NCBI GenBank assembly: GCA_002070095.1
Contig: MWCR01000013.1
Location: 1-38,495 of the forward strand
Reading direction: 5' to 3'
Source of the DNA: Parcubacteria group bacterium ADurb.Bin192
GTDB lineage: Bacteria; Patescibacteriota; Patescibacteriia; 2-12-FULL-60-25
Length of the DNA stretch: 38,495 nucleotides
Translations under genes and position numbers: made by a program
Notes under the pieces: model-generated
The model's input: only the letters and a program-made list of their open reading frames with translations
Told to the model about the DNA's origin: nothing
The model's database searches: none
Shown: positions 1-38,495 of the stretch, piece by piece
Numbering within the stretch: position 1 is the first letter of the stretch
How the letters are laid out: every line of letters begins with the position of its first letter

Positions 1-30
1 AATTATTCCGAATACTCCGATTGTGAACAT
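1..30 (-). CDS. First 10 codons of a second cassette gene (runs off the window)
   Basis: On the minus strand an ATG at 30-28 opens a frame that is still open at base 1 and reads MFTIGVFGII. It starts about 37 nt inside the cassette boundary at the GTTAGGC box (71-65), which is where a cassette gene normally begins. The ten residues resemble the first strand of some NUDIX hydrolases, but that is too little to assign a family. The short distance from the recombination-type box to the start codon and the A+T-rich composition match the neighbouring cassette. Confidence 0.4.
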   Translation of the reverse strand, partial: MFTIGVFGII

Positions 31-64
31 AATTGATTTGATTCTAAGTGAAAATTGCAATTGC

Positions 65-194
65 GCCTAACGTTTTCGAGTATGAGAAGTTCTGTTGAAG
101 CGAAGCGAAACAGAATTTGGGTCGAAAATATTTTACTTTCCCCTATTTAATTACTAAAAGGTAAAATATTTTTGCCTCATACTCGATGTTAAGT
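65..194 (-). other. attC-like recombination site of an integron-type cassette
   Basis: Read on the minus strand the site runs from ACTTAAC (194-188, fits RYYYAAC) to GTTAGGC (71-65, fits GTTRRRY). The two boxes pair with each other at 6 of 7 positions. Inside them CGAGTATGAG and CTCATACTCG (plus 77-86 and 176-185) pair perfectly over 10 bp, with unequal spacers (2 and 5 nt) between the boxes and this stem. The terminal part folds into two more hairpins: TTCTGTT/AACAGAA (90-96 with 109-115) and AAAATATTTTAC/GTAAAATATTTT (125-136 with 161-172). This is the layout of an integron attC site: R''-L''-variable part-L'-R'. It lies just after the stop of the phosphotransferase gene in that gene's orientation. 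No bulged base is seen in the 10-bp stem, which is atypical. Confidence 0.6.
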
Positions 195-212
195 GATGTA
201 AATTTTTATCTT
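188..212. repeat. Left copy of a 25-bp inverted repeat at the ends of the cassette
   Basis: This 25-bp stretch begins with the GTTAAGT core box. It recurs inverted at 1429-1453 with only two adjacent mismatches (TG here, AA there). The two copies bound the phosphotransferase cassette exactly. Ordinary integron cassettes share only the short core boxes at their two ends, so an identity this long could mean terminal inverted repeats instead. Confidence 0.7.
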
Positions 213-304
213 CGTTTTTATTTGCAAAAACTTTGATTATCGACTAGAAAATTATATTTTTTTGTTTTGAAAAATTCCAGAGGGGTAGGGGTGAATGGAA
301 TTTT

Positions 305-1297
305 TCAAAACTCCTTGTTTGTATTTTTAAATATATCAACCTCACTCATCCATTTTTTTACATTGTTCATAGTGTTTTTATAAACCCTAGATTCTGGTTG
401 ATCAATAAATTGTGCCAAATCACATAGTTCAGCTATTCTGGCGGTTACTACCATGCGCCGTAGGTTTAATTTTGTGCTAGTTAGCTCCTGATATTTTTCT
501 GCGACTGCTTTCATGAGTTGCGGATCAAATTTATAGAGCGAATGAAAATCCATATGAACGTCACCAATCATGCAGTCGCTAAAATCAAAAATGCCATTAA
601 TTTTTTTCTTTTCAGAATCAAAAGCCATGTTTTCAGTATGTAAATCATTGTAGAGAAAAACTAAGTTTTGATTTTCTTTCGCAAATGATTCGTATTCGTC
701 ACAGGTTTGATTTATGAATTTTAGTATTTGCGGGTCTGTAATTTTATCGATGAGTAAATTTTTAACCATTTCTGAATATGAATTCAGATCTTCTGTGTCG
801 ACATTAAATTCATTTGCTTGCTCTAAACTGACAGAGGTATGAATTTCTTTTAAAAAATTTGCTAAATCAAAAACTAACTGATTTTTTTCATCATCGCTCA
901 ATGTCAAATAATCAGTATAAACTAGATCATTGCCTGGTATTTTTTCATATCCCATGTAGGTAAATTTTTGGCCTAAAAATTCTACTTTTGGAATTTGAAG
1001 TGTTACTTTGTCTTGCAAAAAAGACAATATTTTAACTTCGGCATCAAAATTTTTTCCAATACTTCCGTATTCATCGCCATCATCTTTGGGAAAGCGGAAT
1101 ATATACTCATCATTGATCAGAGCCACAATATTGTCCCAGCCATTGTTAATTAGTTCGACTTTTTCGATCGTTAAATCAGGAAAATCAGCTAATATGGCTT
1201 TTTGTATTGTTTCAATGTCAAAAGCTGGCAAAATTTTTAAATTTCTTTGAGCAACTAATCTAGATTCTATTTTGCTTTTTACTTTTTCTGAAGCCAT
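305..1297 (-). CDS. APH-like aminoglycoside/macrolide phosphotransferase family kinase
   Basis: This 330-residue protein has the protein-kinase-like APH fold. It would transfer a phosphate from a nucleotide to a small molecule in the cytosol; the substrate cannot be read from the sequence. The N-lobe shows NNGWDNIVALINDEYIFRFP (51-70), the pattern of the APH(2'')/Mph group. The catalytic loop is NDLHTEN (217-223, Asp218 as base, Asn223 for metal). The metal-binding Asp238 lies in GIFDFSD. The length is normal for the family. The gene is much richer in A+T than the housekeeping genes, reads away from the recombinase at 1575, and sits alone between two recombination-type boxes, so it looks like a mobile cassette. 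It may confer drug resistance or be an unrelated small-molecule kinase. The family call is firm; the resistance role is only a guess. Confidence 0.85.
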   Translation of the reverse strand: MASEKVKSKIESRLVAQRNLKILPAFDIETIQKAILADFPDLTIEKVELINNGWDNIVALINDEYIFRFPKDDGDEYGSIGKNFDAEVKILSFLQDKVTLQIPKVEFLGQKFTYMGYEKIPGNDLVYTDYLTLSDDEKNQLVFDLANFLKEIHTSVSLEQANEFNVDTEDLNSYSEMVKNLLIDKITDPQILKFINQTCDEYESFAKENQNLVFLYNDLHTENMAFDSEKKKINGIFDFSDCMIGDVHMDFHSLYKFDPQLMKAVAEKYQELTSTKLNLRRMVVTARIAELCDLAQFIDQPESRVYKNTMNNVKKWMSEVDIFKNTNKEF

Positions 1298-1315
1298 TTT
1301 TGTAACTATAAAATA

Positions 1316-1357
1316 TTATGAAAGTTTTCGGAGTGTTAACGGAGAAAAGCACCACAT
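1316..1357 (-). CDS. Possible 13-residue leader peptide of the phosphotransferase gene
   Basis: A purine-rich AGGAGGGG sits directly before an ATG (1357-1355) that opens a 13-codon frame reading MWCFSPLTLRKLS. It stops 18 nt before the phosphotransferase start. Short leader peptides before drug-resistance genes can couple drug-stalled ribosomes to expression (erm and cat leaders). The strong ribosome site is unusual here because most genes in the window lack one. The spacing to ATG is short (about 3-4 nt), and the frame may be chance. Confidence 0.3.
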   Translation of the reverse strand: MWCFSPLTLRKLS

Positions 1358-1428
1358 ACCCCTCCTAAATTATTAAAAAAATATAATTTTCATCCCTAAT
1401 CAACGCACTAAAGCTCAAAAAATCCACT

Positions 1429-1453
1429 AAGATAAAAATTTATTTCACTTAAC
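1429..1453. repeat. Right copy of the cassette-end inverted repeat, with core box at 1447-1453
   Basis: Inverted partner of 188-212. Its outer end on the minus strand is GTTAAGT (1453-1447), which fits the GTTRRRY box where a cassette joins the attI site of an integron. It directly abuts the 1456-1486 palindrome. Confidence 0.7.
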
Positions 1454-1455
1454 TC

Positions 1456-1486
1456 GTTTCTATACGAAAACATTTCGTATAGAAAC
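1456..1486. repeat. 31-bp near-perfect palindrome between recombinase and cassette (attI-like site or operator)
   Basis: Two perfect 14-bp arms, GTTTCTATACGAAA (1456-1469) and TTTCGTATAGAAAC (1473-1486), flank a 3-nt centre ACA. The palindrome ends 7 nt before the -35 box of the recombinase promoter and begins 2 nt from the cassette core box. Its size (about 11-7-11 or 14-3-14) suits a tyrosine-recombinase binding pair or a dimeric repressor operator. No further copy was noticed in the window. Confidence 0.6.
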
Positions 1487-1493
1487 CGGTAAC

Positions 1494-1521
1494 TTGAATG
1501 TTATAGGAAGTGGTATATACT
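1494..1521 (+). promoter_or_regulatory. Promoter of the tyrosine recombinase gene
   Basis: TTGAAT (1494-1499) and TATACT (1516-1521) are 16 bp apart. Transcription would start near 1528, which rules out the in-frame TTG at 1494 as a start codon and supports translation from 1575. Confidence 0.6.
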
Positions 1522-1544
1522 GTAAACAAGGTACAGACGTGAAG

Positions 1545-1574
1545 CCTCACTTAATTAGTTTAAGCGAGGTTTTT
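1545..1574 (+). promoter_or_regulatory. Hairpin with T-run over the recombinase ribosome site
   Basis: CCTC plus CTTAA (1545-1553) pair with TTAAG plus GAGG (1560-1569), with one internal mismatch. TTTTT (1570-1574) and the ATG at 1575 follow at once. The structure both resembles an intrinsic terminator and buries the only Shine-Dalgarno-like bases (GAGG). Recombinase expression may be held low unless the hairpin is opened. Confidence 0.45.
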
Positions 1575-2399
1575 ATGATGCAAAATTATATTCAAAACGC
1601 CAGAGAGGAGATGCTTTTGCGGAATTACAGCCCCAAAACCATCAAAGCCTACCTGGGCGCGATCAGTGATTATCTGTCTAAATATCCGGATGGTGCGGGC
1701 AGGCTGGATATTGGGCATGTCAGACAGTTTTTGTTGGGTAAGCAGGCCAAGGGTTTGGCGCCGCAAACCGTTAATTTGTGTTTGAATGCTTTAAAATTTT
1801 ACTACGGTGATGTTTTGAAGACGAGCGGCCGGATTGATTTAAAATTCGCTAAAAGATCAAAGAAATTGCCCATTGTCTTGTCTCGTCAGGAGATCGCGTT
1901 GATCGTGGACGCCATCATCAATCCAAAACATCGGCTGATGGTGGCTCTGGCCTATGGCGCGGGCCTGCGGGTGAGTGAAGTGACGGCTTTGCGCGTACGG
2001 GATCTGCAATATGAGGAAAATATTATTCATATTAAAGGTGCCAAAGGCAATAAAGATCGTCTGACTCTCTTGCCGGACAAGGTGAAAGCTGACTTGAAGG
2101 CTTTATTGGCCGGTAAACCGGGCGAGGCTTTTGTTTTTGAGAGTGAAAGAGGCGGGAGATTAACTTCAAAGACACTCCAGCTGATTTTTATCCGGGCTTG
2201 CCGGCGGGCCGGCATCACCAAGAGCGCGACTTTTCATTCTTTACGTCACAGCTTTGCTACGCATCTTCTGGAAAACGGCGTGGACATCCGCTATGTCCAG
2301 TCATTGCTGGGCCACCAAAACATCCGCACCACCCAACTGTACACGCAAGTCACCAAACACAATTTATCCAAGATACCAAGCCCATATTCCGACTTCTAG
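1575..2399 (+). CDS. XerC/D- and IntI-like tyrosine recombinase
   Basis: This is a 274-residue phage-integrase-family recombinase, cutting and rejoining DNA through a 3'-phosphotyrosine. Residues 1-90 form the SAM-like arm-binding domain (RNYSPKTIKAYLGAISDYL). The catalytic domain shows Arg132 (GAGLRVSE), Lys near 157-160, HSLRH (His221, Arg224), His247 in LLGH, and Tyr256 in TTQLYTQV, so all active-site residues are present. It lacks the extra segment between patches II and III that marks classical integron integrases; its length is XerC/D-like. The start at 1575 is chosen because GAGG precedes it and the promoter lies at 1494-1521. Placed divergent from an attC-like cassette, it would be the natural integrase of that array. 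Alternatively it is an ordinary chromosome-dimer Xer protein. Family certain, role inferred. Confidence 0.9.
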   Translation: MMQNYIQNAREEMLLRNYSPKTIKAYLGAISDYLSKYPDGAGRLDIGHVRQFLLGKQAKGLAPQTVNLCLNALKFYYGDVLKTSGRIDLKFAKRSKKLPIVLSRQEIALIVDAIINPKHRLMVALAYGAGLRVSEVTALRVRDLQYEENIIHIKGAKGNKDRLTLLPDKVKADLKALLAGKPGEAFVFESERGGRLTSKTLQLIFIRACRRAGITKSATFHSLRHSFATHLLENGVDIRYVQSLLGHQNIRTTQLYTQVTKHNLSKIPSPYSDF

Positions 2400-2439
2400 T
2401 CGTCATTTTTATTCTATCAAATTAATTAACTTGCTCCCT

Positions 2440-2580
2440 CGCTTAATTCCTTCGACTGCGCTCATGGCAGGCTTAAGAGAGGGCTGGGGTGAGTTTACAA
2501 CCAAAACATATGCCGCAAGCCGAAAACCCCCGTGCAGTGCCCCTCGTAGCTTCAGAGCGAAGTGGGGATAAAGGGGGAAC
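2440..2580. repeat. Repeat-derived sequence overlapping the comEC start
   Basis: The stretch contains pieces typical of the dispersed repeats in this genome: CTTCGACTGCGCTCATGGCAG and a TCAGAGCGAAGTGGGGATAA-type segment close to those at 12600 and 37260. The first codons of the comEC frame are written in this repeat, so the protein N-terminus may be repeat-derived or the true start may lie further in. Confidence 0.4.
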
Positions 2581-3910
2581 CAAAGGGGGATTAACCCTGT
2601 CCAAAAAACTCCCATACCTCATCCTCTCCGCTTTTCTTTTGGGTATAGGCCTGCATTCTTTTTATCCCACCATCAGAGTGCCTGTTTTGATTTGGTATAT
2701 TTTGGGTTTGGCACTGTTGTTGGCAGTCTGCATATCGTACGGTTTAAAAAATTATGCACCATTTTTGATCGTCTTGGCTCTGGCGCTGGGTGTTTGGCGG
2801 TTTGATATCAGTTTGCCGGACATGGACGAGTTGGCTTTTGGGTGGAATCAAAGAATCGGGCGGGTGGAGGAGCAGATGAACGGTTTATTCGGACGGCAAT
2901 TTTATGTGAAGCTGGAGACGGGTCATAAAATTTTGATCAGCACGGATCAGTTTTTGATTTTGGGGGAAACCATTACTTTTGAATGCGCTTTATCGGGCTT
3001 GGTCCGCCGTGAACAAGATTCGGATTCAAGATTCGCGGCTTTGTGGCACCGGGCGCAGGCCAAATGCGGGGCTTCCAATTTACAGCGAGCGGCTCCGCCG
3101 GCTTGGTGGGACACCCGGCAGATGTTTCATGACTGGCGAACCTGGAGCAATAAACGCATCGCGAGCGTGTTGCCCGGCGACCAGGGCGTGTTGATCGCGG
3201 GCATGCTGTACGGCGAGAGGAATATGACCCAAGAATCCCAAGATATGTTCAGGCGCGCGGGGCTGACGCATCTGATTGCCGTGTCCGGATCCAACATCAC
3301 GATTGTGGCCACCATCATGTTTGCTATTTTTTTGGGCACGGGCCTGTGGCGCTCGCAAGCTTTTTGGTTTACATCCGGGGCTTTGCTGGCTTATGTGGGG
3401 CTGACCGGTTTTTCTGCCTCCGTAGCTCGCGCCGCTTTTATGGGCTGGCTGGTTTTATTGGCCCGTCATCTGGGGCGCAAACCCAAGATTTGGTATTTAT
3501 TATTATTGGCCGCGGTTATTTTGTGCGTCATCGATCCTTGGATGCTGTTTTTTGACGCGGGTTTTGCTTTGTCTTTTTTAGCCACTATGGGTTTGATGCT
3601 CTGGACGCCCATCATGACCAGGAAATTGGATTTTGTGCCGGCCTTCGCGGGTCTGCAGGAAGCTGCGGCCACCACTTTTTCGGCCACGCTCATGACCATG
3701 CCCTATTCGGCCTTGATGTTCGGTAAAATTTCTTTGGCCGGTCTGTTCACCAACTTGGTAGCCGTGCCTTTGGTGCCTTGGGCCATGTTGTTTGGCACGG
3801 CCGCGGCTGTCTGGGGCAGGTTTCAGGGTTACACTCTGGTCAGCCTGCCCGCCTTGGGCGTGAGTCAGACCATTTTTTTATCCGCGCGCATCGCAGATAT
3901 CTTTCCTTGA
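2489..3910 (+). CDS. ComEC/Rec2 competence membrane protein, membrane domain only
   Basis: This 473-residue polytopic membrane protein has the ComEC competence domain that forms the inner-membrane channel for single-stranded DNA during natural transformation. The diagnostic stretch is MLYGERNMTQESQDMFRRAGLTHLIAVSGSN (about residues 238-268), matching the family pattern GxR..I..e....fr.aGl.HLlAiSG. It is followed by about seven hydrophobic segments to the C-terminus. The soluble N-terminal OB-like part is short, and the C-terminal metallo-beta-lactamase domain of classical ComEC (700-800 aa) is absent. The GTG start at 2489 is uncertain; an ATG at 2510 is also in frame and the first codons lie in repeat sequence. 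It follows the recombinase gene by about 90 bp on the same strand. Confidence 0.85.
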   Translation: MSLQPKHMPQAENPRAVPLVASERSGDKGGTKGGLTLSKKLPYLILSAFLLGIGLHSFYPTIRVPVLIWYILGLALLLAVCISYGLKNYAPFLIVLALALGVWRFDISLPDMDELAFGWNQRIGRVEEQMNGLFGRQFYVKLETGHKILISTDQFLILGETITFECALSGLVRREQDSDSRFAALWHRAQAKCGASNLQRAAPPAWWDTRQMFHDWRTWSNKRIASVLPGDQGVLIAGMLYGERNMTQESQDMFRRAGLTHLIAVSGSNITIVATIMFAIFLGTGLWRSQAFWFTSGALLAYVGLTGFSASVARAAFMGWLVLLARHLGRKPKIWYLLLLAAVILCVIDPWMLFFDAGFALSFLATMGLMLWTPIMTRKLDFVPAFAGLQEAAATTFSATLMTMPYSALMFGKISLAGLFTNLVAVPLVPWAMLFGTAAAVWGRFQGYTLVSLPALGVSQTIFLSARIADIFP

Positions 3911-4440
3911 TTGTCTATTGAAGTTGAAAATATTAATTGGATGTTGATAATTTCAATTTATATTTTGATCGTCTATTTTTGGTTTAAACTTCGCCAAAAA
4001 AATCAGCTTTCCACAAGATTTGAGATTTTTTGTCAAAAAAATTCCGAACAATAGCGAATGTAAAAAATTTATAACAAAATTTTTTGGTTAGGAGATGGTG
4101 AAACTTTATTGCCTTGGACTCAATGAGCTAAAGGGATTTCTCCATTTCACCTTCGTTCCAGTCGAAATGACAATACAACGCTTCGTTATACTCGCGCTTA
4201 ATCCGTCATGCTGAATTTAGTTCAGCATCTCACTTCTCCATTAACGAAAAAGGAGTTCTTTGAGTGTAGAGATCCTGAACCAAGTTCAGGATGACGGAGG
4301 GGTTGTTAATAGATTGCCGCGCTCCGCTCGCAATGACAATGTTGGTTTTGACGCGGGACGTAGGACGTTGTTATGTGCTACATGCTACATGTTTTGTGAT
4401 GCATGACGCGCGCGATGTCAGTTGTCATTAACATTATAAA
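3911..4440. repeat. Gene-free stretch with dispersed palindromic repeats
   Basis: No gene is seen. The first 170 bp are A+T-rich and unremarkable. Then follow repeat units: ATGCTGAA...TTCAGCAT near 4208-4230, ATCCTGAAC...GTTCAGGAT near 4272-4293, a TTGCCGCG...CGCAATGACA unit near 4313-4340, a GGACGTAGGACGT piece near 4363-4373, and an ATGTGCTACATGCTACATG block at 4375-4393. The same order of units (ATTGC unit, ...GACG..., ACATG block) recurs near 12770-12864 and inverted near 14941-15045. Confidence 0.7.
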
Positions 4441-4811
4441 TTGACTCTGTCACAGAATCTGCGCACGCTGTAAGTGAGGCTTCACGGCTTCGTACCTCGA
4501 CAAAACAAGATCTCGGAAAGTGTAAGGCACCTTATCGCGGTTGGCTGTCCAAAGGCGGGGATAAAGAGATTACCGGCTTTATCATCCGCCGCAAAGCGGT
4601 ACAACGACTGGTTTGCGGTCAGCCGAAGTTAAACGCGTTTTTTATAAACATGAGATGGAGGAAATTTTCATCTTGGTTTGAAGCATTGTCCTTTTGAAGA
4701 GAAGCGGAACGGCCGCTGTGGTCTGATAATCGTCTGCGGACGGTTTAAGCCCTCGGCCGCGTTAGATGACGTTGTTCATTTTTTCGGCATCAGCTTTCCG
4801 AGTTTGTTTTG
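4441..4811 (+). ncRNA. Structured leader (D) upstream of the M23 lipoprotein gene
   Basis: About 400 nt with no frame, composition unlike the repeats before it, and clear helices: GGCGG plus GATAAAG (4553-4565) with CTTTATC plus CCGCC (4577-4590), and CCGC-AAA-GCGG near 4588-4600. It shares TTTGCGGTCAGCCG (4612-4625) with ncRNA candidate A (inverted at 12280-12293). Its TAAGTGAGGCTTCAC (4471-4485) is the exact reverse complement of 1539-1553 in the recombinase leader. No convincing promoter was found; TTGACT at 4441 lacks a good -10. It may be the 5' leader of the lipoprotein mRNA. Confidence 0.4.
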
Positions 4812-4813
4812 CC

Positions 4814-4856
4814 GCCTCGGTCTCCTCTACGACGCGTAGCGGAGGGAACCGGAGGC
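4814..4856 (+). promoter_or_regulatory. Hairpin that buries the ribosome site of the lipoprotein gene
   Basis: GCCTC (4814-4818) pairs with GAGGC (4852-4856), which contains the GGAGG ribosome site 5 nt before the ATG at 4861. An inner stem CTACG-ACG-CGTAG extends it. Translation would need the helix to open, so this could act as an on/off switch. Confidence 0.5.
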
Positions 4857-4860
4857 AGTC

Positions 4861-7374
4861 ATGAAGAGTACGTGTTCTTTGACAATCAGAGGCTCAAACA
4901 AAAAGCGCGCGGTTAAGTTGTGGGGCCGTTTCAGAGGGCGGGGTGTTTGGCGGACGGCTTGGATGCTGGTGGCCGTGCAGGTTTGCTGGCTGACGGCCTG
5001 CGCGGCCCGCGACGAACAAAACGAGCCGCCCGTGGCCGCCTATTGGCAGAATCAGTCGCCCGAACCGGCCTGTTTGGCCGCTTCCGTGCGCTACCCGACC
5101 ACCGCGTCAGACTTCAAAAAAATGCTCTACGGTTATCGCGGCTTCCTGACCGTCTATCAGGGCTACAAACATCTGGGGCACGACATTGTATACACCGAGG
5201 GCACGGCTATTCATCCCTTGAGCTGCGGTGTGATCAGATTCTACGGTCCGGCCACGGGCTATGGTTCTTTGGCGGCCGTGGTGGAACATAAGTTGGAACG
5301 GCCTTTGTCCGCTGAAAACGGAGAGGGCGAGCAGGTCACTTTTTCATCCTTCCTGACCATCTACGGGCATCTGCGCAAAACTTCGTCATCAAACGGCGGA
5401 GAGGCGTTGCCTTGGAAGATTGGCGACACCATCAAGCCCACGGATACCATTGGCTTCATTCAGTCGGACGCGGCCAACGGCGACGGGCTCGAACACTTGC
5501 ATCTGGGCATCAGGTTGCAATCCATGGCCGCTGCTCAAGCCGTGGATAGTGCCTGGTTCCGGGGCAATGACTCCTATGGCGAGGGCGCGTACAAACGTTA
5601 CTACACGGATCCGGCTGCCTTCATTCCCAATATGGAGATGTTTTTGGAGGGTAATGAGTTTGGTGAAGGCGACCCGCAAGGTTCGAGTATGGCCAATAAT
5701 CATCCGGTGGGGACCTTGCTGCGCGGTGCATCGGGCGGACCAACTTGGATGGTGGTGAGCAAGGGTCATCTGCTGGACGTCTCGTCATATACTCATCTGC
5801 CTTTCAATTGCGCAGTCACGGTGGCCGAACAGGCTCTGGATTGCTACGAACCCGTGGTTTTTGATCCGGTGTCGCTGGAATTGAATGGCCGGGTCATCAA
5901 GTTTCAAGGGGAGCCTCAGGTTTACAAGTTGTACCCGGGGGCAGGCTTTACGCCGTCAGCCTTCCAGGTCTTCTTGTCTTACGACGCCTTTCTGTCCTGG
6001 GGCTACAAGGATCAGGATATTCAAACTTACGCTTTGTCTCAAAAGATTGCGACCTTGGGTCAACTGCAGGACAAAGGAGGTTTGGGCTTGAGGCCCGGGA
6101 GCTTGGTCAAAGGCCAAGGACAGAGCGAAGTCGCGGTGGCTCATCAGTCCGGGAAGCGCCGTCCCATTTTCAATTGGGATGTGTTCGAAGAACTGGGTTA
6201 TGACGCGGATTGCGTCTACGAGATCGAGCCTTCCACTTTGGACTTGGTGGCCGGAGTTCGTTCCGAGCAGGTCATAACTTTGGACGAGACAAGGCAGTGT
6301 TCGGTTGGTCAGGCGACAACTGTCTGTGCTCCGGGCACTTACACGGTCTGTGATTGTGCCGGCGGCCAGATTGGGTCCCGGTCCTGCAAGACCGATGGTT
6401 CGGGCTACGAGGACTGTGTTTGTCCGGTCGTGGAACAGGACGCGGGTGTACTTGATTCGGGTCAGCCTGAAGCCGGCTTGGAGGCCAGCGGCTCACCTTG
6501 CGGCGGTTGGTGCGGAGCTGGTACGCATTGCGATGAGGCAACCGGCAATTGTGTTTTGAATGAACAGGACGCGTCTGCTGATGTACAGCCGCCGCCGGTT
6601 GAACAATGCAACGGTTTGGATGATGACTCTGACGGACAGGCGGATGAAACTTTTACCTGCGTGTCCGGTGAATTCGCTTCATGTCTGACCGTCTGCCAAA
6701 GCCCGGGTGTGCGCCGTTGTCATCTCACGCTTTGCGCTTGGGAAGACTGTCGTCCGGCGTATGCTGAAATCTGTGCCAATGGCGCGGATGAAGATTGCAA
6801 TGGATTGGTGGACTGTCAGGATCCGGCCTGCGTTTATGATCCGGCTTGTTTGCCGGCCGTGGACGCGGGTACTCCGGACAGCGGGTCAGTCATTGACTCG
6901 GGCACTGTTTTGGATGCGGGTGTGCCTGATACCGGCTCTTGGGACAGCGGTCCAACGTCGGCCTGTCAGACTCATGGTTTGCCCGGTCAGATGACGTTCG
7001 TGGTGCAGGCACCCGTGGTTTCTCCGGAAGTTATTTCCGTCTTTGGCTGGATAGACTATCCGGGCTGGAGCGGGATAGCCGATGCGCCGTGGAGCGGTTG
7101 GTCCTGGGGAGCGCCCGGTATGCCGGAGCTGGTGTTCCAAAAAGGAGGCGTCTACCAGGGGACCAAATTCGTGTTCGCGCCCGGTGTGTCTTCATCCGCC
7201 GGGCAAGCGCAAAAAGCCTGGTACTGCGACCAATCAACCTGCCCGGTGGGCTCATATATAATGTGTGCCGGCCAGCAGGAAGTCTGCCGGGTGCAAAACG
7301 GCTGGCCATCCGGCGGGGCTTCTTACGTACCCAATTCATCAGGCTGGCAAAACATACAGTGTCTTGTACCTTAA
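4861..7374 (+). CDS. Secreted lipoprotein: M23 metallopeptidase domain plus MopE-like Cys-rich repeats
   Basis: 837 residues. A long basic N-region and hydrophobic stretch end in the lipobox LTAC (44-47), so it is probably lipid-anchored outside the cytoplasmic membrane. Residues about 100-225 form an M23/LytM domain with all zinc ligands: HLGHD (His104, Asp108), YGH (168-170) and HLHLG (His212, His214). M23 enzymes cut peptide cross-links of peptidoglycan. The second half is Cys- and Asp-rich: CDCAGGQIGSRSCKTDGSGY, CNGLDDDSDGQADETF and CANGADEDCNGLVDC repeats of the MopE metal-binding type, with DAGVLDSG linkers as in myxobacterial lipoproteins, then a Trp-rich C-terminal domain of unknown role. 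It is visibly richer in G+C than its neighbours, with codons ending in C or G, which suggests transfer from a Myxococcota-like donor. Terminator at 7380-7414. Confidence 0.8.
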   Translation: MKSTCSLTIRGSNKKRAVKLWGRFRGRGVWRTAWMLVAVQVCWLTACAARDEQNEPPVAAYWQNQSPEPACLAASVRYPTTASDFKKMLYGYRGFLTVYQGYKHLGHDIVYTEGTAIHPLSCGVIRFYGPATGYGSLAAVVEHKLERPLSAENGEGEQVTFSSFLTIYGHLRKTSSSNGGEALPWKIGDTIKPTDTIGFIQSDAANGDGLEHLHLGIRLQSMAAAQAVDSAWFRGNDSYGEGAYKRYYTDPAAFIPNMEMFLEGNEFGEGDPQGSSMANNHPVGTLLRGASGGPTWMVVSKGHLLDVSSYTHLPFNCAVTVAEQALDCYEPVVFDPVSLELNGRVIKFQGEPQVYKLYPGAGFTPSAFQVFLSYDAFLSWGYKDQDIQTYALSQKIATLGQLQDKGGLGLRPGSLVKGQGQSEVAVAHQSGKRRPIFNWDVFEELGYDADCVYEIEPSTLDLVAGVRSEQVITLDETRQCSVGQATTVCAPGTYTVCDCAGGQIGSRSCKTDGSGYEDCVCPVVEQDAGVLDSGQPEAGLEASGSPCGGWCGAGTHCDEATGNCVLNEQDASADVQPPPVEQCNGLDDDSDGQADETFTCVSGEFASCLTVCQSPGVRRCHLTLCAWEDCRPAYAEICANGADEDCNGLVDCQDPACVYDPACLPAVDAGTPDSGSVIDSGTVLDAGVPDTGSWDSGPTSACQTHGLPGQMTFVVQAPVVSPEVISVFGWIDYPGWSGIADAPWSGWSWGAPGMPELVFQKGGVYQGTKFVFAPGVSSSAGQAQKAWYCDQSTCPVGSYIMCAGQQEVCRVQNGWPSGGASYVPNSSGWQNIQCLVP

Positions 7375-7379
7375 CCATC

Positions 7380-7414
7380 TTTCGCTCTTTGTACTTCCAA
7401 GGGGCGAAATTTTT
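7380..7414 (+). terminator. Intrinsic terminator after the M23 lipoprotein gene
   Basis: TTTCGC (7380-7385) pairs with GCGAAA (7404-7409) and is followed by TTTTT. It lies 6 bp after the stop codon. Confidence 0.75.
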
Positions 7415-7417
7415 AAT

Positions 7418-7450
7418 CATGTAACATGTAGCATGTAACATGTAGCAAAG
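7418..7450. repeat. ATGTAGC/ATGTAAC repeat block
   Basis: ATGTAACATGTAGCATGTAA and onward: alternating heptamers ATGTAAC and ATGTAGC, directly after the lipoprotein terminator and before the four-helix-bundle gene. The same block recurs near 4376, 7817, 12463, 12838, 14941 and 34476. Confidence 0.85.
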
Positions 7451-7452
7451 AT

Positions 7453-7806
7453 ATGAGATTTCATCAAAATTTACAGTTAAAAATGGACGATTACGTTCAC
7501 CTTATTTATAAGGTTACACGTAAGTTTCCAAAGGATGAATATTATGGAGCCAGGTCGCAAATTCGTCGCGCCGCTTTATCAATCGTTTTAAATTACATCG
7601 AGGGCTATGCTCGTCAGCGGGAAAAGGTGTTAAGAAATTTTTTGCAGACCTCATATGGTTCTCTTAAGGAATCCAGGTATCTTATTAGTTTTTCTTTGAA
7701 AGAGGATTGGATTACGTCTGAAGAATGCAGTGAGGCTATTGGTTTAGCTGATGAAATTGGCGCTATGTTGTGGTCTACGATAACTAAAAGCTCCACGAAT
7801 AATTAG
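7453..7806 (+). CDS. Four-helix-bundle protein (23S rRNA intervening-sequence / S23 family)
   Basis: A 117-residue all-helical protein with the family hallmarks: FPKDEYYGARSQIRRAALSI (about 27-46) and NYIEGYARQREKVLRNFLQTSYGSLKE (about 49-75). The family was first seen encoded within 23S rRNA intervening sequences and is common as a free gene in CPR and Bacteroidetes genomes; its function is unknown, though it forms oligomeric bundles. The length is typical. There is no ribosome site before the ATG. The gene stands alone between two ATGTAGC repeat blocks (7418-7450 and 7817-7845), which suggests it moves or is gained as a single repeat-bounded unit. Confidence 0.85.
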   Translation: MRFHQNLQLKMDDYVHLIYKVTRKFPKDEYYGARSQIRRAALSIVLNYIEGYARQREKVLRNFLQTSYGSLKESRYLISFSLKEDWITSEECSEAIGLADEIGAMLWSTITKSSTNN

Positions 7807-7816
7807 TGGTTCACTT

Positions 7817-7845
7817 GTTGCATGCTACATGTTACAAGATACATG
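7817..7845. repeat. ATGTAGC-type repeat block after the four-helix-bundle gene
   Basis: TTGCATGCTACATGTTACAA followed by GATACATG. This is the inverted orientation of the block at 7418-7450, so the small gene is flanked by inverted copies. Confidence 0.75.
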
Positions 7846-7985
7846 TCTTGTTTATCCACAAGACGAGCAGGGGCGGGCTTGCTAAGATTGCGCAGTAGAA
7901 CAATAATAGAACAAAGAACTGATCAAATAACAAATATTCAAAATTTTATATTTTATAATTTATTATTTTATAATTGGTTAGATAT

Positions 7986-9065
7986 ATGGCAAAAAAAGTT
8001 GTAGACGAGCGTGATGCTCGTAATCAAGCGGCTCAAGAGGCGATTGATCAAATTAAAGAACGTTTTGGTGAAGGCTCCATCATGCGTTTGGGTGAAGCTA
8101 AAAAAATGCTGGTGGAAGCCGTGCCCACAGGGTGCTTGTCTCTGGATTTGGCCTTGGGAGTGATGGGTGTGCCTCGCGGGCGTATCATAGAAATCTATGG
8201 TCCGGAGGCATCGGGCAAAACCACTTTGGCGCAACATATAATAGCTGAAGTCCAAAAATTGGGCGGTTTGGCGGCTTTTGTGGACGCGGAACATGCTTTG
8301 GATCCGGATTATGCCAAGAAAATCGGCGTCAACATTAATGACATGCTTATTTCCCAGCCCGATACCGGGGAGCAGGCTTTGGACATCGTGGAAACCCTGG
8401 TGCGTTCCAATGCCGTGGATGTGGTGGTGGTGGACTCGGTAGCCGCTTTAACGCCCAAGGCCGAAATCGAAGGCGAGATGGGTGACAGTCACATGGGCCT
8501 GCAGGCCAGGTTGATGAGTCAGGCTTTGCGCAAGCTGACGGCCGTAGTGTCGCGGTCCAAGACCGTGGTTATTTTTATCAATCAAATCCGTCAAAAAATC
8601 GGCGTTATGTTCGGTAATCCCGAGACCACGACCGGCGGCATGGCCCTTAAATTTTATTCTTCGGTACGCGTGGAAGTTCGTCGCAGTGCTCAAATCAAGA
8701 TGGGGGACCGTATTATTGGCAACCGCACCAAGGCCAAGATTGTCAAAAATAAAATGGCCGCGCCTTTCAGAAGTTGTGAGTTCGATATCATGTATAACGA
8801 GGGCATTTCCATTGCCGGTGATTTGTTGGATTTGGGTGTGGAATGGAATGTGATTAAAAAAGCGGGTAACAGCTACACCTTTGGTGAAGAGAAATTGGGC
8901 GTGGGTCGTGAAAATGCCAAGCTGACCTTAAGACAGCGCCCGGATTTAATGAAAATCATCCGCGAGGCTGTTATTGAAGCTTGGAAAATCAAAGAAAGCG
9001 AAGGCGCTCTGCAAACATCTCCTTCTCCGGAGGATAAAGACGGTGATGAGGAAACTACTGAATAA
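7986..9065 (+). CDS. recA: RecA recombinase
   Basis: 359 residues. RecA forms the ATP-dependent filament on single-stranded DNA that drives homologous pairing and SOS induction. Walker A is GPEASGKT (72-79), followed by the RecA signature [24 protein letters not shown]-type segment ([17 protein letters not shown] about 195-211) with loop L2 after it. The C-terminus is short and acidic ([11 protein letters not shown]). The start [14 protein letters not shown] at 7986 is preferred over the upstream in-frame TTG because it matches the usual RecA N-terminus. The 100 bp before it are extremely A+T-rich with no ribosome site. Three GAAC words near 7899-7918 could be SOS-box remnants, but no full operator is visible. 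ftsK follows 49 bp later. Confidence 0.98.
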
Positions 9066-9114
9066 AACACAGAAATGACAATGAGTCATAAAAGTGCTAA
9101 AATAAGCATTAAGC

Positions 9115-11406
9115 ATGCCTTATCGCAGAAGAAAACGTTTTTCGTTTAATTTTCAATTGGATTCCCAAACTAAAAAAGGAATACTGACGGTTTTTTGTTT
9201 TGCTCTGGCTTTGTTCATGTTGGCTTCTTTGTTTGATCTGGCCGGATCGGTTGGGCAAGGATTGGATCAAGCTTTGTCTCACGTTTTTGGCTGGGACAAG
9301 ATCGTGGCGCCTTTCTTTTTGTTGGCCGTGGCCATTTTTTTGCTGTCACCGGAAAAGTTGCCTTTAAAAATTTCCAATGGCATCGGTTTTGTTTTGTTTT
9401 TTGTGGGGCTTAATCCTTTGGTGCATTTGCTGACTTTTGGCGAAGCGGAAGCCGGGCCGGCGGCCATAGACGCGGCCGGCGGCAAGCTGGGTTATATGCT
9501 GGGCTCGCCCTTGATTCCGATTTTCGGACAGGCCGGCGCTCTGATTTTTTTTGCCGCGGTTTTGGCCGTGGCCTTGGTTTTGATCTTCAATACATCATTA
9601 AGCACTTTGGTTGATTGGCTGATGTATTTAATCAATGTGTTAAAACAAGCTTTACTTTTTGCTTCCAAGCCTTTTATTTGGTTGTGGCTTAAACTTAAAG
9701 CCGGTTTGGCTGACAGGCGATCAGTTCAATCCAATGATTTATCGGATAACACAGAGGAGGAAGAAGAAGAGGTGGATCAGGATGAGGCGGATGATGAAGA
9801 TGAAGATGCCACGGAACTTCCGCAGAATAACCATGGTGCTCTGGCTGATGCTCAAGTCCAGTCAATCCCCAAGCCCCGCAAACCCCGGCGCAGATTGCCC
9901 AGAGTGGACATACCTTTGGAGCTATTGAACAGACACGATCAAAAGCCGACTTCCGGAGATATTGAAGCCAGGCAGTTGGTCATTCAGCGGACCTTGGAGA
10001 CTTTCGGAATTCCGGTTGAAATGGGTGAGGTATCGGTCGGCCCCACGGTTACTCAATTTACTTTCAAACCGGCGGACGGTATCAAATTGAACAAAATAAC
10101 GGCTTTGCACAATGATTTGGCTTTGTCTTTGGCCGCTCATCCGATTCGCATCGAAGCGCCCATTCCCGGCAAGTCTTTGGTGGGCATAGAAGTCCCCAAT
10201 CAAAGCGTGGCCATCGTGGGCGCGCGCGGCTTGCTGGAGTCTCGTGACTGGAAAGACAGAAGATCGGCCGTGTCTTTTGTTCTCGGACGTGACGTGAGCG
10301 GCAAACCCCATGTCAGTGATATTACGCGCATGCCGCACTTGTTGGTGGCCGGCGCCACAGGCTCGGGTAAATCCGTGTGTTTGAATACCATTATCATGTC
10401 TTTGCTGTATTCCAACGGACCTGATGACTTGAAACTGATTCTGGTCGATCCCAAGCGCGTGGAGTTTCCGGTTTATAACGGCATCCCTCACCTGATCACG
10501 CCGGTTATTACCGAAGTTGATAAAACCGTCAATGCCATGAAATGGGCGGTACGGGAAATGAACAAACGTTTTGATCTTTTGTCTAAATTACAAGCGCGTG
10601 ATATTGCTTCGTATAATCAAAAAGTACAAGACAAACTGCCTTACATTGTCATGATCGTGGATGAGCTGGCTGATTTGATGGTCAGCAACAAGCAGGAAGT
10701 CGAATCCCAGATTGTGCGCTTGGCGCAAATGTCGCGCGCCGTGGGCATCCATTTGGTTTTGGCTACGCAAAGGCCTTCGGTGGATGTGATTACGGGCTTG
10801 ATCAAAGCCAACATTCCGGCACGTATTGCTTTTTCCGTGGCTTCGCAAATGGATTCGCGTACCATTTTGGATCAATCGGGCGCTGAAAAATTAATTGGCC
10901 GCGGAGACATGCTTTATCTGACGGCCGAAATGTCTTCTCCCAGGCGCATTCAAGGCGTGTATGTGGCGGATGACGAAATTAACCGCGTGGTTGAATATTT
11001 AAAATCCAAATATGAACCCGCGGAGTATGATGAAGCGGTGGTGGAAAGAGACCGCGGTTCGGGTACGGCTTTCAGCGGAGGTATGATGAATGAGGATGCG
11101 GATGCTTTGCTGCCTGATGCCAAAGAAGAAATCATCAGAGCCGGCAAGGCCAGTGCTTCGCTTTTACAGCGTCGTTTGAAAGTAGGTTATGCCCGTGCCG
11201 CCCGCTTGTTGGATTTGTTGGAGGAAGAGGGTTTTATCGGCCCGGCTGACGGCGCTAAACCGCGTGAAATACTAAAAGTGGAATTTACCAAGGGCCTGGA
11301 TCAAGTTCCGGCCCCCAATTACAGAACGCCCGTGGAAGAAATAGAAGAAGGCGAGGAAGAAGAAGTTGAATACGAAGAACCGGAAGAAAAAGCAGACAGG
11401 TTTTAG
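9115..11406 (+). CDS. ftsK: FtsK/SpoIIIE-type DNA translocase
   Basis: 763 residues. This is a hexameric, septum-located motor that pumps the chromosome terminus during division. The N-terminal 200 residues carry four hydrophobic membrane segments. An acidic linker (about 210-245, EEEEEEVDQDEADDEDEDA) is followed by the alpha/beta motor domain with Walker A GATGSGKS (about 412-419) and Walker B YIVMIVDELADLM (about 509-521). The C-terminal winged-helix gamma domain (KASASLLQRRLKVGYARAARLLDLLEEEGFIG) reads KOPS-type DNA signs. The tail is acidic. The linker is short compared with E. coli FtsK, as in SpoIIIE-like proteins. It follows recA by 49 bp and precedes the RodZ-like gene by 39 bp, so the three may be co-transcribed. 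Confidence 0.97.
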   Translation: MPYRRRKRFSFNFQLDSQTKKGILTVFCFALALFMLASLFDLAGSVGQGLDQALSHVFGWDKIVAPFFLLAVAIFLLSPEKLPLKISNGIGFVLFFVGLNPLVHLLTFGEAEAGPAAIDAAGGKLGYMLGSPLIPIFGQAGALIFFAAVLAVALVLIFNTSLSTLVDWLMYLINVLKQALLFASKPFIWLWLKLKAGLADRRSVQSNDLSDNTEEEEEEVDQDEADDEDEDATELPQNNHGALADAQVQSIPKPRKPRRRLPRVDIPLELLNRHDQKPTSGDIEARQLVIQRTLETFGIPVEMGEVSVGPTVTQFTFKPADGIKLNKITALHNDLALSLAAHPIRIEAPIPGKSLVGIEVPNQSVAIVGARGLLESRDWKDRRSAVSFVLGRDVSGKPHVSDITRMPHLLVAGATGSGKSVCLNTIIMSLLYSNGPDDLKLILVDPKRVEFPVYNGIPHLITPVITEVDKTVNAMKWAVREMNKRFDLLSKLQARDIASYNQKVQDKLPYIVMIVDELADLMVSNKQEVESQIVRLAQMSRAVGIHLVLATQRPSVDVITGLIKANIPARIAFSVASQMDSRTILDQSGAEKLIGRGDMLYLTAEMSSPRRIQGVYVADDEINRVVEYLKSKYEPAEYDEAVVERDRGSGTAFSGGMMNEDADALLPDAKEEIIRAGKASASLLQRRLKVGYARAARLLDLLEEEGFIGPADGAKPREILKVEFTKGLDQVPAPNYRTPVEEIEEGEEEEVEYEEPEEKADRF

Positions 11407-11445
11407 GGCTTGACCAGTTGCTTATTTAAATCCAACATAGGGCTT

Positions 11446-12225
11446 ATGTCTTTTATTCGTAAAACGGTTGATACGCAAAGAGGTTTTGGCCCGGAAATGC
11501 GCGAACTGCGTGATTTGCGCGGCTGGTCCGTGGAGCAGTTGTCCAAAGCCACAGGCATCCATATTTCGATCATCAAAGCTTTGGAAGAAGAAAGAATGGA
11601 GGAGTTTAAAGATCATCTATATGTCGAGCGTCATATTAAGTCCATTGTTAATTGTCTGGACGGACGCGTGGGTTTTATTTTGGGCAAATACCGTGATTAT
11701 CTGAAAGAACAGGGTACCTTGGAAAATGCCCAGCCCCTCACTTTTTACGCGCGCATGAAACGCACGTCCTTGTTCGTACCCTCCAAATATTTTTTATTTT
11801 TTGTGCCTTTACCCTTGGCGGTTATTTTGGGCTGGTATGTTTGGCATCAGGCGGTCTACTTGTCCGCGGCCCCTGATTTGCGCGTTATTACGCCCGCCGA
11901 TCATCAGGTATTGTCAGAACCCATGGTAACCGTTACCGGTATTACTGATTCTTCGGCCAATGTGACGGTTAACGGCATGCAGGCCATCATAGAAAACAGC
12001 GGAGCTTTCAATTTAACTTTATATATACCCCGGGGCATGACCAAGTTGGAGATCGTGGCCCGAAGGCGCTATGGAGGGGCTTCTCAAGCGGTCAGATATG
12101 TTACTTACGCACCAGAATACGCCCCGGCTGTTTTGGATCCCAATAATTTCACGCCTTCCGTCTCACCGGAGGCCGCTACCGGCACATTAATGGCCAGCGG
12201 TACACTCGAGCTGGTTGAAGACTGA
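11446..12225 (+). CDS. RodZ-like HTH membrane protein
   Basis: 259 residues from the ATG at 11446; the upstream TTG at 11410 gives a poor N-terminus. The N-terminal part is an HTH_25/Xre-type domain (LRDLRGWSVEQLSKATGIHISIIKALEEERMEEF, about 18-51). A single membrane segment (SKYFLFFVPLPLAVILGWYVW, about 115-135) is followed by an extracytoplasmic beta-rich Ig-like domain (about 147-230). This is the RodZ layout; RodZ links MreB filaments to the wall machinery, but no mreB lies in this window. RodZ and shorter CPR relatives share the fold, so the general class is firm and the cell-shape role is inferred. The gene ends at a clear terminator (12246-12271) and probably belongs to the recA-ftsK unit. 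Confidence 0.8.
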   Translation: MSFIRKTVDTQRGFGPEMRELRDLRGWSVEQLSKATGIHISIIKALEEERMEEFKDHLYVERHIKSIVNCLDGRVGFILGKYRDYLKEQGTLENAQPLTFYARMKRTSLFVPSKYFLFFVPLPLAVILGWYVWHQAVYLSAAPDLRVITPADHQVLSEPMVTVTGITDSSANVTVNGMQAIIENSGAFNLTLYIPRGMTKLEIVARRRYGGASQAVRYVTYAPEYAPAVLDPNNFTPSVSPEAATGTLMASGTLELVED

Positions 12226-12245
12226 ATTGATAATTACGTAAAAAC

Positions 12246-12271
12246 AAAAAAATCCGTCAAAGGATTTTTTT
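12246..12271. terminator. Bidirectional terminator between the RodZ-like gene and ncRNA A
   Basis: AAAAAAATCC (12246-12255) and GGATTTTTTT (12262-12271) form a hairpin with a 6-nt loop and T-runs on both strands. It would end the plus-strand gene and the minus-strand RNA that starts near 12423. Confidence 0.8.
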
Positions 12272-12423
12272 GATTGGTCCGGCTGACCGCAAAACGAAGC
12301 CACGAAAGAAAGCTTTAAATCTCACGGAAGGAGAGAAGAACTCGGATCATGAGAGACCGCGAGTAACCATGGGTTTTAAGGCTCGAGTTGTGCTTCGCTT
12401 CGCGATCAACCGAGTCAAAGCAC
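12246..12423 (-). ncRNA. Candidate small ncRNA A (~175 nt)
   Basis: The minus strand has a promoter (TTGACT, 17 bp, TAATAT at 12457-12429) and a terminator at 12271-12246, about 175 nt apart, with no reading frame of note between them. Helices are visible: CTCGGTTG with CAACTCGAG (one bulge) near the 5' end, and GGTC-AGCCG-GACC before the terminator. It contains TTTGCGGTCAGCCG (shared with leader D) and GAGTTCTTCTCTCC (12343-12330), the exact complement of a purine-rich stretch in ncRNA B. The size would suit 6S RNA, but the single long closed rod of 6S is not evident, and no SRP or RNase P signature was found. Confidence 0.5.
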
Positions 12424-12428
12424 GATTG

Positions 12429-12457
12429 ATATTAAAGCTAAATAATTGATTAGTCAA
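12429..12457 (-). promoter_or_regulatory. Promoter of ncRNA A
   Basis: On the minus strand TTGACT (12457-12452) and TAATAT (12434-12429) are separated by exactly 17 bp. An ATGTAGC-type repeat block begins 5 bp upstream. Confidence 0.65.
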
Positions 12458-12460
12458 CTG

Positions 12461-12663
12461 ATCATGTAACATGTAGCACGTAATATGCAGCATGTAATAG
12501 GACCTCCAAACGAACCCGAGACCTTCACCCAGTCATGCTGACTTTATTTCAGCATCTTACTTTCTAAAATTATCAGCTTTACTGTCATCTCGAGCCCTTC
12601 GACTACGCTCAGGACAAGCTCCTTCGAGAGATCCCTTGTCATCCTCGCGTCTTGTTTCTCGGA
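12461..12663. repeat. ATGTAGC block and palindromic repeats, gene-free
   Basis: It contains ATCATGTAACATGTAGCACG and further heptamers (12461-12500), an ATGCTGA...TTCAGCAT unit near 12536-12556, a GTCATCTCGAG...CTCGAG-like unit near 12590-12630, and GTCATCCTCGCGTCTTGT near 12638, which recurs at about 37243. No gene is seen. Confidence 0.7.
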
Positions 12664-12864
12664 GCTGAATCCATCGAAGCTGTATGCGAAGTTGGGAAGG
12701 CAGGAATCTAATATGAATAATTGGTGATTGGTTATTGGTTATTGAAACATTGGTTATTAATAGATTGCCACGTCATTCGTCGAACTCCTTCCTCGCAATG
12801 ACATGACGAGTTTGATGCGGGAAGTTGTGGATGTTGTTACATGCAACATGTTTCATGTTACATG
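12664..12864. repeat. Left inverted repeat (~200 bp) of the orphan-gene unit
   Basis: From GCTGAATCCATCGAAGC to GTTACATG, this segment is repeated in inverted orientation at 14941-15172. The order is the same: GAAGTTGGG, CTAATATGAATAATT, GGTGATTGGTTATTGG, ATTGGTTATTAATAGATTGCC, a CGCAATGACATGA unit, GTTTGATGCGGGAAGTTGTGGA, GTTGTTACATG. Most bases agree; the right copy has about 30 extra bp. Confidence 0.85.
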
Positions 12865-12947
12865 AAAAAAAGACACCTCCATCCCACCACACACGTGATG
12901 AAATAAAGGTGTCTGCGCGGCGAGTCGAGAATGGACTCTAGCCGCGC
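12865..12947 (-). terminator. Terminator of the orphan gene, with an extra hairpin before it
   Basis: On the minus strand AGACACCT (12914-12907) pairs with AGGTGTCT (12878-12871) and is followed by TTTTTT (12870-12865). Just upstream GCGCGGC (12947-12941) pairs with GCCGCGC (12921-12915), with a second GAGTC/GACTC step inside. Both lie after the stop at 13008, and the T-run touches the left inverted repeat. Confidence 0.75.
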
Positions 12948-13007
12948 AAGTTGGCCGCATCACTCGTGAGTGAGGATGGGCCGTGAGTTTGAAGACACCG
13001 GGTGGGT

Positions 13008-14171
13008 TCAGCTGGCTGCGGGTGGGTCGCTGGGGAGTTTTTCCTTGATCTCCCCGAGCTTTTCACGCCAGTCGGCCTTGGGCTCGCCTGCGGGCTGCTT
13101 GGCCTTCTTCGTCTTCTTGCCGTTGCTGCCGGCCGTGGGCGCCTTGGGCTCGTCGAGCACCAGGGCGTCAGCCGGGAGCAAGCTGTTGGGGAGCAGGAGC
13201 GCTCCGCCGACCGCCTGCACGAAGCCCGGGGAGCAGCGGAAGCACAAGAAGCTAGCGCAGAACCTGAGCGCGGTCCGGATGTCCATCAAGATGAACACCG
13301 GCTTGTTGTAGCGCCTGAACTCGCAGAGCATCACTCCCGAAGCCACGATGTCCGTGCTCTTTTTGGAGCCGGTCGCGGATACGGTGCGAGAGTGTTCGAC
13401 CGTGCCCGTAATGGCGATGAATTGGTCGTACTCCTCGTTCTGCGTCTTGGTTGCTTCTTCGTCTTCGTCGCGCTCCGCGGCCTCGATTGCCTCGGTTCCG
13501 CCGGCCCAACGTGGTTCGAAGTTCTTCTTCGGGTGGTCCGAGAGCATGGGGTGATCCACGCCGTACATCAGCTGGTCGAGCCGGAAAGGAATCTCTTCCT
13601 TCCAGCCGTCGCGTCCGAGGCGGGGGACGCCACTGCCGTCGACCGGGTATTTCAGGTCGAGGAAATGCAGTTCCGCCTCGTCGGCCTCGATCATGCGCTT
13701 GAGGTCAGTGTTCAGCCCGGCTCCGTACTGCTTGAGCAGCCGTTCCTTGCGCTTGGCGTCCTCGACGAGCGTCTGCGTTCCGATCATGAACCAGATGTTG
13801 GTCCGGCTCATGTCGTAGTACGCGCCTTCCTTGTCGCCCGTCTCGTCGACGAGCTCCTCGACCATGTCGGGCGAAAGCGGCATAGGCCGGTTCTGCCTCC
13901 GGTTGATGAAGAACTCGTTTGATACTGAGAACCTGACGTTGGGGTAGGCGCCCCAGTAGTCGCCTCCCCAGAACGAGCTCACGTCCACGCTGATGGTGCG
14001 TGGCTTGGCTGGCAGAACGACCTTCTTCGCAAGCAGGAGCTTGCGGGCCGTTTCTTTGTTGTCCACGAACCCATGCGTGATGCAACGCGCAGCTTCGTGG
14101 GCGTTGATGCCGATGGCCTTGGCCACGCTCTCCATGAGCACGCCGACCCTGATTCCGCCTTTGCTTTCCAT
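13008..14171 (-). CDS. G+C-rich orphan protein of unknown function
   Basis: 387 residues, family not recognised. Coding is supported by a clear ribosome site (GAGGAG ahead of ATG at 14171), a strong and consistent third-position G/C preference in this frame, and a protein-like composition. Visible parts: an alpha-helical N-terminus (VLMESVAKAIGINAHEAARC), an aromatic stretch (VSSFWGGDYWGAYPNVRFSV, about 63-82), a charged middle with an acidic run (ERDEDEEATKTQNEEYD, about 230-246), a Cys-containing hydrophobic segment (LRFCASFLCFRCSPG, about 304-318), and a Lys/Pro/Ala-rich low-complexity tail. There is no signal peptide and no known catalytic motif. Codon use (AAG, GGC, CTC, GTC) differs sharply from the TTG/GGT/AAA style of neighbours, which points to transfer. 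It sits with its own promoter, leader and terminator inside ~200-bp inverted repeats. Confidence 0.75.
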   Translation of the reverse strand: MESKGGIRVGVLMESVAKAIGINAHEAARCITHGFVDNKETARKLLLAKKVVLPAKPRTISVDVSSFWGGDYWGAYPNVRFSVSNEFFINRRQNRPMPLSPDMVEELVDETGDKEGAYYDMSRTNIWFMIGTQTLVEDAKRKERLLKQYGAGLNTDLKRMIEADEAELHFLDLKYPVDGSGVPRLGRDGWKEEIPFRLDQLMYGVDHPMLSDHPKKNFEPRWAGGTEAIEAAERDEDEEATKTQNEEYDQFIAITGTVEHSRTVSATGSKKSTDIVASGVMLCEFRRYNKPVFILMDIRTALRFCASFLCFRCSPGFVQAVGGALLLPNSLLPADALVLDEPKAPTAGSNGKKTKKAKQPAGEPKADWREKLGEIKEKLPSDPPAAS

Positions 14172-14893
14172 GACTCTCTCCTCGTTGCACGGCTCTCTGG
14201 CCGCATTAGTTGCGTTCTGTCATTGCGAGGTCGCCCTGTCATCCTGATCGCAGTGAAGGATCTGGTGTGGACGACCGCGGTAACCTGCTAGTTTGTCATT
14301 CTGAACGCAGTGAAGAATCTGGTTCCTGAACGCAGTGAAGAATCTGGTTCGACTCTCTTGCATCCATCGTGACAGTTTTCATGCGGTAAAACCGCGGTCT
14401 ACCGGTTCCAGTGTCTTCAAAAATTATTTCTTCTGGATTATTTCCTTTCTTTGTCGAGGTCCGTCTTGATTGGCGGTCTGACCACCCCTTCTTACAAAAG
14501 GAGGGGGAGGAGGTGGTTTGATCGCCAATCAAGTTTTAATTACGCAAAATGCAAGGATTACAATTGGAAAAGGGTTTCCCGGCCCGTCCGGCCGGATGGT
14601 TGAATCCGGTCGAATATTTTTGGCATGAGGTAAGCCCTTGGTAATTTCCTTAGCTGTCAAAACGGTTGCCCGTCGTGCCGGGACCATTGCGTATGATCCG
14701 GGCGCGTCGAGTGAGCGCTCTGCCCAGGTGGAGGCGAGATTCATGGGTGTGACAATTGTCATCCACGAATATGTAAATATGCTTGATTTTTCTTCAAGTC
14801 CAGCCATAGCCGGAGTTAAGAAAGTCTCGCATATAAGCCCCGCGTCGCCGCGGAGTTACCCCTCCATTTGGCCGGAGCGCTCTGTCCAAAGAA
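14172..14893 (-). other. Long leader (~720 nt) of the orphan gene
   Basis: Transcription from the promoter at 14928-14900 would give a leader of about 720 nt. The distal part holds hairpins, for example GGATCA/TGGTCC (about 14700-14682) inside GCCCG/CGGGC, and CCGGAT/ATCCGG near 14613-14596. CAGAGCGCTC occurs twice (near 14878 and 14720). An 11-bp perfect helix CTTGATTGGCG/CGCCAATCAAG spans 14465-14533; on the plus strand it is followed by TTTT and could terminate there. The last 150 nt (14214-14360) are dispersed repeats (GTCATTGCGAG, three GAACGCAGTGAAGAATCTGG-like units). A 92-codon minus frame (14807-14529) has no ribosome site and is not called. Confidence 0.5.
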
Positions 14894-14899
14894 TCGCAA

Positions 14900-14928
14900 A
14901 ACTTAGCAGATATCCCGCTTTTTGTCAA
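14900..14928 (-). promoter_or_regulatory. Promoter of the orphan-gene unit
   Basis: On the minus strand TTGACA (14928-14923) and TAAGTT (14905-14900) are 17 bp apart. The promoter lies immediately inside the right inverted repeat. Confidence 0.6.
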
Positions 14929-14940
14929 GGGGCTCTGACA

Positions 14941-15172
14941 AACATGTAGCATGTAACATGTAGCATGTAACAACGTCCACAACTTCCCGCATCAAACTCA
15001 TCATGTCATTGCGAGCGAGTCCGACGAGTGTGGCAATCTATTAATAACCAATGCATCAATCACCAATAACCAATCACCAATTATTTAATGATCAATAATC
15101 AATTATTCATATTAGATTTCTGCCTTCCCGCTTCGTTAACCCAACTTCACATAAAGCTTCGATGGATTCAGC
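14941..15172. repeat. Right inverted repeat of the orphan-gene unit
   Basis: Reverse complement of 12664-12864, with about 30 bp extra (a second ATTGATTATTGATCA-like piece). It begins with the ATGTAGC/ATGTAAC block and ends with the TGGATTCAGC word. Together the repeats bracket 12865-14940, which holds exactly one promoter, leader, gene and terminator. Confidence 0.85.
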
Positions 15173-15287
15173 TTTGCGGGGCAGGCCGCGAGGAAAACGA
15201 AGTCGTTATGTCGTGGCTGGTTTGACGTAGGACGCTGTGGACGTGAGAGGACGTGATGGACGCTAGGTACGTGATGTACGTTAGTGG
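15173..15287. repeat. GGACGT-type degenerate tandem repeats
   Basis: GACGTAGGACGCTGTGGACG, GGACGTGATGGACGCTAGG and TACGTGATGTACGTTAGT: irregularly spaced copies of (G)GACGT. The same kind of array occurs at 34841-34960 and 37466-37625. Confidence 0.65.
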
Positions 15288-15470
15288 CTATTCCGTAAAA
15301 GTCTTCTTAGGGTGCTTTTCCTTACGGTTATAAGCCTTTTTATTCAGATGTAATTGGCTGGCCGGAGCGCTTGTTTTGCGGATTTTTTTATCCAATTGTT
15401 GCTTGTTTAAAGTCAAAATAAGCCCGTTTTTATTGGGTTTGGCGGTGGTATAGGCTTTTTGTTTAGGCAT
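15288..15470 (-). CDS. Possible small basic protein
   Basis: A 60-codon frame starting MPKQKAYTTAKPNKNGLILT, rich in Lys, Asn and Gln. It has no hydrophobic segment and no recognised family. There is no good ribosome site, but most genes here lack one. It lies just downstream of the end of ncRNA B on the same strand and could be read from the same promoter if that RNA does not terminate. Its composition is like that of real small basic ribosome- or nucleic-acid-binding proteins, but a 60-codon frame may occur by chance. Confidence 0.4.
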   Translation of the reverse strand: MPKQKAYTTAKPNKNGLILTLNKQQLDKKIRKTSAPASQLHLNKKAYNRKEKHPKKTFTE

Positions 15471-15488
15471 ATCAACTGCCTAAAGAAT

Positions 15489-15897
15489 ACAAAAATCCCT
15501 CGATAAAGTGAAGGGGGACCGCTTTTGAGGAGTACCTCGAGCGGTCGCGACGCTTTGCTTATGAATACCCAGTTTGCACCAGGTTAAGATAAGCTAGGCG
15601 TCTCTCAACGCGGAAGCCGCGTATGAGTTCTTCTCTCCTCCACTTTATTGAGGGATTGATTGCGCCGAGACGGTTATAGAGGTTATCCCGCCAGAGCGGG
15701 ATAGCGGTTCGCGTCAGCCGAAGCTTCGTGAACCATGGGGTTGTTGCTGACATCATGTTCCAGTCGAAACCGGATCATGAAGTCCTCCTTCCCCAATCTG
15801 CGACAGATCCATGTTTGGGTGCCGCAAGATTTTTTGCCGCCGCATGTCTGCGGGGTCCTCCTCTATAACTGTCCCGGCGAATTTATACTTTAAAGAA
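15489..15897 (-). ncRNA. Candidate structured ncRNA B (~400 nt, two domains)
   Basis: The minus strand has a consensus promoter (15932-15904) and then almost continuous helices. Domain I is closed by a 20-nt helix pairing 15879-15860 with 15682-15663 (19 of 20 pairs, including GU). Inside it are CCGCA/TGCGG, ATCTG/CAGAT, TCATG/CATGA, GTCAGC/GCTGAC (15751-15746 with 15718-15713) and ATCCCGC/GCGGGAT (15702-15696 with 15691-15685). Domain II is closed by a 17-bp helix (15657-15641 with 15510-15494) around ACGCGG/CCGCGT, GACGC..GCTTAT/ATAAGC..GCGTC and GACCGC..GAGG/CCTC..GCGGTC hairpins. TTTTT follows (15495-15491). No RNase P, tmRNA, SRP or rRNA core sequences were recognised. It is divergent from rpoBC. 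Confidence 0.65.
15683..15778 (-). CDS. Possible 31-residue peptide inside ncRNA B
   Basis: ATG at 15778 is preceded by GGAGGA (15788-15783), one of the best ribosome sites in the window, and the frame stops at 15683. It reads MIRFRLEHDVSNNPMVHEAS and ends RYPALAG. The frame overlaps the GTCAGC and ATCCCGC helices of domain I, so the apparent start signal may be chance within a purine-rich junction. Confidence 0.25.
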   Translation of the reverse strand: MIRFRLEHDVSNNPMVHEASADANRYPALAG

Positions 15898-15903
15898 CAA
15901 AAT

Positions 15904-15932
15904 AATATACCATAAAATTCAGATTTTGTCAA
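15904..15932 (-). promoter_or_regulatory. Strong promoter of ncRNA B
   Basis: On the minus strand TTGACA (15932-15927) and TATATT (15909-15904) are exactly 17 bp apart, the closest match to the sigma-70 consensus in the window. Palindromes at 15952-15991 lie 20-60 bp upstream. Confidence 0.75.
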
Positions 15933-15951
15933 GGGTTCTTGGCAGTGTTTT

Positions 15952-16044
15952 TTGGCTAATTTTAGCCAAAATAAATTGGCTAAGTTAAGCCTTTTTTGTC
16001 ACTTGTTTTGGGTGCCTGATAAAAAATAGACTGAAATTAGCCAA
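15952..16044. promoter_or_regulatory. TTGGCTAA palindromes between ncRNA B and rpoB promoters
   Basis: TTGGCTAATTTTAGCCAA (15952-15969) has 8-bp perfect arms. TTGGCTAAGTTAAGCC (15976-15991) is a near copy and TTAGCCAA (16037-16044) a half site. Both divergent promoters flank them. A fourth copy lies at 34067-34084 upstream of the ncRNA E promoter. They look like operators for a dimeric regulator. Confidence 0.5.
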
Positions 16045-16076
16045 AATAGTAGACAACAGTATGCACAGAGGATCTC

Positions 16077-16105
16077 TTGACTGTTCTTTACAAGAATGGA
16101 ATAAT
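16077..16105 (+). promoter_or_regulatory. rpoBC promoter
   Basis: TTGACT (16077-16082) and AATAAT (16100-16105) are 17 bp apart, giving a leader of about 320 nt before rpoB. A TATAAA at 16414-16419, about 10 bp before the ATG, might add a near-leaderless start, but it has no good -35 box. Confidence 0.55.
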
Positions 16106-16133
16106 TACGCGCGCGAACTAAATTTGACAGATG

Positions 16134-16288
16134 GGAAACGTACTGTTCTCGTTTCCTGCGCTTAATCCCGGCTTTTCATGAGCAGAGAATTGTCAGGATT
16201 AGAGCCAATTATTTAACTTGCCGGCCTAATGAGTACCTGCATTTAAATTATTCTTGTAAGAATCCTCCAAACAAAAAGGGGGATTTTT
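16134..16288 (+). promoter_or_regulatory. rpoBC leader with a terminator-like hairpin (possible attenuator)
   Basis: Three hairpins follow the promoter: GGAAACG/CGTTTCC (16134-16140 with 16150-16156), TAATCC/GGATTA (16163-16168 with 16196-16201), and AATCCTCC/GGGGGATT (16261-16268 with 16278-16285) followed by TTTTT. The last is an intrinsic-terminator shape 140 nt before rpoB. Some transcription would end here unless it is read through. Confidence 0.5.
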
Positions 16289-16429
16289 GCGTCCTGTCGG
16301 TTCGTCTGATTTTGTCATAATCCATTAAAAACCCTGTCATGGTTTCTGGCCACAGCCCTGCCCTACGCCCGTTCGGTCCGCGCGCGTGGGCCTGGCCGGT
16401 TATGATGATAGGCTATAAAAATTTTGTAC

Positions 16430-19400
16430 ATGCCTAAGCAGGTTTTCCGTCGTCAGCCCACGCAGGATACTGAACGACGCTACTTTACCGCCTCCCGCGA
16501 TGCCATGGCCTTGCCCGATCTTATCGAGGTCCAAAGGCAAAGCTACCGCTGGTTCTTGGAATCAGGTTTGAAAGAACTGTTTCAAGAAATTTCACCCATC
16601 CGCGATTTTATCGGCCGGGATCTGGAACTGTGGTTTACCGATTATCTGATCGATGAACCCAAATTCGATGAAAAGACTTCGAAGTTGAAAAATATTACCT
16701 TCGAAGCTCCTCTGCGCGTTAAAACCAAGCTATTGAATAAACGCACCGAGGAAAGCAAGGAACAGGAAATATATTTGGGCGATCTGCCGGTTATGACGGA
16801 TCGCGGTACTTTTGTCATCAACGGCATCGAGCGCGTGATCGTGTCCCAGCTGGTGCGTTCGGCCGGTGCCTTTTTTACGGCCGAAGTGGCCCGCGGCCGC
16901 CGGTATTACGGCGCCAAGGTGATTCCCAACCGCGGTGCTTGGCTGGAATTCGAAACCGATACCAATAATGTCATTTGGGTTAAAATCGACAGAAAGCGCA
17001 AAGTGGCTGCTTCCGCTTTGCTTAGAACTTTCGGTTTGACCACGGATGAAGATATCGTCGAGGCTTTCAAAGACACGGATATCCATCCTTTGAATAAGTA
17101 CATGGAATCAACCGTGGCCAAAGACGTGGCCAAGAATGAGGATGAGGGCAATATCGAGGTTTACAAACGCATCCGTCCCGGAGATCTGGCGACCGCGGAT
17201 AATGCCAAGTCTTTGATTCACTCCATGTTTTTCAAGTTTGAGCGTTATGATTTAGGTCCGGTTGGACGCTACAAATTCAATCAGCGTTTTGGCATGCCTT
17301 GGGATGATCAAATGGTGACCAAAGAAGAAAACCGCATTTTGTCCAAGGAAGATTTGATTTTGATTCTGAAAGAAATTATTCGTTTAAACAACACGCAGGA
17401 AGAACCGGATGATGTGGATCATTTGGGCAACAGGCGCGTGCGCGCCGTGGGTGAGCTTTTGCAAAGCCGTTTCCGCATCGGTTTGGCCCGCATGGAACGC
17501 ATCGTGAAAGACAGAATGTCCACTCAAGAAATTTCCACCTTGTCTCCCGGACGTTTGGTTAATGCCAGACCGGTTATCGGCGCGGTGCGCGAATTTTTCA
17601 TGTCATCACAATTGTCGCAGTTCATGGATCAGACCAATCCTTTATCCGAGCTGGAACATAAAAGGCGTTTGTCGGCCACGGGTCCGGGCGGCTTGTCGCG
17701 TGAAAGAGCGGGTTTTGAAGTGCGCGACGTGCATCGCACGCATTATGGCCGTATTTGTCCCATTCAATCACCGGAAGGTCCGAACATCGGTCTGGTGGGT
17801 CACATGGCCAGCTATTCCCGCATCAATGAATATGGTTTTGTGGAGACTCCCTACCGTAAAGTGAAAAATTGGGCTGACAACGACGGACAAGACGGCGTGG
17901 GTCATGTTTTGCGCGTGGAAGTACGCGACGGCGAAGGTAAGGCGGTGGCCAAGGCGGGCGAAGAAATCACCAAAGATCTGGCCAAGAAGATGGCCAAGGT
18001 TTCTATCAATAAATTGCCCATCGTGCCTATTGTTACTAATGAGATTGTTTATTTGAACGCTTTTACCGAAGAACGCGGAACCACGGCTCCGGCCACCACG
18101 CCCATTGCGCGTGACGGCCATTTTATGGTCGAAAGAACTCCGGCTCGTAAAAACGGAGAACCGACCATGGTGGATGTGCACGAAATAGATTATGTGGATG
18201 TCTCTTCCAAACAAATTTTATCCATCAGTACGTCGCTGATTCCGTTTGTGGAACATGATGATGGCCAGCGCGCGCTCATGGGATCCAACATGCAACGTCA
18301 GGCCGTGCCTTGTATCAAGCCCGAAGCTCCGATTGTGGGTACGGGTGTGGAAAGGCGCGCGGCGGTTGATTCGGGCCACGCTATTTTGGCTCCGGATGAC
18401 GGGGAAATTGTGGGCTTGTCCGCCAATTACATTGAATTGAAGGCCGAAGACGGCAAGATCCGCCGGTATGATTTGGTTAAGTTCCAAAGATCCAATCACT
18501 CCACTTGCTTGAATCAGAGAGTGCGGGTCAACAAGGGTCAGAAAGTTTACGCGGGCGAAGTTTTGGTGGACGGCACGTCTTGTGAAAAAGGTGAGATGGC
18601 TTTGGGTCAAAATCTTTTGTGCGCTTACATCATTTGGGACGGCTATAATTATGAGGACGGCATCATCTTGTCCGAGCGTTTGGTGCGCCAAGACAGATTC
18701 ACCTCCATCAACATCGAGCATTTCGTAATGGATGTGCGCGATACCAAGCTGGGTCCGGAAGTGGTGACCAGTGATATTCCCAATGTGTCTGAAGAAAAAC
18801 TCAAGAATTTGGATGAGAACGGCGTAGTGCGCATTGGAGCAGAGGTGAAATCCGGAGATATTTTGGTGGGTAAAATTACGCCCAAAGGTGAAACTGATTT
18901 ATCGGCCGAAGAAAAATTATTGCGTGCCATTTTCGGAGAAAAAGCCCGCGACGTGCGTGATACTTCATTGTATTTACAGCATGGCGCGCATGGTAAAGTG
19001 GTGGGTATTACGGTGTTTACGCGTGAAAACGGCGACAAGCTTCAGCCCGGTGTTTTAAAACGCATTGTGGTGGCCGTAGCTGACCTTAGAAAAATCCAAG
19101 TGGGAGATAAATTAGCCGGACGCCATGGCAACAAAGGCGTTATTTCACGTATCGTGCCTTTGGCCGACATGCCTTTCTTGGAAGACGGCACGCCGATTGA
19201 TGTTATTCTGTCTCCTTTGGGCGTGGTTTCTCGTATGAACTTGGGCCAGACGCTTGAGACACATATGGGTTTGGCGGCCAATGCTTTGGGTTATCGCGTG
19301 GCTACGCCCGTGTTTGACGGCGTGCCCGAAGCGACCATCCGCGAACAATTGGTGGAAGCCGGTTTCCCGGATACGGGCAAAATTAAATTGTATGACGGCA

Positions 19401-19891
19401 GAACCGGTGAAGCGTATGAATACGAACCCACGGTCGGTTATAACTACATGTTAAAACTGAACCACATGGTGGAGGACAAGATTCATCAACGTTCGATCGG
19501 CCCGTATTCTTTGATCACGCAGCAGCCCTTGGGAGGCAAGGCTCAATCCGGAGGACAGCGTTTCGGAGAAATGGAAGTTTGGTCATTGGAAGCTTACGGT
19601 GCGGCGCATACTCTGCAAGAAATTTTGACCATCAAATCTGACGATGTGCCCGGCAGATCCAAGGCTTATGAATCAATCATTAAGGATGAAAGGATTACCA
19701 AGGTGAACGTGCCCGAATCATTTAATGTCTTGGTGCGTGAATTGAAGGGCTTGTGTTTGGACGTTGAATTATTGAAGAACGGTCAACGCCTGGAAGAAGT
19801 CAAACCCGAGCATGTGGCTAAGCCGGCGGCTCCGGCCGCGGGCGATGACATGGCCTGGGATTCACAGCCGGATGAATTTAGAGCTTCCTAA
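16430..19891 (+). CDS. rpoB: RNA polymerase beta subunit
   Basis: 1153 residues from the ATG at 16430; the in-frame TTG at 16424 is not needed. It forms the catalytic core of RNA polymerase with RpoC. The rifampicin-pocket region [20 protein letters not shown] (about 393-412) continues [20 protein letters not shown] and [18 protein letters not shown]. The C-terminal clamp motif [20 protein letters not shown] is intact. In E. coli numbering Asp516, His526 and Ser531 are kept, but Leu533 is Thr. The protein is shorter than E. coli RpoB (1342), as usual outside Proteobacteria. rpoC follows after 14 bp. Confidence 0.98.
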
Positions 19892-19905
19892 CCTACCAAA
19901 ATATT

Positions 19906-22900
19906 ATGTTTTTTCAAGCAGAAAACGTCAAAACCACAGACTTCAACGGCATTCGTCTGAAGTTGGCCTCGCCCGAAGTTATCCGAGGCTGGTCATATGG
20001 TGAGGTTACCAAGCCTGAAACCATCAATTATAGAACTCAAAAACCAGAAAAGAGCGGTTTGTTTGCCGAGGAGATTTTCGGGCCTTCCAAAGATTGGGAG
20101 TGTTATTGCGGTAAATATAAAAAGATACGTTACAAAGGCATCGTGTGTGATAAATGCGGAGTCGAAGTAACGCACTCTTTGGTCCGCCGCGAACGCATGG
20201 CTCATATCGAGTTGGCTTCGCCGGTAACTCATATTTGGTTTTTGCGCAGTGTTCCATCCCGTATCGGCACGGTTTTGGATATTTCGGTCATGGCTCTCGA
20301 AAAGGTGGTGTACTTCGCGGCTTTTATTGTGACTGAAGTGAATGAAGAACTGAAGACTCAAGTCATCGAACAACTGCAAACCGAATATAAGGGCAAGCGC
20401 AAACAGATCGAAATGGACTACGAAAGAGAAGTCAAACAGATCAATGACAAAGCCAAAGAACAGGACAAAGCTGATGACGCGGCCGTGACCAAGGATTTGG
20501 ACCGGGCGCATGGCAATAAAGAGCGCAAGTTAAAAGAGCTGGAGTCTGATGTCAGCGAGCTGGAAAAAGAACTCAAAACTTTACAGCCGTTAAAAATAAT
20601 TTCAGAAAATGAATATCATGAGTATTCATTGAAATTCGGTCATATTTTTGAAGCCAAGATCGGAGCCGAGGCCATTGATGAATTACTGAAGAAGATCGAC
20701 GTGGAAGCCACCATGAAGATTTTGCAGGCCGAGCTGACCAAAGCCTCGGGCGCCAAATATGAGCACATCATCCGTCGCGTTAAATTGTTGAAGTCATTTA
20801 TCAATCAAGGCATCGAACCGCATTGGATGGTGCTCAAAGTTATTCCCATTATTCCGCCGGATTTGCGCCCCATGGTGGCCTTGGATGGCGGTCGGTTTGC
20901 GACTTCGGATTTGAACGATTTGTACCGCAGGGTGATTAACCGCAATAACCGCTTGAAACGTTTGGTGGAATTGCATGCGCCGGAAGTTATCACGCGCAAT
21001 GAAAAGCGCATGTTGCAGGAGGCGGTTGATGCTTTGATCGATAACAGCGCGCGTCATTCCAAAACCGTGATTGCGGCTTCGGGTAAAAAACGTCAGTTGA
21101 AATCCTTGGCCGATATTTTAAAGGGCAAGCAAGGCCGTTTTCGTCAAAACTTGCTCGGTAAACGCGTGGACTATTCCGGACGTTCGGTGATTGTGGTCGG
21201 TCCCAAGTTGAAAATGCATCAATGCGGTTTGCCCAAGAGCATGGCTTTGGAATTATTCCGTCCGTTCATCATCGCTCAGCTCATAAAACAGGAAATCGTG
21301 CACAATATTCGTTCGGCTAACAGGTTTATCGAGGGTGATAATCCGGAAGTTTGGGACATTTTGGAAGAGATCGCCAGCAACGCGGTCGTGCTCTTAAACC
21401 GTGCGCCCACTTTGCACCGTTTGGGCATTCAGGGTTTTCAGCCCAAGCTGATTGAAGGTAAGGCTATCCAGATTCATCCTCTGGTTTGTTCGGCTTTCAA
21501 TGCTGACTTTGACGGAGACCAGATGGCCGTTCATGTGCCTTTGACCGAAGAAGCTCAAGCCGAAGCACGCGACATCATGCTGTCCACCAAGAACTTGCTC
21601 AAGCCCGCGACCGGCACTCCGGTAACTACGCCGGCTCAAGATATTGTGTGGGGCGTTTATTACATGACCACCATGCTCGATACGCCGGATGAAAAAGTTA
21701 AAACTTTCGGCACCATGGCTGAAGCGGTTTATGTTTATCAGGCCGGGTTCATCGGAGCCAGAGATAAAATTAAAGTGCGTTTGCAAAAAGGTGAAAAGCC
21801 AACCGAAACCACGGTCGGCAGAATTTTGATTCATGATTTGTTGCCGGAAGGCATGCCTTTTTACAACGAAAGATTGGGTAAGAAGCAACTGGGAGAAATC
21901 ACGCAAAAATGTATTGATGATTACGGCTTTGAAACCGCGGCTTTATTTTTGGACCGGGTTAAAGAAGCCGGCTTCAAGTATATTACGCGTTCGGGTTTTT
22001 CTTACGGTATCGGAGATTTGCCTCGTATCCCTGATAAAGGCGAATTAATGAAAGAAGCCGAGGGCCGCGTAACCACCATTGAAGATCAGTATAAAGAAGG
22101 TTTGTTAACCAAGCGCGAAAGATATACGCAGATCATTAAAGTGTGGTCCGATATTCAGGATAGGATTAAAACCATGTCCAAGAATTCTTTGGATCCGTCC
22201 GGTTCTTTGTCAGCCATGATTGATTCCGGAGCCCGCGGTTCCGTGGTTCAGCTGATGCAGGTGGTGGGCATGAAAGGCTTGGTGACCAGCCCTAACGGCG
22301 AAATTATCGAATTGCCCATTAAATCATCTTTCCGCGAGGGTTTGGATGTGTTGGAATACTTCATTTCATCTCACGGTACACGCAAAGGTTTGACGGATAC
22401 GGCCTTGAAGACGGCTAATGCCGGTTATCTGACCCGCCGCTTGGTCGACGTGTCACAGGATGTGATCATCACTTCAGAAGATTGCGGAGACACGGAAGGC
22501 TTCTTGCTGACCAGTGCTGAATCAGAAGAAATCGGAGAGAGCCTGACCACTCGTTTGGTAGGTCGTGTTTTGGCCGAGGATATTGTTCCGCCGCGCGCCC
22601 GCAAGCCTTTGGTGGCCCGCGGTACCTTGATTGGCGACGAAGAAATGAAAAAGATTAAAGCCATGAATCCTCCTTTGGAGCAGGTACGGGTGCGTTCGGT
22701 TATGACCTGCCGAAACTTTAGAGGTTTGTGCCAAAAATGTTATGGTTATGATTTGGCCTATAATCAAGAAGCCAGATTGGGCGCGGCCGTGGGAGTAGTG
22801 GCCGCTCAATCAGTCGGTGAACCTGGAACCCAGCTGACTATGCGTACCTTTCATACGGGAGGTGTGGCTTCGGGCGCTGATATCACCCAGGGTTTGCCCC

Positions 22901-23889
22901 GTGTGGAAGAACTATTCGAAGCGCGCGTGCCTAAGCATTCGGCCGTGATGGCTCCGGTGTCAGGCAAGGTGACTATTTTGGAACCCGAGGTTAAAGAGAT
23001 TATGACTTCCAATGGTCAAAAGATTGTGGACACGGTCAGATCCGGTAAAGTAATTCGTATCCAGGCCGAGCAGATGAATGATGACGTGTACGTAGTCACG
23101 GCCAAGGATCAGGTCAAGGTTAAAGAAGGTGATTCGGTCAGCGAAGGAGAGGTTATCATCGTCCGCAAAGATGGCACTGAAATTCAGTCGGTTCATAGCG
23201 GTATCGTAAAATTGACCAAAAACAGACTGACCGTTGTTTGGCAGGGCTTGGCTGACACTGATTTGCCCGTACCGGTCGGTTTTAGAGTCTTTGTGAAAAA
23301 TGGAGACGAGGTTCAGGCCGGCGATCAGCTGACCGAAGGGCATTTGGATCTGCAGCTTTTGTTTAAGAGCAAGGGTCAAAAAGCCGTCATGCAATATTTA
23401 CTGCGCGAGGTTTTGACCATTTATTCGACGCAAGGTCAAAAAATCAATTCCAAACACATTGAGCTGTTGATTCGTCAGATGTTCTCTCGTTCTTATGTCA
23501 GAGACGCGGGTGACTCCGAATTATTGCCCGGTGAAATAGTGGAAAAAGCGCGCGCTCAAGAAGAGAACGAAAGAGTGATGGCCGCCGGAGGTCAACCGGC
23601 CGAATTGGAGAATCTGTTTATGGGCATCACTAAAGTCGCTTTAACGGCCGAATCTTTCTTGTCTTCAGCCTCCTTCCAAGAGACGGCGCGTGTCTTGATT
23701 CATGCCGCCATTTCCGGCAAGGTTGATCGTTTGGAGGGCTTAAAAGAAAATGTGATTATCGGCCGTTTGATACCGGCCGGCACAGGTTTCTCTTATCATC
23801 ATCCGGAGCTCATGACCGACGAAGAGCGGGCGGCTTTGGAAGAGGAAGAGTCATCTGAAGACGAACCTGAGTTGGCTGAAGCGGCTTGA
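19906..23889 (+). CDS. rpoC: RNA polymerase beta' subunit
   Basis: 1327 residues. It carries the metal-binding active centre [13 protein letters not shown] (about 532-544, three Asp chelating Mg). The N-terminal zinc ribbon is [20 protein letters not shown] (about 66-85). The second zinc site is formed by SEDCG with [13 protein letters not shown], with the trigger-loop region before it and [21 protein letters not shown] in the bridge-helix-to-jaw part. A charged coiled coil (about 150-240, [19 protein letters not shown]...) is inserted early. It is co-transcribed with rpoB. A strong terminator follows the stop. Confidence 0.98.
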
Positions 23890-23920
23890 TAAAATAAACA
23901 GAGGTAAAATAAAAACATTA

Positions 23921-23961
23921 AACCGCGGCGGCCGATTTTTATCCGGTAGACGCGGTTTTTT
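23921..23961 (+). terminator. rpoBC terminator
   Basis: AACCGCG (23921-23927) pairs with CGCGGTT (23951-23957), with an inner GGCCG/CGG step, followed by a T-run. It lies about 30 bp after the rpoC stop. Confidence 0.85.
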
Positions 23962-24037
23962 GGTGTTCAAATATGCTTCAGGTGATTGGGTGTTTAAGAT
24001 TTGAACATTGAAGGTGGTTGAGGTAATCTATGGCCAT

Positions 24038-24754
24038 ATGTCAGGTCATAGCAAGTGGGCGACCATTAAGCATAGAAAAGGAGCGGCCGATGCCAAAAGA
24101 GCGGCCAGTTTTACCAAATTAATCAGAGAAGTGGAAGTGGCGGCGCGCGAAAAAGGTCCGGATCCGGCCATGAATTTCAGACTGCGTTTGGCCATGGACC
24201 GGGCCAGATCAGCCAATGTGCCCAAGGATAATATTGAAAGAGCTGTAGCTCGCGGTTCCGGCGCCGGCTCTGACGTGCAAATTGAAGAAACTAGGTATGA
24301 GGCTTATGGCCCGGGTGGAGTTGGTTTGATTGTTGAGTGTTTAACTGATAACCGTAACCGGGCAGCCAACGATGTTAAGTTAACCTTATCAAAAAAAGGA
24401 GGTTCTTTTGCCGCGCCTGGTTCTGTGTCATTTCAATTTGAGAATAAAGGTGTGGTTCGGCTCGGCTCGGTGTCCGCGGATAAACGTGATGAAGTTGAGT
24501 TGGCTTTAATTGACGCAGGTGCTGAAGATATCAAACATGAGGAAGAGGAAACGGTGGTAATCTGTCCTATTAATGATCTATCCAATATTACCGACGCGTG
24601 TAACAATCTGTCGCTTGATATAAAGCAAGCTCAGATAGAGTGGGTACCAAAAGTTTTAGTGGAAGCTGACGATGAATCATTGGAAACTTTAAGTAATCTC
24701 ATAGATGCCTTGGAGGAATTGGATGATGTGCAAAATGTGTTTACGAATGTATAA
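24038..24754 (+). CDS. yebC: YebC/PmpR family protein (TACO1-like)
   Basis: 238 residues starting MSGHSKWATIKHRKGAADAK, the family's hallmark N-terminus; the in-frame ATG at 24008 adds ten atypical residues and is rejected. YebC proteins are three-domain, acidic-surfaced cytosolic factors. Some bind promoters, and recent work ties the family to relieving ribosome stalling at proline runs. Further family marks are ARGSGAGSDVQIEETRYEAYGPGGVGLIVE (about 75-104) and LSKKGGSFAAPGSVSFQF. The length is typical. The membrane-protein gene and ruvC follow closely; YebC next to RuvC is a common bacterial neighbourhood. Confidence 0.96.
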   Translation: MSGHSKWATIKHRKGAADAKRAASFTKLIREVEVAAREKGPDPAMNFRLRLAMDRARSANVPKDNIERAVARGSGAGSDVQIEETRYEAYGPGGVGLIVECLTDNRNRAANDVKLTLSKKGGSFAAPGSVSFQFENKGVVRLGSVSADKRDEVELALIDAGAEDIKHEEEETVVICPINDLSNITDACNNLSLDIKQAQIEWVPKVLVEADDESLETLSNLIDALEELDDVQNVFTNV

Positions 24755-24766
24755 TAAATTAAAATT

Positions 24767-25234
24767 ATGTCTTATTTGTCGGCATTGCCAGGTCTCGCGA
24801 TTATTATTTGGCTGTCAGCAGGTTTTTTGTGTGCAGTATATTTGTTAGTCAAGCCAAGTCTTGAAAATATAACTACAAATATTTTACGAGTGACTGCGGC
24901 CGTGTCTTTTGTACTTTGGTTAGTTGTTTTGGTATTTTGGGCGATGTTTTCATATACTGCCGGTAATGAATATTCTTGGACTGTATGGTTGGCAGTGATA
25001 GCTTCATTGGTTTTTGTCGCGTCTGTATATATTAATGGTTTAGTTTCAGTATTTTTAATGCGTGATGGCAGTCAAATATTGAAGTGGTTTTTATTTGCGT
25101 ATTATGCGATAACAATTTTAGTGCTATTGATTGGTGCGCTTGGCGTCGTTTTTTTATCAATGGTCGCGAACATGACAATCTGTAGCCTTGCGACGCATGG
25201 GCATCCGGATATTTGCGGCAGCCTAAGGTATTAA
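24767..25234 (+). CDS. Unknown four-TM membrane protein
   Basis: 155 residues with about four hydrophobic segments (roughly 8-30, 41-64, 74-96 and 106-132), and a short hydrophilic C-terminus with two Cys (MTICSLATHGHPDICGS). No family is recognised and no catalytic motif is visible. The gene lies 12 bp after yebC and 4 bp before ruvC, so it is almost certainly in their operon. Its composition is somewhat richer in A+T than its neighbours. The tight placement supports a real gene despite the lack of a match by eye. Confidence 0.75.
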   Translation: MSYLSALPGLAIIIWLSAGFLCAVYLLVKPSLENITTNILRVTAAVSFVLWLVVLVFWAMFSYTAGNEYSWTVWLAVIASLVFVASVYINGLVSVFLMRDGSQILKWFLFAYYAITILVLLIGALGVVFLSMVANMTICSLATHGHPDICGSLRY

Positions 25235-25238
25235 TGAC

Positions 25239-25748
25239 ATGAGATTATCATCGGTAAAAATTGTTTTGGGCATTGATCCTGGTTTTGGTCGTACCGGTAT
25301 AGGAGTCATAGAAATTAAGGGCTCTGATACCGTTTATCTGTATCATGACTGTATCAGTACGGCGGCTTCTTTGCCGTTTGCGGAAAGACTTAGAATTATC
25401 AGGGATGAGATCAATCTTGTAATTGAGAAATTTAAGCCAGATGTGGTGGCTATTGAGAAGTTATTTTTTCAGACTAATGTCAAAACGGCTATAGATGTTG
25501 GTATGGCCAGGGGAGTGATAATTTTATGTGTCGGAGACGCTTGTCTGCCCATGGTTGAATTAACACCAAATGAAGTAAAACAAGCGATTGCCGGATACGG
25601 AAATGCTGATAAAAAACAAATGCAATCCATGGTAGCCCGGTTATTGGGCTTGAAAGAGGTTCCCAAACCCGATGACGCGGCCGATGCTTTGGCCATCGCC
25701 ATGGCCGGAGCCGGGGTTTACAAGACCAGACAGCGGCTGGGTTTATAA
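25239..25748 (+). CDS. ruvC: RuvC Holliday-junction resolvase
   Basis: 169 residues. This is a dimeric RNase H-fold endonuclease that nicks four-way junctions symmetrically. The four metal-binding acids are visible: Asp13 (GIDPGFG), Glu73 (AIEKLFF), Asp146 and Asp149 (DDAADALAIA). The length matches E. coli RuvC (173). No ruvA or ruvB lies within the window. It is in one operon with yebC and the membrane protein, ended by a strong hairpin at 25750. Confidence 0.97.
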   Translation: MRLSSVKIVLGIDPGFGRTGIGVIEIKGSDTVYLYHDCISTAASLPFAERLRIIRDEINLVIEKFKPDVVAIEKLFFQTNVKTAIDVGMARGVIILCVGDACLPMVELTPNEVKQAIAGYGNADKKQMQSMVARLLGLKEVPKPDDAADALAIAMAGAGVYKTRQRLGL

Positions 25749-25749
25749 A

Positions 25750-25780
25750 CAGTCTAAAAGGCGGTTTTAGACTGATTTTA
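25750..25780 (+). terminator. Terminator after ruvC
   Basis: CAGTCTAAAA (25750-25759) and TTTTAGACTG (25765-25774) are perfect 10-bp arms with a 5-nt loop, followed by ATTTT and a second T-run. Confidence 0.85.
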
Positions 25781-25794
25781 GCCCATTTTTTCCC

Positions 25795-25823
25795 TTGCCT
25801 TAACGGGTTTGGTGTGTTAATCT
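25795..25823 (+). promoter_or_regulatory. Promoter of the MBL-fold gene
   Basis: TTGCCT (25795-25800) and TAATCT (25818-25823) with 17 bp between. Transcription starts near 25830, about 14 nt before the chosen ATG at 25844, which excludes the upstream frame start at 25814. Confidence 0.55.
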
Positions 25824-25843
25824 TTTTAAGTAAAAATCATATT

Positions 25844-26488
25844 ATGCAGATATATTGGCACGGTTATTCCACCATCAGAATAGAAGCTAAATACGCGGAA
25901 GAATCTTCGGTCATCATGACCGATCCTTTTGAGAATGAAGCGGCCATGCGTTTTCCCAGGGTCACGGAACCCAATATATTATTGTTATCTCATCAGGACA
26001 GAAAAAAATTCAATTTGGAGGGAGTCAATGGTCAACCCTTTATCATTTCCGATCCCGGCGAATACGAGGTTAAAGGCATGTTCGTCAATGGCATCCAAGA
26101 TCCACAGCAAGATCAGGGCAAAGACAGGCCTTTGGTTTACAGAATCCAAGCCGAAGATATTTCGGTGGCTTTTTTGGGGCAGTTGAACAGAAAGCTGACG
26201 GACATGGAGCTTGAAGAGCTGGGGAATGTAGATATTTTGATTTTGCCGGTGGGCGGCGGGGAAGTTTTGGATGCCAAATTATCCGCCTCGTTGATTTCCG
26301 TGGTGGAGCCCAGGATAGTCATTCCGGTCCATTACCATGTACCGGGCATCAAAAATAAATTGGGTACCGTGGATAATTTTTGTGACGCGGTCGGTGTGTG
26401 CAAGCGGCAGGATATGAATAAATTGAAAATATCCAAAAAAGATTTGCCGGCCGGAGAAATAATTATTATGGTACTCGAACGTTCGTAG
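25844..26488 (+). CDS. Metallo-beta-lactamase-fold protein, UlaG-like, with a degenerate metal motif
   Basis: 214 residues starting MQIYWHGYSTIRIE, as in the UlaG/YtnP-like MBL branch (H-G-x-S/T-x-I). The main metal motif, HxHxDH in active enzymes, here reads SHQDRKKFN: only the first His and the Asp remain. Downstream ISDPGEYEVKGMFVNGI and IPVHYHVPGIKNKLGTVDNF keep the fold landmarks. Close relatives with these features are common in CPR genomes. The enzyme may use fewer metals or be a non-catalytic scaffold. It starts a new unit (promoter at 25795) with the next gene, whose frame begins 16 bp after this stop. Confidence 0.8.
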   Translation: MQIYWHGYSTIRIEAKYAEESSVIMTDPFENEAAMRFPRVTEPNILLLSHQDRKKFNLEGVNGQPFIISDPGEYEVKGMFVNGIQDPQQDQGKDRPLVYRIQAEDISVAFLGQLNRKLTDMELEELGNVDILILPVGGGEVLDAKLSASLISVVEPRIVIPVHYHVPGIKNKLGTVDNFCDAVGVCKRQDMNKLKISKKDLPAGEIIIMVLERS

Positions 26489-26504
26489 CTTGAATTCAAA
26501 ACCT

Positions 26505-27098
26505 ATGTCCTTTGATCAAACGCCAAATTCAAATTCACCGCCCAAAAGACGCCGTGCTCCGCGCTCCGGAGCCGGACTTGCCGGCAAAGAGCGGGTTAAA
26601 GAAAAGATTTTGAGCGGAGAAGAAAAGCGCAGTCTGATTCTGGCGCATGCCGCCAAGCGCGTGCCCGTGGATCATGCTCAAAAAGTCAGTTTATGGGCCG
26701 GTATCGCGATTTGCGTTCTGGCCATAGGTACTGGTTGGTTATACAGTGTCAGGCTGGGCATTGCGGAAGTGTTTCCGGCGGACAAAGATCCCGAACGAGC
26801 CGGTTCGGCGGCCTGGGAGAGCCGCCTCATCAAACAAGATTTGCGCCAGAACGCGGAGCGTATGCTCAAAGAAATTGAAAAAATAGAAGAAACGCAAATG
26901 CAGGGAGGTTTTGGAGAAGTGTTGGGCAAAACCTTGGAGATGGCCGCGGAAATTTCCAATGCTTCGGGCACCAATGCCGAGTCAAAAGCGGCCAATCTGT
27001 TTATGAAGCTTGAAGACCGGTCCGTATCGTCCACGGTTTCCGAAGAAGAATCAAACGGCTTGATCTTGCCTCCGGGTTTGATCAAAGATAATCAATAA
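26505..27098 (+). CDS. Unknown single-TM protein
   Basis: 197 residues from the ATG at 26505 (the TTG at 26490 is a weaker choice). A basic, Pro- and Arg-rich cytoplasmic N-terminus (PPKRRRAPRSGAGLAGKER) precedes one membrane segment (VSLWAGIAICVLAIGTGWLYSV, about 61-82). An external helical part (about 100-165) and a disordered Ser/Glu-rich tail follow. No family is recognised; it resembles the short one-TM proteins common in CPR genomes. It lies 16 bp after the MBL gene and 35 bp before gyrA. Confidence 0.7.
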   Translation: MSFDQTPNSNSPPKRRRAPRSGAGLAGKERVKEKILSGEEKRSLILAHAAKRVPVDHAQKVSLWAGIAICVLAIGTGWLYSVRLGIAEVFPADKDPERAGSAAWESRLIKQDLRQNAERMLKEIEKIEETQMQGGFGEVLGKTLEMAAEISNASGTNAESKAANLFMKLEDRSVSSTVSEEESNGLILPPGLIKDNQ

Positions 27099-27133
27099 TC
27101 TAGTCAATAAAATATTTTATCAGCCAGAACAGT

Positions 27134-29626
27134 ATGGATGAAAAAGAAATCATGCCCGAAGAGTCGGGCGCCGGAACGGTTACCACGCAATCCTTGACCG
27201 AAGAGATGAAGAATTGCTATCTGGATTATGCCATGTCGGTCATAATTCAGCGCGCCTTACCCGACGTGCGGGATGGTTTAAAACCCGTGCATCGCAGGAT
27301 TTTGTATTCCATGTGGCAGAGCGGTTTGCGTTCAACGGCCAAGTTTAAAAAATGTGCCACCGTGGTCGGAGACGTGCTTGGCAAATATCATCCGCATGGT
27401 GACGCGGCGGTTTACGATTCTTTGGTGCGCATGGCGCAGGATTTTTCTTTGCGCTATCCTTTGGTGCGCGGTCAGGGCAACTTCGGATCCATCGACGGCG
27501 ACGGAGCTGCTGCCTATCGTTATACCGAGTCTAAAATGGAAAGCATCGCGGATGAGATGCTGTTTGATATAGATAAAGAAACGGTTGATTTCAGACCGAA
27601 TTTTGACGGTTCAATCAAAGAGCCTTCGGTTTTGCCGGGTAAATTGCCCAATCTTTTGTTGAACGGTACTTTGGGTATTGCCGTGGGCATGGCCACTAAT
27701 ATTCCTCCGCATAATTTGAATGAATTATGCGATGCTATTACGGCCACCATAGATAACCCGGAAATTGAAATTGATGACTTGGTGGAGATTGTTAAGGGTC
27801 CGGATTTTCCGACCGGCGGCATTATTTACGACAAGCAGGCCATCAAGCAGGCCTACGCTACTGGCAAGGGAGGTATTGTCATGCGGGCCAAAACCGAAAT
27901 CCAGGAAGAGAAGGCCGGCTATTATAGAATCGTGGTCAACGAAATACCGTATGGCGTCAACAAGGCCAGCATGCTGGAAAAGATCGCCAATTTGGTTCAG
28001 GAAAAAAAGATTGAAGGCATTCGCGATTTGCGTGATGAATCAAATAAAGATGGTATTCGCGTGGTGGTTGAACTCAAAAAAGACGCTTATCCCAAGAAGG
28101 TTTTAAATCAATTGTTTAAGATGACGCAATTGCAAGAAACCTTCCATGTGAATACGTTGGCTTTAGTGGACGGTATTTTGCCCAGAGTGTTGACACTTAA
28201 AGATTTGTTGACCGAGTACATCAAGCATCGTCAAAATGTGGTGCGCCGGCGCACGGAATATGATTTGGCCAAAGCCAAAGACCGGGCCCATATCTTGGAG
28301 GGATTGCGCATTGCGCTTTTAAAGATCAATGAAGTGATCGAAACCATTAAAAAGTCCAAAGATAAAGATGAGGCCAAGCTTAATTTGATTAAAAAATTCA
28401 AGTTAAGCGAAGCTCAAACCATGGCTATCTTGGAAATGCGTTTGCAACAATTGGCCAACCTGGAAAGGCTGAAGGTGGAGCAAGAATATAAAGATAAACT
28501 GGAATTGATTAAAGAACTGGAGTCCATTCTGAAATCCGTTTCCAAAATGTTGACCATTATCAAACAAGAGGTGCAAGAATTAAAAGATAAATTCGGGGAC
28601 GAACGCCGGACCGTGGTTATACCGCATCCGGTGGGAGAATTTTCCATGGTGGACTTGGTACCCGATGAATCAACCATCGTCATGTTGACGCGTGATGGTT
28701 ATATCAAGCGTTTACCGCCGGATACTTTCCGCACGCAGGGCCGGGGCGGCAAAGGAGTGGCCGGTTTGGCGACCAAGGAAGAAGATGAAGTCGACCAATT
28801 ATTTTCCACCAACACGCACGCTGATATTTTGTTTTTTACCACCCGCGGCCGTGTATTCCAGCTTAAGGCTTACGAGGTTCCGCCGGGCAGCCGCACTTCC
28901 AAGGGTCAGGCCATTGTTAACTTTTTGCAGCTGGCTCCGGGTGAAAAAGTAGCCAACTCTTTGCCGTTGACCGACATTGAAGGCGCTAAATATCTGATCA
29001 TGGTTACCAGCCAGGGCACGGTTAAAAAGACGGGTTTGGAAGATTTCAAACATGTCAGACGCAGCGGCTTGATCGCCATTACCCTGCATGAAGGGGATGA
29101 TTTGCTGTGGGTTAAACCAACTGCCGGTACGGATGATATTTCGTTGGTTACCAGGAACGGCCAGTCCATTCGTTTCAGCGAAAAGGATGTACGTCCCATG
29201 GGACGGTCAGCGGCCGGAGTGCGCGGTATCAAGTTGAAGAAAGATGATGAAGTTATCGGTATGGATTTGGTTGATCCCAAGCTGGCCGCCAAGGGTTTGT
29301 TCACTTTGTTTACCGTGGCCGAAAACGGCATGGGCAAGCAAACCGACATCAGAGAGTATAAGACTCAAGGCCGCGGCGGTTCGGGCGTGCGCACCATGAA
29401 AGTCACTCCCAAAACCGGTCCGGTGGTAGCGGCTTTCGTGGCCAGCAAGGATGATGAGCGTGATTTGATGATGATCAGTAAAAAGGGCGTGGTTATCCGC
29501 GTGGCTTATAAAACCGTGCCCACCTTAGGCAGAGACACGCAGGGCGTGCGTGTGATGAGATTCAGGGAAGTGGGGGATCTGCTGTCCAGCGCGGCTCTGG
29601 TGAATACGGATGGAGAAGAAAAATAA
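27134..29626 (+). CDS. gyrA: DNA gyrase subunit A
   Basis: 830 residues. This is the breakage-reunion subunit of gyrase, which with GyrB introduces negative supercoils. The catalytic Tyr130 lies in AAAYRYTES. The quinolone-determining region is [20 protein letters not shown] (about 83-102); the residue matching E. coli Ser83 is Ala91, and Asp87 is kept as Asp95. The C-terminal beta-pinwheel carries a GyrA-box QGRGGKG (E. coli QRRGGKG), so true gyrase wrapping is likely rather than Topo IV. gyrB is not in the window. It ends at a bidirectional terminator shared with clpP. Confidence 0.97.
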
Positions 29627-29635
29627 AGAAGCGTG

Positions 29636-29671
29636 AAATAAAAGAGACGCTCTAGAGCGTCTCTTTTATTT
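29636..29671. terminator. Bidirectional terminator between gyrA and clpP
   Basis: A perfect 36-bp palindrome with core GAGACGCTCTAGAGCGTCTC, flanked by A and T runs on both sides. It ends both convergent genes and overlaps the clpP stop codon. Confidence 0.9.
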
Positions 29672-30281
29672 ATTCCAGTATTTTATCGATTATGCCGTAG
29701 GCTTTGGCGGTTTTTGGATCCATGAAATTATCACGATCCGTGTCCGTTTCTATCTGTTTAACCGGCTTGCCCGTATGTTTGGCCAATATGACATTCAGCT
29801 GTTCTTTCATTTTAAGAATGCGTTCAGCTCTGATTTTGATGTCCGTGGCTTGGCCTTCCACGCCGCCCAATAACTGGTGGATCATGATTTCCGAGTTGGG
29901 CAAAGCGAATCTTTTTCCAGGTTGGCCTCCGGCCAGCAAAACAGCGCCCATGGAAGCGGATAGTCCGATGCAGATGGTCGATACATCACATGCGATGTGC
30001 TGCATGGTGTCGTAAATGGCCAGCCCCGCGTTAACCGATCCGCCGGGTGAGTTGATGTATAATTTAATATCCTTGCTTTTATCTTGGCTTTCCAAAAACA
30101 GTAATTGAGCGATGACTATGTTGGCCACGTCATCATCAATAGCCGAGCCTAACATCACAATTCTGTCTTTTAGCAGCCGGGAATAGATATCATAAGCCCT
30201 TTCACCGTATTGTGATTTTTCAATAACGGTCGGTACCAAATAGCTGTTTTGAATTTTAGAATTAACTGTGTAGAGATTCAT
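29670..30281 (-). CDS. clpP: ClpP protease subunit
   Basis: 203 residues. It forms the tetradecameric serine-protease barrel that degrades substrates fed by Clp ATPases. The triad is visible: Ser110 in GLSASMG, His135 in IMIHQLLGG, and an Asp in the ETDTDRDNF segment (about 178-186). Other marks are IYLNSPGGSV-type [19 protein letters not shown] (73-91) and [15 protein letters not shown]. The N-terminus is a little longer than in the mature enzyme. The length is normal. Its own promoter is at 30388-30360. No clpX lies in the window. Confidence 0.96.
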
Positions 30282-30296
30282 AAGGGGGAATATAAT

Positions 30297-30360
30297 TAAA
30301 AATTACGAATTACGAATTTTTGGTGGCCTGCGGCATGAATTAATTCATAATTCGTAATTA
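30297..30360. repeat. AATTACGAATT repeat hairpin in the clpP leader
   Basis: AAAAATTACGAATTACGAAT and its inverse (ATTCATAATTCGTAATTA) flank TGGTGGCCTGCGG. Closely similar sequence occurs at 38022-38095. It is transcribed as part of the clpP 5' leader. Confidence 0.7.
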
Positions 30361-30388
30361 TGATACCGTATGGATTGTTAGCAGTCAA
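30360..30388 (-). promoter_or_regulatory. clpP promoter
   Basis: On the minus strand TTGACT (30388-30383) and TATCAT (30365-30360) are 17 bp apart. Confidence 0.65.
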
Positions 30389-30400
30389 ATGCGGTGAGTG

Positions 30401-31363
30401 CTAGATTATTTTGATACCTTGGGCGGTTTCCAGTATTTTGCCTTGAATTTTAAAGCCCGAAGCCAGTTTATGCCCGCCTCCGCCCACGGCTTGAGCGATT
30501 TTTGAGATGTCCGTTTTAACGGAACGGATTGATCCTTTGATATGATTGTCGTCCGTTTCAGTCAATATCATAATAATTTCGGTTTCTCCGCAGGTGCCGC
30601 CCAAAAAATTGGAGATGCCTTCCGTGGCTCCGGCATCCGCTCCGGCGTGCCGCAGGTCTTCCGCTTTAAGATAAGTCACGGCCATGTTTAAGCGCCGGTT
30701 GATTTTTAGACGCGACAAGGCCACGCCCCATAAGCGCAGGGTTTTAGCGTCTTTGTTTTTAAGCAGGCTTTGAGCGATTTCCGTGGTGCGCGCGCCGCCC
30801 GCGATCAGTTTGCCGGTCAGATTTAAGTTGGCTGCGTTGGCAGCCGCGTTGCTGAAATAAGAAGTGTCGGACAGTATGCCGGCCATGATTGAAGTGGCCA
30901 TGGCCGAGTCAATATCAAGGCGATTGTATTCAAAGAATGAGCCTATGATTTCCGAAGTCGAACCCGCTTCTTTATCCACCAGATTAAAATCAGCGAAATT
31001 GGTGTTGGTGGCATGATGGTCAATATTGATGGTCAGATAGCCCGGCGGCAGGTGCGCCATGAGTTCGCTGATGCCGCAATATTCCAAACTGCTGGAATCA
31101 AGTATGATTACGGCCTCGTATTCTTTGTTAAAAACTTCAGGTTGATTTTGTATCTCAAAATAATGATCCAGGTAAGCGTGCTGACGTCCGGGCAAGTCTT
31201 TGCAAAACAAGGTGACTTCTTTGCTTTGTTTGATGAGCCAATGAGCCAGGGCTGTACTCGCGCCCAAAGTATCAGCGTCCGGTTTTTGATGAGACGCGAT
31301 TAAAAAACGGTTTTTGCCGTTCAGCAGATGGCAGAGTCTTTGGTAAGCGCGTTGGTTATCCAT
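30401..31363 (-). CDS. DHH-family phosphoesterase, NrnA-like (nanoRNase / pAp phosphatase)
   Basis: 320 residues. It has the DHH motif series: FLIASHQKPDADTLGASTAL (about 18-37, first metal site), ILDSS (about 88-92), NIDHHATN (about 116-123, the DHH motif) and the C-terminal DHHA1 motif GGGGHKLASGFKI. NrnA proteins degrade 2-5-nt RNA and dephosphorylate pAp using manganese; CPR bacteria lack many other exonucleases. It lies 48 bp downstream of rbfA, as in the widespread rbfA-nrnA order, so they are likely co-transcribed. Confidence 0.9.
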   Translation of the reverse strand: MDNQRAYQRLCHLLNGKNRFLIASHQKPDADTLGASTALAHWLIKQSKEVTLFCKDLPGRQHAYLDHYFEIQNQPEVFNKEYEAVIILDSSSLEYCGISELMAHLPPGYLTINIDHHATNTNFADFNLVDKEAGSTSEIIGSFFEYNRLDIDSAMATSIMAGILSDTSYFSNAAANAANLNLTGKLIAGGARTTEIAQSLLKNKDAKTLRLWGVALSRLKINRRLNMAVTYLKAEDLRHAGADAGATEGISNFLGGTCGETEIIMILTETDDNHIKGSIRSVKTDISKIAQAVGGGGHKLASGFKIQGKILETAQGIKII

Positions 31364-31411
31364 AGCGGAGAATGGATCAGCTTAACCGTTGCCGCGCCGG
31401 GCGTCAAGGCT

Positions 31412-31777
31412 TTATAATTCGCCTTTTTCTTTGAGCTCATCCATGAATTCTTCCAGATCTTGGGCCTTTTGCTCGGTGTGGTCGAACTCCCAATGCAGGT
31501 TGGGCATTTTACGCAAACGCAAGGAGCCGGCCATGCTTTTAACAATGTCGTGTTTAAAGGTTTTTAAAGCATCCAAAACTTGTTCTTCGTAAGCCACGGG
31601 CATCACGCTTAAGGTTACTTTGGCATTGGCTTGATCGGAAGACAGGCGCGCATCGACCACGGTTACAAAAGAGCCCAGAGGGAACTCCACCTGACGCGCG
31701 AGTATTTGGGCCATGTCTTCTTTGAAATGCTGGTTTTTTTGAAATTCGGTCACCATATGCCGGTTAAGATAACTCAT
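31412..31777 (-). CDS. rbfA: Ribosome-binding factor A
   Basis: 121 residues. RbfA is a single KH-like domain that helps mature the 30S subunit near the 5' end of 16S rRNA. The family pattern is seen in VVDARLSSDQANAKVTLSVM (about 39-58) and SLRLRKMPNLHWEFDHTEQK (about 84-103, usual form LR..PeL.F..D). The length is typical. It is first in the minus-strand pair with the DHH gene and divergent from smc. Confidence 0.93.
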   Translation of the reverse strand: MSYLNRHMVTEFQKNQHFKEDMAQILARQVEFPLGSFVTVVDARLSSDQANAKVTLSVMPVAYEEQVLDALKTFKHDIVKSMAGSLRLRKMPNLHWEFDHTEQKAQDLEEFMDELKEKGEL

Positions 31778-31801
31778 GGCTTAAAACCTGTCGAATCCGT
31801 C

Positions 31802-31830
31802 TTGCTTTTCGGGCGCAGAAAGCCTATCCT
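31802..31830 (+). promoter_or_regulatory. smc promoter
   Basis: TTGCTT (31802-31807) and TATCCT (31825-31830) are 17 bp apart. Transcription near 31837 lies after the ATG at 31831, so translation should start at 31849. Confidence 0.6.
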
Positions 31831-31848
31831 ATGGTATTAGAGAAGATT

Positions 31849-34059
31849 ATGTATCTCAAAAGATTGGATTTGCAAGGTTTTAAAACATTTGCTCAAAAAA
31901 CAGTTCTCCAGTTCGAACTGGACGCGGAAAATCGCCGGGGTTTGACAGCCGTGGTCGGCCCCAATGGATCCGGTAAGTCAAACATCGCGGATGCCTTGCG
32001 CTGGGTGATGGGAGAGCAGAGTCTTAAATTGTTAAGAGCTAAAAAATCAGAAGATGTAATTTTTTCGGGTTCTGAAAAAAAATCCCGCGCCGGTTTTTCC
32101 GAAGTCAGCATCACCCTGGTAAACGACGACCGGCAAGATTTGGATTTTTCGGAAATAGTCATTACGCGCAGGTTGTACCGGGACGGTCAGTCCGAATACG
32201 AAGTCAATAAACAATCAGCCCGCTTATCCGACGTGGTTATGCTGTTGGCGCAATGCGGTATCGGGCAGAGAACTTACAGTGTTATCGGCCAGGGCATGGT
32301 GGACGATGTTTTGTCGGCTTCGCCGGCCGAGCGCAAAGATTTTTTTGATGAGGCCGCCGGTTTGAGGCCCTTTCAATTGAAGCGTCATGCCAGTGTTAAT
32401 AAATTGGAGGCCGCGCGCGATAATTTAAGACAGTCGGAAACTTTACTGCGTGAAATCGGTCCGCGTTTGGTTTCTTTGGAAAGACAGGTTAAAAGGCTGC
32501 AGCAAAGAGAGACTTTGGAAGAAGATCTTAAAGCTTTGGAGATCCAGTATTACGGAGGCATGTGGAGTTCTTTACGCAAGTCTTTAAGTTTGTCGCAAAC
32601 CGCTTACGACAAGGCTTTGGCCCGCGCCACCCAAGCGGCCGGAGAAGCGGACAAGCTGGAATCGGAATTGAGAAACATGGAGAAGGCTATTCCTCCCAGC
32701 CAGGGTTTTAAGGAATTGCGTGAATCTTTGAATAAATTATCCGAAGAAAAAGTCAGGTTGCGCGAACAGCAAATGCGTTTGGAATCCACGCGTGAAATCG
32801 CCAAGGTGCGGGCCGAAAAACCTTGGGCGCCTTTGCCTCTATCCAAAATAATCGGAGAAATAGAATCTTTGCATAAAAAACAATTGGACTTGTTAGAAAT
32901 GCTGGAAAAACCCAAGTCCGATGCCATTAAGATAATGCAGTTGGCCAGAGAGGTGCATAACCAGGCCGCTGATTTGCTGGGCAAATTACAGCGCCCGGCG
33001 CCCGAGCCCGAAAAGCAGAATAGCGAAGATCCTAAACTGGAAGCTGAAACCGCCAAAATATTGGGCGCCATATCAGAAGTGGAACATAAGATTCAGGCGG
33101 CGCAAATTGAATTGGATCAGTGGAATAAAAAAGAAGACCAGAAGCGGTCGCATATTTTTGATGTACAGCGTGAGCTGTCGCGCCGCCGGCAAGAAGCTCA
33201 AATGGCCGAAAGGCAGATGAGTGAAGCCTCCGTGGAATTGGCGCGCGTGGAAACCAGGCGTGAGGCGTTTTTGCAGGAACTGCGTGCTCAAAGGCCGGAG
33301 CAAGAAACTAACTTGGATTCTTTGGCTGATAAACATCAGTCCGGTGAAGCGCCCGAAGCGTTATTGCCCCGCATTACCAAGCTGCGCGCTCAATTGGAAT
33401 GGATTGGCGGCATAGACCCGGAAACGCTTAAAGAATACGATCAGACCAAACAGCGTTTTGATGAATTGAACGAACAGACTACGGATTTGACGCAGGCCAT
33501 AATATCACTGGAAACCATTATCAAGGAGTTGGATCAGACTATCAACGAGCGGAGCGCGGTTTCTTTTAGAAATCTCAACCAGCAGTTCGGGCTTTATTTC
33601 AAGCGTTTGTTTGGAGGCGGTTCAGCCGAATTGGTAGAAGTTTTTCCGGAGCCCGAAATCAATGAGCAGGGTGAGGTGGTGGAAAGTCAGGATAAAAATA
33701 ACGCGCGTGTGGGCATAGATATTTTAGCCACTCCGCCGGGTAAAAGATTAAAAGCCATCGCCTTGTTATCAGGCGGCGAAAGAGCGCTGGTATCCATTGC
33801 CTTGATTTGTGCCATCATGGCCACCAATCCGTCGCCCTTTGTGGTACTGGACGAAGTGGACGCGGCTTTGGACGAATCCAATTCCAATAAATTCGCAGAA
33901 ATTTTGAATACCTTGGCCGACAGGACGCAGTTTGTGGTGGTTTCGCATAACAGGGCCACCATGTCGCGGGCTCATATATTGTATGGAGTCACCATGGGAG
34001 TGGATGGCGTATCACAGCTTTTATCTGTTAAATTGCATGATATTTTGCCGGCCAAATGA
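31849..34059 (+). CDS. smc: Short SMC-type ATPase lacking the hinge
   Basis: 736 residues from MYLKRLDLQGFKTFAQKTVL, the canonical SMC N-terminus. Both half ATPase heads are complete: Walker A GPNGSGKSN (37-45), then the SMC N-terminal signature (IGQGMVDDVLSASPAERKDFFDEAAGL, about 151-177), the ABC signature LLSGGERALVSIAL (about 637-650) and Walker B FVVLDEVDAALDESN (about 664-678). Ordinary SMCs are about 1150-1200 residues because a globular hinge joins long coiled coils. Here two short coiled-coil arms (about 150-375 and 395-590) meet at a Pro/Glu-rich linker, RPAPEPEKQNSEDP, with no hinge fold and no CxxC zinc hook. It may work in chromosome organisation but would have to dimerise by the heads or other means. 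Confidence 0.9.
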   Translation: MYLKRLDLQGFKTFAQKTVLQFELDAENRRGLTAVVGPNGSGKSNIADALRWVMGEQSLKLLRAKKSEDVIFSGSEKKSRAGFSEVSITLVNDDRQDLDFSEIVITRRLYRDGQSEYEVNKQSARLSDVVMLLAQCGIGQRTYSVIGQGMVDDVLSASPAERKDFFDEAAGLRPFQLKRHASVNKLEAARDNLRQSETLLREIGPRLVSLERQVKRLQQRETLEEDLKALEIQYYGGMWSSLRKSLSLSQTAYDKALARATQAAGEADKLESELRNMEKAIPPSQGFKELRESLNKLSEEKVRLREQQMRLESTREIAKVRAEKPWAPLPLSKIIGEIESLHKKQLDLLEMLEKPKSDAIKIMQLAREVHNQAADLLGKLQRPAPEPEKQNSEDPKLEAETAKILGAISEVEHKIQAAQIELDQWNKKEDQKRSHIFDVQRELSRRRQEAQMAERQMSEASVELARVETRREAFLQELRAQRPEQETNLDSLADKHQSGEAPEALLPRITKLRAQLEWIGGIDPETLKEYDQTKQRFDELNEQTTDLTQAIISLETIIKELDQTINERSAVSFRNLNQQFGLYFKRLFGGGSAELVEVFPEPEINEQGEVVESQDKNNARVGIDILATPPGKRLKAIALLSGGERALVSIALICAIMATNPSPFVVLDEVDAALDESNSNKFAEILNTLADRTQFVVVSHNRATMSRAHILYGVTMGVDGVSQLLSVKLHDILPAK

Positions 34060-34066
34060 TAATTTT

Positions 34067-34084
34067 TTGGCTAATTTAAGCCAA
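34067..34084. promoter_or_regulatory. TTGGCTAA palindrome upstream of ncRNA E
   Basis: TTGGCTAATTTAAGCCAA has TTGGCT/AGCCAA arms, nearly identical to 15952-15969. It lies 11 bp upstream of the -35 box at 34096. Confidence 0.5.
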
Positions 34085-34095
34085 TATATAGCTAC

Positions 34096-34124
34096 TTGAC
34101 GGGTGGATAACAGCGTGCCATACT
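34096..34124 (+). promoter_or_regulatory. Promoter of ncRNA E
   Basis: TTGACG (34096-34101) and CATACT (34119-34124) are 17 bp apart, in the gap after smc. Confidence 0.6.
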
Positions 34125-34130
34125 CAAAAA

Positions 34131-34441
34131 GAGTTCTTTAAGCGTCTTATTGAATCAAGAGACGCCATTTGTAATCTCCCTAAATAATCAAACGTTAAAA
34201 CCAAGTCGGCAGCCTTGACATAAATCAAAGATTGTGTTATAAACATACATTCTTTCAAAGAGGTCTTGAGAAAGATCAACAGAGGCTTTAAGCAATCTGC
34301 ATCCACGACAAGCATGGAATCTTTTCATAGGTCCAAGCTGGTCTTCGGACTCGCTTCTTCCTAAAAAAAGGTTTCTTGGGTGCGGATTGCTTGAGGTCTT
34401 TGTCAAAAAAAAGCCCCTGTATCATTGATGCGGGGGTTTTT
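34131..34441 (+). ncRNA. Candidate structured ncRNA E (~310 nt)
   Basis: This gene-sized unit is bounded by the promoter at 34096-34124 and a strong terminator (GCCCC..TGTAT / ATGCG..GGGG, 34413-34436, then TTTTT). It contains GCGTCT/AGACGC (34142-34147 with 34160-34165), a 15-bp helix pairing 34290-34304 with 34378-34392 (AAGCAATCTGCATCC side, two GU pairs), and GTCC/GGAC within it. No tmRNA, RNase P, 6S or SRP landmark was recognised. Its operator-like palindrome is shared with the ncRNA B/rpoB region. On the other strand a 72-codon frame with two CxGCRL words exists but has a TTG start and no ribosome site. Confidence 0.5.
34412..34441. terminator. Terminator of ncRNA E
   Basis: GCCCCTGTAT (34413-34422) pairs with ATGCGGGG (34428-34435) over 9 bp including GU pairs, with TTTTTGTTT on the plus strand and eight A's before it. 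Confidence 0.8.
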
Positions 34442-35002
34442 GTTTACGCATTCAACGTCGCTCGTCGTACGGCATAAAACATGTAGCATGTAGCATGTAG
34501 CAAACAATCCAACGTCCCAGTGCACCCCCTCCGTCATCCTGAATTCAGTTCAGGATCTCGTAACTAAACCATTAAAGCGACATCCGTGTCATTGCGAGGA
34601 ATGAGTTAGACGAGTGACGTGGCACGGCTTTCGCGAACGCCGTACCGTGGCAATCTGTTTAGAACACTGGCTCGATCAGTGAGATTGCCACGTCGTCGAA
34701 CTCCTCGCAATGACATGACTGTTGCTTTGTCATTCCAGTCGCTTGTTCCGATCGAGATACAGGAAAGGCAGGAATACACAGAGCTGCGCGTGTGGCATGG
34801 GCCTTACCCTCTCCTCAATATGAGGAGGGGCATTGCTCTGACGTAGGACGTGGGGTAGTCGTTCGCGAACGACACCCCGTGGGACGAGCGACGCTGGACG
34901 TTTAGGTGTGGTGAGAGGACGTGATGGACGTTAGGGACGTGCGACGTAGGACGTTGTCTCGTCTTTACACATTGTTTTTTTAACCTTAATCTATTAACCA
35001 TT
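34442..35002. repeat. Gene-free repeat cluster
   Basis: An ATGTAGC triple block at 34476-34502, an ATCCTGAATTCAGTTCAGGAT palindrome near 34536-34557, a TCATTGCGAGGAATGAG...GTGGCAATCTG unit with an inserted GGCACGGCTTTCGCGAACGCCGTACC palindrome (34588-34660), an inverted GATTGCCACGTCGTCGAACTCCTCGCAATGACA unit (34682-34714), then GGACGT arrays around a GTCGTTCGCGAACGAC palindrome (34841-34960). Nothing gene-like is seen; the short frames here are repeat-written. Confidence 0.75.
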
Positions 35003-35212
35003 ATGCTGCCTGCCAAAATCGTTAATATCGAACAAGAGCGCGCCGAAGTGCAACTGCCGGATGGTCAAAAATTAAGATTGCCTTTAACCGCCTTTGAGGG
35101 TCAGATCCGGGTTGGATCCGAGATTGTCATGCTCTTGGCTGTTCCCGGTTCAGAGGATATTGCCAGACAAAAATTGGCCAAAGATATTTTAAATGAGATA
35201 ATCAGCGAGTGA
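35003..35212 (+). CDS. Small protein of unknown function before the VanW gene
   Basis: 69 residues, MLPAKIVNIEQERAEVQLPD and on: alternating hydrophobic residues predicting a small beta barrel (about 1-50), then a helix (DIARQKLAKDILNEIISE). It is cytosolic by composition. No family name is assigned, though small OB-like proteins of this pattern (DUF3006-like) exist. It lies 6 bp before the VanW-family gene, so the two are co-translated. Confidence 0.75.
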   Translation: MLPAKIVNIEQERAEVQLPDGQKLRLPLTAFEGQIRVGSEIVMLLAVPGSEDIARQKLAKDILNEIISE

Positions 35213-35218
35213 TTCAAT

Positions 35219-37072
35219 ATGACTGATAAAAAAACCGATAAGAAAATAAGTCCCGCCTGGATGCCGATTGCCAAGTCCATTGCCATTTGGACGGGTATCA
35301 CCTTGGGAGTTTTAATCCTTTTGGCCGGCCTGTTGGCGGGCAGTGCTTATGGTTACACGCGCATTTATTCCGGTAAGATTTATCCGGGTATTAAAGTTGC
35401 GGGTGTGCGTTTGGATGGCTTGACCAAAGAAGAGGCTAATCTGCAGTTGGATAAGGCGGTTGATCAGGCTTTGGAAAAAGGTTTGATGTTTAGTTTGGAT
35501 GGGGATCAAGCCATTATTCAAGTAGCCTCGCACAGCGATGTGCCGGATTTGATTCGTTACGATATTAACCGGGCCGTTGAGCAGGCCTATCAAGTGGGCC
35601 GTGTTAATCAGATTCCCAAAATCATCATCGAGTTATTGTCAGCCAGAATCAGGTCCAAAAATGTGCCGGTTGAGATTGTGATTGATAACGCGCGTTTGGA
35701 AGAATCGCTTAAGTTGCAATACGCGTCCAAACTGCCGGAGCCTGTGAATGCCACTTTCTCCATCCAAACAACTTTCGGGCAGGAGCCAACGGTTAAAGTC
35801 ATCCCCGAACAGCAGGGTAAAGTTTTGGATTTGGATGGAGTGTTTGAAAAAATAAGACAGCAAGCCGAGGCTTTGGCTTTTCAAAATATTAACCTGCGCT
35901 TGAAAACCGTGGAGGCTGATAAGCTGGCCAAGGATTTACAGCCCTTGATAGATCAGGTTCAAGAAATTTTAAGTCGTCCTGCTTTGAGTTTTATTTACGA
36001 CGACAAAACATATGCGGTTCCGACTTCGACTTTGGCCGAGTGGCTGGTATCTGACCCTGAAGGCAATAACGTGACCATAGACCATGTTCAATTCGCTTCC
36101 AGTATCAGGGCTTTGGCCGGGGAGGTGGAAATTGAGAGCAAGAACGGCGTCTTGGAAGTTAAAGATGGGGAGATCGTGTCATTTACGGCTTCAACGGTAG
36201 GCCGAAAAATTAATACTGAAAAAACTCTGGAAGAGGTTTTGAGTCATTGGCCCGCCTCTTCGACTTTTCCTTTGGTAGTGGAGGAGAGCCGCGGGGCCAT
36301 CACGGGCGATGACCTGGAGCAGTTTGGCATCAAAGAGATAATCGGCGTGGGCAAGTCTAATTTTGCAGGTTCTCCCACCAACAGAGTTTTGAATATCAAA
36401 AAGGCGACTTATGAAAGAGTGAACGGCACCTTGGTTGCTCCGGGCGAGGAATTCTCGATGCTGAAAAATTTGGGTCCTATCGACGGTAAAAACGGCTGGC
36501 TGCCTGAATTGGTCATTAAAGGCAATAAGACCACTCCCGAATACGGCGGTGGACTGTGTCAGATCGGCACGACCATGTTCAGAGGGGCGGTTGATTCGGG
36601 TTTGCAAGTCACGGAACGCCGCAATCATTCTTATCGAGTCAGCTATTATGAACCGGCCGGCACGGACGCCACGATTTATGAGCCGTCGCCCGATTTTAAA
36701 TTTAAGAATGATACGGGCAAGCATATATTGATTAATGCCTACATTCAAGGAACGGAAGTGGTTTTTGAAATATGGGGAACCAAAGATGGCCGGAAGGTGA
36801 CGCAAACCAAGCCCAGGATTTATAACATTGTAGCCGCTCCTCCCACCAAGCTGATAGAAACCGAGGATTTGGCCCCGGGCAAGAAAAAATGCACCGAATC
36901 AGCCCATGCCGGCGCGGATGCTGAATTTTCCACCACCATTGAATACGCGGACGGCCGTACCAGGGAAGAGACTTTTACCAGTCATTATCGGCCTTGGGGA
37001 GCGGTTTGTTTGATTGGTGTAGAGAAGTTGAGTGAGAGCACGGATGAAAAAACGGATACGGCGGGTGAATAA
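35219..37072 (+). CDS. VanW-family cell-wall protein with peptidoglycan-binding-like repeats
   Basis: 617 residues. A cytoplasmic Lys-rich start and one membrane segment (about 19-45) anchor an external protein. Residues about 55-330 carry YoaR/PG_binding_4-type repeats (IYPGIKVAGVRLDGLTKEEANLQLDKAVDQ at the start). The VanW domain follows (about 384-520: TYERVNGTLVAPGEEFSM, EYGGGLCQIGTTMFRGAVDSGL, ERRNHSYRVSYYEPAGTDAT). A Cys-containing, charged C-terminal tail ends it. VanW was named from vancomycin-resistance clusters, but its biochemical role is unknown. Proteins of this layout are widespread in CPR and Gram-positive genomes and are probably wall-linked. Confidence 0.9.
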   Translation: MTDKKTDKKISPAWMPIAKSIAIWTGITLGVLILLAGLLAGSAYGYTRIYSGKIYPGIKVAGVRLDGLTKEEANLQLDKAVDQALEKGLMFSLDGDQAIIQVASHSDVPDLIRYDINRAVEQAYQVGRVNQIPKIIIELLSARIRSKNVPVEIVIDNARLEESLKLQYASKLPEPVNATFSIQTTFGQEPTVKVIPEQQGKVLDLDGVFEKIRQQAEALAFQNINLRLKTVEADKLAKDLQPLIDQVQEILSRPALSFIYDDKTYAVPTSTLAEWLVSDPEGNNVTIDHVQFASSIRALAGEVEIESKNGVLEVKDGEIVSFTASTVGRKINTEKTLEEVLSHWPASSTFPLVVEESRGAITGDDLEQFGIKEIIGVGKSNFAGSPTNRVLNIKKATYERVNGTLVAPGEEFSMLKNLGPIDGKNGWLPELVIKGNKTTPEYGGGLCQIGTTMFRGAVDSGLQVTERRNHSYRVSYYEPAGTDATIYEPSPDFKFKNDTGKHILINAYIQGTEVVFEIWGTKDGRKVTQTKPRIYNIVAAPPTKLIETEDLAPGKKKCTESAHAGADAEFSTTIEYADGRTREETFTSHYRPWGAVCLIGVEKLSESTDEKTDTAGE

Positions 37073-37600
37073 CAGTTGAGCCTTCCGTCATCCTCGCGTT
37101 TTATCCGTCATGCTGAATTCAGTTCAGCATCTCGCTTCTCATTAACGGAAAACAACAGTTTTTAGGTGTAGGGATCCTGAAACCCCACTATGTCTTACAA
37201 CTTCGAGGGGCGCGGCAAGTTCAGGATGACGTCCCACTTTATGTCATCCTCGCGTCTTGTCCCACGAAGCCATAGCGAAGTGGGAAGGCGGGGATCCAGT
37301 TTTTAAGCTACTGGATTCCCGATTTAATTATTTAGTTCTTATGGTCTAATAGCCACTTAGCCGGGAATGACAATGTTGGTTTTGACGTAGGATGTTTTAA
37401 TGATTTAGTGTTGAGATCCTGAAACAAGTTCAGGATGACGGAGGGTTCAGGGCAATGGAAGGTTCATGACGTAGAACGCAGGACGAGCGACGTAGAACGT
37501 TAAGGATGCCGTTTAAGGTAGATTCCCGATTTAATTATTTAGCCCTTTAAGTCAATCCGCTACTTAGCCGGGAATGACAGTGGGGGGCAGACGTAGGACG
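37073..37600. repeat. Gene-free repeat cluster
   Basis: ATGCTGAATTCAGTTCAGCAT near 37110-37130; a split ATCCTGAA...TTCAGGAT unit (37172-37229) with other repeat sequence inside; GTCATCCTCGCGTCTTGTCC near 37243; two copies of a ~60-bp unit with ATTCCCG/CGGGAAT ends (37313-37373 and 37520-37580); ATCCTGAAACAAGTTCAGGAT near 37414-37434; and GGACGT-type arrays near 37466-37505 and 37590-37625. No gene is seen. Confidence 0.75.
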
Positions 37601-37626
37601 ACTGGGACGTGCGACGTGCGACGTGT

Positions 37627-37632
37627 TATACT
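37627..37632 (+). promoter_or_regulatory. -10 box of hsp20, near-leaderless
   Basis: TATACT ends 9 bp before the ATG at 37642, so the mRNA would begin 2-4 nt before or at the start codon. The -35 region is in a GGACGT repeat and has no good hexamer. Confidence 0.45.
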
Positions 37633-37641
37633 GTGTTCAGT

Positions 37642-38010
37642 ATGCATTTATCAAATTCAAGCGAGTGGATGTCCGCGTCCGAAGATGAAGGACAGTTGTC
37701 TGTGGATGTGTATCGGGATCAGGACATGCTGGTGATCCGTTCTTTGGTGGCCGGAGTGGCGCCTGATGACCTGGATGTGTCCATCAGCAGTGATTTGCTG
37801 ACTATCCGCGGAACCAGAGAATATGACAAAAAAATGTCAGCCGAGAGTGTTTTTTATCAGGAATGCTATTGGGGTTCATTCAGCCGGTCCATAGTTTTGC
37901 CTTTCCATGTGGCGGCCGACGCGGCCGAAGCCAAAATTAAGAACGGTTTGTTGGAAATCAGAATCCCCATCAAACAAGACGGCCGTCAGGTTAAGGTGAA
38001 ATGGGCATAA
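37642..38010 (+). CDS. Hsp20 / alpha-crystallin family small heat-shock protein
   Basis: 122 residues from ATG at 37642. The alpha-crystallin domain spans almost the whole protein: LSVDVYRDQDMLVIRSLVAGVAPDDLDVSISSDLLTIRGTRE, then YQECYWGSFSRSIVLPFHV and KIKNGLLEIRIPI (the family's A-x-x-x-n-GvL-x-v/I-x-x-P motif). Such proteins hold unfolding proteins as oligomers without ATP. The N-terminal arm is short, and the C-terminal IxI anchor may be IRIPI followed by VKVKWA. A terminator lies at 38116. Confidence 0.93.
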   Translation: MHLSNSSEWMSASEDEGQLSVDVYRDQDMLVIRSLVAGVAPDDLDVSISSDLLTIRGTREYDKKMSAESVFYQECYWGSFSRSIVLPFHVAADAAEAKIKNGLLEIRIPIKQDGRQVKVKWA

Positions 38011-38021
38011 AATCAATTAAA

Positions 38022-38095
38022 AATTAAAAATTACGAATTACGAATCATCAGGATTGATACCAGTAATTTTTAATTCGTAATTCGTAATTCGTGAT
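38022..38095. repeat. AATTACGAATT repeat hairpin
   Basis: AAAATTACGAATTACGAAT and its inverted TAATTCGTAATTCGTAATTC copy pair across CATCAGGATTGATACCAG. It is the same family as 30297-30360. Confidence 0.75.
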
Positions 38096-38115
38096 TGGTA
38101 TTTTGTCCCCAGTTA

Positions 38116-38139
38116 GGCTTAAAAAGCCGTTTTTTTTTA
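38116..38139 (+). terminator. Terminator after hsp20
   Basis: GGCTT (38116-38120), 3-nt loop, AAGCC (38124-38128), then GTTTTTTTTT. Confidence 0.75.
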
Positions 38140-38169
38140 TAAACACCCGTGTTATCATATGTGAGCCGT

Positions 38170-38495
38170 ATGCAGGAGGATTCCCACGGTTTTATCACAG
38201 CCTTAAAAACGCATTGGCAGAGCTTGGAGCAAAAACAAAAGGCATTTTTTGCTGTTTTTGTGTTGTTTTCGTTTATGGCTCTTATTTTTTCTTATGTTTC
38301 AGTTAGAGAAGGTATCAGTGCGCCATTTAGGGTGTCGATGAAAGAGGCATCCAAGAACGTGGAGTTGCTTAAAGATCCGGCCGAAGAACAAGAGGCTCTG
38401 GCCAAGCGCATTGATTCAGATGGAGACGGTTTATCGGATTGGGATGAACAGAATGTCTACAAAAGTTCGCCTTATTTATGGAGCACGGCCGGGGA
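38170..38495 (+). CDS. Start of a membrane-anchored protein with a DSDGDG calcium-binding repeat (cut by the window end)
   Basis: The frame from ATG at 38170 is open to the last base (108 codons). It begins MQEDSHGFITALKTHWQSLE, has one membrane segment (KAFFAVFVLFSFMALIFSYVSV, about 23-44), and then DSDGDGLSDWDEQNVYKSSPYLWST (about 82-106). This is a thrombospondin type 3-like calcium loop of the kind repeated in many CPR surface proteins. A TATCAT -10 box at 38153-38158 would give a transcript starting just before the ATG. A GTG at 38161 is an alternative in-frame start. Confidence 0.7.
   Translation, partial: MQEDSHGFITALKTHWQSLEQKQKAFFAVFVLFSFMALIFSYVSVREGISAPFRVSMKEASKNVELLKDPAEEQEALAKRIDSDGDGLSDWDEQNVYKSSPYLWSTAG

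Follow-up and report, generated by a model that had tools for sequence, protein, structure and literature searches.

A candidate noncoding RNA of two tandem structured modules, divergent from rpoB in Patescibacteria

Tandem riboswitches, such as those for glycine, place a pair of homologous structured modules on a single transcript. A further comparison is offered by the OLE, ROOL and GOLLD type of RNA; in PMC12286853, three ornate bacterial RNAs are described as forming homo-oligomers. The raiA motif RNA (ModT) is presented, in PMC11706538, as a structured noncoding RNA conserved across many species. Our literature search, which had most subscription journals and bioRxiv outside its reach, returned no RNA of such kind described for Patescibacteria.

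The window, namely the whole stretch of 38,495 nt that was analysed (contig MWCR01000013.1 of Parcubacteria group bacterium ADurb.Bin192), belongs to a genome of 1.44 Mb in 69 contigs and contains the Pfam-confirmed rpoB gene at 16424-19891. A preliminary description of this DNA had proposed a two-domain structured RNA transcribed divergently from that gene. Based on the analyses described herein, we consider it probable (roughly 0.6) that the locus specifies a structured noncoding RNA of ~410 nt that has not been described before, is transcribed on its own, consists of two tandem copies of one ~160-nt module and acts in trans.

Promoter, fold and module organization

The predicted transcript and its parts are summarized in Table 1. 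The promoter agreed with the consensus at 11 of 12 positions and gave the top score of a promoter scan within 14400-16424; the preliminary description had placed a consensus promoter ahead of the RNA. At the opposite end, T3-T5 was likewise found after the module 2 closing helix in same-genus relatives, and a terminator-type scan at the window locus gave sites no more numerous than in shuffled sequence. No ORF of at least 80 aa overlapped the RNA interval; a protein-coding alternative was rejected, since the indels among relatives were not multiples of three and the longest ORF (among those of at least 30 aa) was of only 65 aa. Between the divergent promoters of rpoB and the RNA (15940-16000), repeated TTTGGCTAA/TTAGCCAAA boxes with an operator-like look were observed, which are also present in relatives.

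The minimum free energy (MFE) of the minus strand was -193.7 kcal/mol (z -12.5); 100 dinucleotide shuffles gave -121.3 +/- 5.8 kcal/mol, and not one of them reached the native value. The plus strand also scored highly (z -10.4 against dinucleotide shuffles), as is expected for helices, and the strand was therefore settled by other evidence. The minus-strand fold together with the sequence reproduced the architecture proposed previously, that is, two closed branched domains followed by five T residues: the closing helix of domain 1, consisting of 9 bp, a 1x1 mismatch and 10 bp, encloses five hairpins, and that of domain 2, in which 20 of 21 pairs are standard, encloses three.

Table 1. Positions of the RNA features in the window
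Feature	Position	Strand	Basis
Promoter	15904-15932	-	TTGACA (15932-15927), 17-nt spacer, TATATT (15909-15904); TG before -10 (extended -10)
Predicted noncoding transcript, ~407 nt	15491-15897	-	Start placed from -10 box, end from T tract
Module 1 ("domain B")	15669-15873	-	Covariance-model match, 110.5 bits
Module 1 closing helix, 5' strand	15860-15879	-	MFE; compensatory pairs in alignment A1
Extra module 1 hairpin	15837-15855	-	Fold; not seen in any of the nine A1 relatives
H1: stem, small apical hairpin with CCCAAACAUGG, 3-nt bulge	15795-15831	-	Fold and covariation
H2: outer stem, internal loop, middle stem, apical UCCGGU-UUCG-ACUGGA hairpin with invariant G-U	15737-15794	-	Fold, covariation
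H3 hairpin, CUUCG loop region	15706-15734	-	Fold; hairpin recurs in relatives' folds
H4 hairpin, in some relatives only	15684-15703	-	Fold, alignment
Module 1 closing helix, 3' strand	15663-15682	-	MFE; compensatory pairs in A1; partner 15860-15879
Module 2 closing helix, 5' strand	15637-15657	-	Compensated positions counted across seven genomes
Module 2 ("domain A")	15502-15649	-	Covariance-model match, 38 bits, E 1.3e-8 in 4.1 kb
Module 2 closing helix, 3' strand	15494-15514	-	8 of 22 positions compensated, seven genomes; partner 15637-15657
TTTTT tract after helix closing module 2; probably terminator or 3' end	15491-15495	-	Sequence
Weak third module ("RNA-2")	14722-14872	-	13.6 bits in window; own promoter ~14928-14900

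Covariance model R2 matched the window twice, at the positions of module 1 and of module 2, the latter being absent from its training set. By computation, domains 1 and 2 represent the same ~160-nt module, repeated in tandem, and the possibility that module 2 represents a different RNA was rejected because R2 matches it. The two domains of the preliminary description thus stand, but as copies of a reusable module and not as one bespoke RNA. Module 2 was also found in five relatives (L041-L044 and L046), and most loci of the larger set contained two modules, often spaced by 12-90 nt. In L041 and L042, which belong to the same genus as the window, the modules lie ~700-950 nt apart, and the spacer, lacking in the window, is GC-rich and apparently structured. 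A third, divergent module was detected further downstream in five same-genus genomes at 18.5-30.2 bits. In the window, the corresponding RNA-2 unit (14722-14928, minus strand) has the promoter TTGACA...TGCTAAGTT and precedes a fast-evolving ORF of 387 aa, for which no Pfam match was obtained.

A general plan was shared by the modules: a closing helix GGAGG/CCUC, frequently with a C-A mismatch, is followed by H1, which bears a small apical hairpin, often with an AACA loop, plus a 3-nt bulge, then by H2, built of an outer, a middle and an apical stem, and by H3, frequently with a CUUCG loop. A bulged-G loop (AGUA/GAA) was considered as a defining feature and discarded; it is common in modules, but module 1 of the window has AGCA. 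The string CCGAACACGG in the modules resembles loop C of 5S rRNA, and mimicry of 5S rRNA was dropped as an explanation, given that CCGAACACGG forms a closed hairpin in the modules and no Rfam 5S match was found.

Covariation and distribution of the module

The preliminary description had pointed to covariation in both closing helices as a check on its structure. In alignment A1, comprising ten copies of domain 1 (the window and nine relatives) aligned by sequence only, compensatory changes were observed in 20 of the 35 consensus pairs across 10 genomes, including pairs of the domain 1 closing helix. The aligned cells were paired at 92.7%, versus 76.8% in shuffles, and the covariation score was 0.485, versus 0.179 when shuffled and at most 0.123 when the partners were slid. 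With 54 modules, compensatory changes were found in 26 of 29 pairs. Because the MAFFT alignment A6 is shifted by one base between subgroups, pairs in the closing helix of module 2 were tallied directly; both-side changes were found at 8 of 22 positions over seven genomes, each of which retains 20-21 standard pairs.

Furthermore, in an alignment of 78 modules, columns 178/231 were G-U and columns 179/230 were G-C in every module (78/78). Over all pairs of this alignment, which was fitted to a covariance model so that the G-U count leans in its favour, G-U outnumbered A-C by 245 to 52, and this excess pointed to the minus strand as the RNA strand. The invariant pair was also G-U in 10 of 10 copies in the sequence-only alignment A1. 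As judged by these comparative data, the RNA structure is evolutionarily conserved, beyond what a single-sequence fold can show.

Relatives of the RNA were collected in several ways. A DNA search gave partial matches in same-genus genomes, the string around UCCGGUUUCGACUGGA revealed further module copies, and a sequence pattern derived from the RNA hit four public records, three of them from a Patescibacteria group bacterium and one from a Candidatus Uhrbacteria bacterium; the relatives with named records are metagenome assemblies. With covariance model R1, the module was found in 32 of 41 family genomes and, within the class, also beyond family f1. Model R2, whose E-values like those of R1 are rough by construction, found it in 57 of 381 sampled class genomes distributed over 11 families, the relatives including Candidatus Uhrbacteria. 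A sample of 380 genomes from the phylum yielded 9 with the module, every one from the same class; both surveys are samples under stricter filters. Usually one module locus was present per genome, often with two copies. A viral origin was rejected, as none of the 24 viral contigs carrying the 16-mer holds a module. Because dozens of related genomes share the unit and preserve its base pairing, it is, in computation, a real new RNA family. The window displays the features by which we propose to recognize this family, namely the GGAGG/CCUC closing helix, H1, H2 with UCCGG/CUGGA and the G-U pair, R2 matches of 110.5 and 38 bits, and covarying base pairs.

Genomic context and alternative readings

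At 49 of 59 loci, the 300 nt preceding the first module contained a TTGACA-type promoter on the same strand; for positions drawn at random from these loci, the figure was 4%. Of the 49 promoters, 23 sit 55-69 nt from the module. In six families (f1, f8, f15, f19, f55 and f93), the locus lies divergently to rpoB, and the rpoB-linked loci usually have nearby a RodZ-like gene and the window's 9115 gene, which by eye we take to be FtsK-like. From names that we read off the protein sequences, the locus presumably lies near frr and glyS in f40, and near lepA/murJ, proS or truB in other genomes. A hairpin with a T run was often observed between the promoter and module 1 in L047, L048, L049, L102, L103, L107, L112 and L113 and, in f46, in L141, L145 and L149; the hairpins in this interval sometimes have a repeated CGTCTCG/CGAGACG pair, which could form an alternative antiterminator-like helix. 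Structures resembling tRNA follow a module in L049, L102, L103, L106 and L107, and ARAGORN calls none of them. After the RNA in the window, at 15288-15470 on the minus strand, lies a basic ORF of 60 aa, MPKQKAYTT...RKEKHPKKTFTE, which recurs in several relatives with the motif IRK..PP...H..K..Y.RK.KHP and has a sub-threshold DUF7230 match only; it may be leaderless in some relatives, where it would have a promoter of its own.

The main rival of a standalone RNA is a cis-acting leader of a lineage-specific operon, riboswitch-like or attenuator-like with tandem aptamers, in which module folding controls downstream read-through or translation. This reading would account for the many genomes outside the window's genus in which an ORF with a ribosome-binding-type sequence starts 36-550 nt after the module(s) with no terminator detected in between, and for the SD-preceded ORFs after module 2 in many f1 genomes. 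It is also favoured by L118, where two modules, each with its own promoter, stand ahead of an ORF, by attenuator-like hairpins with T runs between the promoter and module 1 at several loci, and by extended closing helices followed by T runs in some f40 loci. However, the nearest downstream ORFs across loci gave only five matching pairs in BLASTP, so that the conserved downstream function of tandem riboswitches was not seen, and the genomic context shifts between families. In the window's genus, moreover, the RNA probably ends in a T tract, and no SD-preceded ATG ORF of at least 50 aa starts within 600 nt downstream of it in the window. The module(s) of L114, L117, L119, L120 and L143 are also succeeded by hairpin-plus-T terminators, and clear ones end the RNA in several f40 genomes. 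Taken with these observations, a leader function appears possible but rather unlikely.

An assembly or scaffold made of RNA alone, as in the ornate type (OLE, ROOL, GOLLD), in which the repeated modules multimerise through loops, is improbable. Tandem repetition, compact branched folds and conserved loops would be compatible with it, as would the homo-oligomers described for three ornate bacterial RNAs in PMC12286853, but no conserved kissing-loop pair was identified and the RNA has no Rfam match to the OLE, ROOL and GOLLD families.

As for known families in general, Rfam 15 gave no family at the gathering threshold anywhere in the window, only irrelevant weak matches at E<5 in the region 15300-16100, and none at E<0.5 in the modules of eight loci, mostly relatives. 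The sole weak match near modules was a tRNA-Sec-like one outside them (25.5 bits, L073). The proposal of an undescribed noncoding RNA class was accordingly supported, there being no Rfam match and abundant covariation. That the RNA is a diverged form of a known housekeeping RNA (RNase P, tmRNA, 6S or SRP) is very improbable, in keeping with the preliminary description, which had failed to match it to any of the four. The RNase P RNA (RF00010) of the genome was located at C7:14186-14686 (176.7 bits), with none at the RNA locus, and its tmRNA (RF00023) at C3:29849-30242 (103.6 bits), with no tmRNA found by ARAGORN in the window. Identity with tmRNA, to which the shared string GGTTTCGAC had drawn attention, was rejected: the real tmRNA is on contig C3, and the hairpin in question is a UUCG-capped stem. 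The absence of a 6S RNA match (RF00013) in 19 genomes, including that of the window, and of an SRP RNA match (RF00169, RF01854) in the window's genome would leave those roles vacant by the Rfam models. The SRP result, however, counts weakly because the large-SRP control was silent in B. subtilis as well, 6S did not match at the locus either, and none of the hallmark layouts is seen in the tandem modules with their three hairpins or more. A functionless chance palindrome, repeat-derived sequence or mobile element is the least credible reading of all, for the high fold energy on both strands is outweighed by the compensatory changes, the rpoB synteny across families, the usual single locus per genome and the viral contigs devoid of modules.

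Proposed mode of action and comparison with known systems

The trans-acting reading is favoured by conservation of the RNA amid shifting gene neighbours, together with the terminated forms, and we infer that the RNA is a standalone, probably trans-acting molecule. In the proposed mechanism, the strong extended -10 promoter would drive transcription away from rpoB, each module would fold alone, its closed helix bearing at least three hairpins, and the module 2 closing helix with the U tract would end the transcript in the window's genus. The released RNA would then act in trans. Its most conserved surface, made up of the apical UCCGG/CUGGA helix with the G-U pair, the AACA-type H1 hairpin with its 3-nt bulge and the GGAGG/CCUC closing helix, most likely serves to bind a conserved partner, either protein or RNA, and the duplication would offer two such sites. 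Whether the RNA belongs to a housekeeping-type trans-acting ribonucleoprotein, old in the class, with a role in transcription or translation that has no known bacterial RNA counterpart, can be suggested only tentatively. Bacterial noncoding RNA families this large and widespread are rare discoveries; about one-seventh of the sampled class genomes (57/381) have the module. The architecture, with two module copies, a G-U pair in every aligned copy and a strong promoter, is directly testable, and the covariance model is usable for annotation.

With tmRNA, the window RNA has in common a short string, GGUUUCGAC, in its H2 hairpin, probably by chance, whereas the tmRNA of the genome is on contig C3 and ARAGORN detects none in the window. 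Like the raiA motif RNA (ModT), it is a conserved structured noncoding RNA; the raiA motif, however, was described from Bacillota and other phyla, and the window RNA has no Rfam match. It resembles OLE, ROOL and GOLLD in being a large branched noncoding RNA with no protein product and a poorly known role, but differs from them in consisting of two tandem module copies without an Rfam match to those families and in being seen, among the genomes searched, only in one Patescibacteria class. Finally, paired homologous modules in one transcript are shared with tandem riboswitches, from which the window RNA is distinguished by its lack of an Rfam match, its unconserved downstream genes and the existence of terminated standalone forms.
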